From NCBI GenBank assembly GCA_030583865.1, contig CP129479.1, positions 1,946,819 to 2,010,818 of the forward strand: a stretch of DNA of 64,000 nt, read 5' to 3'. Numbering within the stretch: position 1 is the first letter of the stretch; each line of letters starts with the position of its first letter. The translations under genes and the position numbers were made by a program. A model generated the notes under the pieces. It did no database searches. It saw only the letters and a program-made list of their open reading frames with translations, and was not told the origin of the DNA. Positions 1-64,000 of the stretch are shown here, piece by piece. This stretch comes from Thermodesulfobacteriota bacterium (lineage in GTDB: Bacteria; Desulfobacterota; GWC2-55-46).

Positions 1-283
1 AATAAATCTCGTGGACTGGCCTGTTTATGATGACGCTCTCGTCTATCTCTATGGCGCGCCTGGCCGTGCTGACGCCAATTTTCTCGTAAAGGTTGCAGCG
101 GCCCGTCGAGCCCCTGTACATTAGATATCCTCCGGCGAGCGCGGTAGCGAGTCCACCGAGCCTGCCTTTCCTCACGCCCCTGGCCGCCATATAGCCTCCG
201 AGGAGGACAGAAAGAAGCCGCTCCGACGGGCCTACGTTGACGTCTTTCCCGGTCTTCGGGTATCTGGGTTCGTAGCGTGTCAT
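1..283 (-). CDS. DUF2892/SRPBCC family protein, N-terminal part (cut by window edge)
   Basis: The reading frame starts at ATG 281-283 and runs off the window at base 1, giving 94 residues. Two short glycine/alanine-rich hydrophobic stretches (about residues 24-50) resemble the YgaP-like DUF2892 membrane module. They are followed by a segment ending IEIDESVIINRPVHEIY, which looks like the first strand of an SRPBCC (polyketide cyclase/dehydrase-like) ligand-binding domain. The ATG overlaps the stop of the upstream glycosyltransferase (ATGA), so the two genes are translationally coupled and belong to one operon. The ligand is unknown. Confidence 0.75.
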   Translation of the reverse strand, partial: MTRYEPRYPKTGKDVNVGPSERLLSVLLGGYMAARGVRKGRLGGLATALAGGYLMYRGSTGRCNLYEKIGVSTARRAIEIDESVIINRPVHEIY

Positions 284-1371
284 TTCACTACCTCCTGTTT
301 TTTTAGGACGCGGGCCATGAAGCCCTCCAGCTCGTCCACCCTGTGGACGGCCGTGTGGCCCTCAAGCACCCTTTGCCTCCCCCTTTCGCCGATCTTCCGG
401 ACCTCCTCGTCGGGGGTCTCCCTGAGGTGCCTCATGGTGTCTTCCGGAGACCTTGAGACGAGTATCTCGGTCCCGGGTGTGAAGAACCTGTCCAGCCCGA
501 CCCACCAGTCTGAAATGACCGCTGTGCCGCAGGCTGCGGCCTCGAAAAGCCGTACGCTCGGCGAATAGCCTGCCCGCACCATGTCCGCCCTGGTTATGTT
601 CATCGTGAACTTCATCGAGTTGTAGAATGAGCGGTGCCTGCCCGGCGGCAGGTGCTCTATCCTCTCGACGTTCGCGGGCCAGTCGATGCCTTCCGGGTAG
701 AGCGGCCCGGCTACTATGAAGCTCCCCTCGAGCCTTCTTGCAGGCTCGAGGAGAAGCGAGTCGAGCGCTTCCTGCCTGTCCGCGCTGTATGTGCCTATGT
801 AGCCGATATCCCAGGCATTGGGAGCACGCGAAGGCCTGTAAAACTCAGTATCGACCGAACAATAGAGGGGCCTCGCCATGGGCGAGCCGTATTCGCTCTC
901 TATCCTTTCGAGTATCGGCCCGCCCGTGAACGAAAGGTAGATGTCGAACCTGGATATGAGCTCCGGGGTAAGGTACTCGCAATCCCCTCTTCTGAGCCTC
1001 GATAGCGTCACGGGGGTATCTATGTCATAGAACGCCGCCGCGCCCCGGGAGATACCCAGCACCCAGTCCGCCACAATTGCGCCCTCCGGCACATACGAGC
1101 CCACCATCACGAAATCAGCCTCGCTTATTTCCCGGCAGAAGCGATCTTTAAGCTCCTCCATCGACGAATATAGCCCGGTCCTCCCCCACGGCGGCCTTTC
1201 GAGGTCGCGGTTGTCGCGGTACCACGGCACGTCCCGCTCGAGGAAGAGGACGTCGTGCCCCCTGGCGGAGAGCTCCCTTACGAGGCTCCTGTAAGTGGTT
1301 GCGTGCCCGTTCCCCCAGGACGAGGTTATCGAAAGCCCGAGCATCACGATCTTTACAGGCTCTAGCGCCAT
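280..1371 (-). CDS. CgeB-like glycosyltransferase (GT-B, Glyco_trans_1_2)
   Basis: This 363-residue protein is probably a cytoplasmic GT-B glycosyltransferase. The N-terminal half begins with a Rossmann-type strand (KIVMLGLSITSSWGNGHA). The C-terminal half holds the nucleotide-sugar-binding signature of the CgeB/Glyco_trans_1_2 family (YSPSVRLFEAAACGTAVISD, about residues 255-275, then a GTEILV segment). ATG 1371 is chosen because GAGGAG lies five bases upstream. It is the third of three related CgeB-like genes in the operon and overlaps the next gene by ATGA. Donor and acceptor sugars cannot be read from sequence. Confidence 0.85.
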   Translation of the reverse strand: MALEPVKIVMLGLSITSSWGNGHATTYRSLVRELSARGHDVLFLERDVPWYRDNRDLERPPWGRTGLYSSMEELKDRFCREISEADFVMVGSYVPEGAIVADWVLGISRGAAAFYDIDTPVTLSRLRRGDCEYLTPELISRFDIYLSFTGGPILERIESEYGSPMARPLYCSVDTEFYRPSRAPNAWDIGYIGTYSADRQEALDSLLLEPARRLEGSFIVAGPLYPEGIDWPANVERIEHLPPGRHRSFYNSMKFTMNITRADMVRAGYSPSVRLFEAAACGTAVISDWWVGLDRFFTPGTEILVSRSPEDTMRHLRETPDEEVRKIGERGRQRVLEGHTAVHRVDELEGFMARVLKKQEVVK

Positions 1372-1395
1372 TTGCGCTCCTCAAATAAGGCCGGC

Positions 1396-2478
1396 TCAGT
1401 TACGGACAAGCCCGCATAGTATGGAATCCACTTCCCTCGCCCTAGCCTCATAGGTATGCTCGGAGGTCACGCGCCTGAATGCGTTCCTCCCTATCCGGGC
1501 GGCCCTCTCGGGCGTAAGGCCCTTCAGTATTTCAGCCACCTCGCTCCCGTCCGACGCGACCAGCACCTCGCTTCCGGGTTCGAGAAATCGCTCTATGCCC
1601 TCCCACCTGTCCGTTATTATGCACGCGCCGGCGCCCGCGGCCTCGAAGACGCGCGTGGGCGGAGAATACCCGTACCTGGCCATTGATTCCCTGTTTATGT
1701 TGAGGACGGCCAGGCAGGTGGAGTTGAACGCGTTGTGCTCTGCGGTATAGACGTGCCCCAGCCGCCTTACGTTCTTTACCTCGATATCGTCCCAGCCGCT
1801 GCCGCCGAGTATGAACCGTTTCTCCGGGAGATCTGATGCCGCCCTGAAAAAGAACTCCCAGACCCTGGACTCGCGGTCCGGCATGCGGTTCCCCAGGAAC
1901 CCGAGGTCCGCGTTGAACTTCTCGACCGGCTGGACAGGGTAGTGCGTCTCCGGGTCGAGGGCGTTGTAGACCGGCGTGCACTCCTTTGCGCCGAAGGCAA
2001 GGTAGTCCTCGACCACCCGGGGCCCGCCCCCGTATGTAAAGACCATGTCGTACTCTCCGACAAGGGGCCTGAAGTAGTCGGCCTTTCTTTTTTTCATCCT
2101 CTCGAGGGTAGCGGGCGCGTCCACGTCCCAGAAGGCGGCGAGCGCCCCGGGCCTCCTGGCCGCCGGCACCGCCTTTTCGAGGTACTCGTCGAATACGCCC
2201 ACGCCGCTCGCCTTTATTATGAGGTCGGCGCTCCTGCCCTCATCAAGCGCCGCTTCCACCCCCTCCACGGTCGGCTTGTATACGACGACCCTCGCCCACT
2301 CAGGGTCTGGTATGTCCCTGTGCGACTGCCTGTTATACGCGTCCGGCTCATAGAAGGTCACCTCGTACCCGAGCTCATCAAGGCCCCTTATTATCCCCCT
2401 GTAGTACGTCGCGGCCCCGTTCCAGTATGCCGAGACGAGGCTCGACCCGAAAAACGAAATTCTCATGCCCTTTCCCAT
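1396..2478 (-). CDS. CgeB-like glycosyltransferase (GT-B)
   Basis: About 360 residues. The product starts MGKGMRISFFGSS and ends with the family's C-terminal block (YSPPTRVFEAAGAGACIITD, then a GSEVLVAS segment). It is a paralogue of the two neighbouring CgeB-like proteins but clearly diverged, which suggests successive additions of different sugars to one glycan. The frame stays open upstream to 2547, but the extra residues do not look like family sequence and a GAGGGGG Shine-Dalgarno-like run sits just before ATG 2478. Acceptor unknown. Confidence 0.82.
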   Translation of the reverse strand: MGKGMRISFFGSSLVSAYWNGAATYYRGIIRGLDELGYEVTFYEPDAYNRQSHRDIPDPEWARVVVYKPTVEGVEAALDEGRSADLIIKASGVGVFDEYLEKAVPAARRPGALAAFWDVDAPATLERMKKRKADYFRPLVGEYDMVFTYGGGPRVVEDYLAFGAKECTPVYNALDPETHYPVQPVEKFNADLGFLGNRMPDRESRVWEFFFRAASDLPEKRFILGGSGWDDIEVKNVRRLGHVYTAEHNAFNSTCLAVLNINRESMARYGYSPPTRVFEAAGAGACIITDRWEGIERFLEPGSEVLVASDGSEVAEILKGLTPERAARIGRNAFRRVTSEHTYEARAREVDSILCGLVRN

Positions 2479-2566
2479 TCTGAACGCCCCCTCTTTCTGT
2501 CCGCCCGCAAGCCGCGGGGTCATATTCAATCGTTTTAACGCCGGCACTTTAAAAGAAATACGCTTC

Positions 2567-3667
2567 CTACGCGCCTGCCGTCATATTGATCTCCGAGCAA
2601 ATCGTGAAGAGCTCATCGACCCTGTTTCCGCACGTGTGGCGCATCAGGACCGTCTCAATCCCGTTTTTTGCAAGCTCCTCCCTCATCCCGGCGTCGTTCA
2701 GAAGCTCCCTCAGGCGCCTTGCCATCTCATTTCCGTTCCTCGCGACAAGATAGTCTTTTCCGGGCCTGAAGAGCCCCTCGGAATCCTCCCACGGGGCCGA
2801 GACAAGGGGGATTCCGCACGATAAGGCCTCAAAGACCCTTATCGTGGGTATGCCGGGGAGCGTCTCGGCATATGGCCTCCTCGGCACGTGCACCGTGCAC
2901 ATGAATGAAGCGAATACCTTTGGCGCCTCGAAATTCGGCAGCCAGCCGCCGTACTCGATGCCGGCCTCTCCGAGGAGCTTGAGAGCGCACTCCGGGTATC
3001 TCACGCCGTGCGCCCTGGCCTTGAGCCCAAGGGTCTTCACCGGGCCTAAAAGGAACTCCCCGAGCTCGGCCGTCCTCTCGTCGTCCCCCCAGTTCCCAAT
3101 CCAGACGAGGTCGCCTTTTTTTCCGCGAAAGGGCCTGGGCCGGAACACCCGGGTATCGGCGGCCTCGTGCCACGTCCATACCCTCCTGGCCCAGCCGCGC
3201 CGTATATAGACCTCCTTCACCGCCTCGCCGAAGGCGAGCACCCCGTCATAGCCGGAAAGGTCGTATGAGGCCATGTTCCATGGCTCGGTCATGGAGCGGT
3301 GGTGCGTGTCGTGGAAAAAGAGCGTGTACGGGGCGCGACCGGCCCTGTGCCGCCCAATTCTTCTAACAAGCTCATGCTCGTTCCACTCGTGGACTATCAC
3401 CACGTCAGCGCCTTCGAGCGCCTCGTCGAGGTCGAGGTCGTCGATGTCGTAGCGCGTGCTCCCCAGATGGGGATACGCGGAATGGAAGAGCCCTGAAGCT
3501 TCTCCGCACGTCTCGAACAGGTTCCTGACGCACCATGAATCCCTCGGCTCGTATACCGAGACCTCGTGCCCCCTTGAAAGGAGCTCCGTTGCAACGCCCC
3601 GGAGGAAATGCGCGTTCCCGTGGTTCCAGTCGGAGACGAGTGATTGATAGAACATCACAAAGCGCAC
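2567..3667 (-). CDS. CgeB-like glycosyltransferase (GT-B)
   Basis: This 366-residue protein shares the family architecture: an N-terminal MRFVMFYQSLVSDWNHGNAH segment and a C-terminal IPTIRVFEALSCGIPLVSAP block with a GKDYLVARN tail. The start is GTG 3667, preceded by GGAAGG. It overlaps the end of the upstream GT4 gene by 13 bases. ATG 3655, in a TGATG overlap, is an alternative start. It is the first of the three CgeB-like enzymes in transcription order. Confidence 0.83.
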   Translation of the reverse strand: MRFVMFYQSLVSDWNHGNAHFLRGVATELLSRGHEVSVYEPRDSWCVRNLFETCGEASGLFHSAYPHLGSTRYDIDDLDLDEALEGADVVIVHEWNEHELVRRIGRHRAGRAPYTLFFHDTHHRSMTEPWNMASYDLSGYDGVLAFGEAVKEVYIRRGWARRVWTWHEAADTRVFRPRPFRGKKGDLVWIGNWGDDERTAELGEFLLGPVKTLGLKARAHGVRYPECALKLLGEAGIEYGGWLPNFEAPKVFASFMCTVHVPRRPYAETLPGIPTIRVFEALSCGIPLVSAPWEDSEGLFRPGKDYLVARNGNEMARRLRELLNDAGMREELAKNGIETVLMRHTCGNRVDELFTICSEINMTAGA

Positions 3668-4776
3668 GCATCACCTTCCCTTTCCGCGGCGCTCGAAAGC
3701 CGGCCATAGAGCGCATGATACGCCCCGGCCATCCTTTCCGGCGCGTACTCCGCCGCCCTCTCCCTCGCCAGCATGCCGAGCCTTGCCCGGAGCGCCCTGT
3801 CGGAAGCGAGCATCTCGAGCGCTATCGCAAGCCGCCCGGCGTCTCCGGGCTCGACGAAAAGCGCCGCGCCGTCCCAGAGCTCCCTCAGGCTCGGTATATC
3901 GCCTAGGACGAGTGCGCACTCTGAAAGGGCCGCTTCCAGGACCGTAAGGCCGAAGGGCTCGTACCTTGCCGGGAGCGCGAATATGGAGGCCCTGGACATC
4001 CACTCAGCCATCTCCGTCTTCGACAGCCGCCCGAGCATCCTGATGGCTCCATCGGGGATAAAACTCCCTTGGTCGTGCTCATACGCGCCTGCCGCGCATA
4101 CGGGCCAGCTTATGGAACGAGCCGCCCGCTCCAGGGCCCGGATGTTTTTGGCCTCGTCCCAGAGCCTGCCCGCCGTGAGGATGAAGTCCTCCTTTACGCC
4201 GGGCCTGAAGCTCTCATTGCTCCTGCCGTTATATATTACAAACGCCGGGGCGCTGAACGCGTGTGTCCTTTTGAGCGACTCCAGCATCGCATACGACGGC
4301 GCTATAACGGCTTGAGCGCTCCTTAAGCCCTTTTCCACTTCCATACCGTACCTCGTCCATCCGCCCCCTGCGGGCCCCTCCTTCACCGCCTCCCACCAGG
4401 AGAGGACGCACGAGTGCGCGACGATTATAACCGGCGCACTCCAGCGAAGAGCGCCGTGGCAGTAGCCGTTAAGGTGAACGACATCCGGGCTCAAGGATTT
4501 TTCGAGGCCAAGGAGCCATTCCCCGGCTTCCGCGACGCTTTCCCAGGGGTCTTCCATCCACTCGAGCCTGAAGCCGCCCTGAAAGATTTCGAGCCCCTTT
4601 ACCTCACGGGCCTCGTCCATCTGCCCCTTCGTGACCTCCGGGCCCATGGTCGCGAGGAACACCTTTACACCCCGGGCCGAGAGCGCGGAGGCAAGCTCCA
4701 TTGAATAGGCCCATACGCCGCCGACCGTGTCTGCGGTCATAAGGACAGTCAGGGGTCTTTCCCCGCCATTGCTCAT
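3655..4776 (-). CDS. GT4 family glycosyltransferase
   Basis: A 373-residue retaining GT-B glycosyltransferase of the GT4 (Glycos_transf_1) type. The N-terminus MSNGGERPLTVLMTADTVGG carries the glycine-rich acceptor-side loop. The C-terminal donor site shows ALPARYEPFGLTVLEAALSE, the family's E-x7-E motif that binds the nucleotide sugar. The start at 4776 is set by an ATGA overlap with the upstream radical SAM gene; the in-frame upstream extension only reads through that gene. It probably builds the same glycan as the neighbouring CgeB-like enzymes. Confidence 0.88.
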   Translation of the reverse strand: MSNGGERPLTVLMTADTVGGVWAYSMELASALSARGVKVFLATMGPEVTKGQMDEAREVKGLEIFQGGFRLEWMEDPWESVAEAGEWLLGLEKSLSPDVVHLNGYCHGALRWSAPVIIVAHSCVLSWWEAVKEGPAGGGWTRYGMEVEKGLRSAQAVIAPSYAMLESLKRTHAFSAPAFVIYNGRSNESFRPGVKEDFILTAGRLWDEAKNIRALERAARSISWPVCAAGAYEHDQGSFIPDGAIRMLGRLSKTEMAEWMSRASIFALPARYEPFGLTVLEAALSECALVLGDIPSLRELWDGAALFVEPGDAGRLAIALEMLASDRALRARLGMLARERAAEYAPERMAGAYHALYGRLSSAAEREGDACAL

Positions 4777-6050
4777 GCGCCCTCCAGCTCGGCCAGGGGC
4801 AGGGGGGCGCTCTCCTGGATGTCGCTGAAGGACCCGTTCTCGGCGAGGTAGTGCTCGTGCGCGCGCTCCCATGCATTTGAATCCGGCTCGCCCCACCTCC
4901 TCGAGTACTCTTCAGAGCCCGGATACGGGAAGAGCGGCACCGGACTGTTCACCCATATGCCCGCGCTTATGAGAAGCGACCTCCACGCCTCCACGACCTC
5001 GGGGTCGTCCATGCTCGAATCGAGGAGAGTCGCCTGCACGAAATTGACTCCCCTCTTCGCGGTCATCAGGAGGAACGCCAACTCGTCCGTCGTTATCGCG
5101 CACTTCTTCCCGAGGTGCTTTCTTCCGGCCTCCGAAACACTCTCGATGCCCGCTTCTATCGATACGCAGCCCGCCTCGCCAAGAAGCTCGAGCATCTGCG
5201 GCTTCCAGAGGTCTATCCGCGTCTGTATCCCGAACTTGACCCTCCTGGCTGAAAGCGACTCGAGGAGCTTCCTGTCGGGCATGAATATCTCGTCGATGAA
5301 GTATATGTATTCCACGCCCTCCGCGATAAGCCCGTCTATCTCGTCGAGCACGGCCGGGAGCGGCCTTTTCCGGTAATTGTTACGGAACTCCCTCTTGGCG
5401 CAGAAGGTGCACGAATACGGGCACCCCCTCGACGCCTCCACCTCTGCCCCGCAGCCTGAGACATTCGAACAGAACCTGTGGTGGTGATGTGCGCGCCTTC
5501 TGACGTATTCACGGGGCCACCTGAGCGCCGGGAGGGCCGTCAGGTCAGAGGCGCGCGGGCCGCCCTGTGTCCTTATGACAGGGCCCGACCGGTAGCATAT
5601 GGACTTGACCTTGTCGAGGCTACCGCCCGCGAGCTCGGGCAATACCGTCTCGGGCTCGCCCATCACAACGACGTCTGCCCCGAGCTTCGTAAGCGCCGCG
5701 GAAGGGGTTACCGAGGCGTGCGGGCCGACAGCCACCTTGATGGCAGGAATGTCTGCAAGCTCCGCAAAGAGCCGCTTGGGGACCCGCAGCTCCGGCTGCG
5801 GGCATCTCCAGAAAAGGTATCCGGGCGCGGTCGTTACGACGACGAAGTCGGGCCTAAGTTCCCCGACCCTCTTTTTCGTCTCTTCCGGGGAGAGGCCTTC
5901 GAGGTGCGCGTCGATTATGCGGGCGCTGTGCCCGGCCCTTTCGATGAGCGCCTTCGAGTAGCCGAGCTCGAGCGGGAAATGGGGCTCCCTGCACCCGAAA
6001 TATATGCTCCCTGAAAAATCCCAACCAGGGTTGACCAGCGCGAATATCAT
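4773..6050 (-). CDS. B12-binding domain radical SAM protein
   Basis: About 425 residues in three parts. An N-terminal cobalamin-binding domain (1-150) contains a DAHLEG stretch matching the D-x-H-x-x-G signature for the lower-axial histidine. A radical SAM core has the CPYSCTFC cluster motif (CxxxCxxC, about residue 210). A short C-terminal extension follows. Such enzymes methylate or rearrange unactivated carbons. Set between a sugar epimerase and four glycosyltransferases, it most likely modifies a sugar or a lipid-linked glycan. The composition resembles the family I know as TIGR04295, but this name is from memory. The start is ATG 6050. Confidence 0.88.
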   Translation of the reverse strand: MIFALVNPGWDFSGSIYFGCREPHFPLELGYSKALIERAGHSARIIDAHLEGLSPEETKKRVGELRPDFVVVTTAPGYLFWRCPQPELRVPKRLFAELADIPAIKVAVGPHASVTPSAALTKLGADVVVMGEPETVLPELAGGSLDKVKSICYRSGPVIRTQGGPRASDLTALPALRWPREYVRRRAHHHHRFCSNVSGCGAEVEASRGCPYSCTFCAKREFRNNYRKRPLPAVLDEIDGLIAEGVEYIYFIDEIFMPDRKLLESLSARRVKFGIQTRIDLWKPQMLELLGEAGCVSIEAGIESVSEAGRKHLGKKCAITTDELAFLLMTAKRGVNFVQATLLDSSMDDPEVVEAWRSLLISAGIWVNSPVPLFPYPGSEEYSRRWGEPDSNAWERAHEHYLAENGSFSDIQESAPLPLAELEGA

Positions 6051-6081
6051 CGGTCCGATCCTGTTGTTTTTAGGCCGCCTT

Positions 6082-7194
6082 TTATATCGTGAGTCCGCGC
6101 CCCGCCAGTTCCTCGCTCGCTTCCGCCACGCGGTCCGGGGCGTCCTTCCCCTCAAGCCATGACGCAAGCTCGACAAGCCCGTCCTCGAGGGCCACCCTCG
6201 GCTCGTAGCCCAGGACGGCCCTCGCAAGGCCTATGTCCGCAAAGCAGTGCCTTATGTCGCCCATCCTGCACTTGCCCGTTATCTCCGGGCTTATCTCCTT
6301 GCCGAACATGCGCGACATCCTCTCGGCGATCTCGACCACCGCGTGGCTCCTGCCGCTCCCGACGTTGAAGGCCCTGTAGTCCGCCCCTTCCGACTCAAGG
6401 GCGAGCCTGCAGGCGTATGCCACGTCGCGCACGTTCACGAAGTCCCTCTGCTGCAGCCCGTCCTCGTATATGAGGGGCGGCTTCCCGTTGATGAGCCTCG
6501 CCGAGAAAATAGCGAGGACGCCGGTATAGGGATTGGAGAACGCCTGCCTCGGCCCGAATGCGTTGAAGAACCTGAGGGCCACGGTCGGTATGCCGTATGC
6601 GCTCCCGGTTACCAGGCACATCCTCTCCTGGTCGAATTTCGTGAGCGCGTATATCGAGGCTATCGAAGGTGGCTTGGTCTCGGGCGTCGGCACCGGGACG
6701 AGCACACGCCCGGCCTGGTCCACGAGCTCCCATTCGCCTTTCCTCAGGCGCCCTATGGACCTCTCCGCCGTCTCGGCCGCGGCCCCGTCGACCGTACGGT
6801 ACAGGCCCTCGCCGTATATGCTCATGCTGGACGCGACCACGAGCTTTTCGACGGGCCTTTTGATTAAAGCCTCAAGGAGGACCGCCGTGCCCCTGCAGTT
6901 GACGTCCACGTAGTCTTCTATCCGGTACATCGACTGCCCGACTCCCACGGCCGCCGCGAGATGAAAGACCGCGTCGACGCCCTCGAGCGCCTTCCCGACC
7001 GCCTCGGGATCCCTTATGTCGCCGGCAAGGAGCTCCACCTCGTCAGGAAGGTATTCCGGCCTTTTTCCGCCTGGCCCGTGCACCTGCTCGACGAGCGAAT
7101 CAAGGGCCCTTACCTTGTAGCCGCAATTAAGCAGCTCATCCGCGAGGTGCGAGCCTATGAACCCGGCCCCTCCGGTAACCAGTATCTTCTCCAT
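6082..7194 (-). CDS. NAD-dependent epimerase/dehydratase (extended SDR)
   Basis: A 370-residue extended short-chain dehydrogenase acting on nucleotide sugars. The N-terminus MEKILVTGGAGFIGSH is the NAD(P)-binding loop, and the catalytic YxxxK appears as YALTK near residue 170. An inserted 30-residue segment lies around residues 125-160. It is the first gene of the glycan operon, 31 bases upstream of the radical SAM gene. ATG 7194 is chosen because family homology begins there; upstream codons are unrelated. The exact substrate (UDP- or dTDP-sugar) is not determined. Confidence 0.88.
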   Translation of the reverse strand: MEKILVTGGAGFIGSHLADELLNCGYKVRALDSLVEQVHGPGGKRPEYLPDEVELLAGDIRDPEAVGKALEGVDAVFHLAAAVGVGQSMYRIEDYVDVNCRGTAVLLEALIKRPVEKLVVASSMSIYGEGLYRTVDGAAAETAERSIGRLRKGEWELVDQAGRVLVPVPTPETKPPSIASIYALTKFDQERMCLVTGSAYGIPTVALRFFNAFGPRQAFSNPYTGVLAIFSARLINGKPPLIYEDGLQQRDFVNVRDVAYACRLALESEGADYRAFNVGSGRSHAVVEIAERMSRMFGKEISPEITGKCRMGDIRHCFADIGLARAVLGYEPRVALEDGLVELASWLEGKDAPDRVAEASEELAGRGLTI

Positions 7195-7352
7195 TCGATA
7201 TCCTCCCTGCTCTCCCTGCGGGCGTTGTCGAGCGGCACCTCCGGGCAATAGTCTGCTGATGCCAAATTTCAGAGAAACCAGCACGGTGCAGGGCGTTCGA
7301 TTTTCGGCTAAGCGCTTCAGACGGACCGCTGGAAAGGGGAAAATGCAACCGG

Positions 7353-7376
7353 CTACGGGCTCGCGGGCAGAGGCAT
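7353..7376 (-). other. Possible 7-codon leader ORF upstream of the glycan operon
   Basis: A perfect AAAGGAG (7383-7389) sits six bases before an ATG (7374-7376) that opens a frame of seven codons (MPLPASP) and a TAG, 158 bases before the epimerase start. It could be a translated leader, but nothing else, such as a pause motif or a clear attenuator, supports this. Confidence 0.25.
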
Positions 7377-7413
7377 AAGCAGCTCCTTTAGAATGAATGA
7401 AGCTTTCCTTCTA

Positions 7414-7441
7414 AACTTATATCAGGAATCGGCTTTGTCAA
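7414..7441 (-). promoter_or_regulatory. Candidate sigma-70 promoter of the glycan operon
   Basis: On the minus strand TTGACA (7436-7441) is followed after 16 bases by TAAGTT (7414-7419). The overlapping TATAAG would give a 14-base spacer. It lies about 220 bases before the epimerase start. The -35 is perfect and the -10 is weak. Confidence 0.4.
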
Positions 7442-7640
7442 GGAGGAGCGGCCCACAACGCGGGATTGGCGGGGCCGTGGCACAAATCCTTTCCAATCCC
7501 GCCCCGGGCGTGTTATAATTTTCGCGGTCAAACCAGTCCACGGCAGCCATAGCGCGCACCCCGCTCACGTCGTCCCACGCTCATAGACCGCCTCCGGTTG
7601 AGATTCTGCCGCCATCACCTATAATAGAAATAGCAGCGAT

Positions 7641-8390
7641 ATGCCGTATCCGCAAAAGCCGCTCCGGGTAATGACATACAACGTACACAGCTGCGTGGGC
7701 TCGGACGGAAAGCTATCCTCCTACAGGATAGCCGACGTCATCGCCAGGTACGAGCCTGACATCGTGGCCCTGCAGGAGCTGGATGCCGGGCTCGCCAGGA
7801 CGAACCACGCGCACCAGGCGGAGGAGATAGCCGCGCACCTCGACATGGATTTCCATTTCCATCCGTCGCTGGAGATCCAGAACGGCAAGTACGGCAACGC
7901 TGTCCTGAGCAGGTACCCGCTCCGCCTCGTGCAGGCGGGAGCGCTGCCGTCGCCCTGGTGGTTCCGGCCCTTCGAAAGGAGGGGGGCGCTCTGGGCGGCG
8001 GTGAGTTTCAGGGGGAGGGAAGTCCAGATAATAAACACGCATTTCGGGCACAACTGGAGGGAAAGGGTGCTGCAGGCCGAGGCGCTTCTGGGGGCCGAGT
8101 GGGCCGCGCACTCTTCATGCGCGCCGCCGCTACTCCTCTGCGGCGACCTCAACACCCTTCCGGTCTCGTCCGTTTACAAAAGGTTCAGGAGGTCCCTCTC
8201 GGACGCGCAGCTCTCGATTTCGGGCAAGAAGCCCGGGAAGACGTACCCGAGCCGCTATCCGATCGCCCGTATCGACCACATCTTCTCGAGCCGCGAGGTC
8301 ATGGTCCTTAATACCGACGTGCCGAGGACGATCCTTACCCGGGCCGCCTCGGACCACCTCCCCCTCATAGCAGATATTGACATACGCTGA
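7641..8390 (+). CDS. Endonuclease/exonuclease/phosphatase family protein
   Basis: A 249-residue single-domain protein of the EEP (DNase I-like) superfamily. Metal and phosphate ligands are visible in order: MTYNVHS near residue 12, ALQELD near 46, NTHFGHN near 133, CGDLNT near 170 and the terminal SDHLPL near 237. It may cleave a phosphodiester in nucleic acid, phospholipid or phosphoinositide. Pairing with a phospholipase D-like gene 34 bases downstream suggests lipid or membrane work. No signal peptide is visible. Confidence 0.88.
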   Translation: MPYPQKPLRVMTYNVHSCVGSDGKLSSYRIADVIARYEPDIVALQELDAGLARTNHAHQAEEIAAHLDMDFHFHPSLEIQNGKYGNAVLSRYPLRLVQAGALPSPWWFRPFERRGALWAAVSFRGREVQIINTHFGHNWRERVLQAEALLGAEWAAHSSCAPPLLLCGDLNTLPVSSVYKRFRRSLSDAQLSISGKKPGKTYPSRYPIARIDHIFSSREVMVLNTDVPRTILTRAASDHLPLIADIDIR

Positions 8391-8424
8391 CACCGGAAGA
8401 AAGACCCGGAGGTGCGAACACATA

Positions 8425-9969
8425 ATGTGGGACCGGATAATAGAGCCGGGCCGCAACTGCTTCGGGAATTCCGCCGTCGAGGAATCGGGGGTCTACGTCG
8501 ACGGCGCGGAATACTATAGCGCCTTCTACCGCGCGGCCCTCAAAGCGCGGAGATACATAATAATCTCCGGCTGGCAGTTCGACAGCGAGGTGTCCCTCAT
8601 CCGCGGCCCGGAGGCCATGAGGGCAAGGCGGGATGTGACGCTTCTCAAGTTCCTCGATTCGCTCTGCAGGAGGAACCCGGAGCTCCGCGTCTACATACTC
8701 GCCTGGGACTTCAGCCTCATATTCCTGCACGAGCGCGAATGGATGCAGGAGGTGGTCTTCAACTGGTCCACGAGCGAGCGCCTCCTCTTCCGCTTCGACG
8801 GCAAGCACGCCATAGGCGCGAGCCAGCACCAGAAATACACGGTCATAGACGGGGCCATAGCCTTCCTCGGCGGCATGGACTTCGCCGCAGGCAGGTGGGA
8901 CGACAGGCGCCATCTCGCGCGGAACCCCGATAGGACCAACCCTGACGGAAAGTCCTACGCCCCCTACCATGACATGCAGGCCTACTTCACCGGCCCGCTC
9001 GTCTCCGACCTTTCAAGGATGTTCGAGGAGCGCTGGAGGCTTTCGGCGGGAAACGAGATCCGTCTTCCCGGCCCCCTCGAAGGCGACTACCTGCCGACGG
9101 GAATAGGGACACCCATACGGGCCAGGAGCGCTTCGCTCAGCAGGACCCAGGGCAAGACGTTCTTCAGGCCCGACGGGCCCGTGAAGGAGATACGGGCCCT
9201 CTTCCTCGACGCCATAAAGGCCGCCCGGAAGCTCGTCTACATCGAAAGCCAGTACTTCAGCTCGCATGCAATATACAGGGCTTTGACGGAAAGGATGGAG
9301 GACGGGTCGGCCCCCAAGCTCGACATAGTCATCATACTCCCCATGAAGCCCCACGCGCTCGTGGAGGAGCTCTCAGTGGGCCTCCTTCAGACGCGGATAC
9401 TGAGCCTTTTGAGGCAGACGGCCAAACGCCAGGGCCACTCGCTCGGCATCTACTATTCGGCGGCGCCTGGAGAGGGCGGGGAAGAGGTCCCGGTGTACAT
9501 ACATTCCAAGATAATGATAGTGGACGACAGGTTCCTTACCGTGGGCTCGGCTAACGCCACGAACAGGAGCATGGGGCTTGACTCGGAGCTGAATATCTCG
9601 TGGGAGGCCTGTTCTCTCCGGGACTTGAGCCTCATCCGTTCAATAAGGGAGTTCAGGGCGGGTCTCCTCGCCGAATACATCGGGACCGACTCCGGGATAG
9701 ACATGAGGAGGCTTAGGAGGCCGCCGGGACTTGTCGAGTACCTCGACTACCTGGCGGAGACCAGGCTGTACCGGCTCCAGAGGCACAACATAAGCGGCTA
9801 TCTTGCAGGCAATGAGATCCTGAAGGCGCTCGATGAGCTCCTGATGGACCCGGAAAAGGCATTCATAGAAGAGAACGTCTTCGAGATATTCTCTCCGGAC
9901 GTTGCGTCGGCCTTCTCCGAAGGGATGACCTTATTCAAGAAATACCTCTTCAGGAAACGCGCCGGCTGA
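8425..9969 (+). CDS. Phospholipase D-like / cardiolipin synthase-like protein
   Basis: A 514-residue protein with two HKD catalytic motifs, HQKYTVID (about residue 135) and HSKIMIVDD (about 362), the pair that forms one active site in the phospholipase D superfamily. It may transfer phosphatidyl groups or hydrolyse phosphodiesters. Unlike classic cardiolipin synthases, it has no N-terminal membrane helices. ATG 8425 is preferred because GGAGGT precedes it by 11 bases and it clears the upstream gene; the frame remains open to 8377. An intrinsic terminator follows. Confidence 0.87.
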   Translation: MWDRIIEPGRNCFGNSAVEESGVYVDGAEYYSAFYRAALKARRYIIISGWQFDSEVSLIRGPEAMRARRDVTLLKFLDSLCRRNPELRVYILAWDFSLIFLHEREWMQEVVFNWSTSERLLFRFDGKHAIGASQHQKYTVIDGAIAFLGGMDFAAGRWDDRRHLARNPDRTNPDGKSYAPYHDMQAYFTGPLVSDLSRMFEERWRLSAGNEIRLPGPLEGDYLPTGIGTPIRARSASLSRTQGKTFFRPDGPVKEIRALFLDAIKAARKLVYIESQYFSSHAIYRALTERMEDGSAPKLDIVIILPMKPHALVEELSVGLLQTRILSLLRQTAKRQGHSLGIYYSAAPGEGGEEVPVYIHSKIMIVDDRFLTVGSANATNRSMGLDSELNISWEACSLRDLSLIRSIREFRAGLLAEYIGTDSGIDMRRLRRPPGLVEYLDYLAETRLYRLQRHNISGYLAGNEILKALDELLMDPEKAFIEENVFEIFSPDVASAFSEGMTLFKKYLFRKRAG

Positions 9970-9975
9970 AATGCA

Positions 9976-9998
9976 AAAGCCCGGCATGGCCGGGCTTT
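9976..9998 (+). terminator. Hairpin terminator between convergent genes
   Basis: A 10-base-pair stem, AAAGCCCGGC with loop ATG and arm GCCGGGCTTT, lies directly after the PLD stop and 23 bases beyond the helicase stop on the other strand. The A- and T-rich stem ends make it usable from both sides. Confidence 0.75.
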
Positions 9999-10020
9999 AT
10001 CGTTCTATCCAAGGCCTGTA

Positions 10021-11625
10021 TTATTTCCTGAGGGCCCTGGGCTTTGCCGGGGCCACCGCCACCTTCCTCCCCGAGATTATCGAGCGGTGCATGAACTCGA
10101 TTATCTTTTCAGCTGACTCCCTCGGCACCTCGACGAATGTGAAGGACTCGAATATGCTGACCTTCTTTATCTGCTGCCTCGGGAGGTCGGCCTTTTTCGA
10201 TATCGCGTCAACAATGTCCATTGCGCTTACGCCCTGCTCCCTGCCGATGGTCATGAAGAGCCTCGCCATGCCGGGTGCCGCCCCGGTGTCGTCGAGCGAG
10301 CCCCTCTCATCCATTTCTTCGGGGGCCCTGTCAAAGCCTTCGAGCTGGAACTTAAGGAGCGCCGCGAGCGCCTCGACGGGCTTAAGCCTCTCCGAGAGCT
10401 TCTCGGCCATGCCGAGGAACCTGTCGAACTTCTTGTCGTCGATGAACTCGTTTATCTTCTCCTCCAGGGAGGCGAGCCTTACGCCGAGGACCTCTTCCCT
10501 GCTGGGGAGCTTGCCCTTCTTTATCTCCGCCTTGGACACTGCCTTTATGAGCCGGAATTGCCTGTCCTCCCTCGGGGTGACGAAGGTTATTGCCACCCCT
10601 TCCCTTCCGGCCCTGCCGGTCCTCCCGATCCTGTGCACGTACGATTCGGGGTTCTGCGGGATTGAATAGTTCACGACGTGGGAGATGCTGCTTATGTCGA
10701 GGCCGCGCGCGGCGACGTCGGTTGCGACGAGCACGTCCACCTTGCCGCCCTTGAATTTCTTGAGCACGGCCTCCCTCTGCGACTGCGTGTAGTCGCCGTG
10801 CATGGCGTCCGCGTCGTATCCGCGGAGTTTGAGGTTAGAGGTGACCTCGTCCACCTCTTTCTTGGTGTGGCAGAAGACCAGGAACGTGCCCTCGGCGTCG
10901 AAGTCGATGAGCCTCGAGAGCGCGTCCATCTTGTCCGAATTCCTCAGCTCGTAGACTATCTGCCGTATCTTCGCCGCAGTGAGCGTGTCAGCGGCTATCC
11001 GGACCCTCTCCGGGCTCTTCATGTATCTCTTGGATATCCGGAGGACCTCTTCGGGCATGGTCGCGGAGAAAAGGAGCGTCTGCCTGGCCTCCGGCGTGTC
11101 CTTGAGTATCTTCGTGATGTCGTCGATGAAGCCCATGTCGAGCATCTCGTCGGCCTCGTCGAGGACCACGATCCTTACGTCCTTCAGAGAAAGCGTCCGC
11201 CTCTCTATGTGGTCCAATACCCTGCCGGGCGTGCCTACGACGATCTGGACACCTTTGGCTATGGCCTTTATCTGACGGTCTATTGAGGTCCCGCCGTAGA
11301 CCGGAAGGGCGTGCACCTTCTTGTAGGCCCCGAGCTTGTTTATCTCCTCGGCGGCCTGGATCGCGAGCTCCCTCGTCGGCGCGAGAATGATGGCCTGGAC
11401 CGGGCCCCTGCCCTTGTCGACCTTTTCTATCACGGGTATGCCGAATGCTGCCGTCTTCCCGGTGCCTGTCTGCGCCTGGCCTATCACGTCCTTCCCGGAC
11501 AGAAGGAGCGGTATCGTCTTCTCCTGTATGGGGGTCGGCTCCTCGAACCCCATTGCCGCCACTGCCTTCATGACCTCCGGCGAGAGTCCGAAGTCATTGA
11601 AACTCTTCTTTTCCCTGCTTTCCAA
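10021..11625 (-). CDS. deaD: DEAD-box ATP-dependent RNA helicase, DeaD/CsdA type
   Basis: About 534 residues. All DEAD-box motifs appear in order: the Q motif region PTPIQ, motif I AQTGTGKT, PTRELA, GTPGR, DEAD, SAT and the C-terminal HRIGRTGR. A DbpA-type RNA-binding domain (about the last 75 residues) places it with DeaD/CshA rather than RhlE. These helicases help ribosome assembly and mRNA turnover, especially in the cold. No upstream ATG is available. TTG 11625 follows AAGGAG by 11 bases, and an in-frame TTG at 11649 is an alternative start. Confidence 0.92.
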   Translation of the reverse strand: MESREKKSFNDFGLSPEVMKAVAAMGFEEPTPIQEKTIPLLLSGKDVIGQAQTGTGKTAAFGIPVIEKVDKGRGPVQAIILAPTRELAIQAAEEINKLGAYKKVHALPVYGGTSIDRQIKAIAKGVQIVVGTPGRVLDHIERRTLSLKDVRIVVLDEADEMLDMGFIDDITKILKDTPEARQTLLFSATMPEEVLRISKRYMKSPERVRIAADTLTAAKIRQIVYELRNSDKMDALSRLIDFDAEGTFLVFCHTKKEVDEVTSNLKLRGYDADAMHGDYTQSQREAVLKKFKGGKVDVLVATDVAARGLDISSISHVVNYSIPQNPESYVHRIGRTGRAGREGVAITFVTPREDRQFRLIKAVSKAEIKKGKLPSREEVLGVRLASLEEKINEFIDDKKFDRFLGMAEKLSERLKPVEALAALLKFQLEGFDRAPEEMDERGSLDDTGAAPGMARLFMTIGREQGVSAMDIVDAISKKADLPRQQIKKVSIFESFTFVEVPRESAEKIIEFMHRSIISGRKVAVAPAKPRALRK

Positions 11626-12024
11626 TTGTGTTCCGTCTCCTTTTTGCAATCTGTGGTGATTTAATCTTCAAATATATCATGGAAGCGGTCATTTTGGTAA
11701 CGAAATCGGCCCATGTCCCACGATTCCGGTTCAATTCCAAAGTATTGGGGAATTGCCTTCTCAGGCGGCCCGGGCGCAAAAAAAGCCGGGAGTGGGCGCT
11801 CCCGGCAAGAGGGGGGTAAACAGGGCTCCCACGGAAAAACAGGGAACCATGCTGGAAAAAACTTTAGCAGGGTTTTCCGGGTTGTCAACATGGTTTACAG
11901 AAATTTCTTTTGTGCAGAGCCGTTTTTACAGCTGCCTGCAAAGTTTTTTACGGCTATATAAAAACTGGGCACAATGAGCATTAATTTACGCCTGGCAGAC
12001 AGACCAGGGTGAAAAGCGATTTTT
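11626..12024. other. Intergenic region between dinB and deaD
   Basis: This 399-base region is AT-richer than its surroundings. It holds the deaD leader (a possible minus-strand TTACCA-N18-TATATT promoter) and a minus-strand terminator at 11778-11806. No gene was recognised; the short open frames here lack family-like sequence and good ribosome sites. Confidence 0.5.
11778..11806 (-). terminator. Rho-independent terminator downstream of dinB
   Basis: Stem GCCGGGAG/CTCCCGGC (11785-11806) has a six-base loop. On the minus strand it is followed by seven T residues. It lies 220 bases beyond the dinB stop and would end the lexA-DUF6504-dinB transcript. Confidence 0.75.
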
Positions 12025-13263
12025 TCACCTTACATCGACCCTCTTAACACCCTCGGGCCTCCACGCCGGGGATATTACGCCGGCAGGGTCGTCCCAGGGG
12101 TCCTTCTCAAAGAGCGCGGCCCATGTGACGGTCGAGGAGCCGAAGGACCTGTTCAGGCCGTCCATTGCGCCGAGGAGCCTCTCGCGCCTCCGGTCGTCCT
12201 CGAAAAGCTGCATCTGGAGCGAGCCCTTTGAGATGTCCGAGAGCGTGACGCCGAGGAGACGCACCGCTGTCTTAAGACGCAGGCCTTCGAGTATCCCCAA
12301 TGCCGCCGAGTATATGGCCCGCGTGTCGTTCGTCGGGGCCGGGAGGGTCTTCTGCTTCGAGAAGGTATAGAAGTCCGGATACCTTATGGTAAGGGCCACT
12401 TTGCGGCCATAGAGGCTGTGCTCCCTTGCCCTTGCGCCGACCTTCTCGGACAACTTCAGCATGTGCCTCCTTATTACCGGCTTATCCGAGGCGTCGACAG
12501 GCAGTGTCATGGAGTGCCCGACGCTCTTTGCCTCTTCCTCCTGTCCGATGGGCACTACACCGCTCTCGTATATGCCCCGCCCCATCAATTTAAGCCTCTC
12601 GCCTATTATGCCGAAGCGCTCCCTCAAGATGCTCGCCGGGAACCTGCCGAGCTCACCGCAGGTAACGACCCCAAGGGCGGCGAGGTGGGCCGTGAGCCTC
12701 GGGCCTATGCCCCAGAGCTCATTTACCGGCAGGTCCTCGAGGAGGGCCGGGACCTCTTCCGGCGCCAGGACGACAAGACCGTCGGGCTTTTTCATGTCGG
12801 ATGCGAGCTTTGCGATGAGCTTATTCGGGGCTATGCCTATGGAGCATGTAAGGCGGCTCCCGAGCTCCTCCCGTATCCTCTTCTTTACTGCCGCTGCAAG
12901 GGCCGAGGGAGAGCCGTATGCAGAGAGGCAGCCCGTTATGTCCACGAACGCCTCGTCGATGGAATACGCCTCGACCATCGGCGAGAAGTCCTTCAGTATC
13001 CCGATTATCCGGACCGAGGCGTCGGTGTATTTGCGGTTGTCCCCTGCGACGAATATAAGGCCGGGGCAGGCCCTTTTGGCCTCGACCCTGTTCATGCCGG
13101 TCTTTACGCCGAACGCCCTTGCCTCGTAGGAGGCGGTCGTCACTACGGTCCTCTGGGCCGAGCCCACGACCGCTATGGGCTTTCCTCTCAGGGAGGGGTT
13201 CGCCTGCTGCTCTACCGAGGCGAAAAAGGCGTTCATGTCGATGTGCATGATGAGGCGGCCCAA
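12025..13263 (-). CDS. dinB: DNA polymerase IV (Y-family translesion polymerase)
   Basis: A 412-residue Y-family polymerase for translesion synthesis. Catalytic carboxylates are visible in HIDMNAFFASVEQ at the N-terminus and YSIDEAFVDI near residue 100. The little-finger domain and a C-terminal tail follow. The start is TTG 13263, directly after the TAA of the DUF6504 gene and eight bases after GAGGAGG; the next ATG, five codons on, would be too far from that site. Being downstream of lexA and DUF6504 marks it as an SOS gene. Confidence 0.92.
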   Translation of the reverse strand: MGRLIMHIDMNAFFASVEQQANPSLRGKPIAVVGSAQRTVVTTASYEARAFGVKTGMNRVEAKRACPGLIFVAGDNRKYTDASVRIIGILKDFSPMVEAYSIDEAFVDITGCLSAYGSPSALAAAVKKRIREELGSRLTCSIGIAPNKLIAKLASDMKKPDGLVVLAPEEVPALLEDLPVNELWGIGPRLTAHLAALGVVTCGELGRFPASILRERFGIIGERLKLMGRGIYESGVVPIGQEEEAKSVGHSMTLPVDASDKPVIRRHMLKLSEKVGARAREHSLYGRKVALTIRYPDFYTFSKQKTLPAPTNDTRAIYSAALGILEGLRLKTAVRLLGVTLSDISKGSLQMQLFEDDRRRERLLGAMDGLNRSFGSSTVTWAALFEKDPWDDPAGVISPAWRPEGVKRVDVR

Positions 13264-13500
13264 TTACTCGACCTCCTCGATCGACCAGCCGAGGCTCGAC
13301 GAGTCATAGGCGAGCTCGAAAAGCGTTGCGCCGTCAGAGACCGTGAAATGGAGGATGCGCGCGCTCCCCTCCCTGGACGCCCAAGTGTATGTTATTTCCT
13401 TTACGCCGTATACCCGCCCCCTCCATTTGAACTTTACAGGCCTTACCCCCTTGTCGAAGATTGCCACGACCTTTATCGGGTCCTTTACCTTTGTCGCCAT
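13264..13500 (-). CDS. DUF6504-like small protein, partner of translesion polymerase
   Basis: A 78-residue protein without signal peptide or membrane segment. Its core (PVKFKWRGRVYGVKEI followed by a W and a C-terminal YDSSSLGWSIEEV) resembles DUF6504 proteins, which I know mostly from genes beside imuB/dinB-type polymerases. That family link is from memory. Its stop abuts the dinB start codon, so it is co-translated with the polymerase. A family 1 repeat separates it from lexA upstream. Function unknown; a polymerase accessory role is an inference. Confidence 0.7.
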   Translation of the reverse strand: MATKVKDPIKVVAIFDKGVRPVKFKWRGRVYGVKEITYTWASREGSARILHFTVSDGATLFELAYDSSSLGWSIEEVE

Positions 13501-13560
13501 TGCACATCCCCAAGGGCATCTGACGGCGGTCTCTCGCCTGCGATGCCCGGTTACGCTATT

Positions 13561-13695
13561 CCAACCTCTAAAAATCAGAGATTTTTCCCGCAACAAGGAG
13601 GGGCGGGAATAAAAAGCGGAGCATATATGAACAATATGTGAGCATTTTTATTCCCGGCCCGACGCAGAGTCCGGGGAAAAAGATCAATTTTTAGG
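13561..13695. repeat. Family 1 palindromic repeat, long form
   Basis: Outer arms (CCTCTAAAAATCAGAGAT... and its imperfect mirror ending AATTTTTAGG) enclose an inner palindrome (GCGGGAATAAAAAGCGGAGC / GAGCATTTTTATTCCCGGCC). It lies between lexA and DUF6504, starting two bases after the lexA stop, and would form a long hairpin in the shared mRNA. Confidence 0.85.
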
Positions 13696-13696
13696 C

Positions 13697-14314
13697 CTAT
13701 TCAAGCCGCCTTATTACGGATATGACCTTTCCTATAATGGCGAAATCGCTGCCGTCTTTGACTACGATAGGCTCCATCGAATGGTTCTCGGGCTTAAGTA
13801 CGACCCTCCCGCCGGTCTTCAATAGCCTCTTGACAGTGGCCTCGTTATCCACGAGGGCCACGACTATGTCTCCGCCCGAGGCGTCGGGCTGGGGCCTTAC
13901 GACCACGAGGTCGCCCTCGGAGATGCCCGCTTCCACCATGCTCTCTCCCTCGACCTTCAAAAGGAACGCGTCCCTGCACTTGAAGAAGCGCTCATCGAGC
14001 ACCACATGGCCGAGTACGTCCTCGACCGCCTCTTCAGGCGCGCCCGCCCTCACCCGTCCGGCTATCGGCAGAAGGACGCCGCCCTGTTGCGCCCTGTTGC
14101 GCCCAAGGAGGGAGATCGCGCGCGATGCCGAGCCGCCCCTTTTTATGAAGCCCTTCTTTTCGAGGGCAACAAGGTGCTTTGCGGCGTTCTTCGGCCCCTT
14201 TATCCCGAACCTGGCGCATATGTCCCTAAGGGAAGGCGGGTAGCCCGCCTCCCCTATGAACTCGCGGAGGAAATCGAGTATCTCTTTCTGGCGTGATGTA
14301 AGCTCGCTGTCCAT
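13697..14314 (-). CDS. lexA: LexA repressor
   Basis: A 205-residue SOS repressor and self-cleaving protease. The N-terminal winged helix-turn-helix (1-65) is followed by the S24 peptidase domain. The Ala-Gly cleavage site lies in GRVRAGAPEE (about residue 88), the catalytic serine in VEGESMVEAG and the lysine in ATVKRLLK. It heads a group with DUF6504 and dinB. A strong dyad between its -10 element and start codon is a likely autoregulatory operator. No Shine-Dalgarno is visible, and the leader would be only about 15 bases. Confidence 0.95.
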   Translation of the reverse strand: MDSELTSRQKEILDFLREFIGEAGYPPSLRDICARFGIKGPKNAAKHLVALEKKGFIKRGGSASRAISLLGRNRAQQGGVLLPIAGRVRAGAPEEAVEDVLGHVVLDERFFKCRDAFLLKVEGESMVEAGISEGDLVVVRPQPDASGGDIVVALVDNEATVKRLLKTGGRVVLKPENHSMEPIVVKDGSDFAIIGKVISVIRRLE

Positions 14315-14335
14315 AGGGCTACATTTGTTACCCTA
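14314..14335. promoter_or_regulatory. Candidate LexA operator (22-base dyad)
   Basis: The half-site TAGGGnnACA is mirrored by TGTnnCCCTA with a two-base centre, giving 16 symmetric positions. It abuts the lexA -10 and touches the start codon, an ideal place for autorepression. The motif is neither the E. coli nor the Bacillus SOS box. Confidence 0.65.
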
Positions 14336-14364
14336 AGGATAATCCAGGAACTTTCGCGTGTCAA
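14336..14364 (-). promoter_or_regulatory. lexA promoter
   Basis: On the minus strand TTGACA (14359-14364) and TATCCT (14336-14341) are 17 bases apart. The -10 directly adjoins the operator dyad. Confidence 0.75.
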
Positions 14365-14445
14365 GGGAAGAAGATGGGAAGAACGGCTATGAGGGAATAG
14401 CCCTAACCATTTGGAATATGAATCATTTCACGGCAAGGCCGGATA

Positions 14446-15933
14446 TCAGCGGCAATTAGAGCTTTTTGCAAGGAGCTCCTCTTTGAGAATGAAGTCAAGG
14501 ATGTCTTTCGCGGAATACGAAAGCTTGCCGGTCTTCTCAAGGACCTCCTTTATAAGGGAGAAGTCCTTGCCGGCCGTTATCAGCGGCTTCTCGACATAGC
14601 CGCACGACCTTACCTGCGGGAGGCCGATATTGGCCATGAGCCCGTTACAGAGGCATTTGCAGCCTTCGGTATCCTCGATTCTGCCGCCCTTACGGACGTA
14701 TTCATCAACAGGCTCTGCCGGGCAGCGATAGCCCAGGGAGCCGCCGTCCTTTTTATAGACGTGCCTCAGGTATCCGAGGTCGCAGACCCTCTCCCTTTCC
14801 TCGAAGACGTCCTTCTCGGAATGCGAGCCTGAGACGGCGGCCACCTTGAAGGGGAAGCCCGTCGGAGACGCCTTGGAATCCGTAAAGACGCGGACCGAGC
14901 CGGATGAGACGGCCGAGAGCACTTCAGCCCGGATCTCATCGGTCAAGCCGGACTCCGCAGAGAATGCGAACGGGGTTCCGGCCTGGATGCCGCTTGCGCC
15001 GAGCGATAGCGCCTCCTTGAGCCTCATGGCCCCGCCGTACGCGCCGGCGAGCCAGAAAGGCACGCCGAGGGCTTTTATGCTGTCGAGGTCGACATCGTCC
15101 TTGGGGCCGTATACCGGTTCATCGTGCTCGTCGAGCCTCAGCGCACCCCTGGGGAGCGCGTTGTGCCCGCCTGCCGAGGCCCCCTCTATGACGAGCCCGT
15201 CCACCCGGCCCGTGCCCTTCTTTACTAGCGTCTGGGCCAGCACCGTAGAGGCGACTATGGCGATGAATGCCGGGCGCTTCAATGTGGGGAGTTCGGCACC
15301 TTCCGCGAACTCATGCGGACTGAACGTAATCCTGAAGTCGTCGTCCTTGTCCGCGCCGAGCACGTTGAGCTTGAGCGAGGCGTCCCTGTTGGCCGCGAAC
15401 TCATCGAGGACGCCTGGTATCTCCCTGGGTATGCCGGCGCCTACCATGACATAATCCACCCCGGCAAGCATCGCCCCGTATATGGAGGCGAGCTGCGGAA
15501 GCTGTATCTTCTCAAGATAATTTATCCCGACCCTGCCGGCGTGCCCCTCCTTCGCAAGATAGACCTCGACGAAGTTGGCTACGGCTATGAGCTCCAGGTG
15601 CGCTTTTGAAAGCGCTGCCGAGCACATGGGCACCGGCTTGAACGGCTCGCCTTCTCCCTTGCCGCCGGGCATGAAATACCTTTCAAGCACGCGCGCGGCC
15701 ATGGCCGGGAAAGGGAACTGCATGAGGGCGCGGCGCATATGCCCGCCTGCGTCTCCTTTCTGCAGCCTCCGGGCAAGTATCATGTCAAGGGCCGTGCCGG
15801 AAACTACCCCGAGCTGGCCCGCTTTTGAGACCATTTTGGCCAGGGTCCAGGAGGATACCCCCGCGCCCATGCCTCCCTGTATCACAAGCGGGCTCCAAAT
15901 GGCAGCGCACTCCTTTAATTCATGAACTTTCAT
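14446..15933 (-). CDS. Nitronate monooxygenase / 2-nitropropane dioxygenase family protein
   Basis: A 495-residue FMN-dependent TIM-barrel protein. The N-terminal WSPLVIQGGMGAGVSS is the FMN-phosphate-side motif of the family, and VIEGASAGGHN near residue 265 carries the catalytic-histidine region. A C-terminal extension of about 120 residues contains a Cys cluster (CKCLCNG near 437), unusual against typical 310-360-residue enzymes. It could oxidise nitronates or act as an enoyl reductase-like flavoprotein. The gene stands alone on the minus strand. Confidence 0.82.
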   Translation of the reverse strand: MKVHELKECAAIWSPLVIQGGMGAGVSSWTLAKMVSKAGQLGVVSGTALDMILARRLQKGDAGGHMRRALMQFPFPAMAARVLERYFMPGGKGEGEPFKPVPMCSAALSKAHLELIAVANFVEVYLAKEGHAGRVGINYLEKIQLPQLASIYGAMLAGVDYVMVGAGIPREIPGVLDEFAANRDASLKLNVLGADKDDDFRITFSPHEFAEGAELPTLKRPAFIAIVASTVLAQTLVKKGTGRVDGLVIEGASAGGHNALPRGALRLDEHDEPVYGPKDDVDLDSIKALGVPFWLAGAYGGAMRLKEALSLGASGIQAGTPFAFSAESGLTDEIRAEVLSAVSSGSVRVFTDSKASPTGFPFKVAAVSGSHSEKDVFEERERVCDLGYLRHVYKKDGGSLGYRCPAEPVDEYVRKGGRIEDTEGCKCLCNGLMANIGLPQVRSCGYVEKPLITAGKDFSLIKEVLEKTGKLSYSAKDILDFILKEELLAKSSNCR

Positions 15934-16283
15934 AATGTGGCGTCCTGATTTGTGGTGAAATGGGGCCTGTTTGGCCTGTGCCTTTGCCGGGAACTTCAGG
16001 AAAATTGGAGTCAGAGGGGATTAAAAGAGGGAATTCCGCAAGCTGAGTCCAGACCTGAACCTTTTTCCTCGTGTATTCTAACCTATTTGCCTTATCATTT
16101 GCAAACAAAGTATCTCAGGGCCCCGGATGATTCAAGGCAACCTCTGAAATCAGCAGGGTGTTGACAAAACCCTGCCAGGCAATCCACGGATGGGTTGCCA
16201 GATTGCGAAGACCTATTCCAAGTCGAGCATTGAGTGACCGGGCTGATTCATTCCGGGCCAAGCCTTGGTTGAAAAGCCCTTCT
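15934..16283. other. Intergenic region with repeat remnants
   Basis: A 350-base gap between mtgA and the monooxygenase gene. Bases 16135-16153 match the left end of family 1 repeats (AGGCAACCTCTGAAATCAG). They run straight into a family 2 repeat that fills most of the rest up to the mtgA stop. No gene or clear promoter was seen. Confidence 0.6.
16153..16275. repeat. Family 2 repeat, copy 1
   Basis: It starts with a hairpin (GCAGGGTGTTGACAAAACCCTGC) and continues with GGCAATCCACGGATGGGTTG and a TCATTCCGG segment, ending near TTGAAAA. The reverse complement of 54705-54835 matches it along the whole length with scattered differences. It ends about eight bases before the mtgA stop codon. Confidence 0.8.
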
Positions 16284-17165
16284 TTACTCCATTGCCTGAA
16301 TGCCGCCGGGCCCATTGATGGTCTCTTGCTCCGGCCCCGGTCCGGGTTCCGGCGCGGACGTATCGGCAGCTTCCTCGCTGGTTTCCGCTTGAGGCGCCCC
16401 GTAAGGTGCTTCCTCTACCGGAACGGCCTCGGGCACGACCGCCTCTTCCAGCGGCCCGGGTTCAAGCTCTTCGAATTCCGGCACCACGAAGCCCCTTTTT
16501 ACCATGATGTTGTATATGACGTCGGCCCTTTTCTCCACATACCGCTGCGTTCCTGAGGCGTTGAGCCGCCTCGGGTTCGGCAGCACGACCGCAAGCCTGG
16601 CCGCCTCCAACGGTGTAAGCTCCGCGGCGGACTTCCCGAAATGATGGCGCGAGGCGGCCTCGACCCCGAATATGCCCTCGCCCCATTCGGCTACGTTCAG
16701 ATAAAGCTCGAGTATCCGGCGCTTCTTTAGCGCCCTTTCGAGCCTCCACGTGATTATCGCCTCCCGTACTTTCCGTATCGGGGATTTCGTCGGCTTAAGG
16801 AAGAGGTTTTTCGCGAGCTGCTGGCTTATGGTCGAGCCCCCGGCCTTGAATTTGCGGGCCTTGAGGTCTTTTTCGAGCGCCTTCTGTATGGCCTCGAAAT
16901 CAAAGCCCTCATGGCTCCAGAACTTGTCGTCCTCGGCTATTATCACCGCCTTCACCATGTGAGGTGATATCCGCGAGTAAGGGACCCATTTGTGGCGGAC
17001 CTTTACCTTCTTGCCAGCGGCCTTCCACTCGGCCTCCCTGTGCTCCATCATGGCGGTCTTCTCCGGGTTTTCCTTTTCAAGGCGCGAGACATCCGGGAAG
17101 AACGCAAGATAGAGGATGGAAAGTATGGGTATCGATATCAGGACGGCGTAGAACGCCTTTTTCAC
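16284..17165 (-). CDS. mtgA: Monofunctional biosynthetic peptidoglycan transglycosylase
   Basis: A 293-residue GT51 enzyme polymerising lipid II into glycan strands. An N-terminal membrane anchor (2-23) precedes the GT51 domain, with the catalytic glutamate in AEDDKFWSHEGFD, then GGSTISQQLAKNLFL and RKVREAI. The last 65 residues are rich in Pro, Glu and Ala, a low-complexity tail not needed for the fold. The start is GTG 17165. No transpeptidase domain is present. Confidence 0.92.
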   Translation of the reverse strand: MKKAFYAVLISIPILSILYLAFFPDVSRLEKENPEKTAMMEHREAEWKAAGKKVKVRHKWVPYSRISPHMVKAVIIAEDDKFWSHEGFDFEAIQKALEKDLKARKFKAGGSTISQQLAKNLFLKPTKSPIRKVREAIITWRLERALKKRRILELYLNVAEWGEGIFGVEAASRHHFGKSAAELTPLEAARLAVVLPNPRRLNASGTQRYVEKRADVIYNIMVKRGFVVPEFEELEPGPLEEAVVPEAVPVEEAPYGAPQAETSEEAADTSAPEPGPGPEQETINGPGGIQAME

Positions 17166-17190
17166 CGGACTGACCTTTTTAGCGGGTTAT

Positions 17191-17219
17191 AAAAAAGGCC
17201 CGCTAAGCGGGCCTTTTTT
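17191..17219 (-). terminator. Terminator downstream of apgM
   Basis: A 13-base-pair stem AAAAAAGGCCCGC/GCGGGCCTTTTTT has a three-base loop. Its A and T runs make it a bidirectional intrinsic terminator. On the minus strand it follows the apgM stop by about 20 bases and insulates mtgA. Confidence 0.85.
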
Positions 17220-17240
17220 ATGGATTATACCTGCCTATTT

Positions 17241-18455
17241 TCAGGAGAGCGCCTTTTTCTCGGCCCTTCCGTAGAAGTCCCGGGCGAGCGCTCCGCATTC
17301 CTCTATTACGAGGCCGGTTGCCGCCGCGTTCTTTTCCGAGAACTTCACGGGGCTTCCCTCGTCGCCGTCCCTGAAAAGGACGAACGGGACCGGGTCCGAG
17401 GTGTGGGTCTTGAGCGCTATGGGCGTCGGATGGTCAGGGAGGACCATGACCGCGAACGGGCCCAGGCGGCGCGCGCCCTCCAGCACGGGCCCGACTATCC
17501 TCAAGTCGAAGTCCTCTATGGCCTGGAGCTTGTGCCCGAGGTTCCCGTTGTGGCCCGCCTCGTCAGGCGCCTCTATATGCACGCAGATGAGGTCCCTCGT
17601 CTCAAGCGCCTTCAAGGCCGCTTCGGCCTTGCCCTTGTAGTTCGTGTCGATATAGCCTGTTGCGCCCTCAACCTTTATCACGTCGAGCCCGGCGTATATG
17701 CCTATGCCCTTCATCAGGTCCACTGCCGATATTATCGCGCCGTTCACGCCGAACCTCTCCTTCAACGTGGGCATGGCAGGGGCGCTCCCCTGCCCCCAGA
17801 GCCAGATCGAGGTCGCGGGCTTCTTTCCTTCCGCGGTCCTTCTGGCGTTTACCGGATGGTCCCTGAGCACATCCTGCGATAGCCTCATCAGGTTGATAAG
17901 CTTATCGGCCCCTTCGCCTTTCGGGAGATGGGGCCCTGTCGCCTTGTCGGATATGTCGTGCGGGGGCACTGTCTTTAATTCCTTCGAGCCGTTGCCCCAG
18001 ACCATGAGGTGCCTGTAGCCGGTGCCGGGATAGAACCTCACGCCCTCGCGCGAAAGGGCCCTGTCGAGGTCGAGGACCATCTCCCTCGCCTCCTCAGTGG
18101 AGATGTGCCCGGCGCTGTAGTCGCCCATGACCGTAGAGCCGTCCTTCTCGATGAGGGTCACGAGGTTGCACCTGAAAGCGATGTCGGAGGGGCCGAGCTT
18201 CACGCCTATGGAGGCCGCCTCAAGCGGCGCCCTGCCCGAATAGTATTTTGCCGGGCTGTAGCCGAGTACGCTCAGGTTCGCGACGTCGCTCCCGGGCGAA
18301 AAGCCGTCGGGGACCGTCCTGAAGAGGCCGAACCTCCCCGCGCCGGCGAGCCTGTCCATGTTCGGGGTGTCAGCGGCCTCGAGCGGCGTCTTTCCGCCGA
18401 GGCTTTCGATCGGTGCGTCGGCCATGCCGTCGCCTATGAGGATTATGTATTTCAT
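17241..18455 (-). CDS. apgM: ApgM-type phosphoglycerate mutase homologue, probable homoserine kinase
   Basis: A 404-residue alkaline-phosphatase-superfamily protein. Metal and phosphoserine sites are visible: LIGDGMAD at the N-terminus, SPGSDVANLSVLGY with the nucleophilic serine (about residue 56), HIEAPDEAGHNG near 293 and LPDHPTPI near 338. Archaeal members are 2,3-bisphosphoglycerate-independent mutases. Those next to hom and thrC in bacteria lacking thrB have been proposed to be homoserine kinases (TIGR02535). It sits downstream of alaC-hom-thrC, and a conventional gpmI is present at 55468-57000, so the kinase role is favoured here. A family 1 repeat lies just upstream and supplies its purine-rich leader. 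Confidence 0.85.
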   Translation of the reverse strand: MKYIILIGDGMADAPIESLGGKTPLEAADTPNMDRLAGAGRFGLFRTVPDGFSPGSDVANLSVLGYSPAKYYSGRAPLEAASIGVKLGPSDIAFRCNLVTLIEKDGSTVMGDYSAGHISTEEAREMVLDLDRALSREGVRFYPGTGYRHLMVWGNGSKELKTVPPHDISDKATGPHLPKGEGADKLINLMRLSQDVLRDHPVNARRTAEGKKPATSIWLWGQGSAPAMPTLKERFGVNGAIISAVDLMKGIGIYAGLDVIKVEGATGYIDTNYKGKAEAALKALETRDLICVHIEAPDEAGHNGNLGHKLQAIEDFDLRIVGPVLEGARRLGPFAVMVLPDHPTPIALKTHTSDPVPFVLFRDGDEGSPVKFSEKNAAATGLVIEECGALARDFYGRAEKKALS

Positions 18456-18463
18456 TCAGTCAA

Positions 18464-18594
18464 CAACCTCTAAAAATTGGAGATTTTCCCGGAATCAAGG
18501 AAGGCCGGGAATTAAAAGCGGAGCATATATGATAAGTATATGAGCATTTTTATTGCCGGGCTGACACAGAGTCCGGGGAAAGATCAATTTTTAG
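18464..18594. repeat. Family 1 palindromic repeat, long form
   Basis: Same nested palindrome as 13561-13695: outer CAACCTCTAAAAATTGGAG... and ...GATCAATTTTTAG, inner GCCGGGAATTAAAAGCGGAG and its mirror. It fills the thrC-apgM gap, seven bases after the thrC stop and eight before the apgM start. Its minus-strand end TAGAGG is the only Shine-Dalgarno-like sequence near apgM. Confidence 0.85.
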
Positions 18595-18601
18595 TCCTCT
18601 T

Positions 18602-19672
18602 TCAGAATCCCATCGCCTTCAGTATCTTCGCCGTCTCGGCGGCAACCTTCAAGGGCTTCTCCGAGGACTTTAGCGCTATGTCCGGGTCTTTCAGGCCGTG
18701 GCCCGTGAGCGTGCAGACGACCGTGTCGCCGTCATTGAGGACGCCTTCCTTCTTGAGCTTCAGCGCCCCCGCGAGGCTCGCCGCGGACGCGGGCTCGCAG
18801 AATATGCCCTCGCGCGAGGCGAGGAGCTTGTATGCATCGAGTATCTCGGCGTCGCTTACCGCCTCTATCACCCCGCCGCTCTCGTCCCTGGCCTTGAGGG
18901 CCGAGTCCCAGCTCGCCGGGTTCCCTATCTTTATCGCCGTCGCGATGGTCTCTGGCTTCTCGACCGGGCGGCCCAGCACTATGGGGGACGCGCCCTCGGC
19001 CTGGAAGCCCATCATCTTCGGAAGGTTCGATATTATGCCCTCGTTATGGTACTGCTTGTAGCCTTTCCAGTAGGCCGTGATGTTGCCGGCGTTCCCGACC
19101 GGGAGGAAGTGGTATGTGGGCGCGTATCCCAGGTGCTCGCATACCTCGAAGGCGCCGGTCTTCTGCCCCTCTATCCTGAAGGGGTTTATCGAGTTTACCA
19201 TCTTTACGGGGTAGCCCCCGGTTATCTCCTTCACTATCTCCAGCGCGTCATCGAAGCTCCCCTTTATCTGGAGGACGAGCGCCCCGTGCATGATGGCCTG
19301 CGAGAGTTTCCCCATTGCTATCGACCCGTCCGGCACGAGGACGAACGCCTTCATCCCGGCCTTCGAGGCGTACGCGGCCGCCGAGGCAGAGGTGTTTCCG
19401 GTCGAGGCGCAGATTATGGCCTCGGCCCCCTCCTCCCTGGCCTTGGATACAGCCATCGTCATGCCGCGGTCCTTGAACGAGCCCGTGGGGTTCAAGCCCT
19501 CGCACTTAAGTAGGAGCCTCAGGTCTCCGAACACATCCTTCAGGTTCACGCTCTCGACAAGAGGTGTATTCCCCTCAAGGAGCGTAGTTATCGAGCCGTC
19601 GCCGACCTCCGGAAGGAAGTCCCTGAACTCCCTTATAATGCCGCCCCAAAGGCCTTTCCTAGTTAGCTGCAC
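18602..19672 (-). CDS. thrC: Threonine synthase
   Basis: A 356-residue PLP enzyme converting O-phosphohomoserine to threonine. The PLP lysine is in NPTGSFKDRGM (about residue 67) and a glycine-rich phosphate loop VGNAGNITAYWKG lies near 192. The start is GTG 19672, seven bases after GAGGAG and overlapping the end of hom by 14 bases, so the two are translationally coupled. It is the short-form enzyme without the long N-terminal extension of yeast-like forms. Confidence 0.93.
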   Translation of the reverse strand: MQLTRKGLWGGIIREFRDFLPEVGDGSITTLLEGNTPLVESVNLKDVFGDLRLLLKCEGLNPTGSFKDRGMTMAVSKAREEGAEAIICASTGNTSASAAAYASKAGMKAFVLVPDGSIAMGKLSQAIMHGALVLQIKGSFDDALEIVKEITGGYPVKMVNSINPFRIEGQKTGAFEVCEHLGYAPTYHFLPVGNAGNITAYWKGYKQYHNEGIISNLPKMMGFQAEGASPIVLGRPVEKPETIATAIKIGNPASWDSALKARDESGGVIEAVSDAEILDAYKLLASREGIFCEPASAASLAGALKLKKEGVLNDGDTVVCTLTGHGLKDPDIALKSSEKPLKVAAETAKILKAMGF

Positions 19673-21029
19673 CCAGGTTCTCCTCTATCCTTATATAGAC
19701 TATCTTGTCGTGTATTATGTCCATCTTGGATACTTCCGCGACCGCTGCCCGCAGCTCCCTCTCAAGGGCGTTATGCGTAAGCACCACGAGCGGGACCGCG
19801 CCGCCGACCTTCCTGTCCCTCTGTATTACCGAAGATATGCTTATGTTGTGGCTTCCGAGCACGCCGGATATCTTCGAGAGGACCCCGGGCTTGTCCATCG
19901 CCAGGAAGCGTATGTAATATGGCATCTCAACGGATTCCGTCTCGCGTAAAGCGACGGGCCTCGCCTCCTCTTCCGGACACGAAAGCGGAGGGACTCGCCG
20001 GACCGCTCCGGTAGAGATGTTCCTCGCAATGTCCATGAGGTCCGAAACGACCGCGCTCGCCGTGGGCATCATGCCTGCGCCCATGCCGTAGAGGAGGACC
20101 GAGCCAACGGCGTTACCCTTGAGATATATGCCGTTATAGGCGCCGTCGATGGTCGCGAGCGGGTGCTGGGCCGGTATCATCGTGGGGTGCACCCTGGCCT
20201 CTACCTTCCCGTCGACCGATTTAGTTATGGCCAGGAGCTTTATCCTGTAGCCGAACTCCTTTGCGAACTTTATATCGAGCTGGCTTATGCTCGATATGCC
20301 CTCCGTATAGATGTCCTCGAGCCTTATGTGCGTGCCGTACGCGAGGTTTATGAGTATGGCGAGCTTGTGGGCCGTATCTATGCCTTCGACGTCATAGGTG
20401 GGGTCGGCCTCGGCATAGCCCTTCTCCTGCGCCCTCCTCAAGACGTCCTCGAACTTGCCGCCCTCGTTCGTCATCTTGGAAAGGATGTAATTGGCCGTAC
20501 CGTTTATTATGCCGTAGATGGACTCTATCCTGTTCGCGGCGAGCCCTTCGCGCAGAGCCTTTATAACCGGGATGCCGCCCCCGACGCTCGCCTCGAAGCC
20601 GATATCGACCCCCTTCCCGGCGGCCTTGCCGAATATCTCTTTGCCGTGGGTCGAAAGGAGGGCCTTATTGGCGGTCACGACGTGCTTTCCGCGCTCGAAG
20701 GCTTCCAGTATGAATTCCTTTGCGACCCCGGTGCCGCCGACGAGCTCTATGACGATTGAGATGTCAGGGTCGTTTATTATGTCCCTTGCGTCGGCGGTAA
20801 GTACACCGTCGGCGAGCCTGACGCCCCTGTCCCTCGCAAGGTCCCTGTCGGCCACCCGCTTAAGGACGAGCTCGCAGCCGAGCTTCGCCGCTATTATGTC
20901 GGCGTTCTCCTTCAATACCCTGACGACGCCCGTGCCGACGGTGCCGAAGCCTATGAGCCCGACGTTTATGCTTTTGGCCCTCGCCCCGTGCGCTCCGGAA
21001 AGGCTCTCTATCGACGCGGTCTTCGTCAT
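19659..21029 (-). CDS. hom: Homoserine dehydrogenase
   Basis: A 456-residue NAD(P)-dependent enzyme reducing aspartate semialdehyde to homoserine. Domains in order: a nucleotide-binding loop [11 protein letters not shown] near residue 24, the catalytic region with [13 protein letters not shown] and [11 protein letters not shown] near 170-195, and a C-terminal ACT domain (about 380-456) likely sensing threonine. ATG 21029 forms an ATGA overlap with the aminotransferase stop. Pathway neighbours are thrC and apgM. Confidence 0.94.
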
Positions 21030-22216
21030 ACGGCCTCTTTTGCCGAGCCATCCAGGGCCTTCTTTATGCACTTGGCCGCCTGGCGTATCCTGTGCTCGTT
21101 CTCGACGAGCGCGAGCCTGACGTAATCGTCGCCGTACTCGCCGAAGCCCACCCCGGGCGATACGGCCACCTTGGCCTTCTTAAGTAGGAACTTCGAGAAC
21201 TCGAGCGACTTCATGGAGCTGAACGGCTCGGGTATCTTCGCCCAGACGAACATGCTGGCCTTGGGCTTCTCTATCTCCCAGCCGGCCTTTCCGAAGCTCT
21301 CTACGAGGGCGTTCCTCCTCGATTCGTACGTGCCGCACATCTCGGTCACGCAGTCCTGGGGGCCGTTGAGGGCTATTATCCCGGCTATCTGTATGGGCTG
21401 GAACATGCCGTAGTCCAGGTAGCTCTTGATCCTCGTAAGCGCCCCCACGAGCTTTCTGTTGCCGACCGCAAAGCCCACCCTCCATCCGGGCATGTTGTAG
21501 CTCTTGGAGAGGGTAAAGAACTCCACGCCCACGTCCTTGGCCCCCGGCACCTCTAAAAAGCTCGGTGCCTTGTAGCCGTCGAAGACTATGTCGGCGTAGG
21601 CCAGGTCGTGAACCACCATGAGGTCGTTCTCCTTTGCGAAGTCCACGACCTTTACGAAGAACTCCCTTTCGACCACAAGGGTTGTCGGGTTGTGCGGGTA
21701 GTTTATTATGAGCATCTTCGGCTTGGGCCAGGTCTGCTTCACTGCCTTCTGGAGCTCGTCGAAAAAGTCCACTCCGGGGAGGAGAGGTATGCTCCTCAAG
21801 TCACCGCCCGCGATGACGACAGAATAGGCGTGTATGGGATATGTCGGGTTCGGGACGAAGACGACGTCTCCGGGGCCTATGACCGCGAGCGCAAGGTGGG
21901 CTATGCCCTCCTTGGAGCCGATGGTGGCGACCGCTTCTGTCTCAGGGTCTATCTCGACGTTATAGCGCCTCTTGTACCAGTCGGCTATGGCGAGCCGGAG
22001 CTTATATATGCCCCTCGAAGCCGAATACCTGTGGTTCCTCGGGTTGTGGGCCGCCTCTATGAGCTTGTCGACTATGTGCCTGGGCGTGGGCTGGTCGGGG
22101 TTGCCCATCCCGAAGTCTATTATGTCCTCGCCTCTCTTCCGGGCCTCTACCTTGAGCTCCGTCACAATGTTGAACACATACGGCGGAAGCCTTTTTATCC
22201 TGTGAAACTCATCCAT
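21026..22216 (-). CDS. alaC: Class I/II aminotransferase, AlaC-like
   Basis: A 396-residue PLP aminotransferase. [11 protein letters not shown] near residue 36 and [13 protein letters not shown] near 236, with the PLP lysine in SKS, match alanine/aspartate-type transaminases of the AlaC group. Its position directly before hom suggests a role in aspartate-family or alanine synthesis. It is first of the alaC-hom-thrC(-apgM) run and overlaps hom by ATGA. Substrate choice (alanine, aspartate or LL-diaminopimelate) cannot be settled from sequence. Confidence 0.85.
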
Positions 22217-22240
22217 CTACGGCGCACCTTTCAGTTCATG

Positions 22241-22370
22241 CACTTCTAAAACTTAGTTTTTTTCCGCAATCAAGAAGGGCCGGGAATAAAAGCGGAGCAT
22301 AATATATGAAACAAATGTGAGCTTTTATATTTCCGGCCCGACGCAGAGTCCGGGGAAAATATCAATTTTA
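22241..22370. repeat. Family 1 palindromic repeat, long form
   Basis: Nested palindrome with inner GGCCGGGAATAAAAGCGGAG and its mirror, and outer arm GTCCGGGGAAAATATCAATTTTA. Its right end contains the lipA stop codon (TTA at 22368-22370 on the plus strand). It lies between alaC and lipA. Confidence 0.82.
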
Positions 22371-23222
22371 GCCGCCCATTTCTCCGAGAAGCCTCTCAGC
22401 ATTATAAGAGCTTCTTACGAACGGCCCGGAATAGACGTGCCTTATCCCTATGCTCTTTCCGAAATCCTCGTATTCCTTGAACTTTTCTGGATCGACATAT
22501 TCCTCGACCTCGAGGCTTTTTCTGGTCGGGCGGAGGTACTGCCCTATGGTGACCGCGTCGCATCCGGCGGACTTCAAGTCCTTTAAGAGGGCCATCACCT
22601 CTTCCGTGGTCTCGCCCAGGCCGACCATGATGCCGGATTTCACCACTATTCCCGGGCGCTTCGCCTCCCGGAGCACATTAAGCGACCGTTCATACCCGGC
22701 CCCGGGCCTTACCTTGGGATAAAGCGACGGGACGGTCTCGAGGTTGTGGTTGAAGATGTCCGGGCGGGCTTCGAGGACCGTACCAAGCGCCTCCGTGTCC
22801 CCCTTGAAATCAGGGGTCAGGACCTCCACTAAAATGCCGGAAATGTTATCCTTAACGGCCTTTATTGTCAAGGCAAATTGCCCCGCTCCGCCATCGGAGA
22901 GGTCGTCCCTTGTGACGGACGTGATCACCACGTGCCTCAAGCCGAGCTCCCTTGAGGCAAGGGCGATATTGGCCGGCTCGTCGGGGTCTGCCTGAAGTGG
23001 CCTTGCCCCCTTATCGACCGAGCAGAAGCCGCAGCGCCTGGTGCAGACGTCCCCCAGTATCATGAAGGTGGCCGTTGGTTTCGTGAAGCATTCCCCGATG
23101 TTCGGGCACCTTGCCGATTCGCAGACCGTGTGGAGGTTCCTTTTACGCAAGATGGATTTGACCTCGTGCAGGCGCGTAAGCGGACCTATCGATTTCTTCG
23201 TCCAGGGCGGAAGGCGCTTCAT
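22368..23222 (-). CDS. lipA: Lipoyl synthase
   Basis: A 284-residue radical SAM enzyme inserting sulfur into octanoyl groups of lipoyl domains. Both clusters are visible: the auxiliary-cluster motif CESARCPNIGEC near residue 34, the radical SAM CTRRCGFC near 61 and the terminal RSSYNAE serine ligand. Length is normal for the family. No lipB, lplA or lipoyl-domain gene is nearby. The stop codon lies inside a family 1 repeat. Confidence 0.96.
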   Translation of the reverse strand: MKRLPPWTKKSIGPLTRLHEVKSILRKRNLHTVCESARCPNIGECFTKPTATFMILGDVCTRRCGFCSVDKGARPLQADPDEPANIALASRELGLRHVVITSVTRDDLSDGGAGQFALTIKAVKDNISGILVEVLTPDFKGDTEALGTVLEARPDIFNHNLETVPSLYPKVRPGAGYERSLNVLREAKRPGIVVKSGIMVGLGETTEEVMALLKDLKSAGCDAVTIGQYLRPTRKSLEVEEYVDPEKFKEYEDFGKSIGIRHVYSGPFVRSSYNAERLLGEMGG

Positions 23223-23464
23223 GCATGTAGGATAACATGACGGCCCCTCTTCCGCAATGAGGAACCCCCCTCCGGGGGCCGATGGAGAGCGCGCGGAATC
23301 TTAATGCCGTGATTCAGACAAGGGATATAAACACTCGAATTCCGGATAGTTTGGGTTGAATTGACACACGGGAGGAAACAGGCGGTAGTCTGGCATTGGT
23401 CCTGGCTGGACAATCAGGCCCCCTGGATTCAGTAAAGCGGGCTGTGCAGGCCGCCCTGTTGCCG

Positions 23465-23632
23465 CTACTTCCCGGCCTTCAGCCTTGCCTGGCGCTCCCG
23501 CTCCTTCTTAAGTGAGCAATCGGGGCAGGCATATCTTTTTTCGTGCTTGACCGTGAGCCTGTCATAGTCCTGGTCAAGGGCCACCCTGGCGACATTATCC
23601 GATTCCCTGCCGCAGAAATCACACTTTAACAT
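23465..23632 (-). CDS. Small zinc-ribbon protein (55 aa)
   Basis: The protein begins MLKCDFCGRES and has a second pair CPDC near residue 35, a four-cysteine zinc ribbon, followed by a basic KKERERQARLK tail. Its ATG overlaps the end of the DUF3343 gene by 14 bases, so the two are made together. No specific family was recognised; nucleic-acid binding is possible. Confidence 0.6.
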   Translation of the reverse strand: MLKCDFCGRESDNVARVALDQDYDRLTVKHEKRYACPDCSLKKERERQARLKAGK

Positions 23633-23882
23633 ACTCCTCACCTTCTTTCCTGTACACGTTCCTTGGCAAAAGCCCTCCTTTTTGAAGGGTCTGGTAAGCC
23701 TCGTCGAACAAGCCCCCGTCAACGGATATGACAAGCCCGCACGCCGAATCAAGGGCCTTTGGCACAGGGAGCAGCCTGAAAGGGATGGCCGCGCTCTTCA
23801 ATAGCTCCTCTGCCTTCAAGGCCCTGTGGGTCGAGCCGAAGCCCAGTATATACTCTATTTGCCGGAAATTATCAAATTTCAT
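23619..23882 (-). CDS. DUF3343 family protein
   Basis: An 87-residue protein matching the DUF3343 pattern: YILGFGSTHRALKAEELLK, then a PVPKALDSACGLVISV segment. The conserved cysteine in SACGL fits the proposed sulfur/selenium-carrier-like role of this family, which is not proven. The start MKFDNFRQIEY at 23882 is chosen; upstream codons run into a terminator hairpin. It precedes and overlaps the zinc-ribbon gene. Confidence 0.75.
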   Translation of the reverse strand: MKFDNFRQIEYILGFGSTHRALKAEELLKSAAIPFRLLPVPKALDSACGLVISVDGGLFDEAYQTLQKGGLLPRNVYRKEGEEYVKV

Positions 23883-23911
23883 GGCGCTACGCAAGAACGG
23901 GATTTTCAGGC

Positions 23912-23950
23912 CAAAAAAAACGCCCGCCGCATTCATGGAATGGGCGGGCG
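23912..23950 (-). terminator. Terminator downstream of glyA
   Basis: Stem CGCCCGCC/GGCGGGCG (23921-23950) is followed on the minus strand by eight T residues. It lies 28 bases beyond the glyA stop. Confidence 0.85.
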
Positions 23951-23977
23951 GTCCTGGTCATCACCATCGAGCTTTTT

Positions 23978-25234
23978 TCAGACCGAAGCCTTTTCCAACC
24001 TGTTCTTATAAAGCGGGAACCTCGAGCAGAGCTCCTTTACCTCTGCCTTTATGCCTTCGAGGGCGGCATCGTCGTTCCTCTTCTCAAGGGCCCTCTGGAT
24101 GAAGCCGGCTATGACCTTCATCTCCGGCTCCTTCATGCCCTTGGTGGTGGCCGCGGGCACGCCTATCCTTACGCCGCTCGTTACAAAGGGGCTCCTCGTC
24201 TCGAACGGGATGGTGTTCTTGTTGACGGTAATCCCGGCCTTGACGAGCGCCTCCTCGGCCTCCTTGCCGGTTATGTCCTGCTTCGTGAGGTCCACGAGCA
24301 TGAGGTGGTTGTCGGTCCCGCCGGATACGAGCGTAAAGCCCCTTGAGACGAGCTCGCCCGAGAGGACTTTGGCATTCGCGAGCACCTGCTTCTGGTAGGC
24401 CGTAAACGAGGGCTCCAGCGCCTCCTTGAAGGCCACGGCCTTGGCCGCTATTATGTGCATGAGCGGGCCGCCCTGGATCCCGGGGAATATCTGCTTATCC
24501 ACAGCCTTCGCGAACTCCTCCCTGCACATGATGACGCCGCTACGCGGGCCTCTGAGCGTCTTGTGCGTGGTGGTGGTGACGAACTCGGCGTGGGGCACCG
24601 GGCTCGGGTGGAGGCCTGTTGCCACGAGCCCTGCTATATGGGCTATGTCCACCATGACCTTCGCGCCGACCTCGTCAGCAACTTCCCTGAAGGCCTTGAA
24701 ATCTATTATCCTCGGATAGGCGCTCGCGCCTACCACGATAAGCTTGGGGTTGTTTTTCTTCGCGAGGTCCCGGACCTGGTCCATGTCGATCCTCTGGTCG
24801 CCCTGGCGGACGCCGTAGAAGACGACATTATAGAGCTGGCCCGAAAAGTTCACGGGGCTTCCGTGCGTAAGGTGCCCGCCGTGGGACAAATTCATGCCCA
24901 TGACGGTGTCGCCGGGCTTTACGGTAGCGAGGTAGACCGCCATGTTTGCCTGCGAGCCGGAATGGGGCTGCACGTTCACGTGGTCTGCGCCGAAGAGCTT
25001 CTTCGCCCTCTCTATCGCGAGCCTCTCGACTATGTCCACGAACTCGCAGCCGCCGTAATAGCGCTTGCCGGGGTAGCCTTCGGCGTACTTGTTGGTCATT
25101 ACGCTACCGGCAGCCTCCAAAACAGCCTCGCTTACAAAGTTCTCGGACGCGATGAGCTCGAGCTTAAGCTCCTGCCTTTCGGTCTCAAGCCGTATGGCGT
25201 CGTATACTTCGGGGTCGAATTCCTTAAGGGCCAT
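23978..25234 (-). CDS. glyA: Serine hydroxymethyltransferase
   Basis: A 418-residue PLP enzyme interconverting serine and glycine with tetrahydrofolate. The PLP lysine is in [15 protein letters not shown] near residue 230, and PHSGSQAN near 92 is also typical. Length is standard. It ends the fab-rpiB-glyA run with a terminator 28 bases downstream. A GGAGG ribosome site precedes ATG 25234. Confidence 0.97.
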
Positions 25235-25267
25235 CTTCTTTACTGCCTCCCGTTTTAAAATAACACG

Positions 25268-25289
25268 GGCCGCGCTAAAAGGCGCGGCC
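25268..25289 (-). terminator. GC-rich hairpin between rpiB and glyA
   Basis: Stem GGCCGCGC/GCGCGGCC has a six-base loop. On the minus strand a T-rich stretch follows after six bases. It may cause partial termination or processing before glyA. Confidence 0.4.
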
Positions 25290-25294
25290 TCTAC

Positions 25295-25756
25295 TTACCT
25301 TCCGTTTTTCTTCTCGACTTCCCTGATCTTGTCGAGCCGCTTCTGGTGCCTTCCGCCCTCGAAGGCCGTCTCGAGCCAGGTCTTGAGCATCTCCCTGGCA
25401 AGCCCCTTCCCGGCTATCCTGCCGCCTATCACGAGTATATTTGCGTCGTTATGCTCCTTGGCCATGCGGGCGGTGTAGACGTCGTTCACAAGCGCGGCCC
25501 GGACATTGCTGAACTTGTTGGCGAGTATGCTCATCCCTATGCCCGTGCCGCAAACGAGCACCCCTTTGGGGACATCGCCTTTCGAGACCCTCTCCGCCAC
25601 AGGTATGCCGTAATCAGGGTAGTCGACGGACTTGTCGTCGTTAACGCCCATGTCCAGCACTTCCACTCCGAGGGAGGCCATGAACTCCTTAAGGTCTTCC
25701 TTGAGCTCTCTCCCGGCATGGTCGCTTGCTATGGCTATCCTTTCCATCTGATCCAT
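25295..25756 (-). CDS. rpiB: Ribose-5-phosphate isomerase B
   Basis: A 153-residue sugar-phosphate isomerase (ribose-5-P to ribulose-5-P). Signatures are IAIASDHAGRELK at the N-terminus and VCGTGIGMSILANK with the catalytic cysteine near 68. The start ATG 25756 follows AAAGAGG by six bases. It sits between fabF and glyA, a common order. Confidence 0.95.
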   Translation of the reverse strand: MDQMERIAIASDHAGRELKEDLKEFMASLGVEVLDMGVNDDKSVDYPDYGIPVAERVSKGDVPKGVLVCGTGIGMSILANKFSNVRAALVNDVYTARMAKEHNDANILVIGGRIAGKGLAREMLKTWLETAFEGGRHQKRLDKIREVEKKNGR

Positions 25757-25824
25757 CTGGCGCCTCTTTCCCGCTTAATCCTCATTCTAATATTATGCGC
25801 CTTTCAAGGACACGAGGCAAGGCC

Positions 25825-27060
25825 TTACTCGAACCTCTTGAAGGCGAGCACGCCGTTGGTGCCGCCGAAGCCGAAGGAGTTCGAGAGCGCCGCCTTTACC
25901 CTGGCCTCCCTTGCGGCGTTCGGCACGTAGTCGAGGTCGCATTCCGGGTCGGGCGTGGTGTAGTTTATGGTCGGGGGGAGCACCCCGTGGTGGAGCGAGA
26001 GCGCGGTGAATACGGCCTCTATGCCGCCGGCAGCCCCGAGGAGATGGCCTGTCATGCCCTTTGTCGAGCTTACGGCGAGCTTACTTGCGTGCCCGCCGAA
26101 AACGGTCTTTACCGCCATCGTCTCGTAGAGGTCGTTATAGTAGGTAGATGTGCCGTGGGCGTTTATGTAGCCGATGTCCTCGGGGTTGAGCCCCGCCGTC
26201 CTCAAGGCCATCTTCATGCACCTGGCAGCTCCTTCTCCGTTGGGCGCGGGCGTGGTCATGTGGTTGGCGTCGGCATTCAGTCCATACCCGGCTATCTCCG
26301 CGTATATCTTCGCGCCGCGTTTTTTGGCTGATTCCAGCTCTTCGAGGAAAAGGACCCCCGCGCCCTCGCCTATGACGAAGCCGTCCCTGTCCTTGTCAAA
26401 TGGCCTGCTCGCGGCCTTCGGGTCGTCGTTCCTCGTCGAGAGGGCCTTCATGGCGTTAAAGCCCGCCACACAGAGCGGGGTTATGGTGGACTCGGCCCCG
26501 CCAGCGACCATCACATCCGCCACGCCCGTCTGTATGAGCCTGGCTGCGTCCCCTATGGAATGGGTGCCGGTCGCGCAGGCCGTGACAGCGCAGCTATTGG
26601 GGCCCTTTGCGCCGAGCTTTATCGATACCTGCCCGGAGGCGAGGTTTATTATGACCATCGGGATGAAGAAAGGGGTTATCCGGTCCGGCCCCTTTTCCTT
26701 CAGGACGTCGAACCAGTGCTCGATGGCGGGGAGGCCGCCTATTCCGGCCCCGATATAGACCCCGGCCATCTCGGCGTTCTCGTCGGTTATCCTGTAACCG
26801 GAGTCCTCGTAGGCCATCTGGCTCGCGGCGACCGCGTACTGGATGAAGAGGTCCATCTTCTTGACCTCTTTCTTCTCTATGTACTGGAGCGGGTCGAAGT
26901 CAGGGACCTCGCCTGCTATCTTCACGGGGAAGCTCGAAGCGTCGAAACGGGTTATCTCCCTCACGCCGGAGCGGCCCTGGATAACGGCCTCCCAGTTCTT
27001 TTCGACTCCGGTCCCGAGCGGGCTCGTTATGCCGATGCCTGTTACTGCTACCCTTCTCAT
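25825..27060 (-). CDS. fabF: Beta-ketoacyl-ACP synthase II
   Basis: A 411-residue condensing enzyme elongating acyl chains. The catalytic triad is visible: cysteine in [12 protein letters not shown] (about 164), histidine in NAHGTST (about 301) and histidine in [14 protein letters not shown] (about 338). ATG 27060 starts the family-like [10 protein letters not shown] sequence; the in-frame upstream extension is unrelated. It is separated from acpP by a terminator-containing gap. Confidence 0.96.
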
Positions 27061-27425
27061 CTTTATATTCCTCTGGATTCCCGGATTTCCCTGGGCTTTC
27101 AAGGCCAGGGATGAAAGAATCGCCCGGAGCGAGCCGAACTTTCAGGCGGGCGCCAGTCCATAATCGTTTTGAAAACCCGGTTTTCAGGACACCCTGGATT
27201 TCAAGCCGGCGTGGTCATTGGGCCAGGGACTTGATAGCAGGCTCCCTACTCCCCTTGCCGTCCGCCTTAAAAAACCGCCGGGGGTCGAAGCTCCTCCCGG
27301 CGGGCATGTAGGAATGCGGTCCTGAAAACAGATTTCCTTCCCGGGGCCGCAGGGGAAAATAACAAAACGATACGGGCGTTAACCGCCCCTGCGAAAGGAT
27401 CGGGGAAAAAGCGGCAAGGCGCGGG
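27061..27425. other. Intergenic region between acpP and fabF
   Basis: A 365-base gap without a recognisable gene. It contains the hairpin listed at 27269-27302. A separate fabF promoter is plausible here but none stood out. Confidence 0.5.
27269..27302 (-). terminator. Terminator/attenuator downstream of acpP
   Basis: Stem CCGCCGGG/CCCGGCGG (27275-27302) is followed on the minus strand by six T residues. It lies 120 bases after the acpP stop and would separate abundant acpP mRNA from fabF. Confidence 0.75.
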
Positions 27426-27662
27426 CTACTTCCCGGCCTTTTTATTGATGTACTCTATCGCGTCCTGGACGGTCTTTATCTTCTCTGCGTCCTCGTCGGG
27501 TATCTCTATCCCGAACTCCTCCTCGAAGGCCATGACCATCTCGACGGTGTCGAGGGAGTCGGCCCCGAGGTCGTCCACGAAGGAGGCCTGCTGGGTGACC
27601 TCGTCCTCGGTCACGTCCAGCTGGTCTATTATTATCTTCTTAACCTTATTCTCAACAGACAT
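27426..27662 (-). CDS. acpP: Acyl carrier protein
   Basis: A 78-residue acidic helical protein with the phosphopantetheine serine in GADSLDTVE near residue 38. It carries growing acyl chains for the Fab enzymes encoded around it. ATG 27662 follows GGAGGG by six bases; an ATG six bases upstream would touch that site. Confidence 0.97.
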
Positions 27663-27762
27663 TCTCATCCCTCCTGGAATATTGTCCGAAATTACCGCCT
27701 TTTGCGCCAGACCCCAGTGTATAACACCTACCGGGGAGGTTGTCAATTTTAAACATGCGCCA

Positions 27763-28506
27763 TTACTGCATGGCCATGCCGCCGTTTACGTTGAGAACGT
27801 GCCCGGTTATGTAGCCCGAGGCGTTCGAGGAGAGGAAGAGCACCCCGTTGGCCACGTCCGCGGGGCCGCCGAGCCTGCCGAGCGGTATCCTGTCCATGAG
27901 CTCCTTTTTCACGTTCTCGGAAAGGGCGTCGGTCATGGCCGTCTCTATGAAGCCAGGGGCCACGGCGTTACAGGTTATGTTCCTGCTCGCGAACTCCCTG
28001 GCTATTGTCTTTGTCAATCCGATGAGCCCGGCCTTGCTCGCGGCGTAGTTCGCCTGCCCGGCGTTGCCCATGACCCCCACGACAGAGGCTATGTTGACGA
28101 TCCTCCCCCAGCGCGCCTTTGTCATGTACTTCAGGACGGCCTTGGTGCAGTTGAACGCGCCCTTCAGGTTCACGTTCATTACCGCGTCCCAGTCCTCTTC
28201 CGTCATCCTGAGGACGAGGCCGTCCCTGGTGATCCCGGCGTTATTGACGAGTATGTGGATGGCCTCGAACTCCTTGAAGATCTTTTCAGCAGCCTCCTCG
28301 CACTCCTTCAAGTTCGTGACGTCGAGCTTGAGGGCCATAGCGCGCCTGCCCATGGCCTTTATGGAATTGGCCACCTCGGTCGCCTTCTCGAGGTTCACAT
28401 CGGCCACGGCCACGTCGGCCCCGTAAGAGCCGAGCTTCTCGGCTATCGACCTGCCGATGCCCTGCGCGCCGCCTGTAACGAGGGCTATCCTTCCGGTTAC
28501 GTTCAT
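27763..28506 (-). CDS. fabG: 3-oxoacyl-ACP reductase
   Basis: A 247-residue short-chain dehydrogenase of fatty-acid synthesis. The NADPH loop GGAQGIGRS (about 12-20), [10 protein letters not shown], the catalytic serine in NIASVVG and YAASK are all present. It lies 100 bases upstream of acpP. A family 3 repeat separates it from fabD. Confidence 0.96.
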
Positions 28507-28525
28507 CTGTCTCCTCCTCTTTTAA

Positions 28526-28653
28526 CAGGCTGCTGAAAAGTCCATCTGCTTCGAAGGCTACGTCGCTGGCTACGAAGGCGTACAAAATAGTACGCCTCAT
28601 CCCTCGCTCCCCTGTTCCAACGGGGCCTCGCATCTGGAGCTTTTTGAGCAGCC
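28526..28653. repeat. Family 3 palindromic repeat (minus orientation)
   Basis: It begins CAGGCTGCTGAAAAGTCCAT and ends GGAGCTTTTTGAGCAGCC, with a central GGCGTAC...GTACGCC hairpin. Copies with the same landmarks are at 46198-46303, 55307-55468 and 63664-63821. Here it lies inside the fab operon between fabD and fabG. Confidence 0.85.
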
Positions 28654-28707
28654 CAAGCGAATTTTACGTTTTTCCGCACCCTGTTAAGTCGAGCTGGCCT
28701 GAACCGC

Positions 28708-29649
28708 TTACGCCCCGAATAAAGGAAGCGCCTTCTCTATATCCGAAGCCTCCGAGACGCTCAAGGCGTTCATGTCCTTCTCTATCCTCTTTACAAGGCC
28801 CGTAAGCACCTTGCCGGGGCCGACCTCGATGATGGTGTCGACCCCGTCGGCCTTCATCTGCCGCACTATATCCACCCACCTCACGGGGCTCGTAAGCTGG
28901 AGGCAAAGGAGCTCCTTGATCCTTGAGCCGTCCTTTACAGGCGCGGCCTCGACGTTAGTATATACGGGTATCCTCAGTCCATCCACGCTTATCTTCTGAA
29001 GCTCCCCGCCGAGGCGCTCGCTCGCCTTCTCCATAAGGGGCGAATGCGAAGGGGCGCTCACCTGCAGCGGCACCACCCTCTTCGCGCCCCTCTCCCTGGC
29101 GAGGTTTGCGGCTATCTCGACAGCGGCGGCGCTGCCGGAAATGACTATCTGCTCCGGGGTGTTTATGTTCGCCGGGACGACCCGGGCCGTGTCAATGGAT
29201 GCGGAATCGCATATGACCTGGACAGTAGCGAGGTCGAGTCCCAGTATGGCGCACATCTTTCCGGCGCCCTGAGGCACGCTCTCCTGCATGAATTTCCCGC
29301 GAAGATGGACGAGCCGGACGGCGTCCCTGAAATCGAGCGCGCCGGAGGCCACGAGGGCCGTGTACTCGCCAAGGCTGTGCCCGGCCATGCAGGCCGGGGT
29401 GAAACCCGTCCTCTCGCCGAGCGCCCGAAGCGCAGCGATGGAGGCCGAAAGTAGCGCTGGCTGCGTGTACTCGGTCCTGTCGAGGAGGTCCGCAGGCCCT
29501 TCGAACGCAAGCTTCGAAAGCTCGCACCCCATCGCCTCGTCAGCTTCGGCAAAGGTCTTTCTGGCGGCCTCGGAGGAATCGTAAAAGCTCTTCCCCATGC
29601 CGACCGACTGCGAGCCTTGGCCAGGGAATACAAAAGCTATTTTACCCAT
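28708..29649 (-). CDS. fabD: Malonyl-CoA:ACP transacylase
   Basis: A 313-residue transacylase loading malonate onto ACP. FPGQGSQ at the N-terminus and the nucleophile motif GHSLGEY near residue 88 are diagnostic. ATG 29649 lies ten bases after GAGGAG; an ATG three codons upstream is too close to that site. It is followed by fabG after a repeat. Confidence 0.95.
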   Translation of the reverse strand: MGKIAFVFPGQGSQSVGMGKSFYDSSEAARKTFAEADEAMGCELSKLAFEGPADLLDRTEYTQPALLSASIAALRALGERTGFTPACMAGHSLGEYTALVASGALDFRDAVRLVHLRGKFMQESVPQGAGKMCAILGLDLATVQVICDSASIDTARVVPANINTPEQIVISGSAAAVEIAANLARERGAKRVVPLQVSAPSHSPLMEKASERLGGELQKISVDGLRIPVYTNVEAAPVKDGSRIKELLCLQLTSPVRWVDIVRQMKADGVDTIIEVGPGKVLTGLVKRIEKDMNALSVSEASDIEKALPLFGA

Positions 29650-29688
29650 GAGCCCCATTCTCCTCAGGATAAGACTTCAATATCTTTT

Positions 29689-29764
29689 AGGCAACCTCTA
29701 AAATCAGAGATTTTTCCCGCAATCGAGGAAGTCCGGGGAAAAGATCGATTTTTAGAGGTTGCCT
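29689..29764. repeat. Family 1 palindromic repeat, short form
   Basis: It has near-perfect terminal inverted repeats, AGGCAACCTCTAAAA and TTTTTAGAGGTTGCCT. It contains only the outer arms of the long form; the inner 60-base palindrome is absent. It lies between fabH (stop two bases away) and fabD. Confidence 0.88.
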
Positions 29765-29766
29765 GA

Positions 29767-30741
29767 TTACCACCTTACGGCCGCTGACGCCCACGTGAGC
29801 CCGCCGCCGAAGGCCACGAACAATATTATGTCGTTGTCTTTAATCTTTCCGTCCCTCACCGCCTCGTCAAGGGCGATGGGGATTGAGGCCGCCGAGGTGT
29901 TCCCGTACCTGTCTAGGTTCGTGTAGACCCTTTCCTCGGGGAGCTTAAGCCTCTCCCTTGCGGCGTTTATTATCCTCATGTTGGCCTGGTGGGGGATGAG
30001 CAGCGATATGTCCTCGGGCTTGAGCCCCGTCTCCTCCATCACCTCTTTTATGGCCTGGCCCATTGTGCGGACCGCTATCTTGAAGGTCTCGTTGCCGTTC
30101 ATTACGAGATATGGCTGCTCGTTGCCCTTATCCTCGAACGGGCTATCCGGCCGGGAGGCCCTGCAATAAAGGGTGTCCCAGTGCCTTCCGTCGGAATGGA
30201 CTCGGCATGAGAGTACGCCTCTCGGCCCCTTTTCCGCGGAGAGGACGGCAGCGCCCGCCCCGTCGCCGAAGAGGACGCAGGTGGACCTGTCTTTCCAGTC
30301 TATGAGGTTGGAGAACTTGTCTACCCCGATGACCAGGGCCTTCCCCGCCCCGCCTGACCTCAAGTACCTGTCGGCTATGTCCAGCGCGTATAGGAACCCG
30401 GAGCAGGCAGCAGACACGTCGAAAGCCGCTGCCCCGGACTTTATGCCGAGCTCGGACTGTATAAGGCAGGCTACCGACGGGAACGCCATCTCGGCGGTCA
30501 CGGTGCCGACTACCACGAGGTCTATGTCCTTTGCAGACAACCCCGCGGCCTTGAGCGCAGCCTTCGCGGCCCTGGCCGCCATCCCGGAGGCTGTCTCCCC
30601 GGCGGCGATCCTCCGCTCCCTTATCCCGGTGCGGGTGGATATCCATTCGTCCGAGGTCTCGACCATGCCCTCCAGATCGCGGTTGGTGAGAACCTTTTCC
30701 GGCACGTAAGAGCCGGTGCCTATTATCCTCGACCTGAGCAT
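29767..30741 (-). CDS. fabH: Beta-ketoacyl-ACP synthase III
   Basis: A 324-residue enzyme starting fatty-acid synthesis by condensing acyl-CoA with malonyl-ACP. The Cys-His-Asn triad is visible: FDVSAACSGF near 112, IPHQANMRI near 252 and YGNTSAAS near 281. It begins two bases after plsX. Confidence 0.97.
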   Translation of the reverse strand: MLRSRIIGTGSYVPEKVLTNRDLEGMVETSDEWISTRTGIRERRIAAGETASGMAARAAKAALKAAGLSAKDIDLVVVGTVTAEMAFPSVACLIQSELGIKSGAAAFDVSAACSGFLYALDIADRYLRSGGAGKALVIGVDKFSNLIDWKDRSTCVLFGDGAGAAVLSAEKGPRGVLSCRVHSDGRHWDTLYCRASRPDSPFEDKGNEQPYLVMNGNETFKIAVRTMGQAIKEVMEETGLKPEDISLLIPHQANMRIINAARERLKLPEERVYTNLDRYGNTSAASIPIALDEAVRDGKIKDNDIILFVAFGGGLTWASAAVRW

Positions 30742-30743
30742 TT

Positions 30744-31778
30744 CTAACTGCCCGAGACGGCTTCGCTGCGGCCGTTCTTCATGAGGTCCTGGTTTTTTTC
30801 CATCTCTTCCATCAGGTGGGAGTTCACGTTCCCCTGTGCGTACTCGTGGGCGCGGAGCACCGCGTTCCTCATGGCCTTGGCGTTCGACCTGCCGTGGCTT
30901 ATGATGCAGACGCCCTCTATGCCGAGGAGCGGCGCGCCGCCGTACTCCGAATAGTCTATTTTCTTTTTGAGCCTCTTGAAAGCGCCCTTGGAGAGGAGAT
31001 AGCCTATCCTCGACGGGAGGCTAGACATTATCTCGTTCTTGAGCATGGTTGTCACGGCCTCGACAAGCCCCTCGCTGAGCTTGAGGACGACGTTCCCGAC
31101 GAAGCCGTCGGTCACGACAACGTCCACCCCGCCCTGGTATATGTCCCTGCCCTCGACGTAGCCTATGTAGTTTATGGAGGCCTTCTTTAAAAGGGCGTGG
31201 GTCTCCCTCGTAAGCTCGTTGCCCTTGCCGTCCTCCTCTCCGTTCGAGAGGAGGCCGACCCTGGGCCTCTTCTCCTTGAGGACGTACCTTGCGTAGACCT
31301 CGCCCATGAGGGCGAACTGGAAAAGGTGCACTGGCTTGCAGTCGACGTTGCCGCCCACGTCGAGGACTATGGCCGGGTCTTTTATGGTGGGGACGGATAC
31401 TGCTATGGCGGGCCTGTCGATGCCCTTTACCTTCTTAAGGAGGAGTATCCCGGCGGCCATTGCCGCGCCGGAGTTCCCGGCGCTAACGACGGCCCCGGCC
31501 TCTCCGCTCCTTACGAGCTCGAAGCAGACCCGTAGCGACGAGTCCTTCTTTTTCCTGACGGCCTGAGTGGGGGATTCGTCCATGCCCACGACCTCAGAGG
31601 CGTGGACGATGGAGACGTTGGACGGAACGCCCTTGTGCTTCGCAAGCTCGTCCTCTACCCGGGATTTGTCTCCGACGAGGACGATGGGGATATTGAGCTC
31701 GCTCGCGGCCCGGACGGCCCCTTCTACAACCATGGCGGGGGCGAAATCCCCGCCCATCGCGTCAACGGCAATCTTCAT
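30744..31778 (-). CDS. plsX: Phosphate acyltransferase PlsX
   Basis: A 344-residue enzyme making acyl-phosphate from acyl-ACP for phospholipid synthesis. [14 protein letters not shown] at the N-terminus and a GNSGAAMA segment near 102 are family signatures. It lies between rpmF and fabH, the widespread order. Confidence 0.96.
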
Positions 31779-31877
31779 CTCTATTCGGCTGAGAACGCAA
31801 AAAAGGATGCGGCTCCCGGCAAGGCCGGATTAAAGGCCTTTTCGGAAGCCGTGGCGGTTGATGAAAGGAGCACGGCC

Positions 31878-32063
31878 TTAGACGGCCTCTTTCTTCTTGA
31901 TAACAGTCCTGCCCTTGTATGTGCCGCAGCTCGGACAGACGTGGTGCGGGCGCTTGGGCTCGCCGCACTGGGGGCAGGTGGAGACCGCCGGAGCGGACAG
32001 CGCGTCGTGGCTCCTTCTCTGGCCCCTCTTGCAGCTCGAATGTCTTTTCTTGGGGTTCGGCAT
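31878..32063 (-). CDS. rpmF: Ribosomal protein bL32, zinc-ribbon form
   Basis: A 61-residue ribosomal protein beginning MPNPKKRHS. Two CxxC pairs (CPQCG and CPSCG, about residues 30 and 43) show it is the zinc-binding C+ variant. It is transcribed with DUF177 and plsX, although a 446-base repeat-rich gap separates it from DUF177. Confidence 0.95.
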
Positions 32064-32114
32064 GTCTAAAACCTCTCTTTTCGGTTTGGGTTCGCTTATT
32101 GAAAAACTATAGCC

Positions 32115-32224
32115 TGTCATTCTGAGCGAAGCGAAGAATCTCGGGGCTGATAAAATCAACAAATTACGAGGTTCCTATCCCGCCCCGCCCTGGAGCTCGA
32201 CCCTTCGGCTCTTCAGAATGACGG
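32115..32224. repeat. Family 4 palindromic repeat
   Basis: The left arm TGTCATTCTGAGCGAAGCGA and a GAATCTCGG segment match a right arm ending CTTCAGAATGACGG. This belongs to the widespread TCATTCTGAG/CTCAGAATGA class of intergenic palindromes. Confidence 0.75.
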
Positions 32225-32273
32225 TATCTCGGGCCTTTTCATGCTAAGGAAGCTCTGATTAATTCTCGTTTCC

Positions 32274-32360
32274 TGTCATTCTGAGGGCGCGTAAGCGACC
32301 GAAGAATCTTGCAGCTACTTATCTTGAATACCAGATTCTTCGCTACGCTCAGAATGACAA
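32274..32360. repeat. Family 4 palindromic repeat
   Basis: Arms TGTCATTCTGAG...GAAGAATCTTG and CCAGATTCTTCGCTACGCTC followed by AGAATGACAA form an almost continuous inverted repeat of about 38 bases per arm. Confidence 0.82.
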
Positions 32361-32509
32361 CATTCACGAATCGATCAGGCATTACCTAAACGGAGTCCGG
32401 CCCCCTTGAAGAGCCTCACATCCGGATTACCTCCCGGACCACACCTTTATATAGGATTTGGCCGCGCTCTTCAATAATAAAAATCACGGGCGCTAATCGC
32501 CGCGCCCTG

Positions 32510-33031
32510 TCAGCGCTTGAAGTCCTTGAGCTTGGCGAGCCTCGGGTCTGTCTTATCCTCGCCCCCGCAGCCGCAGTCGCCGAGGTTCAGGTCTGCCCCG
32601 CACTTCGGGCAGAGCCCCTTGCAATCAGGCCTGCAGAGCGGCTGCATGGGGAGCTCAAGGGCTATCTGGCCCAGGAGCACCTCTGAGGTGTCGAGGGAGT
32701 CGCCCGCTATGAAGTTAACGTCCATGTCCTCGGGCTTGAGTTCCTTCTCCTTCTCAGGCTCCCTGCCCAGCTCGTAATAGGAGGCGAAATCAGACGCGTA
32801 AGGGTACTCGAACTCCTTAAGGCACCTGCTGCACTCCACCTTGATGCCGGCCTTTATGTCCCCGGAGACGAATACGCTCTGCCCCCTCTTCGAGACCTCA
32901 AGGTGGGCCTTCACGGGAGTCGAGAAGTCGAGGTCGAGCTTCCCTCCGGCGAATTCCTTCAAAGCCGCGCAGCTCTCCTCGATGTCGAGCGAAAGCCCTG
33001 AAGGCGGTATGTCCTCTATCCGTATCTTCAT
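32510..33031 (-). CDS. yceD: DUF177 (YceD-like) protein
   Basis: A 173-residue protein with the family's cysteine motifs: CSRCLKEF near 70 and CKGLCPKCGADLN near 142. DUF177 proteins are linked to 23S rRNA/ribosome assembly and regularly precede rpmF, as here. It is the first gene of the rpmF-plsX-fab run, driven by the promoter at 33057-33086. Confidence 0.9.
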   Translation of the reverse strand: MKIRIEDIPPSGLSLDIEESCAALKEFAGGKLDLDFSTPVKAHLEVSKRGQSVFVSGDIKAGIKVECSRCLKEFEYPYASDFASYYELGREPEKEKELKPEDMDVNFIAGDSLDTSEVLLGQIALELPMQPLCRPDCKGLCPKCGADLNLGDCGCGGEDKTDPRLAKLKDFKR

Positions 33032-33056
33032 CTATTGCCCCGCATAAAGACCTATA

Positions 33057-33086
33057 AGTATACAAGAACCGGTTCGATAGTGTCAA
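33057..33086 (-). promoter_or_regulatory. Promoter of the DUF177-rpmF-plsX operon
   Basis: On the minus strand TTGACA (33081-33086) and TATACT (33057-33062) are 18 bases apart, about 30 bases before the DUF177 start. It is back-to-back with the tRNA-Gln promoter. Confidence 0.8.
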
Positions 33087-33096
33087 CAGAATTTGC

Positions 33097-33125
33097 TTGA
33101 CTTGGACGGCAAGGATAATTATATT
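33097..33125 (+). promoter_or_regulatory. Promoter of tRNA-Gln
   Basis: TTGACT (33097-33102) and TATATT (33120-33125) have a 17-base spacer. The expected start is about 13 bases before the tRNA. Confidence 0.8.
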
Positions 33126-33145
33126 GGAATATCTTTGTCCGAGAT

Positions 33146-33219
33146 TGGGGGATCGTCTAACGGCAGGACAACGGGCTCTGAACTCGTTTATCCAGGTTCG
33201 AATCCTGGTCCCCCAGCCA
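33146..33219 (+). tRNA. tRNA-Gln (anticodon CTG)
   Basis: The cloverleaf is complete: acceptor TGGGGGA/TCCCCCA, D-arm with GGCAGGAC, anticodon stem ACGGG/CTCGT with loop CTCTGAA (anticodon CTG, reading CAG), T-arm CAGGTTCGAATCCTG and encoded CCA at 33217-33219. It has its own promoter and terminator. Confidence 0.95.
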
Positions 33220-33227
33220 GAAAATCA

Positions 33228-33257
33228 AAGGGGTTACAGCGGATGCTGTAACCCCTT
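33228..33257 (+). terminator. Terminator of tRNA-Gln
   Basis: A 13-base-pair perfect stem AAGGGGTTACAGC/GCTGTAACCCCTT with a GGAT loop begins nine bases after the tRNA and is followed by a T-rich tail. Confidence 0.9.
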
Positions 33258-33280
33258 ATTGCATTTCGGGGGTTTAGCAA

Positions 33281-33322
33281 TTGACGACAGCGCATCCTGG
33301 TGATACAATGTTAGTACATTGT
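33281..33322 (+). promoter_or_regulatory. Toxin-antitoxin promoter with operator dyad
   Basis: TTGACG (33281-33286) and TACAAT (33304-33309) are 17 bases apart. An inverted repeat ACAATG/CATTGT with a six-base spacer (33305-33322) overlaps the -10, as expected for autorepression by an AbrB-type antitoxin. Confidence 0.65.
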
Positions 33323-33349
33323 TTGCAGAAAGGTCTGTGTAACGAGGTT

Positions 33350-33440
33350 TGTCATTCTGAGAACGCGCGAAGAATCTATTTTTTGTAGAAATCAGCAAGT
33401 ATGAGATTCTTCGGTCGCTTATGCTCCCTCAGAATGACAA
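33350..33440. repeat. Family 4 palindromic repeat in the toxin-antitoxin leader
   Basis: Arms TTGTCATTCTGAG and CTCAGAATGACAA flank partly complementary GAAGAATCT/AGATTCTTC segments. It lies between the promoter and the antitoxin start, so the mRNA leader would fold into a long hairpin ending about 40 bases before the gene. Confidence 0.8.
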
Positions 33441-33480
33441 AAAAATTGAATCAGCAGACATTCCAACTTAACGAAGGAGC

Positions 33481-33714
33481 ATGGCCTTGATAAAAAAACT
33501 CGCCAAACACGGGAACAGCCTGGCCCTCGTAATCGATAAAGGAGTGCTTGAGCTCCTTGAAATTGACGACAAGACCCCCCTCGACATCTCGACTGACGGC
33601 AAGGTGCTCATAATCGCCCCTGTAAGGGACGAGAAGCGACGCAAGCAGTTCGAGGAGGCCCTTGAAAAGGCCAACCGGAAGTACGGCCGCGCGCTCAAAA
33701 AGCTTGCGAGCTGA
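33481..33714 (+). CDS. AbrB/MazE-like antitoxin
   Basis: A 77-residue protein with a SpoVT-AbrB swapped-hairpin N-terminus (KKLAKHGNSLALVIDKGVLE) and a charged helical tail that would bind the toxin. The toxin start overlaps its stop (TGATG). AAGGAG is only one base from ATG 33481, so TTG 33487 may be the true start. It likely represses its own promoter. Confidence 0.8.
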   Translation: MALIKKLAKHGNSLALVIDKGVLELLEIDDKTPLDISTDGKVLIIAPVRDEKRRKQFEEALEKANRKYGRALKKLAS

Positions 33715-34109
33715 TGGAGTTTGTATTCCTAGGCCTTGACGAGGTCGTGGAGATACACCGCGACCAGATAACGAGATACGGGGGAAGCCCCGGCATCCGC
33801 GACATGGAGTTATTGCAGTCCGCGGTTGCAATGCCGTCCGCAGCCTATGGTGGGGAATACCTCCATGCCGATATCTCCGAGATGGCCGCCGCCTACCTCT
33901 TCCACATCATCCGCAACCACCCCTTCGTGGACGGCAACAAGAGGACCGGCGCTGTCGCCGCCCTTGTCTTTCTCGCCCTTAACGGGACGGAACTCCACGC
34001 GAGCGAAAAGAGCTTTGAATCGATGGTGCGCTCAACAGCCGAAGGGAAGCTTGAAAAATCTAAAATCGCTTCCTTCTTTCGAAGGCACGTGAGGGAGCAA
34101 GGGGGTTGA
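33714..34109 (+). CDS. doc: Doc-type (Fic fold) toxin
   Basis: A 131-residue protein with the Fic/Doc active-site motif HPFVDGNKRTG near residue 66. The P-F-V-D-G-N-K-R pattern is Doc-like. Doc toxins phosphorylate elongation factor Tu and stop translation. It directly follows its antitoxin, with which it is translationally coupled. Length matches Doc (about 126 residues). Confidence 0.9.
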   Translation: MEFVFLGLDEVVEIHRDQITRYGGSPGIRDMELLQSAVAMPSAAYGGEYLHADISEMAAAYLFHIIRNHPFVDGNKRTGAVAALVFLALNGTELHASEKSFESMVRSTAEGKLEKSKIASFFRRHVREQGG

Positions 34110-34213
34110 TGTAAGGCAAACCCTTAGGATGAGCGCACGTACAGGCTCCGGGCAAGGTAGTTGCGAAGATAAAGAAGGATTACAGTATATCAACGACATA
34201 GATGGAGGTAAAA

Positions 34214-34564
34214 ATGGGAATTCTCGAAAATGCCAAAGATGTGGTGAAGCTTGTTAAAGAAATTGATAACATTGAACTCTATAGAAAGATACTAGATCTT
34301 CAATCTGAATTAATGGATGTACTCCAAGAATTAGGCGAACTCAAAAAAGAGAATGCATCGTTAAAAGAACTTCTCGAAAGAAGGGAATCTTTAAAATATG
34401 AAAATAACGCATACTGGCGCGACCTAAATGGCAAGAAAGAAGGGCCATTCTGTGCAACTTGCCACGACACAAAAGAACTCCTTGTGAGGTTGCATTATGT
34501 CAATGGAGACGGAATTATTGAACCATATCATGTTTGTAGGTCTTGTGGAACTTCAATTGACTAA
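34214..34564 (+). CDS. Hypothetical coiled-coil protein with Cys pairs
   Basis: A 116-residue protein: a coiled-coil-like region rich in Leu, Glu and Lys (about 20-70), then CATCHDT and CRSCGTS pairs that could bind zinc. The gene is markedly AT-richer than its neighbours, with codons such as AAA, GAA and TTA, which suggests recent transfer. ATG 34214 is preferred because GGAGGT lies four bases upstream. Family not recognised. It may belong to the same accessory islet as the toxin-antitoxin pair. Confidence 0.65.
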   Translation: MGILENAKDVVKLVKEIDNIELYRKILDLQSELMDVLQELGELKKENASLKELLERRESLKYENNAYWRDLNGKKEGPFCATCHDTKELLVRLHYVNGDGIIEPYHVCRSCGTSID

Positions 34565-34818
34565 ATAATTCCCCTGCACAGATTGAATAACCGAATAGCC
34601 GCGACCTTGACGGCCTTGCTGGGAGTGAACTTACAAGTCACATATGGCGCGAAACCCTACCTTCCATCTGAAGCTGGTGGGTTCACACCGGAACACGAGG
34701 CGTGCGCCTCGCCCACCAATTTTCTTTCACGCCTCCGCTCTGGCTTTTCCTGAGACAATCACATATAATAACCCGGCATGTTGTTCTAAATCCCTGCCAT
34801 ACCCACAGGAGAAAACCT

Positions 34819-35475
34819 TTGAAACTCGCAAAGCTCTTTATCGCGACCATTATGGCTGTTCTGTTAATGACCGCCTCATATGCGTTCGCCGGGCCGCAGC
34901 ACACCGGAGTCGTCCTTGAGGCCGTCTCGGGCGGCGGGTACACCTATCTGGAGGTCAATGAAAACGGAAATAAATTCTGGATAGCAAGCCCGGAAACTCC
35001 GGTCAGCACAGGGGCGACCGTCAGCTTCTCCGAACAGATATGGATGCCCAACTTCACGAGCAAGGCGCTGAACCGCACATTCGAGAAGATATTGTTCGTA
35101 GACGGTATCAACGTCGCATCATCCGGGACGAGCCCGTCCGCAGAGGCGCAGGATGCACCAGCCAAGCCGGCCCAGGCTGCCACGGCATATACCATCAAGG
35201 AAATATACACAAAGAGGTATGAATTAAGCGGGCAGCCCATCAAGGTGCGCGGGAATGTCGTAAAGGTATCTGAAAACATCATGGGGAAGACCTGGGTGCA
35301 CATCAAGGACGGCACTGGAAATGAAGGCCGCGATACGCTTATATTCCTTTCAAAGGGTGACTCGGCGGCGGTAGGGTCTGTCGTGACCGCCGAGGGCGTG
35401 CTTGAAACGGACAAGAATTTCGGGTTCGGATATTTTTACTCCGTGATAGTAGACGGGTCGACCTTTTCGGAATAG
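34819..35475 (+). CDS. Exported OB-fold protein
   Basis: A 218-residue protein with a signal peptide (hydrophobic IATIMAVLLMTAS, cleavage near AFA/GPQ). Two parts follow: a region with HTGVVLEAVSGGGYTYLEV, resembling NrfJ-like proteins, and a C-terminal OB-fold-like domain (GQPIKVRGNVVKVSENIMGK, then WVHIKDGTG). The start is TTG 34819, placed by AGGAG seven bases upstream. A TATAAT at 34764-34769 may be the -10. A periplasmic metal- or cytochrome-related role is possible but unproven. Confidence 0.75.
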   Translation: MKLAKLFIATIMAVLLMTASYAFAGPQHTGVVLEAVSGGGYTYLEVNENGNKFWIASPETPVSTGATVSFSEQIWMPNFTSKALNRTFEKILFVDGINVASSGTSPSAEAQDAPAKPAQAATAYTIKEIYTKRYELSGQPIKVRGNVVKVSENIMGKTWVHIKDGTGNEGRDTLIFLSKGDSAAVGSVVTAEGVLETDKNFGFGYFYSVIVDGSTFSE

Positions 35476-35506
35476 AAACACTTGGGAGGATGGTTTAAGC
35501 CTCGCG

Positions 35507-35537
35507 GGGTGGGCGCATAGCCCACCCTCTTTTTTTT
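35507..35537 (+). terminator. Terminator after the OB-fold gene
   Basis: An 8-base-pair stem GGGTGGGC/GCCCACCC with loop GCATA is followed by TCTTTTTTTT. Confidence 0.9.
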
Positions 35538-35590
35538 CAGAACTTCGCCTCTTTTCGCGACGCTGCTGGATCAGCAAGCCGGCAGAGCGA

Positions 35591-36151
35591 TCAAAGCATC
35601 CCTGGCCTGAAGAGCTTCCTCTTGTTGATGGTCTTGCCTGAAACCATGAATACGCCGTCTCCGGTGTAGTGGAGCGTCTCGGGATACTTCGGCGTAACGG
35701 CGGCATGGGCCTTCACCACTTCGAAGATGAAGAAATCGTATTTTTCGACGAGCGCGTCGTCGTAGAGCCTGCATTCGAAGTTGGCGTGGCATTCTTTTAT
35801 CAAGGGCGCGCCAACCTCAAACGCCTCCTCGGGCGTAAGGCCGAATTCCTTGAACTTGTCGATTTCCGCGCCGGTGGTGTTCCCCACCCTTACGACAGTG
35901 TCCGCAAGGCCGGCGGTCGGAAGGTTTATGACGCATTCGCCGCTGCCGCGTATCATCCGGAAGCTGTGGTTGGCGCTTGAGATGACGCAGCCGACGAGCG
36001 AGGGAGTGAATTCCATCACCGTGTGCCAGCCCATCGTCATTATATTCGTCTTCCCTTTCCACCTCGACGAAACGAGCACGATTGGGCCGGGCTCAAGGAA
36101 GCGCCTCACCTCGCTTACCGGGAGGTCCCTCTTTTTGGGATATTTGACCAT
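35591..36151 (-). CDS. Flavin reductase family protein
   Basis: A 186-residue FMN-binding split-barrel protein. The segments PGPIVLVSSRWKGKTNIMTM, SPSLVGCVISSANHS and HANFECRL match flavin-reductase-like/FlaRed family members, which reduce flavins with NAD(P)H or act as FMN oxidoreductases. The gene stands 13 bases from the PAS gene on the same strand, so they may be co-transcribed. Substrate not identified. Confidence 0.85.
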   Translation of the reverse strand: MVKYPKKRDLPVSEVRRFLEPGPIVLVSSRWKGKTNIMTMGWHTVMEFTPSLVGCVISSANHSFRMIRGSGECVINLPTAGLADTVVRVGNTTGAEIDKFKEFGLTPEEAFEVGAPLIKECHANFECRLYDDALVEKYDFFIFEVVKAHAAVTPKYPETLHYTGDGVFMVSGKTINKRKLFRPGML

Positions 36152-36164
36152 TGTTCATCGCCAG

Positions 36165-36854
36165 TCATTTATCTGTCTTCTCACCTTTTTCGCCGTAAAG
36201 CCTTTCAGCGCAGTCCGGGCATATGCCGTGGCTGAAGACCGCTTCCGAGCGCTGCTCTATGTATTTCTCGATGGACTGCCAGTTGCCCAAGTCGTCCTGG
36301 ATCCGTTTGCATACGGCGCATAGGTTAAGCATGCCGCTCAGCACCTTCACCTTCCTCAGGGCCTCGTTCAGCTCGATGTTCAGACTCCTTATCCTTTCCT
36401 CGGCGGCCTTGCGCTCGCTTATGTCAACCCACGAAAGCACGGCGCCGACCACTTCGCCAGCCTCGTTCAAGACCGGACACGAATTCATGAGAACGATGAC
36501 TTTCGCTCCTTCAGGAGTCCTGAAAACCCATTCTTCGTTCTCAAAACAGGCATTTTGATCAATCGTCCTCTTGAGTATGAACTCATCGTCCGTGGGCTTG
36601 CTTACGCCGTCGCTTTTGAAGATATGCCATCGCTCGACCACCTCGTCAATCGGTATGCGTTCGAGCTCTTCCCTTGTGCGCCTCGCGTACAATGCCGCAT
36701 ATCTGCTGACGCTCTTGACGGTATTGCTATCAGTGTCTATCAGGGCAAGCCCCTCTGGAACATGCTCTATGACGGCATCAAAATAGCTTGCCCTGCGTTG
36801 GAGCTCGTATCCTTCCCTTTCAAGGTATATCCTGAGCGCGTTTTCTTCCTGCAT
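36165..36854 (-). CDS. PAS domain protein with C-terminal CxxC module
   Basis: A 229-residue cytoplasmic sensor-like protein. A PAS domain (about 15-130, VPEGLALIDTDSNTVKSVS) precedes a short coiled-coil (SERKAAEERIRSLNIELNEA). The C-terminal module has LCAVCKRIQDDLGNWQSIE and SHGICPDCAERLYG, a pattern often seen at the end of PAS proteins and response regulators. No kinase or cyclase domain is present, so it may sense through PAS and output through the CxxC module. ATG 36854 follows GGAGGGGG. Confidence 0.8.
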   Translation of the reverse strand: MQEENALRIYLEREGYELQRRASYFDAVIEHVPEGLALIDTDSNTVKSVSRYAALYARRTREELERIPIDEVVERWHIFKSDGVSKPTDDEFILKRTIDQNACFENEEWVFRTPEGAKVIVLMNSCPVLNEAGEVVGAVLSWVDISERKAAEERIRSLNIELNEALRKVKVLSGMLNLCAVCKRIQDDLGNWQSIEKYIEQRSEAVFSHGICPDCAERLYGEKGEKTDK

Positions 36855-36967
36855 AGCCCCCTCCACTTTATTCAAGTATAAACGGAATCTGCTAAAGAGC
36901 GAGCCGAGGCATCAGCCGAGGCAAACCCCTTGACAGCGGAAGCCCTCCATATTAAAGTACGCCCACA

Positions 36968-37200
36968 TATATCAGGTAATCCCCTTCGGGGATTAAGAGG
37001 GAATCCCGTGGCCGGTTTCTGAAACCGGGAATCGGGAGCGGTCCCGCCGCTGTGACCGGGGACGAAAGCCGACAATACCACTGGGAACCATCCTGGGAAG
37101 GTCGGGCGAGTAGGCTGATCCGGAAGCCAGAAGACCTGCCTGATGTGAATTGCCGAAGGCCTTCTCGCGGACTGGAAGGCCTCGCCGAAAACACAAATTA
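36968..37200 (+). promoter_or_regulatory. Cobalamin riboswitch
   Basis: The conserved elements appear in order: TTAAGAGGGAATCCCGTG, GGGAGCGGTCCCGCCGCTGT, a GGGGACGAAAGCCG core, CACTGGGAACCATCCTGGGA, GGTCGGGCGAGTAGGCTGA, and the B12 box region GAAGCCAGAAGACCTGCC (37123-37140). An intrinsic terminator follows, so cobalamin probably switches off transcription of the ThiC-like gene downstream. Confidence 0.95.
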
Positions 37201-37222
37201 CTGAGGGTGAAGTAACGGGTGC

Positions 37223-37257
37223 AATCCTCAGAGCGAAAGCTCTGAGGATTTTTTTAT
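37223..37257 (+). terminator. Riboswitch-controlled terminator
   Basis: Stem AATCCTCAGAGC/GCTCTGAGGATT with a GAAA loop is followed by seven T residues. It lies between the cobalamin riboswitch and the ThiC-like gene and is the likely expression platform. Confidence 0.88.
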
Positions 37258-37294
37258 TTCAGCAAGTTGCAAAAAGTTTATCGAAAATAAGCAT

Positions 37295-37384
37295 TTCATT
37301 CTGGGCATAGCGAAGAATCTCGGTTTTTTATGAATCAGCCGTGTCACGGATTCCCCGTCGCCTTCGGCTCCTCAAAATGACATC
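37295..37384. repeat. Family 4 repeat, degenerate
   Basis: Left arm TTCATTCTGGGCATAGCGAA then GAATCTCGG; right arm GCCTTCGGCTCCTCAAAATG. It separates the riboswitch terminator from the ThiC-like gene. Confidence 0.65.
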
Positions 37385-37447
37385 GATATATCGTTCAAAA
37401 AGACTTTTTAATCCCATGCCATGGAACTGGCAAATTCAGGAGAAAAC

Positions 37448-38749
37448 ATGACGCAGATAGAAGCCGCAAGGAAAGGCGTTAAAACGAAAGAGATGGAAGA
37501 GGCCGCGGTAAGCGAAGGCAGGACGGCCGAATACATCCGGCAGATGATAGCCGAGGGAAAAGCCGTAATCCCCAACAACACCGGAAGGAAGGCCCGGCTC
37601 GTGGCAATAGGCGCTGGTCTCAGGACCAAGGTCAACGCGAGCATCGGGACGTCTTCCGACATAATCGACGTGAAGGCCGAGGTGGAAAAGGCCATTGCCG
37701 CCGAGAAGGCCGGGGCAGACACCCTGATGGAGCTTTCCGTCGGAGGAGACCTCGACGCCATAAGGAAGGAGGTGCTTGCGGCCACCTCCCTTTCTGTAGG
37801 GAGCGTCCCGCTCTACCAGGCCTTCAAGGAGGCGATCGAAAAATACCACGACCCGAACAAGCTTACGGAAGAGCTCCTTTTCGACGTGCTTGAGAGGCAG
37901 TGCGCGGACGGCATCTCTTTCATGGCCGTCCACTGCGGCATCAACAGGCTCACGATAGAGCGATTGAACAGGCAGGGCTACCGCTACGGCGGGCTCGTAT
38001 CCCGGGGCGGCTCCTACATGGTCGGCTGGATGCTCAGGAATAACAAGGAGAACCCGCTCTACGAGAAATTCGACAAAGTAGTCGGGATACTCAAGAAGTA
38101 CGACTGCGTGCTGAGCCTCGGGAACGGCCTGCGAGCCGGCGCGGTGCACGACAGCCTCGACAGGGCCCAGGTGCAGGAGCTACTCATAAACTGCGAGCTT
38201 GCGGAGGCCGGGCAGGAGATGGGCTGCCAGATGATGTGCGAGGGGCCGGGGCATCTGCCGCTCGACGACATAGAGGCCAACGTCAAGCTGCAAAAGAGGA
38301 TGAGCAATGACGCCCCGTTCTACGTGCTCGGCCCGCTCACGACCGACGTCGCAGCCGGGTACGACCACATATCCGCGGCAATAGGGGCTGCCGAGGCCGC
38401 GCGCTACGGGGCAGACCTCATATGCTACGTGACCCCGGCGGAGCACCTTGCCCTGCCGAACAAAGACGACGTCGTCGAGGGAGTGAGGGCCGCAAGGATA
38501 GCCGCGCACGCAGGCGACATGGTGAAGCTCAAGAACGGCTCAAGGGATATGGCGATGGCAAAGGCCAGGAGGGACTTAAAGTGGGACGAGCAGCAGAGGC
38601 TCGGCTTGTTCGGCGAGAGGGCCGCCGAGATAAGAATGAGCCGCGCACCTGAGGAGCCCGACACCTGCACCATGTGCGGGAGCTTCTGCGCGCTCGACAA
38701 CGTGAACACATATTTCAGGGATAGCCTACGAGGCGGCGGGAAGGCCTGA
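37448..38749 (+). CDS. ThiC-family radical SAM enzyme, probable 5-hydroxybenzimidazole synthase (BzaF-like)
   Basis: A 433-residue ThiC-fold enzyme. AIR/HMP-synthase motifs include NASIGTSSD near 60, the MCEGPGHLPLDD loop near 260 and a C-terminal cysteine triplet CTMCGSFC for the 4Fe-4S cluster. That triplet is one residue shorter than E. coli ThiC's CSMCGPKFC. ThiC makes the thiamin pyrimidine, while its paralogue BzaF turns the same substrate (AIR) into the lower ligand of anaerobic cobamides. A cobalamin riboswitch, not a TPP riboswitch, controls this gene, which favours BzaF. ATG 37448 follows AGGAG by five bases. Confidence 0.85.
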   Translation: MTQIEAARKGVKTKEMEEAAVSEGRTAEYIRQMIAEGKAVIPNNTGRKARLVAIGAGLRTKVNASIGTSSDIIDVKAEVEKAIAAEKAGADTLMELSVGGDLDAIRKEVLAATSLSVGSVPLYQAFKEAIEKYHDPNKLTEELLFDVLERQCADGISFMAVHCGINRLTIERLNRQGYRYGGLVSRGGSYMVGWMLRNNKENPLYEKFDKVVGILKKYDCVLSLGNGLRAGAVHDSLDRAQVQELLINCELAEAGQEMGCQMMCEGPGHLPLDDIEANVKLQKRMSNDAPFYVLGPLTTDVAAGYDHISAAIGAAEAARYGADLICYVTPAEHLALPNKDDVVEGVRAARIAAHAGDMVKLKNGSRDMAMAKARRDLKWDEQQRLGLFGERAAEIRMSRAPEEPDTCTMCGSFCALDNVNTYFRDSLRGGGKA

Positions 38750-38760
38750 ATTCAATGCAA

Positions 38761-38799
38761 GGCAGGGGAAACGTCCCGCCTTCCCCTGCCCTCTTTTTT
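38761..38799 (+). terminator. Terminator of the ThiC/BzaF gene
   Basis: A 10-base-pair stem GGCAGGGGAA/TTCCCCTGCC is followed by CTCTTTTTTC, 11 bases after the stop. Confidence 0.9.
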
Positions 38800-38802
38800 C
38801 CC

Positions 38803-38853
38803 TTGACCGGAAGGCCCGGCCCGGGCTATTATTTAAGTAGTTTATTAAATAAT
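38803..38853 (+). promoter_or_regulatory. arsR promoter and operator
   Basis: TTGACC (38803-38808) and TATTAT (38827-38832) are 18 bases apart. A perfect 9-base inverted repeat ATTATTTAA/TTAAATAAT with an 8-base spacer (38828-38853) overlaps the -10. This is the layout of an autorepressing ArsR-family operator. Confidence 0.75.
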
Positions 38854-38875
38854 TGAATCTACGGGAATCGACCAG

Positions 38876-39220
38876 GTGAGCAAAAAGGACTCCATACGGA
38901 AAGAGGTCTTCGAGATACAGGCGGGCGTATGCCAGTGCCTTGCGAACCCCAAGCGCCTCGAGATACTCCATATCCTCCGCGACAGGGAGCTTTCGGCGAC
39001 CGATATAGCAGGAAAGGTCGGCATCTCCAACGCGAACGCATCCCAGCACCTGGCCATCATGCGGACCAAGGGGCTCCTTAAGAGCAGGCGCGAGGGGGTG
39101 AGCATCCGCTACTCGCTAGCGAACCCGAAGGTAACGACGGCCTGCGACATCATGAGGGAGGTCCTTTTCGAGCACCTTGACGAAAAGCGGCGCCTTACGG
39201 GAAGGGTGAGGACGCCATGA
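38876..39220 (+). CDS. ArsR family winged-helix regulator
   Basis: A 114-residue repressor with a wHTH of the ArsR type: LANPKRLEILHILRD, recognition helix SNANASQHLAIMR and a wing with REGVSIRYSLAN. The typical arsenic-site cysteines (ELCVCDL) are absent. One cysteine is in GVCQCLAN and one in TACDIMR, so the signal may be redox, metal or another ligand. The start is GTG 38876. It shares an operon with the Cys-rich protein downstream. Confidence 0.85.
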   Translation: MSKKDSIRKEVFEIQAGVCQCLANPKRLEILHILRDRELSATDIAGKVGISNANASQHLAIMRTKGLLKSRREGVSIRYSLANPKVTTACDIMREVLFEHLDEKRRLTGRVRTP

Positions 39221-39240
39221 TATCGAAAGAGGAGAAGACA

Positions 39241-39684
39241 ATGACGCACGATTTCTCAAAGGAGTTTTTCGCCGCATACCACGCGGCCGTTTTCGAGGCC
39301 CTCGGCGAGGACGCGCAGAAATATAACGCCAGGATAGGGGCGCTCCTTGCCAATGCCTGGCAGAAGACGCTGAAGGAGCTTCCAGCTGACCGGGCAGGGT
39401 TCAAGGAAGCGATAGAGGCCTGGATGAGCGGGCCGTTCAGGTTTTCGGACGTGGCCAGGCTTGAGTTCAACGACGACGGCACCGCCTACCTCTACGTCAA
39501 GGGCTGCGACATCTGCAACGGCAACGAGGTCCTGAGAAGCGGCGGCAAAAAGGGCGTGTGCCCCATAAGCCAGATGGTCAAGTCCGCGATGGGGAAGGCC
39601 CTCAAGACTGGGATAGAGCTTACGGGGAGCGAGAAGCCGGGCCCTGTCGGGGAGTGCTACTTGAGATACAAGCTCGGCAAATGA
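39241..39684 (+). CDS. Cysteine-containing protein, possibly V4R-like
   Basis: A 147-residue protein of unknown function. The C-terminal half (KGCDICNGNEVLRSGGKKGV, then CPISQMV and GECYLRYKL) resembles the cysteine-bearing V4R ligand-binding fold, but this is only a pattern impression. ATG 39241 follows GAGGAG by six bases. An ATG at 39217 overlapping the arsR stop is an alternative. Its pairing with an ArsR regulator suggests a sensor or effector of the same signal. Confidence 0.6.
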   Translation: MTHDFSKEFFAAYHAAVFEALGEDAQKYNARIGALLANAWQKTLKELPADRAGFKEAIEAWMSGPFRFSDVARLEFNDDGTAYLYVKGCDICNGNEVLRSGGKKGVCPISQMVKSAMGKALKTGIELTGSEKPGPVGECYLRYKLGK

Positions 39685-40040
39685 CCCCGGCGCTCTCCTC
39701 GGGGTGGATATAAGCTCAATCCACGCCTCCCGCGCAGTATCTCGCTATTCCGCTCGAATCCGCCGCGCCCTGCCGCCTTGCCAGCCATAACCGATGTCCC
39801 CACCGGGCCCTATTTCTATTTGAAAACGCAGGGATAGCCCCTCGCCCCTTTCCTCCGGCCCATTTTGCCTGTTGATAATTGTTCCGATTTTTTATACAAT
39901 TCCGGAACGCTCCAGAAAACAGGGGACCGCTTGAGGGGACCGGACCTGATGCGGTGCAATCATGCCTCAAGCTCAGCCCGGTTTGGAAACGCATTCGCCT
40001 TGCACATCAGCCTCAGCGAAAGGATAAGCGTGTTGGGAAT
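39685..40040. other. Intergenic region upstream of the spermidine-synthase-like gene
   Basis: A 356-base gap. A short hairpin (CCCCGG...CGGGG) follows the previous gene, and the promoter at 39872-39900 serves the next one. No gene was recognised. Confidence 0.6.
39872..39900 (+). promoter_or_regulatory. Sigma-70 promoter of the membrane spermidine-synthase-like gene
   Basis: TTGATA (39872-39877) and TACAAT (39895-39900) have a 17-base spacer, about 140 bases before the start codon. Confidence 0.75.
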
Positions 40041-42413
40041 ATGAGAAGGAAGGGGGTCGCCGTACTGCTTCTGACCGCGTTCGCGGTCAATTTCATCTCC
40101 CTCGTCTACCAGGTCCTCTGGACCCGCAACATAATGGCAATATTCGGCTCGACCGCCCTCTCAATATCGACCACTCTTACCGTATTCCTCTCAGGCATAG
40201 CCCTGGGCGGCTATCTCGGCGGCATCTGGATACGGAAGGCGAAGAACAAATACATGACCATGGGCGCGCTCCTCGTGTTGCTTGGCGCCTATTGCTTCTT
40301 CATAGGGCACCTCTTCGGCCTGGTTGACCTCATATATACAAGCCTCTCAGGCAATATCGAATCCGCCCTCGCCTCAAACCTTATCAAGCTCGTACTCATA
40401 TTCGCGATACTCATATTCCCGACGACCATAATAGGCTCCATGTTCCCCATATGCACCTACCTTTATTCAATCGAGTTCGGCAAGCTCGGGAAGGACGTGG
40501 CCTTCATATATTTCCTCGACACGCTCGGGGCGGCCCTCGGCGCGGTCGTGAGCGGGTTCGTCCTCGTCCCGCATATTGGCCTCCGGGAGTCCTCCTTTAT
40601 CGCGGCCCTCGCCTATGTGCTCCTCGGCGCGTTCATACTGGCCACGAAGCGTGGCGCGCCGGAAGAGGCGGCCGTGGCGGAGGGAGCCGCGGGCGCAAAG
40701 GCCGGGCTAAAGCTCGACCCTGCAAGGGCCTTCATACTCGCGGCCCTCTTTTTCGGGGGCTTCTCCGCCCTCATGCTCGAGGTCGTCTGGTCCAGGTATT
40801 TCCACCTCATTTTCGGCACCAGCATATACGCGTTCTCGATTGTAATCGCGGCGTTTCTCCTGGGGCTCTCCATCGGAAGCTTCGCGGTAAAGCGCCGCAT
40901 CGAAAGCCTCAGGAATCCGCTACTCCTTTTCGCCTACATCGAAATCCTTATCGGGGGGTTCGCGCTCCTGGTCATACGCTCCTCATCATGGATCGAGACG
41001 ATATACTTCAAGCTCTTCCTGGCCATTGACAATTTCTATATCTTTCAAGGCACCCTCTTCACAATCGCCTTCGTCATAATGCTCGTGCCTGCCGCCCTCA
41101 TGGGCGCCAACTTCCCGCTGGCGGTCAGGATATTCGGGAGGAAAAAGGAGACCAGGGGCGAGGACGCGGGCATAACCTTCGCCTTCAACACCGCGGGCGG
41201 GATAGCCGGGGCCTTTGCCGCCGGTTTCTTCATTATACCCTCCCTCGGCCTCGAAAAGACCAACTTCCTGGCCTTCGCGGCATATCTCCTCATCGGCTTC
41301 GCGGCCCTCGCGATGGCCGGAGGCCGCGCCAGGCTCCATTACGCCCTTGGCGCAGGCCTGGCCGGAGTCTTTCTCGCTGGAGGCTATCTCTTCGGCAACC
41401 CGCCCTCGCTCAACTGGGGCGTATATTACGGGGGCATAAGGAAATCATCGCTCGAAGAATTCAAGTACAACAAGTACTACATGGAAAGGGACATCATCTA
41501 CTCCAGGCACGGGCACTACGGGCTCGTCTCCGTCCGGCACGACAAGGTCCAGAACGAGCTCCAGCTCATCAATAACGGCAAGGTGGACGCGTCCAACAAC
41601 ATCGCCGACACCCATACGCAGCTCCTGATAGGGCACCTGCCGCTTTTCCTCCACAAAAACCCCGAGAGGGTGCTGAACATAGGGCTGGGCGGCGGGTTTA
41701 CAGTAGGGGCCATAAAGGCCCATCCGCAGGTGAAGCACATAGACGTGGTGGAGATCGACCCGCTGGTCGTCGAGGCCACCGGGACCCATTTCAGGGGGGT
41801 AAATAACGACGCCCTGAACGACCCGAGGATAAGCGTCCACATCCACGACGGCCGCCATTTCATAAAGACTACCCCCCACAAGTACGACGTAATCGTTTCC
41901 GAACCGCCGAATATCTGGGTCTCGGGGGTTTCGATGCTCTTTACGCGCGAGTTCTACAAGCTCGCCGACGAGCGGCTCAAAAAAGGCGGCCTCCTTTTCC
42001 AGTGGGCGCCCGGCTACGAGATGAGCATAGAGGACATGAAGCTCATAATCAAGACCCTGAGGGAGCGGTTCGAATACGTCTCATACTGGGTCGAGGGCTT
42101 CGACGTGGCCATCATCGCCTCTCACGAATATCCGGCCGTGGACCCGGCCTACATAGAAAGCCTTCTCGCCATACCTAGGATCAAGTACGACGCGGGGAAC
42201 CTTTTTGCCAAGGCCACTTCGGATTTCATCGTCTCATACATCCAGACGCCGGTAGTGCCTTTCGATATGATCGACTATCACCTGAGAGACTTCAACCTCG
42301 TGAATACCGACAACCTGCCCCACCTCGAATTCAATACTGCGCGGAACATGTTCAACTTCCAGAAGGCCGTCGATGAAGGCCCTTCTGCCAATAAGCGGAA
42401 GCAGGGGCATTGA
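40041..42413 (+). CDS. Membrane protein fused to a spermidine-synthase-like domain
   Basis: A 790-residue inner-membrane protein. About the first 500 residues form some 12-14 hydrophobic helices in two similar halves (FAVNFISLVYQVLWTRN near 15, and FGGFSALMLEVVWSRYF near 240 is its repeat). The C-terminal domain is SAM-binding and polyamine-synthase-like: VLNIGLGGGFTVGAIKAH near 590 and VVEIDPLVVEA. Whether it makes a polyamine is uncertain; such fusions are often annotated without proof. ATG 40041 is chosen; no strong ribosome site is visible. Confidence 0.85.
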   Translation: MRRKGVAVLLLTAFAVNFISLVYQVLWTRNIMAIFGSTALSISTTLTVFLSGIALGGYLGGIWIRKAKNKYMTMGALLVLLGAYCFFIGHLFGLVDLIYTSLSGNIESALASNLIKLVLIFAILIFPTTIIGSMFPICTYLYSIEFGKLGKDVAFIYFLDTLGAALGAVVSGFVLVPHIGLRESSFIAALAYVLLGAFILATKRGAPEEAAVAEGAAGAKAGLKLDPARAFILAALFFGGFSALMLEVVWSRYFHLIFGTSIYAFSIVIAAFLLGLSIGSFAVKRRIESLRNPLLLFAYIEILIGGFALLVIRSSSWIETIYFKLFLAIDNFYIFQGTLFTIAFVIMLVPAALMGANFPLAVRIFGRKKETRGEDAGITFAFNTAGGIAGAFAAGFFIIPSLGLEKTNFLAFAAYLLIGFAALAMAGGRARLHYALGAGLAGVFLAGGYLFGNPPSLNWGVYYGGIRKSSLEEFKYNKYYMERDIIYSRHGHYGLVSVRHDKVQNELQLINNGKVDASNNIADTHTQLLIGHLPLFLHKNPERVLNIGLGGGFTVGAIKAHPQVKHIDVVEIDPLVVEATGTHFRGVNNDALNDPRISVHIHDGRHFIKTTPHKYDVIVSEPPNIWVSGVSMLFTREFYKLADERLKKGGLLFQWAPGYEMSIEDMKLIIKTLRERFEYVSYWVEGFDVAIIASHEYPAVDPAYIESLLAIPRIKYDAGNLFAKATSDFIVSYIQTPVVPFDMIDYHLRDFNLVNTDNLPHLEFNTARNMFNFQKAVDEGPSANKRKQGH

Positions 42414-42530
42414 CTCACTGGCGGCAAAGCGGTCTCCTTCACGCTCGGCATGAGGAAGACAGGCAGACTATAAAATCGCATAATTAACGACTTATCCGTC
42501 AGGCAGGCCTTGGAGAAGCGATCGCGTAAT

Positions 42531-43622
42531 ATGATAGTCGAAGCCGGTCCAGGCAGGTACACCCTCACCGCCATAGCCCTACACTGGGCGAGCGCGGTCC
42601 TCGTCGTCTCCGCGTTTGCGCTCGGCGCGTACATGGTAACGCTTGCCTTTTCGCCCCTCAAGCTCCAGCTCTTCTCCTATCACAAATGGGCCGGGGTCGC
42701 CGTCTTTCTACTCGCAGTCATAAGGCTGGGCTGGCGGTCCTTCAACGCCCCGCCGCCCCTTCCAGAGAAGATGCCTTCATGGGAACGCGCCGCGGCCAGG
42801 GCCTCGCATATCATCCTTTACCTGCTCGCGCTGGCTGTCCCGCTCTCAGGCTGGCTCATGAGCTCGGCCCACGGCTTCCAGACCGTCTTTCTCGGGGCCT
42901 TTCCTATTCCCGACCTCGTAGGCAAGGACAAGGCCCTTGCGGAGCGGCTCGAGCTCGTCCACTTCATCATGAACAAGGCCTTTCTGGCCGCGGTCGCGCT
43001 CCACATAATGGCGGCCCTCAAGCACCACTTCATTGACAGGGACGACGTCCTCCGGCGCATGCTCGGGCTCCGCACGATTGCTGGCGCCCTCCTTCTGATC
43101 GCCATGCTGCCTGACGCTGCAGCTTCAGTCCCTATAATGAAGGAAGACAGCCGTATCGACTTCATATCAAGGCAGATGGGTGTCCCGATCAAGGGGGGCT
43201 TCGGGAAGTTCGACGCCGACGTGAATTTCGACTCTGCGGACCCCGGGAAGAGCAGCGCATCCATAACCATATACCTCGACAGCATTGACGCGGGCTCGGA
43301 CGAGGCCACAATCGAGATAAAACGCAAACCCTGGTTCCATACGGCAAGCTACCCCAGGGCGGAGTTCAGGTCGAGTTCGCTAAAGGAGACCGGGCCCGGC
43401 CGATACGTCGTAAACGGGACCATGACCATAAAGGGCCGGGAAAAGGAGGCAAGCGCGCCCTTTACCGCCAAAAAGGCCGGGGATTCGTGGGTCTTCGAAG
43501 GCAGGTTCGTAATAAAGCGCCTTGATTTCGGGATAGGCGAAGGCGCATGGTCCGACACCGGCACCGTTGCGGACGAGGTGGAGATACACTTCAGGTTCAA
43601 GGCGCCGGCGGTAAGGAAATAA
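42531..43622 (+). CDS. Cytochrome b561-YceI fusion protein
   Basis: A 363-residue two-domain protein. Residues 1-180 form a four-helix cytochrome b561-type module (RYTLTAIALHWASAV, SYHKWAGVAVFLLAVIR, LVHFIMNKAFLAAVALH) with histidines placed for two hemes. Residues 195-363 are a YceI lipocalin-like domain (DSRIDFISRQMG, KGREKEASAPF). Elsewhere the two modules are usually separate neighbouring genes. It may pass electrons to, or protect, an isoprenoid quinone-like ligand. ATG 42531 is preferred over an in-frame TTG at 42510. Confidence 0.88.
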   Translation: MIVEAGPGRYTLTAIALHWASAVLVVSAFALGAYMVTLAFSPLKLQLFSYHKWAGVAVFLLAVIRLGWRSFNAPPPLPEKMPSWERAAARASHIILYLLALAVPLSGWLMSSAHGFQTVFLGAFPIPDLVGKDKALAERLELVHFIMNKAFLAAVALHIMAALKHHFIDRDDVLRRMLGLRTIAGALLLIAMLPDAAASVPIMKEDSRIDFISRQMGVPIKGGFGKFDADVNFDSADPGKSSASITIYLDSIDAGSDEATIEIKRKPWFHTASYPRAEFRSSSLKETGPGRYVVNGTMTIKGREKEASAPFTAKKAGDSWVFEGRFVIKRLDFGIGEGAWSDTGTVADEVEIHFRFKAPAVRK

Positions 43623-43667
43623 ATGATAACCGGCAATTCAACCATCAAAAAGGAGGGCTTGACGGGC

Positions 43668-44252
43668 ATGAAAAGACTGATGGCAACGGTTTCGCTCCTA
43701 TTCATCGCGCTCCCGGCCTACGCGGAGGTGGAGAACTTCGTTATCGACCAGAGGCACACTTACCCGAGCTTCGAGGTGAGCCACATGGGGCTTTCGACCC
43801 AGCGGGGCCGCTTCGATGGGACGAGCGGCCGCATAACGCTCGACCGCGCGGCAAAGACGGGCTCCGTGGAGATAACGATAGACGCCAGGACAGTAAGCAC
43901 CGGGCTCGATGAGCTGGAGAAGCACTTGAGGAACGAAGATTTCTTTAACGTCGAGAAGCACCCGACCATAACCTTCAAGTCAAGCTCGATCGAGTTCGAG
44001 AATGATGTGCCAAAGAGCGTCGTCGGCGATCTCACGCTTCTGGGAATAACCAGGCCCGTCACCCTCTCGATATCATCTTTCGACTGCAAGGTGCATCCGA
44101 TAAACAAGAAGTTCGTCTGCGGGGCTGACGCGGCCACGACGATAAAGCGCTCGGAGTTCGGAATGACTTACGCCATACCGGCCGTAAGCGACGAGGTGAA
44201 GCTCCTCCTGCAGGTGGAGGCGTTCAAGGAAGGGCAGCAAACGCAACCTTAG
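43668..44252 (+). CDS. YceI family periplasmic protein
   Basis: A 194-residue protein with a signal peptide (KRLMATVSLLFIALPAYA, cleavage before EVE). The mature part is a YceI beta-barrel: FVIDQRHTYPSFEVSHMG, HPTITFKSSSIEF, GITRPVTLSI and SEFGMTYAIPAVSDEV. YceI proteins bind isoprenoid lipids in the periplasm. It lies 45 bases after the b561-YceI fusion, so two YceI domains are expressed together. Confidence 0.93.
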   Translation: MKRLMATVSLLFIALPAYAEVENFVIDQRHTYPSFEVSHMGLSTQRGRFDGTSGRITLDRAAKTGSVEITIDARTVSTGLDELEKHLRNEDFFNVEKHPTITFKSSSIEFENDVPKSVVGDLTLLGITRPVTLSISSFDCKVHPINKKFVCGADAATTIKRSEFGMTYAIPAVSDEVKLLLQVEAFKEGQQTQP

Positions 44253-44265
44253 TACATGGAAATTC

Positions 44266-44300
44266 AAAAGGGGCGCTCTCCGAAAGGGGCGCCCCTTTTT
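44266..44300 (+). terminator. Terminator between yceI and mutM
   Basis: Stem AAAAGGGGCGC/GCGCCCCTTTT is followed by TATTTTC. It separates convergent genes and overlaps the last bases of mutM. Confidence 0.85.
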
Positions 44301-45084
44301 ATTTTCCTCGCCTCTGGCAGGCCGGGCAGAAATAAGCCGTCCTTTTCTGTATGGAGAGCGCCTCGATTGCCGCCCCGCACCTCGGGCAGCGCGCGCCTTT
44401 GTGCCTTTTCGGTATTATGAACCCCTCCGGGAACCGGGACGCTTGAGCCTCAAGGCCCACTGCCTTCCGTAGCGATTTTCCAATGGCCTCGAAAAGCCTC
44501 CGCGCCTCGTCGTCGCCAAGGCCTCCGGCGTCCTCAAGCGGGTGTATGCCGGCCTGGAAAAGGGCCTCGTCGGCGTACACGTTACCGAGCCCGGCCAGGA
44601 CCGACTGGTCCATGAGGGCCTGCTTTATCCCCCTCCTCGTCTTTTTGAGGGCCGCCCTGAACGGGCCGAAATCGATCGAGAGCGCGTCCGGTCCGAGCCT
44701 TTTCCGCCTGATGAACTCGTCGACGTCGCCCGATATGCCGGCCCTGCCGAACATCCTCGTGTCGAAAAAATAGAGACGCGAGCCGTCGTCAAAGCCGAAG
44801 GCCACCCTCGAGTGCGGAGGCGGGGCTTTGCCGTCTGTCTTGAGCTCGATCCCGCCAGTCATGCCGAAGTGGAGCACCAGCCACGGGCCTTCCGCCGAGG
44901 CGAAGAGGTACTTCCCGTGCCTCCTCGTGGAGGTGAACCGCCTTCCTTTCAATGCGGCCCGGAATTCGCCCGGGCTGCCATCGAGCACGCTCCGTGTCAT
45001 TATCTCGACCTCAGCCACCCGTTTTCCGAGGGAAGTCCTTTCAAAGTAGCGCCTCATCGTCTCCACGTCGGGGAGCTCGGGCAT
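44299..45084 (-). CDS. mutM: Formamidopyrimidine-DNA glycosylase
   Basis: A 261-residue base-excision repair glycosylase/lyase for oxidised purines. The catalytic proline follows the initiator methionine (MPELPDVETMR; most members have PELPEVE). GLGNVYADEALFQAGIHP near 165 is the H2TH region, and a C-terminal zinc finger (CPRCG, CPAC) closes the protein. It follows the lipoprotein gene after three bases. Confidence 0.93.
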   Translation of the reverse strand: MPELPDVETMRRYFERTSLGKRVAEVEIMTRSVLDGSPGEFRAALKGRRFTSTRRHGKYLFASAEGPWLVLHFGMTGGIELKTDGKAPPPHSRVAFGFDDGSRLYFFDTRMFGRAGISGDVDEFIRRKRLGPDALSIDFGPFRAALKKTRRGIKQALMDQSVLAGLGNVYADEALFQAGIHPLEDAGGLGDDEARRLFEAIGKSLRKAVGLEAQASRFPEGFIIPKRHKGARCPRCGAAIEALSIQKRTAYFCPACQRRGK

Positions 45085-45087
45085 CGA

Positions 45088-45447
45088 CTAGTCCGCCTCC
45101 GGCCAGGCATAGAGGCGCATCCCGGTCTTCACAAGCTTCCTCATAAGGCTCGCGAACCCGGAGCCCTGCTCGGAAGCGCCGTCCGCCTTACGTTTTTCAG
45201 GTATGGGCTTTATAAACGAGCCGTCCTCGTACCCGGCCTTGCCGGCTTTACTCAGGTCCCTGCACGGGACCGGCGCCCTTCCCGAAGCGCCGGCGCAGTC
45301 GCCTGGGGTTCCATCCTTCGCGACGGCGCTACCCGCTGCCATCGCCATCGTCCCCTTCTTCGGCTCTATGACGATGACGGAGTCTATCAACTCGCACCCG
45401 GAGACCAGGAAAAAGAGTACGGGGATAGCGTATGCCAGGAGGCCCAT
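45088..45447 (-). CDS. Small predicted lipoprotein
   Basis: A 119-residue protein with a short hydrophobic leader ending in a lipobox (LFFLVSGC, cysteine about residue 18). The rest is low-complexity, rich in Lys, Gly and Ala, with no recognised fold. It is co-transcribed with mutM from the promoter at 45546-45573. Function unknown. Confidence 0.6.
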   Translation of the reverse strand: MGLLAYAIPVLFFLVSGCELIDSVIVIEPKKGTMAMAAGSAVAKDGTPGDCAGASGRAPVPCRDLSKAGKAGYEDGSFIKPIPEKRKADGASEQGSGFASLMRKLVKTGMRLYAWPEAD

Positions 45448-45545
45448 GTGCCCACTCCGGTCCGGTAAATTGGTTTCAATCTTTTCTTTGCAAGGGAGGC
45501 CTTGCCCGGGCAGGAAGGGCGCGGCTTCGGAAGACGTATTTTAAA

Positions 45546-45573
45546 AGTATACTCCCGGACAATGGCGAGTCAA
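45546..45573 (-). promoter_or_regulatory. Promoter of the lipoprotein-mutM operon
   Basis: On the minus strand TTGACT (45568-45573) and TATACT (45546-45551) are 16 bases apart, about 100 bases before the lipoprotein start. Confidence 0.7.
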
Positions 45574-45684
45574 ACGATGAGCCGTGAGCCCATGTGCGCA
45601 TATCCATCTATTCCCGCCCGACTTGACACCCCCCGATTTTGGGATACCATCAAAGTAAGGCATTGACGCAAGGGTTCGGGCGTC

Positions 45685-45712
45685 TTGACAAAGACAGGTT
45701 ATGGATTACGAT
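45685..45712 (+). promoter_or_regulatory. Candidate promoter of the CBS gene
   Basis: TTGACA (45685-45690) and TACGAT (45707-45712) have a 16-base spacer, about 45 bases before the start codon. Confidence 0.5.
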
Positions 45713-45758
45713 TTATACATGAGCCTGTCTCCCCATGAACAGGAAAGGGGTAAGGGAA

Positions 45759-46169
45759 ATGCAGCTAAGGCAGATAATGCAGAAAAAGGTCGTAACGGCC
45801 AGTCCTGACGCGAGCGTAAGGGAAGTCGCGAAGAAGATGAAGGACTACAGGATAGGGTATCTGCTTCTCACGAACGGAGAGTCGATCAAGGGTTGCGTGA
45901 CAGACCGCGACATAGTCGTGTGGCTGGCGGGAGGAAAGGATCCGGACGCGACGAAAATAAATTCGATAATGCGGTCGAACGTCATAACCTCGCCTCCGGA
46001 CACCGACGTCTTCGACGCCTCAAGGCTCATGGCGAGGAAGAAGATCCGGAGGCTGCCGATCGTGGAGGGCAATAAGCTCCTGGGCCTCGTCTCGGTTTCG
46101 GACCTCGCGTCGGTAATCGAGGAGGAAGTCGACAACTTCTTCCACGTGGAAGAGGCGTACCAGATTTAG
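45759..46169 (+). CDS. CBS-domain pair protein
   Basis: A 136-residue protein made of two CBS motifs (about 8-60 and 70-122), each ending in the typical GCVTDRDIV and GLVSVSDLASV segments. Such stand-alone Bateman modules bind adenosine nucleotides and regulate partners. ATG 45759 (MQLRQIMQKK) is preferred; the in-frame ATG 45735 lacks a ribosome site. No partner enzyme is adjacent. Confidence 0.88.
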   Translation: MQLRQIMQKKVVTASPDASVREVAKKMKDYRIGYLLLTNGESIKGCVTDRDIVVWLAGGKDPDATKINSIMRSNVITSPPDTDVFDASRLMARKKIRRLPIVEGNKLLGLVSVSDLASVIEEEVDNFFHVEEAYQI

Positions 46170-46197
46170 CAGGTACGAAAAATCGAAATCCGCTGGA

Positions 46198-46303
46198 AGC
46201 TGCCCAAAAAGCTCCAGATGCGAGGCGTCGAGAAGCTAGGAATGAGGCGTATTTTTTGTATACGCTGCAAGACAACGAAGCAGATGGGCTTTTTCAGCAG
46301 CCG
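46198..46303. repeat. Family 3 repeat, internally deleted copy
   Basis: It runs AGCTGCCCAAAAAGCTCCAG...ATGAGGCGTATTTTTTGTAT...GGGCTTTTTCAGCAGCC, lacking about 20-40 bases of the full copies. It lies right after the CBS gene. Confidence 0.8.
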
Positions 46304-46314
46304 ACTTGAAGGTT

Positions 46315-46517
46315 GCTTTCCCGGACCGGGATATCCGGCTGGTAAGAGGAGAGATAAGAAAGCCGTCTTCGGATGGTTGTCGAAACCTCCTCTAACCGGC
46401 TGGAAAAACCGGTCCGGGAAAGCAAGGGCTGTCTTCGCGGGCAGGAAACCCGATCGGCAAGAGAAGGATGTGGGGGCCGTCTTCGGATGGCTTAACTATC
46501 CATCTCTTACCGACCGG
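46315..46517. other. Unassigned tandem double-hairpin element (RNA or DNA)
   Basis: Element 1: perfect 15-base arms GCTTTCCCGGACCGG (46315-46329) and its complement (46409-46423) enclose a second 16-base pairing (46335-46350 with 46388-46403, two wobbles, one mismatch). Element 2: 46450-46469 pairs with 46498-46517. Both have the same apical CCGTCTTCGGATGG (UUCG-type loop), and a third CTGTC...GGCAG hairpin lies between them. A terminator follows at 46540. No known riboswitch or sRNA was recognised. Confidence 0.6.
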
Positions 46518-46539
46518 AGAGTACTGTCCGCGGAGACAA

Positions 46540-46574
46540 AAAGGCGGCAGGTAAGACCTGCCGCCTTTATTTTT
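46540..46574 (+). terminator. Bidirectional terminator
   Basis: A 13-base-pair perfect stem AAAGGCGGCAGGT/ACCTGCCGCCTTT with loop AAG, flanked by A-rich and T-rich tails, lies between convergent units. Confidence 0.9.
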
Positions 46575-46607
46575 GTCATCCTCCGGCCCGCCTCGCCAGG
46601 ACGGGGC

Positions 46608-47342
46608 TTATTCAGTGTCCCGAGCGCCCTCTTCCGTCGGCCCGGCCCCTGGGTCCGCCCGTTTAATCCGCGCCCTCGCTCGTTTCATCCTGTTACCCGT
46701 TCCGAATACTTCGCCTAGGGGCCTGGCAAGCCTTTTCCGTTCGTCCGGGTTCGCGTATCTGACATAAGCCATGCCCAGCGCCGCGACGACCGAGCCGCCC
46801 ATAAAGTCGCTTATGAGGTCCCACATCGTGTCGCCGAGCCCCTTCTGGGTGTTCTTACCGAAGAGGCTGTCGACCGTAAACTCCCCGATCTCCCACATGG
46901 CGCCCATGGCCATGGCGAACGTCAAGGTAAAGACCCCGATAAAAGGCAACGAGAGGCGCACTTTTCCGGTATAATTCAAAGTATATACGACGATGAAAGC
47001 CAGGAGGCCCACGACGCCGCTGCTGTATACGTGAAGGAGCTTGTCGTAAAGCCATACCTTCTCGTAGAAATCGAGCCATTCGCCCATGAACGTGTTCGCG
47101 AATATGGAGACGGTTATAAGCAGGTCCATCTCGAAAGGGAGCGTCACCTTGTAGTTCCTCTCCAGTAGGCTCGGTATAAGGGACACCGCTATCGAGAAGA
47201 ATATGAGTGCGATAAAGAGGTATTCTCCCTTTATGGCCGCGACCGGGAGAAGCAGCGCCATAAGGAGCTTCATAATCCATGAAAGTCCGGCTGTTATCGA
47301 GAGCGTGCGCCAGTTCTTAAGGATACTTGCGATGCCCGGCAT
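46608..47342 (-). CDS. DUF2238/YjdF-like membrane protein
   Basis: A 244-residue protein with about six membrane helices. The conserved polar signature YDKLLHVYSSG near 100, with AMGAMWEIGEFTVDSLFG and GDTMWDLISDFMGG near 150-180, matches DUF2238-type membrane proteins of unknown function. The last 35 residues are basic and hydrophilic. It is divergent from the exported-protein gene at 47426. Confidence 0.8.
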   Translation of the reverse strand: MPGIASILKNWRTLSITAGLSWIMKLLMALLLPVAAIKGEYLFIALIFFSIAVSLIPSLLERNYKVTLPFEMDLLITVSIFANTFMGEWLDFYEKVWLYDKLLHVYSSGVVGLLAFIVVYTLNYTGKVRLSLPFIGVFTLTFAMAMGAMWEIGEFTVDSLFGKNTQKGLGDTMWDLISDFMGGSVVAALGMAYVRYANPDERKRLARPLGEVFGTGNRMKRARARIKRADPGAGPTEEGARDTE

Positions 47343-47425
47343 GGAAGACCCTTCCTCGGGATTTCGTCACGGATGAATCAATTATATATGCGTATGCCCT
47401 GCCGGCAACCGTGAACGGGAAAACA

Positions 47426-47926
47426 ATGCCCCTATTATTATTGTATGGCATGCTCGCGGCCACATTCCATGCAGCTGCACCTGCACTTTCCGGCACTCTG
47501 CCAGGCGCATGGTGGAGCGACCCGCCCATGCAGGGCGAAGGCCCGGGAGCGCCTCAGGATCCCTTAAGCTCCATACTCGACCCGGGTTTCCCGCCGACCC
47601 TTTACGGCCTCATGGAAGGCAATTACACCAGGGACAGCGCACGGCTCCTGAGCATCCCCGGCGCCGGGGTTTCGGACCTCCTTTCCGACGAAAGCCGGAT
47701 GGTAGGCACCGGGCTGGGGCTTAACCTCGGCCCCGGCATAAAGTTCCAGGGCTTCGGCGTCTATGACATGGAGGAGGGGAGCACGTTTGCAGGCCCGGCG
47801 CTGAAGTACGACCTGCCCGGCGGCCTGGATTTCACTACCGGGGTGCAGATACCCCTTAACGACAGGAGAGAGATTGCCTCCGGAAGCTCGGATTTCTACT
47901 TCGCCGAGTTCAGGCTCCTTTTCTGA
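47426..47926 (+). CDS. Hypothetical exported protein
   Basis: A 166-residue protein starting with a hydrophobic leader (MPLLLLYGMLAATFHAAAPA). The mature part alternates glycine-rich short strands (GTGLGLNLGPGIKFQGFGVY) and ends in FRLLF, an aromatic C-terminus like that of outer-membrane beta-barrels. No family recognised. Start codon choice is uncertain, since the frame is open to 47327 and overlaps the divergent gene. Confidence 0.5.
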   Translation: MPLLLLYGMLAATFHAAAPALSGTLPGAWWSDPPMQGEGPGAPQDPLSSILDPGFPPTLYGLMEGNYTRDSARLLSIPGAGVSDLLSDESRMVGTGLGLNLGPGIKFQGFGVYDMEEGSTFAGPALKYDLPGGLDFTTGVQIPLNDRREIASGSSDFYFAEFRLLF

Positions 47927-47996
47927 CGCAACGGCAGGGTTTCGCACGCGGGCTGGAACGGCGGTATAATTAATAAAAAAGGCCCGAGGGGTTCTT

Positions 47997-48188
47997 ATGG
48001 AATTGAGCGAGGGGAAAAAAGACAAAAAGATGAACGTGCCAGGGGAGGAGGTCTGCCCGGTCTGCACCTACCCTGCCGAGGACTGCGTCTGCTGCGCAGA
48101 GTGCGGCCATGATTGCCCGCTCGACGCCGGTCTCCCGTATTGCCCGGTATGCAGCCCCGTCAGTCAACAAAAGGGCGGCGGCCTATGA
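47997..48188 (+). CDS. Small cysteine-rich protein (63 aa)
   Basis: Nine cysteines in 63 residues, mostly as CPVC, CVCCAEC and CPVC groups with CGHDCP, suggest one or two zinc ribbons. The gene starts right after GAGGGGTTCTT and its end overlaps the convergent udg gene by six bases. Family not recognised. Confidence 0.55.
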   Translation: MELSEGKKDKKMNVPGEEVCPVCTYPAEDCVCCAECGHDCPLDAGLPYCPVCSPVSQQKGGGL

Positions 48189-48776
48189 CCCGAGCTTCTC
48201 TCTAACGGATTCAAGCGAGCCCTTCAGCTCCGCGACGCTCTCCTTGAGCCTTTTCTGCCTTCTCAAGAGGTATGACGGATGGTAGACGGGCATGACCGCC
48301 CTGCCCTCGTATTCGGCCCATTCGCCGGGCATAAAGGGCCTCCCGGGGAAAAGCGCCAAAAATGCCGTCTTGCCGGCTGTTATGATGACAGCCGGGTCCA
48401 CTATGCCTATCTCCTCAAGAAGGAATGGGACGAAGAACGCGGCTTCGTCTCTCTCCGGGGGCCTTGTCCGGCGCCTTTTCGTCTCGACATTGGGCCAGAT
48501 ATTGAGGACGTTCGTTATATAAACCTCGTCCCTCCCCAGCCCCAGCGCCTCTTCAAGGACGCCAACAAAAAAAGACCCGCCCTTGCCCACGAAAGGCCTC
48601 CCGAGCCTGGTTTCGTCGCGCCCCGGGGCCTCGCCTATGACCATGAGCCTGCACGGGACAGGGCCCTCTCCGAATACCGGGACGGAGCCCTTGAAGTTGA
48701 CCGCGCACGCACGGGCGATCCTTCTCCGGAGCGCCTCTCTTTTCTTTTCGGGGTCCATCGTGAAGGCGGGGCTCAT
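48183..48776 (-). CDS. Uracil-DNA glycosylase family 4/5-like protein without Fe-S cysteines
   Basis: A 197-residue member of the UdgA-type superfamily: VFGEGPV, the catalytic-region GEAPGRDE near 52, YITNVLN near 86 and the terminal HPSYLL near 168. Family 4 enzymes normally bind a 4Fe-4S cluster by four cysteines. Here only Cys24 lies at such a position; the usual KC(R)PP and second C-terminal cysteine are replaced (NIWPN, AAFFVPF). It ends a three-gene operon with yhaM, with an ATGA overlap. Confidence 0.85.
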   Translation of the reverse strand: MSPAFTMDPEKKREALRRRIARACAVNFKGSVPVFGEGPVPCRLMVIGEAPGRDETRLGRPFVGKGGSFFVGVLEEALGLGRDEVYITNVLNIWPNVETKRRRTRPPERDEAAFFVPFLLEEIGIVDPAVIITAGKTAFLALFPGRPFMPGEWAEYEGRAVMPVYHPSYLLRRQKRLKESVAELKGSLESVREKLGS

Positions 48777-49816
48777 TTGAAGAGGTTCAGGTTTCCCTTG
48801 CCGTCCTCGCCGCCGTCATCCGTCCTGTCCGCCCTGTCAGCGGCCCGCTCGTCTTGACCTCCCGCAGGGGTCCCGCCCTTGTAGATGTAACGCTCGAAGA
48901 GCCTCTGGTAGGATGTCCAGTTGGAGCCGTCGCCCTTGTCCTCGATAAGCCCCTTTACGGTGCTGACCTTGGCGTCGAGGTCGTCGAGGTAGGAAAGTAT
49001 TATGGCCTCGATCGTCTTGGGCCTCTTGGGCGAGCCGAACTCGAGCTGGCCGTGGTGGGATAGCACGAGGTGCTTGAGGAGCATCGAAAGCTCCCTCGGA
49101 AAGCCAGGGATGGCGCCGGCCTTTCTCTCGATGAGGTCCGTACCCATCGTGATATGCCCGATAAGCCTGCCCTCGTCAGTGTAGTCGAAGGACCTCTGGT
49201 ATGAAAGCTCCCATATTTTGCCTATGTCGTGGAGCAGCGCGCCTGCCGTGAGGAGGTCTTTGTTCACGCACTCCCCGTAGTGCCCAGCCACCTTCTCGAC
49301 CAGGCCGCATATCGAGAGCACGTGCTCAGCGAGTCCGCCCAGGTACGGATGGTGCATGGATTTGGCAGCAGGGGCCATTAGGAAGGCCCCCCTTATCTCC
49401 GGGTCGGAGAATATGGATTCGATGAGCGCCTTTATATGCCTGTCCTTTATGCCCGCGATGACCGAAGCGAGGCCGGATGAAAGCTCCTCGTGCGTCTTTC
49501 CTGAAGACGGAAGGAAGTCCCGGAGCTGGTACTTCTCCTCAGGCGCAGCCTTTACGGCGGACACATTGAGCTGAACGCCGCCCTGGTAGGCTACGGCAAA
49601 GCCCTTGATTATGACTATGTCGTCCTTCTTGAAGCCCCTTGAAAGCTCCTCGGCGTCGTCCCATACCCTCGCCTCCATCTCCCCGGTCGAGTCCATGAGC
49701 TTCATGTTAAGATAGGGCTTCCCGGACTTGCTTATGCCGGTCTCCTTTTTCGTGACGAGGAAGGCGTCCTGGACGCTGTCCCTTTCCTTTATCGATTTTA
49801 TGAAGGTCTTTTTCAA
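48773..49816 (-). CDS. yhaM: 3'-5' exoribonuclease YhaM-like (OB + HD domain)
   Basis: A 347-residue protein. An N-terminal OB-fold (about 15-95, GEMEARVWDDAEE) precedes an HD phosphohydrolase domain with HHPYLGGLAEHVLS and LLHDIGK (about 160-210). This arrangement matches YhaM/CBF1-type 3'-5' nucleases. The start is TTG 49816, six bases after GGGAG and one base after the epimerase stop. A charged, low-complexity tail follows the HD domain. Confidence 0.88.
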   Translation of the reverse strand: MKKTFIKSIKERDSVQDAFLVTKKETGISKSGKPYLNMKLMDSTGEMEARVWDDAEELSRGFKKDDIVIIKGFAVAYQGGVQLNVSAVKAAPEEKYQLRDFLPSSGKTHEELSSGLASVIAGIKDRHIKALIESIFSDPEIRGAFLMAPAAKSMHHPYLGGLAEHVLSICGLVEKVAGHYGECVNKDLLTAGALLHDIGKIWELSYQRSFDYTDEGRLIGHITMGTDLIERKAGAIPGFPRELSMLLKHLVLSHHGQLEFGSPKRPKTIEAIILSYLDDLDAKVSTVKGLIEDKGDGSNWTSYQRLFERYIYKGGTPAGGQDERAADRADRTDDGGEDGKGNLNLFK

Positions 49817-49817
49817 T

Positions 49818-50798
49818 TCACGCTCCCGGCCGAGTGCAAGCGGAGAGCCTGCGCTCCCTCTCGACGAACCATTTTACGTATCTCCCGACTCCCTCTTGTA
49901 TCCCCACGGAAGGGCTGAAACCCAGGAGCCTTTTCGCCCTGGATACGTCCGCGTGCGTAATGGGCACGTCCCCCGGCGCGGGCGGCAGGTGCCTTACCTT
50001 CGCCTTCGTTCCGAGGGCCGCCTCTATTAGGGCGATAAGCCCCCTCACCTCGATCGTATTGGCCCCGCCGAGGTTTATTATCTCGTACCTCGAAGGCGAG
50101 TATATCGACTTGAGTATTCCGGAGACGATGTCGCCGATGTAGGTGAAGTCCCTCCTGGCCGTTCCGTCGCCGTAGACCTCTATCTCCTTGCCGGCGCTTA
50201 TTAGGCGGGTGAATTTGGCGACCGCCATGTCGGGCCTCCCCCTTTCGCCGTACACCGTAAAGAAACGGAGGCACGTAACCGGGAGGTTCCAGAGATGCGA
50301 GTAGGTGAAGCACATTAGCTCGCCTGACCTTTTCGTGGCCGCGTAGGGGGATATCGGACAGGTTATCGGGTCCTCTTCGGAAAAGGGGGTCTTGCTGTTT
50401 ATGCCGTACACGGATGACGACGAGGCGAAGACGAAGTTGGTCATGCCGCTCTTCCTCGAGAGCTCGAGGAGGTTCAGCGTTCCGAGGCAGTTCACTTCCT
50501 CGTAGAGGACTGGGTCGTCTATGGAGGGCCTCACCCCGGCCCTGGCCGCAAGATGGCATATGGCGTCGGGCTTGAACGCGGCGAACGCTTTTTCGACCGC
50601 CTTGCGGTCCCTTATGTCCGCTTCGAAAAGTCTGAAAGACGGGTTTTTCAGGAGCGTTTCCGCGTTCTCCCTCTTGAGACGCGGGTCGTAGAAGTCGTTG
50701 AAGTCGTCTATTGCGGCAACTTGTTCCCCGCGCTCGAGGAGCGCGGCCGCGAGGTGCGAGCCTATGAAGCCGGCACCGCCGGTCACGATTATTTTCAT
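49818..50798 (-). CDS. NAD-dependent nucleotide-sugar epimerase (UDP-glucuronate 4-epimerase-like)
   Basis: A 326-residue extended SDR. GGAGFIGSH at the N-terminus, a HLAARAGVRPSI segment near 87 and YAATK near 155 are typical of UDP-glucuronate 4-epimerases. It leads an operon with yhaM and udg, an unrelated combination, so the link may be only transcriptional. It may supply sugar precursors to the glycan operon at 280-7194. Confidence 0.88.
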   Translation of the reverse strand: MKIIVTGGAGFIGSHLAAALLERGEQVAAIDDFNDFYDPRLKRENAETLLKNPSFRLFEADIRDRKAVEKAFAAFKPDAICHLAARAGVRPSIDDPVLYEEVNCLGTLNLLELSRKSGMTNFVFASSSSVYGINSKTPFSEEDPITCPISPYAATKRSGELMCFTYSHLWNLPVTCLRFFTVYGERGRPDMAVAKFTRLISAGKEIEVYGDGTARRDFTYIGDIVSGILKSIYSPSRYEIINLGGANTIEVRGLIALIEAALGTKAKVRHLPPAPGDVPITHADVSRAKRLLGFSPSVGIQEGVGRYVKWFVERERRLSACTRPGA

Positions 50799-50854
50799 GC
50801 GGATAAAGCTATCACAGTTCTTCTCAGGGGGTCAAGGGAAAGGGCCGGAAACCC

Positions 50855-50886
50855 GGGGGCTGGCGCTCCAATGCGCGCCAGCCCCC
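50855..50886 (-). terminator. GC-rich hairpin after the tandem paralogues
   Basis: A 12-base-pair perfect stem GGGGGCTGGCGC/GCGCCAGCCCCC lies eight bases past the stop of the 50895 gene. A T-run is lacking, so it may stabilise the 3' end rather than terminate alone. Confidence 0.55.
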
Positions 50887-50894
50887 GGCACCTG

Positions 50895-51326
50895 TCAGCC
50901 TATGCCATCGAGGCCGGCTGCGAAGGCCGTCTGCATCCCCTCCACGGTCGGGGCGCCTTCCGGGTGCCAGGCCACCTCGATCCTTTCCCATCTCGCCAGT
51001 TCCTCTTCAGGTATGGCGGCGCTGAAAACACCTTTCCCCTCGGAGTCGGTCCTGAAGCCGTGCTCCATCGGGCTTACCATCTCCGCCTCGCTCCTCTCTT
51101 CGCTCACGAGCCAGACTGTGTACACGGAGTCCGGCATGAGGTCATCGGCGCGAATCGTTATCTCCTTTTCGCCCTCGGCCGCGTCAGTAATCTCGACCTC
51201 GGCCCTTGAGTCCTCCCAGAGGAAGCTCTCCATCTCCATCGTTCCGGCATATGCTGAAGCCTGCGGGAGCGCCAATGCGACCGCAGCCGCGAGCGCCAAT
51301 CCCAAGGCTATTCCAAGCGCGTTCAT
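50895..51326 (-). CDS. Exported tandem paralogue A
   Basis: A 143-residue secreted protein with a signal peptide (IALGLALAAAVALALPQASA). The mature part shares with its two neighbours the pattern I-x-x-x-L-x-P-N/D-S-V-Y-x-x-W-L, then FRTDSEGKG and a WERIEVAWHPEG segment, suggesting an immunoglobulin-like or RskA-type beta-sandwich. Function unknown. It starts 11 bases after paralogue B, likely in one transcript. Confidence 0.65.
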   Translation of the reverse strand: MNALGIALGLALAAAVALALPQASAYAGTMEMESFLWEDSRAEVEITDAAEGEKEITIRADDLMPDSVYTVWLVSEERSEAEMVSPMEHGFRTDSEGKGVFSAAIPEEELARWERIEVAWHPEGAPTVEGMQTAFAAGLDGIG

Positions 51327-51337
51327 TTGCGCCTCCT

Positions 51338-51760
51338 TTAACCCCAGAAGCTGCCCAGGAGCGCGAGCTCGGCGCCCTCCAGGTCCTCGGTGTCGTTATT
51401 CGGATGGTGCAGTATCTCTATCTTGTCCCAGTCCTTGAACTGCCGGGCCGGGATCCTGACTATATAGGTGCCGTTCCCCTCGGCGTCGGTCTCGAACGTC
51501 AGGTCCCCGGAGCCTATCCCGATGTCTCCGAGCATCGGCGTTTCGTCTATCAGCCATATGGAGTAAATGGAGTTGGGCTGGAGGCCGCTGGCTTCCACCC
51601 GTATCTCCTTCTCCTCGTTCTCGACGTCGGTTATCACGGCTTCGCCCGCGGCGCTGTCCCATGCCTCGCCCGTGAGCTCGACCCTGGAGGATGAGCCCCA
51701 TACGGCGGCGGAGGTAAGGAAGACTGCCGCGAACGCGATTATCAAAAGGCGGTACTTCAT
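51338..51760 (-). CDS. Exported tandem paralogue B
   Basis: A 140-residue protein with a signal peptide (LLIIAFAAVFLTSAAVWG). It has the shared core (VEASGLQPNSIYSIWLID, TDAEGNGTYIVRI, WDKIEILHHPNND). It is the middle of three tandem copies that have diverged strongly but keep the same length and motifs. Family not recognised. Confidence 0.65.
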   Translation of the reverse strand: MKYRLLIIAFAAVFLTSAAVWGSSSRVELTGEAWDSAAGEAVITDVENEEKEIRVEASGLQPNSIYSIWLIDETPMLGDIGIGSGDLTFETDAEGNGTYIVRIPARQFKDWDKIEILHHPNNDTEDLEGAELALLGSFWG

Positions 51761-51795
51761 CGTTTACCTCTCTTTTTGCAGCCCGGAAAATCAAA

Positions 51796-51822
51796 AGGGC
51801 CTCCGGCTTGAGCCGAGGCCCT
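51796..51822 (-). terminator. Terminator between paralogues C and B
   Basis: Stem GGGCCT/AGGCCC extended by CGGC/GCCG, followed on the minus strand by TTTTGATTTT. It would separate paralogue C from B and A. Confidence 0.75.
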
Positions 51823-51845
51823 CGACAACCGAACCCTTGCGCGAT

Positions 51846-52277
51846 TTAGCCATACAGGCCCAGTTCGCCCCTGAGGGCTATTTCCGCGTTTTCGAGATCA
51901 GCCGGGTCTCCGGTGGGGTGATAGGCTATCTCGAGCATGTCCCACCTGTTAAGCTCGCCCTCGGGCACAGTGGCTATGAACCTGCCGTTGCCTGCCGCGT
52001 CGGTGCGGAAGGAGTAATCGTCCACGCCGAGGCCCTGCATCCTTTCAGGCCCGTCAGCCAGCCACGCCGTGTACACGGAATTGGGCCTCAAACCCCTTAC
52101 CTCGACAGTAACCTCCTGCTGCGCCGTCCCGGACGGATAATCGCTCACCTCTATGGTGCCCTCGGCATCCGGGAACTGGAAGACGCCTTCGAGCGGGATC
52201 CTGTACTGGGCGTCGGCAGTGGATATGAAAGCGGCCGAAATGAAGCCCATTACGGCCGCCATTAAAAACTTTTTCAT
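51846..52277 (-). CDS. Exported tandem paralogue C
   Basis: A 143-residue secreted protein beginning MKKFLMAAVMGFISAAFIST with cleavage after ADA. The shared core (VRGLRPNSVYTAWLAD, FRTDAAGNGRF, WDMLEIAYHPTGD) defines the family with paralogues A and B. It has its own promoter and terminator. The in-frame upstream extension to 52574 has no support. Confidence 0.68.
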   Translation of the reverse strand: MKKFLMAAVMGFISAAFISTADAQYRIPLEGVFQFPDAEGTIEVSDYPSGTAQQEVTVEVRGLRPNSVYTAWLADGPERMQGLGVDDYSFRTDAAGNGRFIATVPEGELNRWDMLEIAYHPTGDPADLENAEIALRGELGLYG

Positions 52278-52360
52278 ACTCGCACCTCCATTATATGCAA
52301 AACACTCGAAATCATGCCGCGAATCGACTGCTTGCGGCCGCGTAAACCATTCATATCTTG

Positions 52361-52388
52361 ATTCTAGACCCGCGGACAGGCTTGTCAA
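52361..52388 (-). promoter_or_regulatory. Promoter of paralogue C
   Basis: On the minus strand TTGACA (52383-52388) and TAGAAT (52361-52366) are 16 bases apart, about 85 bases before the start codon. Confidence 0.7.
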
Positions 52389-52518
52389 GTAGCCGGAATT
52401 TTCCGGTCCTGCCCGGAAAACAAGCTTGCTTTTTTCTGATAAAGTAATGACTATACCGGGACCAGGGCGCCCGCCGTGAGGGCCCGCGCCGGAAATTAAT
52501 AAACCTGAAAGGCCAGGC

Positions 52519-53976
52519 ATGGGCGCTCCTCCGTCAATAAAAAGAATATCCGAGACCGTCTGGGAGATCCCCAAGGGCTACAAGCAGGGTATGCTCGTCC
52601 CGGCGCGCATATACGCGACCGAGAAGCTCATAGGGGAGATGGACGAAGGCGTCTTCAACCAGGTGACGAACGTCGCATGCCTGCCGGGCATAGTCAAATA
52701 CGCCTGCTGCATGCCTGACGGGCACTGGGGCTACGGCTTCCCCATAGGCGGTGTGGCCGCCATGGACATCCATGAAGGGGTGATATCGCCCGGCGGCATA
52801 GGCTTCGACATAAACTGCGGGATGAGGCTTGCCGTAACGGACCTCACCCTCGAAGAGGTGAAGCCCAGGCTCAAGGAGCTCGTTGACGCGCTCTTCTACA
52901 GGATACCCTCGGGCGTGGGCTCCACGGGCTTTCTGAGGCTCGACCGCAACGAGTTCAGGGAGGCGCTTGAAGAGGGCTCGCGCTGGTGCCTCAAAAAGGG
53001 CTACGCCTGGCCCGAGGACATCGAGCTTACCGAGGAGCGGGGCTGCTTCGAGGGGGCGGACGCCTCGAAGGTGAGCGAAAAGGCCATAGACCGGGGGTTC
53101 GACCAGGTGGGCACGCTCGGGAGCGGGAACCACTACTGCGAGATACAGGTAGCGAAACCCGAGAACGTCATCGACGGAGAGACGGCCAGGGCCTTCGGTT
53201 TCACTCTCCCCGACCAGGTGGCCATAATGTTCCACTGCGGGAGCCGCGGGTTCGGCCACCAGGTGGCGACCGACTACCTTCAGTCATTCCTGCGTGTGAT
53301 GGAGCCGAAGTACGGGATAAAGGTGCTCGACAGGGAGCTCGCCTCCGCGCCATTCAACTCTCGTGAAGGGCAGGACTATTTCAAGGCCATGAAGTGCGCC
53401 GCCAACATGGCGTTCGTGAACAGGCAGGTGATACTCCACAGGATACGCGAGGTCTTCTCGGCTGTATTCAGGAGGCCGCCCGAGGACCTCGGGATACGGA
53501 TGGTATACGACGTAACCCACAACACGGCCAAGGTGGAAAGGCATATGGTCGACGGCAGGGAGATGGAGCTCCTCGTCCACAGGAAGGGCGCGACAAGGGC
53601 CTTCCCGCCCGGCATGAAGGGACTGCCCGGGAAATACATGCAGACCGGCCAGCCGGTCATAATCGGCGGGAGCATGGAGACGGGCTCATATCTGCTCGCG
53701 GGCCTCGCGACCGGCAAGGACGCGTTCTACACGACAGCGCACGGGAGCGGCAGGACCATGAGCAGGCACCACGCGAAACGCATGTACAGGGGCTCGAAGC
53801 TCCAGCACGAGATGGAGGAGAGGGGCATATACGTGAGGAGCGTTACATGGGGCGGGCTTGCCGAGGAGGCGGGCGCGGCATATAAAAAAATCGACGAGGT
53901 GGTCGGGGCCACGGAATCGGCCGGGCTCAGCAAGCGCGTAGTCCGGCTCATACCCATCGGGAACATAAAAGGCTAG
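52519..53976 (+). CDS. rtcB: RNA-splicing ligase RtcB
   Basis: A 485-residue GTP- and Mn-dependent ligase joining 2',3'-cyclic phosphate or 3'-phosphate to 5'-OH RNA ends. Metal and guanylate sites are visible: CMPDGHWGYGFPIGG near 63, GGIGFDINCG near 93, GSGNHYCEIQ near 200, FHCGSRGFGHQ near 238 and AHGSGRTMSRHH near 410. It is followed by archease, its activation partner. Confidence 0.96.
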   Translation: MGAPPSIKRISETVWEIPKGYKQGMLVPARIYATEKLIGEMDEGVFNQVTNVACLPGIVKYACCMPDGHWGYGFPIGGVAAMDIHEGVISPGGIGFDINCGMRLAVTDLTLEEVKPRLKELVDALFYRIPSGVGSTGFLRLDRNEFREALEEGSRWCLKKGYAWPEDIELTEERGCFEGADASKVSEKAIDRGFDQVGTLGSGNHYCEIQVAKPENVIDGETARAFGFTLPDQVAIMFHCGSRGFGHQVATDYLQSFLRVMEPKYGIKVLDRELASAPFNSREGQDYFKAMKCAANMAFVNRQVILHRIREVFSAVFRRPPEDLGIRMVYDVTHNTAKVERHMVDGREMELLVHRKGATRAFPPGMKGLPGKYMQTGQPVIIGGSMETGSYLLAGLATGKDAFYTTAHGSGRTMSRHHAKRMYRGSKLQHEMEERGIYVRSVTWGGLAEEAGAAYKKIDEVVGATESAGLSKRVVRLIPIGNIKG

Positions 53977-54024
53977 CCGTAATAAAAATGCGGCGCATGA
54001 AATCCGCGCAAGGGGAAAACCGGG

Positions 54025-54456
54025 ATGCCGTACCGCTATCTCGATGAAATCGCAACTGCCGACGTCGCGTTCGAGGCAACAGGCGGAAGCCTTGAAGAGG
54101 TCTTCACATCCGCAGCCGAGGCGACGGTGAACGTGATGGTAGACGAGCCGGAGAGGATAGAGAGGAGGAAGCGCGTGGCCGTAAAGCTCGAAAACCCTGA
54201 ACGGGACATGCTCCTCTACGATTTTCTTAACGAGCTCGTGTACCTGAAAGACGCGAAAAAGCTCCTTATGCGGGTGGAAAAAATGGAGATAAAGGAGGGA
54301 GCTGAGGGCTTAAGCCTCGTCGCCGAACTATCTGGAGAGGAGCTTGACCCCGCGAAGCACCCGCTCGGCGCCGACGTGAAGGCAGTTACGCTCCACATGT
54401 TCAGCCTGGAGAGGGACGGCGGCGGGTGGAAGGCTACCGCCGTGCTGGACATCTAG
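54025..54456 (+). CDS. Archease
   Basis: A 143-residue protein that promotes RtcB guanylation and turnover. EIATADVAFEATG at the N-terminus (the family usually has DH-x-ADIG) and HPLGADVKAVTLHMF near 118 identify it. It lies 48 bases after rtcB. A short palindrome follows its stop. Confidence 0.92.
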   Translation: MPYRYLDEIATADVAFEATGGSLEEVFTSAAEATVNVMVDEPERIERRKRVAVKLENPERDMLLYDFLNELVYLKDAKKLLMRVEKMEIKEGAEGLSLVAELSGEELDPAKHPLGADVKAVTLHMFSLERDGGGWKATAVLDI

Positions 54457-54457
54457 C

Positions 54458-54505
54458 AGGTTGCTGAATCACTCAAATCGCGTTCAGGCTTTTTCAGCAG
54501 CCCGC
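54458..54505. repeat. Family 3 repeat, shortest form
   Basis: CAGGTTGCTGAATCACTCAA...GGCTTTTTCAGCAGCC keeps only the outer ends of family 3. It sits between archease and a convergent gene and could act as a terminator. Confidence 0.7.
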
Positions 54506-54507
54506 GT

Positions 54508-54681
54508 TCAGAAATCCTCCTCAAGAAAGAGCTCTTCCGTCTCCTTCTCCTTCCGGAGCGCGAGCGGGGTCTGGCAGTAGGGGCAATAGACGCTCTCCCC
54601 GATCTTTTCATCCCCGGCCATCGGCACTTCCACATCGCACATCGGGCAGGTGAGATAATTACAGGAGCCTTTCTGCGGCAT
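54508..54681 (-). CDS. Small zinc-ribbon protein (57 aa)
   Basis: Two cysteine pairs, CPMCDVEVPM and CPYCQTPLALR, form a LysW-like zinc ribbon followed by an acidic tail (EETEELFLEEDF-like). ATG 54681 follows GGGAGGGCG. LysW proteins carry amino acids during lysine/arginine synthesis, but no such enzymes are nearby. A general zinc-ribbon role is as likely. Confidence 0.6.
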   Translation of the reverse strand: MPQKGSCNYLTCPMCDVEVPMAGDEKIGESVYCPYCQTPLALRKEKETEELFLEEDF

Positions 54682-54990
54682 AGGTCGCCCTCCCTGGAGG
54701 ATGTTGAACTTTTTCAATAACGGTTTGGCCGGAATGAATCCGTCCAGGCCTCGCAATGCCGGACTTTCAAGCCTTCGCAATTTGGCAATCCATCCGCAGA
54801 TTGATCGCCTGGCAGGGTGTTTTCAACACCCTGCAGTGAAATCCCGCATATCATCTCATACCGGGGCCGCGGTTTCAAGGGCCTCCGGGACTCTCGTCCA
54901 TCGCCGGTAAAAAAAAACGCATGGCGCGTTTCACCCAGTCGCTACGCGGGTTTTCCTTGACGGAGCTCACCAAAAGACGGAAAATTAATT
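54682..54990. other. Intergenic region with family 2 repeat
   Basis: A 309-base gap between divergent small genes. Most of 54705-54835 is the second family 2 copy; the rest (to 54990) shows no gene or convincing promoter. Confidence 0.55.
54705..54835. repeat. Family 2 repeat, copy 2 (inverted relative to copy 1)
   Basis: Its minus-strand sequence begins CTGCAGGGTGTTGAAAACAC followed by CCTGCCAGGC. It continues GATTGCCAAATTGCGAAGGC and TTCATTCCGGCCAAACC. It aligns with 16153-16275 along the whole element. Confidence 0.8.
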
Positions 54991-55218
54991 ATGCGCGAGG
55001 AGAGAAGAAAACTGTACCTCTCCGTAGGAGAAGTAGTCGTCCACCTGAGGCACCCGGAGTGGGGCCAGGGACGGGTGGTCGAGGAGATGAACTCCACCAT
55101 ACCAGGGGGCATATCCTTCATCAGGATAGAGTTCAGGTACGCAGGCAGGAGGACCTTCGATAACAATATCGAAAGCCTGCAGTGCTGCTACCATGCGGGC
55201 GTAAGAAGGGTAGGCTGA
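54991..55218 (+). CDS. DUF3553-like protein
   Basis: A 75-residue protein with the DUF3553 pattern: VGEVVVHLRHPEWGQGRVVEE, then IRIEFRYAGRRTF. The same fold occurs at the end of some UvrD/PcrA helicases and as stand-alone small proteins. Function unknown. A family 3 repeat follows it. Confidence 0.7.
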   Translation: MREERRKLYLSVGEVVVHLRHPEWGQGRVVEEMNSTIPGGISFIRIEFRYAGRRTFDNNIESLQCCYHAGVRRVG

Positions 55219-55306
55219 AAAAAGGAATACCTGCCGAGGAGCTTCCAGGCGGATTGCAGTATTCGCAGCCCGCTTTTTTTGAGCGAATAAGAGAGGCGAA
55301 ATCCAA

Positions 55307-55468
55307 CAGCTTGCTGAAAAACTCCGTTTTTATTCAGGCTGCTCAAAAAGCTCCAGATGCGAGGCCCCATTAGGAGCAGGGGAGCGAGGAATGAGGCGTA
55401 CTTTTCGCGTACGCCGGAGTTATGAGCGACGTAGCCTTCGAAGCAGATGGACTTTTTCAGCAGCCTGC
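55307..55468. repeat. Family 3 repeat, full-length copy
   Basis: Landmarks: GCTTGCTGAAAAACTCCG, GGCTGCTCAAAAAGCTCCAG, GAATGAGGCGTAC...GTACGCC, AGCGACGTAGCCTTCGAAGC, ACTTTTTCAGCAGCC. Its right end reaches the gpmI stop codon. Confidence 0.88.
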
Positions 55469-57000
55469 TAAAAAAGCGGCTTGCCGGTCATCTCCGAGGG
55501 CTGGGGCAGTCCCATGAGCTTAAGGATGGTCGGAGCGACGTCGTCAAGCCCGCCGTGCTTGAGCCTCGTCCCCTTCATATCGGGGTCAACCAGTATGAAC
55601 GGCGCAAGGTTCGTGGTGTGGGCCGTGTGGACCTCTCCCGAAGACTGGTCTTTCATCTGCTCGGCATTGCCGTGGTCGGCGGTTATCAATACCGACCAGC
55701 CGTTTTCAATGGCCGCCCCGGCCACGATGCCCAGGGCCCGATCCACCGCCTCGCAGGCCTTGATCGCGGCGTCCAGGACCCCGGTGTGTCCCACCATGTC
55801 GCAGTTCGCGAAGTTCATGAGCATGAAGGAATAGCGCCCCTCCCGTATCTTCATGGCCGCGGCCTCGGCTATCTCAAGGGCCCGCATCTCCGGCTTCTTG
55901 TCGTAAGTCGGCACGTCCTGCGCCGACGGGATAAGGAGCCTCTCCTCCCCCTCGAACGGCTCTTCCCTTCCGCCGTTGAAGAAAAAGGTCACGTGGGCGT
56001 ACTTCTCGGTCTCTGAGACCCTGAACTGCCTGAGCCCGCTTGAGGAGAGAACGTCCGCGAGTATGTTCCTTAGCGCCTGCGGCGCGAACAGGACCGGAAG
56101 CCCGAGCCTCTGGTCGTACTCGGTCATGCAGACGAACCTCGAAAGGGCAGGCCTCGCCTTCCTCTCGAAGCCGGTAAAGCCGTCGTCCACGAAGGCCCTT
56201 GTTATCTCCCTTGCCCTGTCCGACCTGAAATTGAAGAAGAGGACGGCATCTCCGTCCGAGACCGGGGCCACGGGCCTTCCTTCCCGGACCAGCACCGTAG
56301 GCTGGACGAACTCGTCCGTCTCCTCCCTCGCGTAAGCCGCCTTCACTGCTTCGAGAGGGTCTTCGGCGGCCGCCCCCATCCCCCCGGCAATCGCGTCATA
56401 CGCCTTCTTTACGCGCTCCCACCTGTTGTCACGGTCCATCGCGTAATACCTGCCGCACACTGTGGCCACCCTGGCAGGCGAGTTGCTTTTCGCAAGGTAC
56501 GAAAGGAGCGACTCCATGTAGGCGGCGCCGCTCGAAGGAGGGGTGTCCCTGCCGTCGAGTATAGCGTGTATAAAGACCCTCTCAACGCCCTTTCTCCTGA
56601 AGATGTCCAGAAGGCCGAAGAGGTGCTCGATATGGCTGTGCACCCCGCCGTCCGAGAGGAGGCCAATGAGATGGAGCGCGCCGCCACTCCGTTTCAGTCC
56701 GCTTGCGAGCTCGTCGATCATGGGGCGGGATTCAAGCTCGCCTTCCTTTATGGCCTTTGATATCCTCACGAGTTCCTGGTATACGACCCTGCCCGCGCCC
56801 ATTGTGAGATGGCCGACCTCGGAATTCCCCATCTGCCCCTCCGGGAGGCCCACTGAAAACCCGGAGGTGTCTATCGTCGATACGGGATATTCCCGGACCA
56901 GGCGGTCATAATTGGGGGTCGAGGCCAGGAGCACGGCGTTCGAGTCGTTGTCCTGGTTAATGCCCCATCCGTCCAGCACGATCAGGCAGACCTTTTTCAA
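55468..57000 (-). CDS. gpmI: 2,3-bisphosphoglycerate-independent phosphoglycerate mutase
   Basis: A 510-residue glycolytic enzyme interconverting 3- and 2-phosphoglycerate. LDGWG at the N-terminus, the phosphoserine motif QMGNSEVGH near 62, AILDGRDTPP near 145 and ITADHGNAEQM near 444 are diagnostic. The start is TTG 57000, seven bases after AGGAG; there is no better ATG. The stop codon TAG lies at the edge of a family 3 repeat. It makes the ApgM homologue free for another role. Confidence 0.95.
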   Translation of the reverse strand: MKKVCLIVLDGWGINQDNDSNAVLLASTPNYDRLVREYPVSTIDTSGFSVGLPEGQMGNSEVGHLTMGAGRVVYQELVRISKAIKEGELESRPMIDELASGLKRSGGALHLIGLLSDGGVHSHIEHLFGLLDIFRRKGVERVFIHAILDGRDTPPSSGAAYMESLLSYLAKSNSPARVATVCGRYYAMDRDNRWERVKKAYDAIAGGMGAAAEDPLEAVKAAYAREETDEFVQPTVLVREGRPVAPVSDGDAVLFFNFRSDRAREITRAFVDDGFTGFERKARPALSRFVCMTEYDQRLGLPVLFAPQALRNILADVLSSSGLRQFRVSETEKYAHVTFFFNGGREEPFEGEERLLIPSAQDVPTYDKKPEMRALEIAEAAAMKIREGRYSFMLMNFANCDMVGHTGVLDAAIKACEAVDRALGIVAGAAIENGWSVLITADHGNAEQMKDQSSGEVHTAHTTNLAPFILVDPDMKGTRLKHGGLDDVAPTILKLMGLPQPSEMTGKPLF

Positions 57001-57128
57001 TCCGGTTCTCCTGCTTTTTTTTGAAAGGGGAATAAACAGAGCACGGTCAGGCGGCATGACGGCCCCGGTCAAGTCGCCCGCGAATGGCCGCCATCAGCTC
57101 CGCCTGATGTGGCGGGACTTTGAAGGGC

Positions 57129-58472
57129 TCAGAAGAGCTTTCTCAGGGCCGGCGCCCTGTGCTGGGATTCCAACCCCCTCATTACAAGTGTATCCCACTC
57201 CCCGCAAGAGGTACACCTGGCCTTCCATGAGACCACATCGGAGCCGCACCCGGAGCACCTGAAATGAGGGCTGTACTCCCTGTCAAGCCCGAGCGCCCTG
57301 TGGAAGAGGTGCGCGGCCCTGCCACCCTGCTTGCGCCTGAGATAGGCCTCGCCAAGGAGCACCGAATGGTAAAAGCCTTCCTCGCCCTCGTTCTGGAGCC
57401 TTTCGAGCTCTTCTATGGCGTTGTCGACCATCTCGAGCCTCAGGTAAAGGCGTGCCAGCAGGAGCCTCATATTGGGCCCGTTCGAATGCGTGAGTATCTC
57501 CTTATTATACCTTTCGAGTATCCTCTCCGGGGCCGATTCCTTTATGCAGAGGTCTTCGAGCTTGAGGATGATCGGTTCGGGCGTGCTGAACCTGGCGAGC
57601 GCCTTCTCCCATACCTTTGCGGCGCTCGCAGAGCTCCCCTGCCTGTCGAGCACCTCTCCGAGGAGGATATGCCCGGGTAGGAACTTGTCGTCGTTCTTCA
57701 ACGCCTCTTTTACCCTGACGAGCGCCTCGGTAAGCCTCCCCTCGTTCATGGACACGCATGCCGACTCGTAAAGGAGCCCCGTAAGGAGCTTTTTCTCCTT
57801 TTTCCTGAGTTCCTCGTTCCTTTCGGAATCCATGACCTTCTTCTGCAGCTCCGCCGCATCGGACCAGAGGGCCTCCCTTGTCCTCAGGTCCCTCAATTTC
57901 CTTAATGCGTAGAGGTTGCCCGGGTCGAGCTTCACGACCTCCTCCAGGGCCTTGGCCGCCCTCTGCGCGTCCCCGGATTCGGTCGCGCAACGGGCAAGCG
58001 AGCTCAATACGCCTATGGAGGAAGGGTTGTTGAGGAACCCCTTCTCAAGCACCTTGACCGCCTCCCTGGGCCTGTCCTCCCTCATGTATGTCTCGGCGAG
58101 GCTTATTATCATGCCGGTCTCGTTCGGCTTTGCGGCGTGGGCCTTCTCGAAAAGCTCCCTTGCGGAAGAGGTATCGCCCTTCACAAGGAGCTCGGCCCCT
58201 TTTCTATAATTCTCGTCGGCCTGCGCAAGGAGCTTCTTCTCCTTCCGCTCCTTCATCTCCTTAAGGGCCCTCCTTGCGTCGGCCACGAGCGAATTCAGGA
58301 CCGCAAGCACGACGCCAGCGAGGAAGCCGAAAAAGACGAGGAGGGCGGCCGGGAGCGCGTAGGTGTACTCGCTCGTTACGACGAAGGTGACGATGCCGGG
58401 GTTCTTGGTATGTAGATAGAAGAACGCCCCCAGGACGAGTATGATTACTACGAGGAGTACCTTGGTGTACAT
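57129..58472 (-). CDS. lapB: LapB (YciM)-like TPR protein with LapA-like membrane part
   Basis: A 447-residue protein. Two N-terminal membrane helices (about 2-20 and 39-65) resemble LapA/DUF1049. They are followed by TPR-like helical repeats (about 85-400) and a C-terminal rubredoxin-like zinc ribbon (CSGCGSDVVSWKARCTSCG). LapB coordinates LPS synthesis by controlling LpxC turnover. The LapA-LapB fusion form is inferred from the two-helix start. ATG 58472 is chosen; TTG 58502 is possible. Confidence 0.85.
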   Translation of the reverse strand: MYTKVLLVVIILVLGAFFYLHTKNPGIVTFVVTSEYTYALPAALLVFFGFLAGVVLAVLNSLVADARRALKEMKERKEKKLLAQADENYRKGAELLVKGDTSSARELFEKAHAAKPNETGMIISLAETYMREDRPREAVKVLEKGFLNNPSSIGVLSSLARCATESGDAQRAAKALEEVVKLDPGNLYALRKLRDLRTREALWSDAAELQKKVMDSERNEELRKKEKKLLTGLLYESACVSMNEGRLTEALVRVKEALKNDDKFLPGHILLGEVLDRQGSSASAAKVWEKALARFSTPEPIILKLEDLCIKESAPERILERYNKEILTHSNGPNMRLLLARLYLRLEMVDNAIEELERLQNEGEEGFYHSVLLGEAYLRRKQGGRAAHLFHRALGLDREYSPHFRCSGCGSDVVSWKARCTSCGEWDTLVMRGLESQHRAPALRKLF

Positions 58473-58506
58473 CTGCCGCCGCTTCTTCCTTTGTTCAGTC
58501 AACTCT

Positions 58507-58642
58507 AACTCTAAAAATCGACCTTTTCCCCGGGCTCCGCGTGGCTACGGGATAAAAATGCTCGCATATCAGCATGATGCTCCGCTTTTTATTCCCGGCT
58601 TCCCTTGGATTGCAGGAAAAACCAAAATTTTCAGAAGTTGCC
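58507..58642. repeat. Family 1 palindromic repeat, long form (opposite orientation)
   Basis: Its reverse complement starts GGCAACTTCTGAAAATTTTG. It contains the inner GCCGGGAATAAAAAGCGGAG and GCGAGCATTTTTATCCCG, and ends CGATTTTTAGAG. It fills the rlmH-lapB gap, one base after the rlmH stop. Confidence 0.85.
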
Positions 58643-58643
58643 T

Positions 58644-59114
58644 TCAGTGCGAGTAGGGTTCGTTCCGCATTATGGTGAAGCCCCTGTAGACCTGCTCGTA
58701 CAGGACAAGCCTCGCGAGGTCATGGGGCAGCGTCATCGACGAAAGCGAAAGCACCATTTGAGACCTGTCGTATACGTCCTTGTGGAGGCCCCACGCGCCG
58801 CCCACTATGAAGACCAGCCTTTTCCTGCCCGAGGACATGATGCCGGAGAGGAACTCCGCGAGGCCCGCGGAAGTCATTCCGGTCCCCGTGTCGGCGAGCG
58901 AGACGACATAATCGCCGGGCATGAGCTTCGCGATTATCCTCTGCCCCTCGCCCCTTGCCACGTCCTCCCTGGGCGCCTTGGCCGGGGCCTTCTCGTCCTT
59001 TACCTCCACGGCCTCGACGGGCGCGTATCTCCGTATCCTTTTAAGATATTCCGCTGCGGCTTCCCTCAGGCTCTCCTTCTTCATCCGGCCCACGGAGATG
59101 AAAACTATCTTCAA
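58644..59114 (-). CDS. rlmH: 23S rRNA pseudouridine-1915 N3-methyltransferase
   Basis: A 156-residue SPOUT methyltransferase. The knot region shows VFIVGGAWGLHKDVYDRS and the C-terminal SLSSMTLPHDLARLVLYEQV with YRGF. The start is TTG 59114. It follows rsfS after 12 bases, the usual nadD-rsfS-rlmH order. Confidence 0.95.
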   Translation of the reverse strand: MKIVFISVGRMKKESLREAAAEYLKRIRRYAPVEAVEVKDEKAPAKAPREDVARGEGQRIIAKLMPGDYVVSLADTGTGMTSAGLAEFLSGIMSSGRKRLVFIVGGAWGLHKDVYDRSQMVLSLSSMTLPHDLARLVLYEQVYRGFTIMRNEPYSH

Positions 59115-59126
59115 GGCGCCACCGGC

Positions 59127-59543
59127 CTAACCGCCCTTTTTACCCGGCCCTTTTTTGCCGCCCTTTGCGCCGGGTTTCGCCGCGCCGGAAAGCTTCAATT
59201 TATCCGCGACCTCCGTGGCCGGCGCCTCGGCCCACAGCCCTTCGAGGTCGTAGAAAGACCTTATATGCTCGAGGAAGACATGGACCACGACGTCGTTATA
59301 GTCCATGAGCGCCCACTTCCCTTCGGCTGCGCCTTCAATGCCGAGAGGCCGCTCTCCGGCCTTCCTGAGCCCCTCTTCCACGGCATTGACTATGGCCTGG
59401 ACCTGCCTCTCGGATTCCGCGCTGCATATGACGAGATAGTCAGATACAGTGGAGAGCTTCTTGATATTCAGTATCACTACTTTCTCGGCCTTCTTGTCGA
59501 GGGCGAGCCTTGCGATCTCGAGCGCCTTCTTCTTTGGTTCCAG
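59127..59543 (-). CDS. rsfS: Ribosomal silencing factor RsfS with likely CTG start
   Basis: A 138-residue protein that binds uL14 and blocks subunit joining. Family-like sequence (KKALEIARLALDKKAEKVVI, then LNIKKLSTVSDYLVICS) begins upstream of the first GTG (59477). No in-frame ATG, GTG or TTG exists between the upstream stop and that point. AAGGAG (59553-59558) lies nine bases before CTG 59543, so translation probably begins there. The C-terminal tail is Lys/Gly-rich. Confidence 0.85.
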   Translation of the reverse strand: MEPKKKALEIARLALDKKAEKVVILNIKKLSTVSDYLVICSAESERQVQAIVNAVEEGLRKAGERPLGIEGAAEGKWALMDYNDVVVHVFLEHIRSFYDLEGLWAEAPATEVADKLKLSGAAKPGAKGGKKGPGKKGG

Positions 59544-59614
59544 TTTAAGAGCTCCTTGATGGATTTTTGGGGGCCTCCCCCATTACGGACGGGCCGCCTA
59601 AGCGGCAGGCCCGG

Positions 59615-60256
59615 TCATCGATAAAGCTCATGCTCTTCTATGAGCTTAAGGACGCTCTCGGGCACGAGGTACCTTATCGAGAGCCCTTTGCGCACCTTCT
59701 CCCTTATGGCCGATGAAGAGATGTCCATAAGGGTCGTACTCAGGTAAGTTATAGAGATACCGGCGGAATTGACGTAAGCTCCGGTTTCCGAATCATACCA
59801 GAACTTACGGGCCACTTCAACCGGCAACACCTCCGCCGGTTTTTTGACCGGGTGCCCGGGCCTCGGCACGACTATGAGGCTTGCGAGGCCCAAAAGCTCC
59901 TCGTACTCATACCATGAGGTTATCTCGTTAAAAGAGTCGTTCCCTATTATGAGGCTCACGGAGGACCCGGGCCGCTCCCTCCTAAGCTCCCTCACGGTGT
60001 CGACGGTAAAAGACCTGCCCCCGCGCCGTATCTCGATATCCGAGACCTCGAAGCCGGGGTTCCCCTCAATCGCGCGCCTTACAAGCTCATGGCGCGCTTC
60101 AGGCGGCGTAAGCGACTCCCTCAGCTTATGCGGGGTTATGTGCGTGGGCACGAAGACCACGCGCTCGAACGAAAGCGCCTCCCTGGCCTCCTCAGCAATC
60201 CTCAGGTGGCCCAGGTGTATGGGATTGAACGTGCCCCCTAAAACCGCTACCCGCAT
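59615..60256 (-). CDS. nadD: Nicotinate-nucleotide adenylyltransferase
   Basis: A 213-residue nucleotidyltransferase of NAD synthesis. GGTFNPIHLGHL at the N-terminus and ISSSAIREKV near 188 are the two nucleotide-binding motifs. First gene of nadD-rsfS-rlmH, with its own promoter upstream. Length and motifs are standard. Confidence 0.96.
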   Translation of the reverse strand: MRVAVLGGTFNPIHLGHLRIAEEAREALSFERVVFVPTHITPHKLRESLTPPEARHELVRRAIEGNPGFEVSDIEIRRGGRSFTVDTVRELRRERPGSSVSLIIGNDSFNEITSWYEYEELLGLASLIVVPRPGHPVKKPAEVLPVEVARKFWYDSETGAYVNSAGISITYLSTTLMDISSSAIREKVRKGLSIRYLVPESVLKLIEEHELYR

Positions 60257-60298
60257 TGAAGCTCTCTCAAGGAATTTGAGTGCTGATTTCGGTGGATA

Positions 60299-60327
60299 TG
60301 CTATCCCATAGGGTCTCTGCTGTCAAC
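60299..60327 (-). promoter_or_regulatory. nadD promoter
   Basis: On the minus strand TTGACA (60322-60327) and TAGCAT (60299-60304) have a 17-base spacer, about 45 bases before the start codon. Confidence 0.75.
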
Positions 60328-60400
60328 GGTTAAGGGTGCTGCCCCTTCCTTCCATTTCCTTTCCGCATATAGTAAAATTTCGTTAAAGGAGACATTTTAT

Positions 60401-61726
60401 ATGGAACTTGAGCTTTTCGATGAAGGCCGAAGTGGGCTCAACCCCGCCCCTCTTGCCGAAAGGATGCGGCCAAAGGACCTTTCGGGCTTCATAGGGCAGG
60501 AGCACCTCATTGGAGAGGGGAAGCTCCTGGACAGGGTGATAAAAAAGGGCGACCTCCCCTCCCTGATCCTCTGGGGGCCGCCCGGCACAGGGAAGACCAC
60601 CATCGCCAGGATAGCGGCCGAGGCCTCGAAATCGGAATTTCTGGAGTTTTCGGCGGTCCTCTCGGGCGTGAAGGAGATTCGGGAGGTAATAAAGGTTGCA
60701 AAGGAAAACCTCCGGCGCGGCAAAAAGACCGTCCTTTTCGTGGACGAGATACACAGGTTCAACAAGGCGCAGCAGGACGCGTTCCTGCATAGCGTGGAGG
60801 ACGGCACCATAACCCTCATAGGGGCGACGACCGAGAACCCGTCTTTCGAGGTGAACGCGCCGCTCCTTTCGAGGTGCAAGGTGCTGGTGCTCGAATCCCT
60901 CTCCTCCGGGGCGCTCAGGGAGATACTGGGTCGCGCCATGAAGGACAAAGAGCGCGGTCTCGGCAAATTCAGGGCCGAGCTTGAGGAGGGCGTCGTCGAT
61001 TTCCTCTCCGAGATATCGGCGGGAGACGCGAGGACGGCGCTAAACGCCCTTGAGGCCGCCTACATGCTTGCCGAGCCTGACCCCGAAGGGGTCAGGCATA
61101 TAAGCCTGAAGGCCGCCGAGGAAGCGGTGCAGAGGAAGGCCATCCTATACGACAAGGGCGGGGAGGAGCACTATAACGTCATCTCTGCCTTCATAAAATC
61201 CATGCGGGGGAGCGACCCGCACGCTGCAATCTACTGGCTCGCAAGGATGGTCGAGGCGGGCGAGGACCCGCTCTTTATCGCGAGGCGCATGGTAATATTC
61301 GCATCCGAAGACATCGGTAACGCCGACCCAGCTGCCCTGAGGCTCGCGATCGACGTAAAGGACGCGGTCGACTTCGTGGGGATGCCCGAGGGCTGGATAC
61401 CGCTGGCGCACGGGGTCGCCTATCTCGCGACAGCCCCGAAATCCAACGCCTCGTATCTCGCCTATCTCGAAGCCGCTGGAGACGTAAGGAAGCACGGCGC
61501 CCTCCCGGCGCCGCTCCATATAAGGAACGCGCCCACAAGCCTCATGAAAGGCCTCGGCTACGGCAAGGGCTACAAGTACCCGCACAGCTTCAAGGACGCG
61601 GAGGTCGAGCAGGAATACCTGCCCGAGACCCTTAAGGGCAGCATTTATTACAGGCCGAATGAGAGGGGAAATGAAATCGAAATCGCCGAGAGGATGAGAA
61701 GGAAAGGGAAAAAGGAGCAAAAATAA
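60401..61726 (+). CDS. rarA: Replication-associated recombination protein A
   Basis: A 441-residue AAA+ ATPase acting at stalled forks. Walker A GPPGTGKTT (about 59), Walker B DEIHRFNKAQQD (about 116), sensor GATTENPSFEVN and arginine finger SRCKVL are present. The C-terminal tetramerisation region carries AVDFVGMPEGWIPLAHGVAY and a KYPHSF tail. ATG 60401 with AAAGGAGA upstream. Confidence 0.96.
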   Translation: MELELFDEGRSGLNPAPLAERMRPKDLSGFIGQEHLIGEGKLLDRVIKKGDLPSLILWGPPGTGKTTIARIAAEASKSEFLEFSAVLSGVKEIREVIKVAKENLRRGKKTVLFVDEIHRFNKAQQDAFLHSVEDGTITLIGATTENPSFEVNAPLLSRCKVLVLESLSSGALREILGRAMKDKERGLGKFRAELEEGVVDFLSEISAGDARTALNALEAAYMLAEPDPEGVRHISLKAAEEAVQRKAILYDKGGEEHYNVISAFIKSMRGSDPHAAIYWLARMVEAGEDPLFIARRMVIFASEDIGNADPAALRLAIDVKDAVDFVGMPEGWIPLAHGVAYLATAPKSNASYLAYLEAAGDVRKHGALPAPLHIRNAPTSLMKGLGYGKGYKYPHSFKDAEVEQEYLPETLKGSIYYRPNERGNEIEIAERMRRKGKKEQK

Positions 61727-61756
61727 GGAGTTTAAAAATCAAGATTTGCCATGGAT

Positions 61757-61782
61757 AAGTCCGTGACCCAGGTCACGGACTT
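61757..61782 (+). terminator. Hairpin downstream of rarA
   Basis: A perfect 12-base-pair inverted repeat AAGTCCGTGACC/GGTCACGGACTT with a two-base centre lies 30 bases after the rarA stop. No T-run follows. Confidence 0.5.
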
Positions 61783-61930
61783 AAGAGACAAAAAAACGAT
61801 AGAAGGAAAGGAGAGGTTTAAAAAAAGTAAAAATCGGCTTTTCAGTAAACCGGTTCTTTTCAAAACCTCACATCACAATTTCCAGCCCGGTCCCGCACCA
61901 CGACTGAAATAGAATAGAAAGGAAGGCGCC

Positions 61931-62440
61931 ATGAAGAGATACGCGCTCTTGGCTGCGGGTCCCAAGGGCAGGAAGCTCACGGAACTCTTCTGCTCGCTCA
62001 AGGATAGCGGGTGCCTGGTCGGGGATTCCATAATATCGTCCTTTGGCGGCCACTTTGCGGCAGTAATCGAAGTAATCGGAAAGGACCGGAAGACCCTTGT
62101 AAGGGCCGTAAACAGGGTAAAGGGCCTGTTGACCCTGAAATCAAAGGAGCTTGCAATCGAAAAAAGCCGGACCTTCGGAAACGTGCATATCATGCTACAC
62201 GGCCCGAACAGGCCCGACGCCCTCTACATGGTCTCGAAGCTCCTTGACGGCTCCAAGGCGGCAGTGACCTGCATTGAGTCCAAGTCCGATTCAGGGGGCA
62301 TGCTATTCGCGGTAACGATAGAGGCCTATTGCCCTTCCAGCTCCGCCCGGAAAAAGCTTGAGGGCCAGGTCCATTCACTTGCCCGGCGGCTCGGCGTGAA
62401 ATCCTCTGTAAGCTTCCTGGACTCGGACGAGATCCCCTGA
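61931..62440 (+). CDS. Two-ACT-domain regulator, GcvR-like
   Basis: A 169-residue protein with two ACT domains (about 1-80 and 86-165). The first begins RYALLAAGPKGRKLTELF; the second has NVHIMLHGPNRPDALYMV. The arrangement resembles GcvR, which controls the glycine cleavage system by binding GcvA and glycine. No gcv genes are near. It may regulate another amino-acid pathway. Confidence 0.75.
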   Translation: MKRYALLAAGPKGRKLTELFCSLKDSGCLVGDSIISSFGGHFAAVIEVIGKDRKTLVRAVNRVKGLLTLKSKELAIEKSRTFGNVHIMLHGPNRPDALYMVSKLLDGSKAAVTCIESKSDSGGMLFAVTIEAYCPSSSARKKLEGQVHSLARRLGVKSSVSFLDSDEIP

Positions 62441-62498
62441 TTTCACATGTCTACCTTTTCGCACCAGATTATGCCTATGAAACAAGGCCGTTCCGCCC

Positions 62499-62547
62499 GC
62501 AAGGGCATTGTCAACCTATTCTATGTTTAAGTTGACAATGCCCTTGC
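62499..62547. promoter_or_regulatory. BirA-type biotin operator
   Basis: A 17-base perfect inverted repeat (GCAAGGGCATTGTCAAC and its complement, 15-base spacer) contains TTGTCAAC-N15-GTTGACAA. This is the known BirA operator form. It overlaps the -35 of the bioB promoter, so biotinyl-AMP-BirA would block transcription. Confidence 0.85.
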
Positions 62548-62560
62548 GCTATGCTATTCA
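62532..62560 (+). promoter_or_regulatory. bioB promoter
   Basis: TTGACA (62532-62537) lies inside the operator and TATTCA (62555-62560) follows after 17 bases, about 110 bases before the bioB start. Confidence 0.7.
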
Positions 62561-62589
62561 AATCCTGGGAACATACTTCAAATAATTGG

Positions 62590-62660
62590 AGGCAGCCTCT
62601 AAAAAATCAGAGCTTTTTCCCGCAGAGTCCTGGGAAAAGATCAATTTTAGAAGGCTGCCT
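62590..62660. repeat. Family 1 palindromic repeat, short form
   Basis: Terminal inverted repeats AGGCAGCCTCTAAAA and TTTTAGAAGGCTGCCT surround ATCAGAGCTTTTTCCCGCAG and a CCTGGGAAAAGATC mirror. It lies in the bioB leader, ending nine bases before the start codon. Confidence 0.85.
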
Positions 62661-62669
62661 GGAAAGACA

Positions 62670-63653
62670 ATGGAAACCATACTGAAGACCGCCCTTGAAA
62701 AGGGCCTCTCGGGCGAAGGCCTCTCCGAAGGCGAGGCCCTTGAGTTTGCAAGCCTGCCGGATTCGTCCATTTACGAATCACTCGCAATTACCGAGAAAGT
62801 CAGGCGCCGTCACAAGGGGGTCGAGGTAAACCTCTGCGCCATCGTAAACGCAAAGAGCGGCCTGTGCAAGGAGGACTGCTCCTTCTGCTCCCAATCCGTC
62901 AAGTACCCCACGGGAGCGGCCGAATACCCCATGTCCGGGCCATCCGAGATCATCGGCGCGGCAATAGAAGCGGCAAGGACCGGGGCGCGCGAGTTCTCGA
63001 TAGTCGCAAGCGGCACCCGGATAGAGAAGGAGAAGGACATATCCGCGCTTTCCGAAGCCATAAGAGGGATGCGGGGCATGGAGCTTGAGAGCTGCGCCTC
63101 GCTCGGCATGCTCACGAGAGATACCCTGAAGAAATTAAAAGAGAGCGGGCTTGAGAGCTACCACCACAACCTCGAGACCGGTCGGAGCTTCTTTCCAAAG
63201 GTTTGCACGACACACGAATACGAAGAGGACGTTGCGGTTATAAAGGCAGCCAAGGAACTCGGGTTTCACGTCTGCTCGGGCGGCATATTCGGGCTCGGAG
63301 AGGGCTGGGATGTGAGGATAGAGCTACTTTCCACCTTAAGGGAGCTTGAGGTCGATTCCATCCCCATAAACTTCCTGAACCCCAGGCCGGGCACGCCGCT
63401 CGAAGGGGCGAGCTACCTTACCCCGATAGAGTGCCTGAAGATAATAGCCCTCGCGAGGCTCATGCTCCCTGCGAGGGACATAATAATCTGCGGCGGCAGG
63501 CAGGTGAACCTCCGCGACCTGCAGCCCCTCATATTCGCGGCAGGCGCGAACGGCATGATGATAGGCAACTACCTCACCACACCCGGGCGGGCCCCTGAAG
63601 AAGACCTCCGGATGCTCTCGGACCTGGGCCTCAGGCCCCGCGGCTACAAGTAA
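62670..63653 (+). CDS. bioB: Biotin synthase
   Basis: A 327-residue radical SAM enzyme converting dethiobiotin to biotin. Motifs: CKEDCSFCSQS (CxxxCxxC, about 66), SYHHNLETGRSFF near 172 and NFLNPRPGTPL near 236, plus C-terminal 2Fe-2S residues. ATG 62670 begins family-like METILKTALEKG; the upstream extension to 62586 is only repeat sequence. It is controlled by the BirA operator and followed by bioF. Confidence 0.96.
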   Translation: METILKTALEKGLSGEGLSEGEALEFASLPDSSIYESLAITEKVRRRHKGVEVNLCAIVNAKSGLCKEDCSFCSQSVKYPTGAAEYPMSGPSEIIGAAIEAARTGAREFSIVASGTRIEKEKDISALSEAIRGMRGMELESCASLGMLTRDTLKKLKESGLESYHHNLETGRSFFPKVCTTHEYEEDVAVIKAAKELGFHVCSGGIFGLGEGWDVRIELLSTLRELEVDSIPINFLNPRPGTPLEGASYLTPIECLKIIALARLMLPARDIIICGGRQVNLRDLQPLIFAAGANGMMIGNYLTTPGRAPEEDLRMLSDLGLRPRGYK

Positions 63654-63663
63654 TCTTTATATA

Positions 63664-63821
63664 GCAGCTTTCTAAAACTCCGTTTTTATCCAGGCTGCTC
63701 AAAAAGCTCCAGATGCGAGGCCCCACTGGAACAGGGGAGCAAGGAATGAGGCGTACTTTTCGTGTACGCCGGAGTGTCCAGCGACGTAGCCTTCGACGCA
63801 GATGGACTTTTTCAGTAGCCT
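63664..63821. repeat. Family 3 repeat, full-length copy between bioB and bioF
   Basis: It runs from AGCAGCTTTCTAAAACTCCG to ACTTTTTCAGTAGCC with the shared landmarks. It fills the whole bioB-bioF gap and ends six bases before the bioF start. Confidence 0.88.
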
Positions 63822-63826
63822 GATAG

Positions 63827-64000
63827 ATGAACCCCATGCTCAAATACATAGATGAAGAGCTATTGAGGCTCGACTCCCTGGGCCTTTTGCGGAAGCTCAA
63901 GACCGTTCACGGGCCGCAGGGGCCGAGGGGCGTCGTGAACGGCAGGGAAGCGCTTATAATGTGCTCTAATGATTACCTGGGCCTTGCCGGACACCCGCTC
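63827..64000 (+). CDS. bioF: 8-amino-7-oxononanoate synthase, N-terminal part (cut by window edge)
   Basis: The frame starts at ATG 63827 (or 63836) and is open to the window end, giving 58 residues. KYIDEELLRLDSLGLLRKLK and the conserved MCSNDYLGLAGHP segment identify a BioF/KBL-type PLP enzyme. Its position after bioB supports BioF. No Shine-Dalgarno is visible; the upstream repeat may have displaced it. Confidence 0.88.
   Translation, partial: MNPMLKYIDEELLRLDSLGLLRKLKTVHGPQGPRGVVNGREALIMCSNDYLGLAGHPL

Follow-up and report, generated by a model that had tools for sequence, protein, structure and literature searches.

What would an operon make in which a B12-binding radical SAM protein stands among sugar transferases? 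The question is raised by the first 7,194 positions of a 64,000-nucleotide stretch of DNA (the window) from a Thermodesulfobacteriota bacterium, the host, whose genome is a single 2.75 Mb contig and which, among the named genomes of the collection, comes nearest to metagenome-assembled 'Deltaproteobacteria' such as H5_GWC, UBA5799 and GWA2_55_10.

Genes and junctions in the window

Profile matches bear out the genes and functions that an earlier note had read from the letters of this stretch, all of them on the minus strand. The operon starts with epim1 (6082..7194), an NAD-dependent NDP-sugar epimerase/dehydratase (PF01370, 2.8e-52) whose nearest solved structures are UDP-glucose 4-epimerase-like SDRs. 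It is followed by the gene for the B12-binding/radical SAM protein of 425 aa (4773..6050), by GT4a, a GT4-family glycosyltransferase (3655..4776; PF13439/PF13692/PF00534), and by three CgeB-like glycosyltransferases, CgeB1 (2567..3667; PF13524, 1.3e-33), CgeB2 (1396..2478; PF13524, 1.1e-38; an alternative GTG start is possible at 2547) and CgeB3 (280..1371; PF13524, 4e-38), which fall into separate clades with support of 100/100, 100/100 and 100/98, respectively. Positions 1..283 encode the N-terminal part of a YgaP-like transmembrane and SRPBCC protein (PF11127, PF03364) that has 236 aa in full, ends 428 nt left of the window and occurs in the host lineage only (4 of the 58 loci with full flanks).

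The note had taken the genes to be joined by ATGA or other short overlaps. This holds for three junctions, i.e. the ATGA overlaps between the radical SAM and GT4a genes (4776/4773) and between the CgeB3 and SRPBCC genes (283/280) and the 13 nt overlap of GT4a with CgeB1, but the others have gaps, of 31 nt between epim1 and the radical SAM gene, 24 nt between CgeB2 and CgeB3, and 19 or 88 nt between CgeB1 and CgeB2, depending on the uncertain start. Divergent from the operon, on the plus strand, are an endonuclease/exonuclease/phosphatase (EEP)-family gene (7641..8390; PF03372, 6.9e-28) and a PLD/cardiolipin-synthase-like gene (8377..9969; PF13091/PF00614), a pair whose association with the cassette extends from the host lineage to Nitrospirota (6/58 full-flank loci). 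A sigma-70 scan gave two promoter-like sites on the plus strand, for the divergent genes, and none on the minus strand before epim1. In two Nitrospirota loci the EEP/PLD pair is on the same strand as the cassette, not divergent.

The operon left of the window

As had been predicted, the operon extends past the window, for about 11 kb further left, in the same direction and tightly packed, and the whole cassette amounts to about 18 genes. These further genes, given in negative window coordinates taken from loci L009 and L103, are all on the minus strand and encode a Zn-ADH that resembles inosose and threonine dehydrogenases (-1605..-436), a fourth CgeB-like transferase, CgeB4 (-2744..-1653), a nucleotidyltransferase (-3478..-2732), the TIGR04290 methyltransferase (-4202..-3441, L009:5798-6559), a glycoside hydrolase (-5095..-4199) whose gene has a GTGA overlap with that of the methyltransferase, a PIG-L deacetylase (-5924..-5076), a second GT4 transferase, GT4b (-6991..-5867), a GNAT protein (-7967..-6924), a second methyltransferase (-8733..-7960) and, at the operon end, a 578-aa protein (L103:13534-15270) that is without a Pfam or NCBIfam match. 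The four glycosyltransferases counted previously are thus an undercount, since the full operon has six. By eye, the 578-aa protein consists of a phosphoribosyltransferase-like half and a kinase-like C-terminus, and in Alphaproteobacteria and Nitrospirota about 20 loci have a full-length relative (28-42%) close to the cassette. Beyond it lies a gene for a PHP metallohydrolase, in the same direction as the operon. A type II secretion/pilus-type cluster (GspD-, GspE-, GspF- and pseudopilin-like, by eye) is situated left of the operon, at L103:1690-10427, and likely marks its end.

The radical SAM protein scores 671.6 bits against TIGR04295 (cut-off 400), in agreement with the membership named in the earlier note, and the methyltransferase 364.3 bits against TIGR04290 (cut-off 300). 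Both are hypothetical-equivalog families of NCBIfam, here in one operon, and neither has an assigned product, in line with what the note had said of the cassette. Our literature search found no paper on TIGR04295 or TIGR04290, and the searches for CgeB with radical SAM and for inositol synthase with glycosyltransferases returned nothing relevant.

Conservation and gene order of the cassette

The genome scan gave 80 loci (of 135 relatives) in Thermodesulfobacteriota, Alpha- and Gammaproteobacteria, Myxococcota, Acidobacteriota and Nitrospirota. In the comparison of TIGR04295 neighbourhoods that the earlier note had proposed, the radical SAM, GT4a, CgeB1, CgeB2 and CgeB3 genes were contiguous and in the same order in 74/74 loci having all five, counts that, like those below, cover related genomes and are hence not independent. 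This five-gene order is far beyond chance and is kept across at least five phyla, including the plant-associated Mesorhizobium, Bradyrhizobium and Azospirillum, which strengthens the earlier claim of a glycan cassette whose genes were selected together. A tree of 97 CgeB sequences has four clades, one for each position, with 97-100% support, so the four paralogues must predate the spread of the cassette; together with the order in the 74 loci, this argues that the linkage set is ancient and fixed.

Around the core, which together with epim1 is present in 58/58 full-flank loci, the content varies. A second epimerase directly precedes the radical SAM gene in 51 of these loci, UDP-glucuronate decarboxylase is found in 37, TIGR04290 in 35, CgeB4 in 33 and the glycoside hydrolase in 25, and this agrees with the plasmid copies that are annotated in Tistrella, Bradyrhizobium and Azospirillum. 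Most TIGR04295/TIGR04290 cassettes have the second epimerase, an inositol synthase and the decarboxylase, whereas the host operon is without these and has the Zn-ADH, the SRPBCC protein and further genes as extras. Within the host family the cassette is patchy, being present in 14/30 genomes. Bradyrhizobium sp. 195 has two full cassettes (L105 and L117) on the plasmids p195_1 and p195_2, both typed conjugative, which would offer a route for horizontal spread.

The numerous glycosyltransferases and NDP-sugar enzymes would also suit a cassette that makes a surface polysaccharide (EPS or LPS) and has its export genes at other places in the genome, for which the glycolipid/oligosaccharide wording of the earlier note leaves room, and the profile match of the hydrolase to PslG, an exopolysaccharide glycosidase, points the same way. 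Against this, the profile search of the operon gave no match to the families of flippases, polymerases, ABC exporters or initiating phosphoglycosyltransferases, the annotated plasmid cassettes are likewise without Wzx, Wzy, an ABC exporter or an initiating transferase family, and the transferase set is fixed across phyla, unlike fast-changing surface antigens. On balance we consider a surface polysaccharide unlikely. The bradyrhizose O-antigen was also considered as a product and was rejected, the cassette being without linked O-antigen export genes.

The radical SAM protein

The TIGR04295 match spans positions 2-422 of 422, and within the protein PF04055 (46.1 bits) and PF02310 (36.7 bits) are both above cut-off. 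Among 42 homologues across phyla the mean column identity is 66%, and the CxxxCxxC motif (C210/C214/C217) is invariant, as are H188, H190, H191 and R192 of an HHHHR stretch and C20 and C83. The AF2 model (pLDDT 90) has the B12-radical SAM fold; its best structure matches are TsrM, OxsB, AprD4, MgmA, CysS and TokK, at only 14-18% identity, with TM values of 0.6-0.7 to the first four. The two-domain fold and the CxxxCxxC motif are common to TIGR04295 and to AprD4, TsrM, OxsB, MgmA, HpnR/HpnJ and BchE.

The earlier note had named a family with a known non-glycan substrate as the finding that would speak against its reading, and the protein falls into none of the characterised B12-radical SAM families, all of which stay far below their own cut-offs (at most 83 bits vs several hundred): 63.2 vs 650 bits for HpnR (TIGR04367), 43.6 vs 577.6 for HpnJ (TIGR03471), 82.7 vs 481.35 for BchE (TIGR02026) and 29.1 vs 500 for the AprD4 family NF033070. 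We did not pick a reaction by homology, in which the methylases TsrM, MgmA, TokK and CysS, the ring-contracting OxsB and the diol dehydratase AprD4 tie, and the profile search likewise gave near-equal scores for MgmA, AprD4 and TsrM. Judging from alignments and model, C-methylation, dehydration and rearrangement are the candidate reactions. AprD4 keeps a B12-binding-type domain but is not known to use B12, so the fold alone cannot settle cobalamin binding.

The rank of AprD4 among the top profile and fold matches also brings up a secreted secondary metabolite, an aminocyclitol-like pseudo-oligosaccharide for which TIGR04295 would act as an AprD4-like diol dehydratase together with a dehydrogenase. 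The similarity of the Zn-ADH to inosose and threonine dehydrogenases and the PIG-L deacetylase of the operon would agree with it, but the score against NF033070 is far too low, the ADH is found in only 9/58 full-flank loci, and the operon gave no match to an aminotransferase or a resistance gene. We consider such a metabolite improbable.

Hydrolase and second epimerase

The hydrolase matches PslG (1.4e-6) in swapped blocks, residues 2-184 aligning to PslG 131-319 and residues 200-295 to PslG 25-130. It shares with PslG/GH39 glycosidases this profile match and the paired Glu residues, both invariant, of which the acid/base-like one is in a WNEPNN motif and the nucleophile-like one in (S/T)E. 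In the AF2 model, which has eight strands, Glu10 follows strand 1 and Glu112 is at strand 4. The protein has the beta/alpha barrel with catalytic-type Glu three strands apart that defines clan GH-A, but in the free-standing hydrolase these residues depart from the canonical order, in which they follow strands 4 and 7. By alignment and model it is predicted to be a circularly permuted clan GH-A-type barrel, and the cassette would thus also offer a natural example of such a glycosidase. Structural neighbours of the model were generic TIM barrels, from which no substrate was identified; GH39 chains were missing from a second Foldseek list, an absence to which we give no weight.

In some loci epimerase 2 carries a related hydrolase domain as an N-terminal fusion (L074/L104, 13956-16004; L029, ~8050-8870; L095, ~2320), which ties the hydrolase to the supply of NDP-sugars. 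The fused domain has the canonical barrel order in L029 and L074, and it is plausible that a fused canonical copy was the source of the permuted hydrolase. Epimerase 2 of the other lineages matches the CDP-tyvelose 2-epimerase 1orr over its full length (9e-83, 281 bits) and so probably epimerises an NDP-sugar at C2; no clear homologue was found in the host genome (best 34%).

The inositol link

Within 10 kb of the cassette, inositol-3-phosphate synthase is found in 37/58 full-flank loci, a histidine phosphatase in 37/58 and both in 36/58, while 21/58 have no inositol synthase nearby. The two genes are tightly spaced with TIGR04290 and the hydrolase in Bradyrhizobium and Azospirillum, and the Bradyrhizobium runs additionally include CgeB4 and the nucleotidyltransferase. 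In most alphaproteobacteria the synthase is linked to the cassette, but in the host it is a single unlinked copy (G000:C1:646423-646737; L113:6226-7434). The host gene is followed by, and overlaps, one for a PF01261 xylose-isomerase-like TIM barrel, the two together spanning L113:5360-7434 (G000:C1, about 645-647 kb).

Even where unlinked, the synthase is co-inherited with the cassette. Of the host-family genomes, 13/14 with the cassette and 0/16 without it have PF01658 (Fisher 1e-7), and the lone cassette genome that lacks PF01658 is 61% complete. Genomes with and without the cassette occur side by side in each of the genera g6, g10 and g12, and the PF01658 pattern agrees within each of them, which argues that the match does not reflect shared descent alone. 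As controls, NiFe-hydrogenase was present in 30/30 genomes of the family and is uninformative for that reason, and PIG-L was patchy and occurred also in 4/16 genomes without the cassette. Outside the host family, 27/67 genomes without the cassette have the synthase, so the association rests on the host family and on the linkage in other phyla.

Co-inheritance with inositol synthase could also be expected of a membrane-anchored glycan, i.e. a GPI- or PIM-like inositol phospholipid glycan, for which PIG-L would be the deacetylase and the PLD/phosphatase pair would act on lipids. The operon's PIG-L and GT4b, the PLD and EEP genes in the host and Nitrospirota, the TM/SRPBCC protein and the three CDP-alcohol phosphotransferases that the host genome encodes would all fit. 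Yet PIG-L, GT4b and GNAT are within reach of the cassette in only 7, 6 and 3 of the 58 loci and EEP/PLD in 6, and the core is without a lipid enzyme or exporter, and we judge a membrane anchor quite unlikely.

A synthase, a GT4 transferase, a phosphatase and a PIG-L deacetylase are common to the cassette and the mycothiol pathway (Ino1, MshA, a phosphatase, MshB). However, the alphaproteobacterial cassette synthase reaches 531.8 bits against TIGR03450, below the cut-off of 638, the host's own synthase is of a different subtype with no TIGR03450 match, and the cassette shows no cysteine ligase (MshC) and has three further sugar transferases and the radical SAM enzyme. By analogy, the cassette may work partly like the mycothiol pathway without being a member of it.

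Proposed product and pathway

The interpretation that we favor, at a probability of about 0.45, is that the operon serves the biosynthesis of a hetero-oligosaccharide that is linked to inositol, soluble and intracellular. The fixed transferase order, combined with the synthase, the phosphatase, the NDP-sugar enzymes, the methyltransferase and the trimming-type hydrolase and with no genes for export or polymerisation, suggests a soluble oligosaccharide of defined structure with a connection to inositol, which is likely methylated and likely a stress product. In the pathway that we infer, as we do the inositol in the product, its solubility and its stress role, inositol-3-phosphate synthase would form inositol phosphate and the histidine phosphatase would strip the phosphate from it. 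NDP-sugars would come from the SDR epimerases and the nucleotidyltransferase, in other lineages also from UDP-glucuronate decarboxylase, and would be added stepwise by GT4a and CgeB1-3, joined in the host by CgeB4 and GT4b. TIGR04295 would make one radical modification of a sugar or cyclitol, TIGR04290 would methylate, PIG-L would deacetylate, and the permuted glycosidase may serve in trimming or transglycosylation. Since neither the C2-epimerase-like gene nor those for inositol synthase and phosphatase are in the host operon, the host product may differ.

That an inositol-based oligosaccharide undergoes a new reaction catalysed by the radical SAM protein, and that the cassette leads to a new class of stress-protective sugars in several phyla, is possible, though doubtful. 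New relative to the earlier note are the count of six glycosyltransferases, the connection to inositol, the permutation of the glycosidase and the possible role in general stress. With the link to inositol, the homology to C2-epimerases and the fixed transferase set, the 'unknown glycan' becomes a concrete search for a pseudo-oligosaccharide, whose identification would provide an orphan B12-type radical SAM family with a class of substrates.

Regulation and possible stress context

The EcfG consensus GGAAC-N16/17-CGTT was sought within 400 nt upstream of epim1, and such sites were found in 7/54 alphaproteobacterial loci, where the overall rate in these loci would predict 0.4, and in 0/15 non-alphaproteobacterial loci. 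They also precede the inositol synthase gene in L046, L093, L105 and several Mesorhizobium loci that are related to one another. None was found in Azospirillum nor in most other alphaproteobacterial loci, and we saw no sign of stress control in the host lineage. From these motifs, part of the cassette appears to be under general-stress (EcfG) control in alphaproteobacteria, which, because most loci are without a site, is a lead and not a result.

Among the genes next to the cassette on plasmids are Ku, LigD, topoisomerase IB, cold-shock proteins, treZ and Mn-catalase. In Sphingomonas melonis the EcfG-dependent set includes Ku, topoisomerase IB, a trehalohydrolase and catalase, and the EcfG motif is GGAAC-N17-20-GTT (PMC6599016). 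On pTM1 of Tistrella mobilis, topoisomerase IB is encoded inside the cassette (L104:22969-24045), between UDP-glucuronate decarboxylase and TIGR04290, and Ku and LigD are encoded near it.

Follow-up and report, generated by a model that had tools for sequence, protein, structure and literature searches.

Tandem rod-shaped hairpins form a conserved plus-strand RNA element behind a CBS-domain gene in one family of uncultured bacteria

The element was composed of two abutting rod-shaped hairpins of ~115 nt (U1 and U2) and a terminator, and was located 3′ of a gene for a protein with two CBS domains in a 64,000-nt stretch of Thermodesulfobacteriota DNA (the window). Comparison with relatives settled that the element is an RNA, the structure of which is kept by selection on the plus strand. 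It represents a conserved, strand-specific RNA element that is missing from Rfam 15 and is bound to one gene within a family of uncultured bacteria. The unit number varied from 1 to 4 across relatives, which offers a natural series to test repeated rods in a 3′ untranslated region (3′-UTR). The tentatively preferred reading takes it as a structured, lineage-specific RNA within the 3′-UTR of the CBS mRNA, built of whole-rod modules, that would act mainly in cis on transcript stability or processing.

Structure of the element and its locus

Rod U1 (46311–46425, plus strand) was defined by folds and covariation and scored 112.5 bits with model R1. In its folds, a 17-bp outer stem (46313–46329 paired with 46409–46425) led to a purine-rich inner stem, AGAGGAG/CUCCUCU, with a UUCG tip. 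An inner loop, identified by fold and comparison, placed AUAA (46354–46357) opposite GAAA (46382–46385) in a UAA/GAN-like arrangement. Rod U2 (46427–46540, plus strand; 103.1 bits with R1), defined in the same way, also carried a UUCG tip and had a 15-bp outer stem (46430–46444 paired with 46524–46538). Its outer internal loop was formed by GAAA (46445–46448) facing AGUA (46520–46523), and the AGUA strand was replaced by AUAA in several relatives. The AGUA strand presumably resembles a bulged-G (sarcin-ricin) loop. The apical sequence that an earlier sequence-only reading had found common to both rods, GCCGTCTTCGGATGG, was present exactly at 46362–46376 and 46476–46490.

That reading had divided the run into two long hairpins, a related smaller hairpin between them, and a terminator. 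The first long hairpin corresponded to U1, but the second (46450–46517) was merely the inner part of a full-length rod spanning 46430–46538. The supposed smaller hairpin was the 5′ arm of the U2 outer stem, which pairs with 46524–46538 in the minimum-energy fold. The folds supported two rods and a terminator instead of three hairpins. The terminator itself was found where it had been placed, as a terminator-like hairpin at 46540–46568 with a T tail to 46574, in a scan of the plus strand. Read on the other strand, the A run 5′ of this hairpin becomes a U run, and the transcript of the convergent gene described below may also end there.

The region 46300–46590 folded at −175.3 kcal/mol, compared with −104.0 ± 5.5 kcal/mol for 200 dinucleotide shuffles, none of which reached the native value (z −12.9). 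When both strands of the whole window were scanned in 116-nt segments (12778 folds), U1 came out as the strongest fold of all (−76.7 kcal/mol, z −5.2). The second strongest, at 50841–50956 on the minus strand (−69.2 kcal/mol), was a GC-rich palindrome, GGGGGCTGGCGC..GCGCCAGCCCCC.

The host gene (45735–46169, plus strand) encoded a small protein of 144 residues with two CBS stretches (Pfam CBS, E 1.1e-29). Its true start may be an ATG located ~21–24 nt further in, where the relatives begin (MQLKQIMQKK). Two sigma-70-like sites upstream of the gene (45623–45650 and 45685–45712, plus strand), each a consensus match at 10 of 12 positions, are presumed to be the promoter for the CBS gene plus the rods. 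A consensus scan of 45400–46700 listed no further promoter-like site on the plus strand. The spacer between the CBS stop codon and U1, delimited by sequence comparison, was 141 nt (46170–46310). The corresponding spacers were 154 and 172 nt in loci L020 and L021 and 6 to ~50 nt in the other 11 of the 14 rod-bearing genomes, which leaves little space for a separate promoter. From the short gap and the position of the promoter-like sites, we infer that the rods are co-transcribed with the CBS gene as one transcript running to the terminator. A GCTGGAAGCTGCCCAAAAAGCTCCAG-like sequence in the spacer (46190–46300) occurred also in L020 and L021 and was missing elsewhere; it looks like a lineage-specific insertion.

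The claim that no gene explains the element held with respect to coding but not to location, as the element flanks the CBS gene on its 3′ side. An open frame crossing the rods (46218–46718) is probably not a coding explanation, since the length differences between units came in steps not divisible by three and the pattern was that of base pairing.

The conserved neighbour on the other side (46608–47342, minus strand) encoded a convergent membrane protein with weak DUF2238 likeness (Pfam DUF2238, 20.6 bits; cut-off 26.4). Relatives of this protein were present in 21 of the 30 family genomes, and the rods were located between convergent genes wherever the neighbour was read. A defence role was rejected on the search made, in which no PADLOC model matched the CBS protein or two neighbours.

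Distribution and RNA-level selection

Inspection of the sequence 3′ of the CBS gene in relatives yielded a total of 28 units in 14 genomes of one family, with 1–4 per locus, all on the same strand behind the CBS gene. Two units were present in each of the six genomes of the genus of the window and in G028, three in G025 (L023) and G007, and four in G019 (L024); G021 (L025), G026 (L026), G016 (L027), and G023 (L029) carried a single unit each. A DNA search detected the element in the five other genomes of the genus and partially in another genus. The units measured 97–127 nt as cut, and the U2-like units of L023 and L024 abutted without a gap. In L022 (5551–5589), L008 (1620–1651), L023 (5552–5578), and L024 (after 5547), a short near-perfect hairpin separated U1 from the following rod; the window lacked it. 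The tree of the 28 units was poorly resolved, with 8 of 25 inner branches starred. Bootstrap support for the U1/U2 split was 87%. L008_2 was placed among the U1 rows on a long branch. The records of L020, L025–L027, and L029 were labelled Deltaproteobacteria bacterium but Myxococcota in the tree, so that their phylum label is uncertain.

The CBS gene (E 1e-20) was present in 15 of the 30 family genomes, and 14 of these 15 carried rods. In the exception, G017, the CBS frame ran into other sequence and the usual stop codon was absent; G017 was therefore taken as misjoined or deleted. The remaining 15 genomes had neither the CBS gene at this threshold nor a convincing rod. Two of them gave weak matches to model R2 (E 0.02–0.05) that were not rod-like. 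Weak R2 matches elsewhere in G000, G015, G026, and G011 (E 0.004–0.05) were read as TCCCC/GGGGA-type GC-rich or simple palindromes and rejected as rods. In seven CBS-lacking family genomes, no R1 match (E up to 10) was found within ~1.5 kb of the DUF2238-like locus. Beyond the family, R1 gave no match in the other genomes of a class search (63 in all) or in a phylum sample of 395 genomes. The stricter filters applied there already lost the known G007 copy, and this absence applies to R1-like rods only. Two CBS relatives outside the family had a plain terminator and no rod, which suggests that the rods were probably inserted between the stop codon and the terminator.

Selection at the RNA level, proposed earlier from wobble pairs and a mismatch in the stems, was borne out by the relatives, in which the anticipated covariation was present. 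In the 21-unit alignment A1, both-side changes were observed in 21 of 32 consensus pairs (92 cells), and 92.5% of all cells were paired. None of 500 shuffles matched any covariation measure. Although A1 was aligned by sequence (MAFFT), the structure was derived from A1 itself and its rows are related, so that the shuffle count is not a probability. Sliding the 3′ partners by 1–3 columns reduced pairing to 41–55%. The alignment and the covariation test covered 21 of the 28 units, omitting L025_1, L026_1, two units of G028, and three of G007; G007_3 was absent from both models, R1 and R2. Strand asymmetry was an independent sign of selection at the RNA level. In 27 of 28 units the plus strand gave the better fold, the mean advantage being 10.8 kcal/mol; it formed 142 G-U pairs and the reverse strand 76. 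A bias of this kind is not expected of a palindrome acting at the DNA level.

Internal loops and possible roles

Each module was a long, imperfect hairpin whose internal loops were A-rich and non-canonical, and an intrinsic terminator followed the rods in most cases. The sequence-only reading had laid weight on the identical UUCG tips, but these were local to close relatives. The tips varied between genera (UUCG, GAAA, GCAA, GAGA), with rods of other genera capped by GNRA or other loops, and the tip was not the conserved core. The U1 units of the genus and of G025 and G019 mostly had AUAA facing GAAA towards the tip. In several U2 units, GAAA faced an AUAA-like strand near the base, so that the motif was mirrored relative to U1. 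These loop sequences were well conserved within two genera only. According to PMC12550061, the UAA/GAN loop is a split GNRA-type motif making long-range A-minor contacts. The definition given there, UAA opposite GAN with a flanking Watson-Crick pair, was matched exactly by the sequence of U1 (AUAA-G / C-GAAA) and its kin, and U2 of the window had AGUA instead. Among loops of 2×2 or larger, 32 of 55 had a split-GNRA-like form (loose GN/RA), compared with a shuffled mean of 10.5. Natural control loops of the window had the GN/RA form in 112 of 746 cases overall and in 76 of 229 A-rich ones. With natural A-rich loops also rich in this form, the excess over controls is moderate. Nor are the units independent of one another.

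In one model, the rods, amplified as whole units in the tail of the CBS mRNA, would make up a modular RNP RNA. Mirrored loops of the UAA/GAN type in adjacent rods would dock into one another's conserved purine-rich helices (AAGAG/CUCUU), and one to four rods, single ones as dimers, would pack side by side into a compact particle. This particle would bind a protein partner of its own, which might be the CBS protein responding to its adenine-nucleotide ligand. We regard this model as speculative and quite improbable. If the rods did dock via split-GNRA loops, they would constitute a natural modular RNA assembly within an mRNA tail.

For a cis role, the rods would have been amplified as whole units between the CBS stop codon and the terminator, and would provide a compact, exonuclease-resistant tail that sets how stable the CBS transcript is or how it is processed, the internal loops acting as sites for docking or protein binding. 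This role is the first choice because the rods were tied to the CBS gene and missing along with it. The linkage may instead stem from a syntenic block that was inherited vertically. The conserved loops and exact unit boundaries, for which a pure stabiliser has no obvious need, count against the cis-tail reading, as does the restriction of good loop conservation to two genera.

The main rival is a stable non-coding RNA acting in trans, which comes close behind and is possible, if doubtful. Released from the 3′-UTR by processing or made from a promoter of their own, the rods would serve as a protein scaffold or sponge or as a compact RNP, and more rods would mean a higher dose. Tandem amplification from one to four units with exact boundaries, the mirrored orientation of the AUAA/GAAA loop sequence in U1 and U2 units, and the over-representation of split-GNRA-like loops are consistent with such an RNA. 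Set against it are the rods never occurring apart from the CBS gene, the shrinkage of the loop excess against natural A-rich loops, and the lack of an identified protein partner. Hfq was encoded in none of the 30 family genomes (PF17209; 5 of 14 control genomes were positive), and an Hfq-dependent sRNA was accordingly rejected. As each genome has a single locus, a cis role is indistinguishable from a trans role.

An unlikely alternative is that the array is merely a large terminator and insulator between convergent genes, for which stability alone would matter. The convergent setting, the terminator at the end of the array, in the window as in most relatives, and the T-rich DNA after the single rods of L025 and L026 agree with this. 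Against it, the CBS gene of the two relatives outside the family has a short terminator alone behind it, the fold is strand-asymmetric in 27 of 28 units, and loop sequences are kept within two genera.

A CsrA-titrating sponge of the CsrB kind is very improbable. The csrA gene was present in all 14 rod genomes compared with 8 of the 16 others (22 of 30 in total; Fisher p 0.003, with kinship ignored and G017 counted among the 16), a co-occurrence across the family that possibly reflects kinship only. The sponge was rejected on motif counts despite this association: GGA occurred 104 times compared with 102.0 in shuffles, A-N-GGA was depleted (14 compared with 24.7), and only 18 of the 104 GGA motifs were mostly unpaired.

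Least probable of all is a mobile (REP- or MITE-like) or protein-bound palindrome at the DNA level: the units are long tandem palindromes and the DNA search detected the reverse strand as well, but the one-contig genome of the window (2.75 Mb) held a single locus (R1 at E below 0.1; the DNA search likewise), the position was conserved in 14 genomes, and the one-strand wobble bias fits RNA rather than DNA. A match to a transposon end, named beforehand as counter-evidence, was not found; plasmid and phage records gave no match, and a pattern scan of viral contigs gave 0 matches.

Comparison with known RNA systems

The element had been said to resemble no familiar riboswitch or sRNA family, and in Rfam 15 no family reached its gathering score at the window locus or at nine relative loci. 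The best sub-threshold match was mir-3160 (26.4; gathering score 80). The only Rfam matches in the whole window were a tRNA and a cobalamin riboswitch (36957–37157, plus strand; 115 bits, well over the gathering score), both away from the element. A narrow search of open-licence PMC full text found no description of the element, which argues only weakly that it is missing from the literature.

Four known systems share features with the rods. Type III toxin-antitoxin loci carry RNA arrays in which tandem structured-RNA repeats are accompanied by a terminator, as they are here; the rods differ in their length of ~115 nt and their place behind a CBS gene, with a convergent neighbour and no same-strand toxin gene next to them. 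CsrB and CsrC (RF00084 and kin) resemble the array in their tandem hairpins and short transcript, the latter predicted here, and csrA was present in the genome. In contrast to these RNAs, the rod loops showed no GGA enrichment, and the only Rfam overlap was a sub-threshold match of 17.1 bits on the terminator (gathering score 61). REP, RIP, and BIME palindromes stabilise upstream mRNA and, like the rods, are palindromic hairpins in a 3′ flank with the potential to block 3′–5′ decay. The rods are several times longer than these palindromes. They were confined to one gene instead of dispersed, and showed covariation and conserved internal loops.

Structured 3′-UTRs and 3′-UTR-derived sRNAs associated with ProQ or Hfq are a known bacterial class. 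As in the rods, stable hairpins are located behind a stop codon with an intrinsic terminator at the end. The rods differ in consisting of one to four repeats of ~115 nt and in belonging to a family in which Hfq was missing from 30 of 30 genomes. Read as a structured 3′-UTR RNA, the element is unusual because its rods are amplified into an array.
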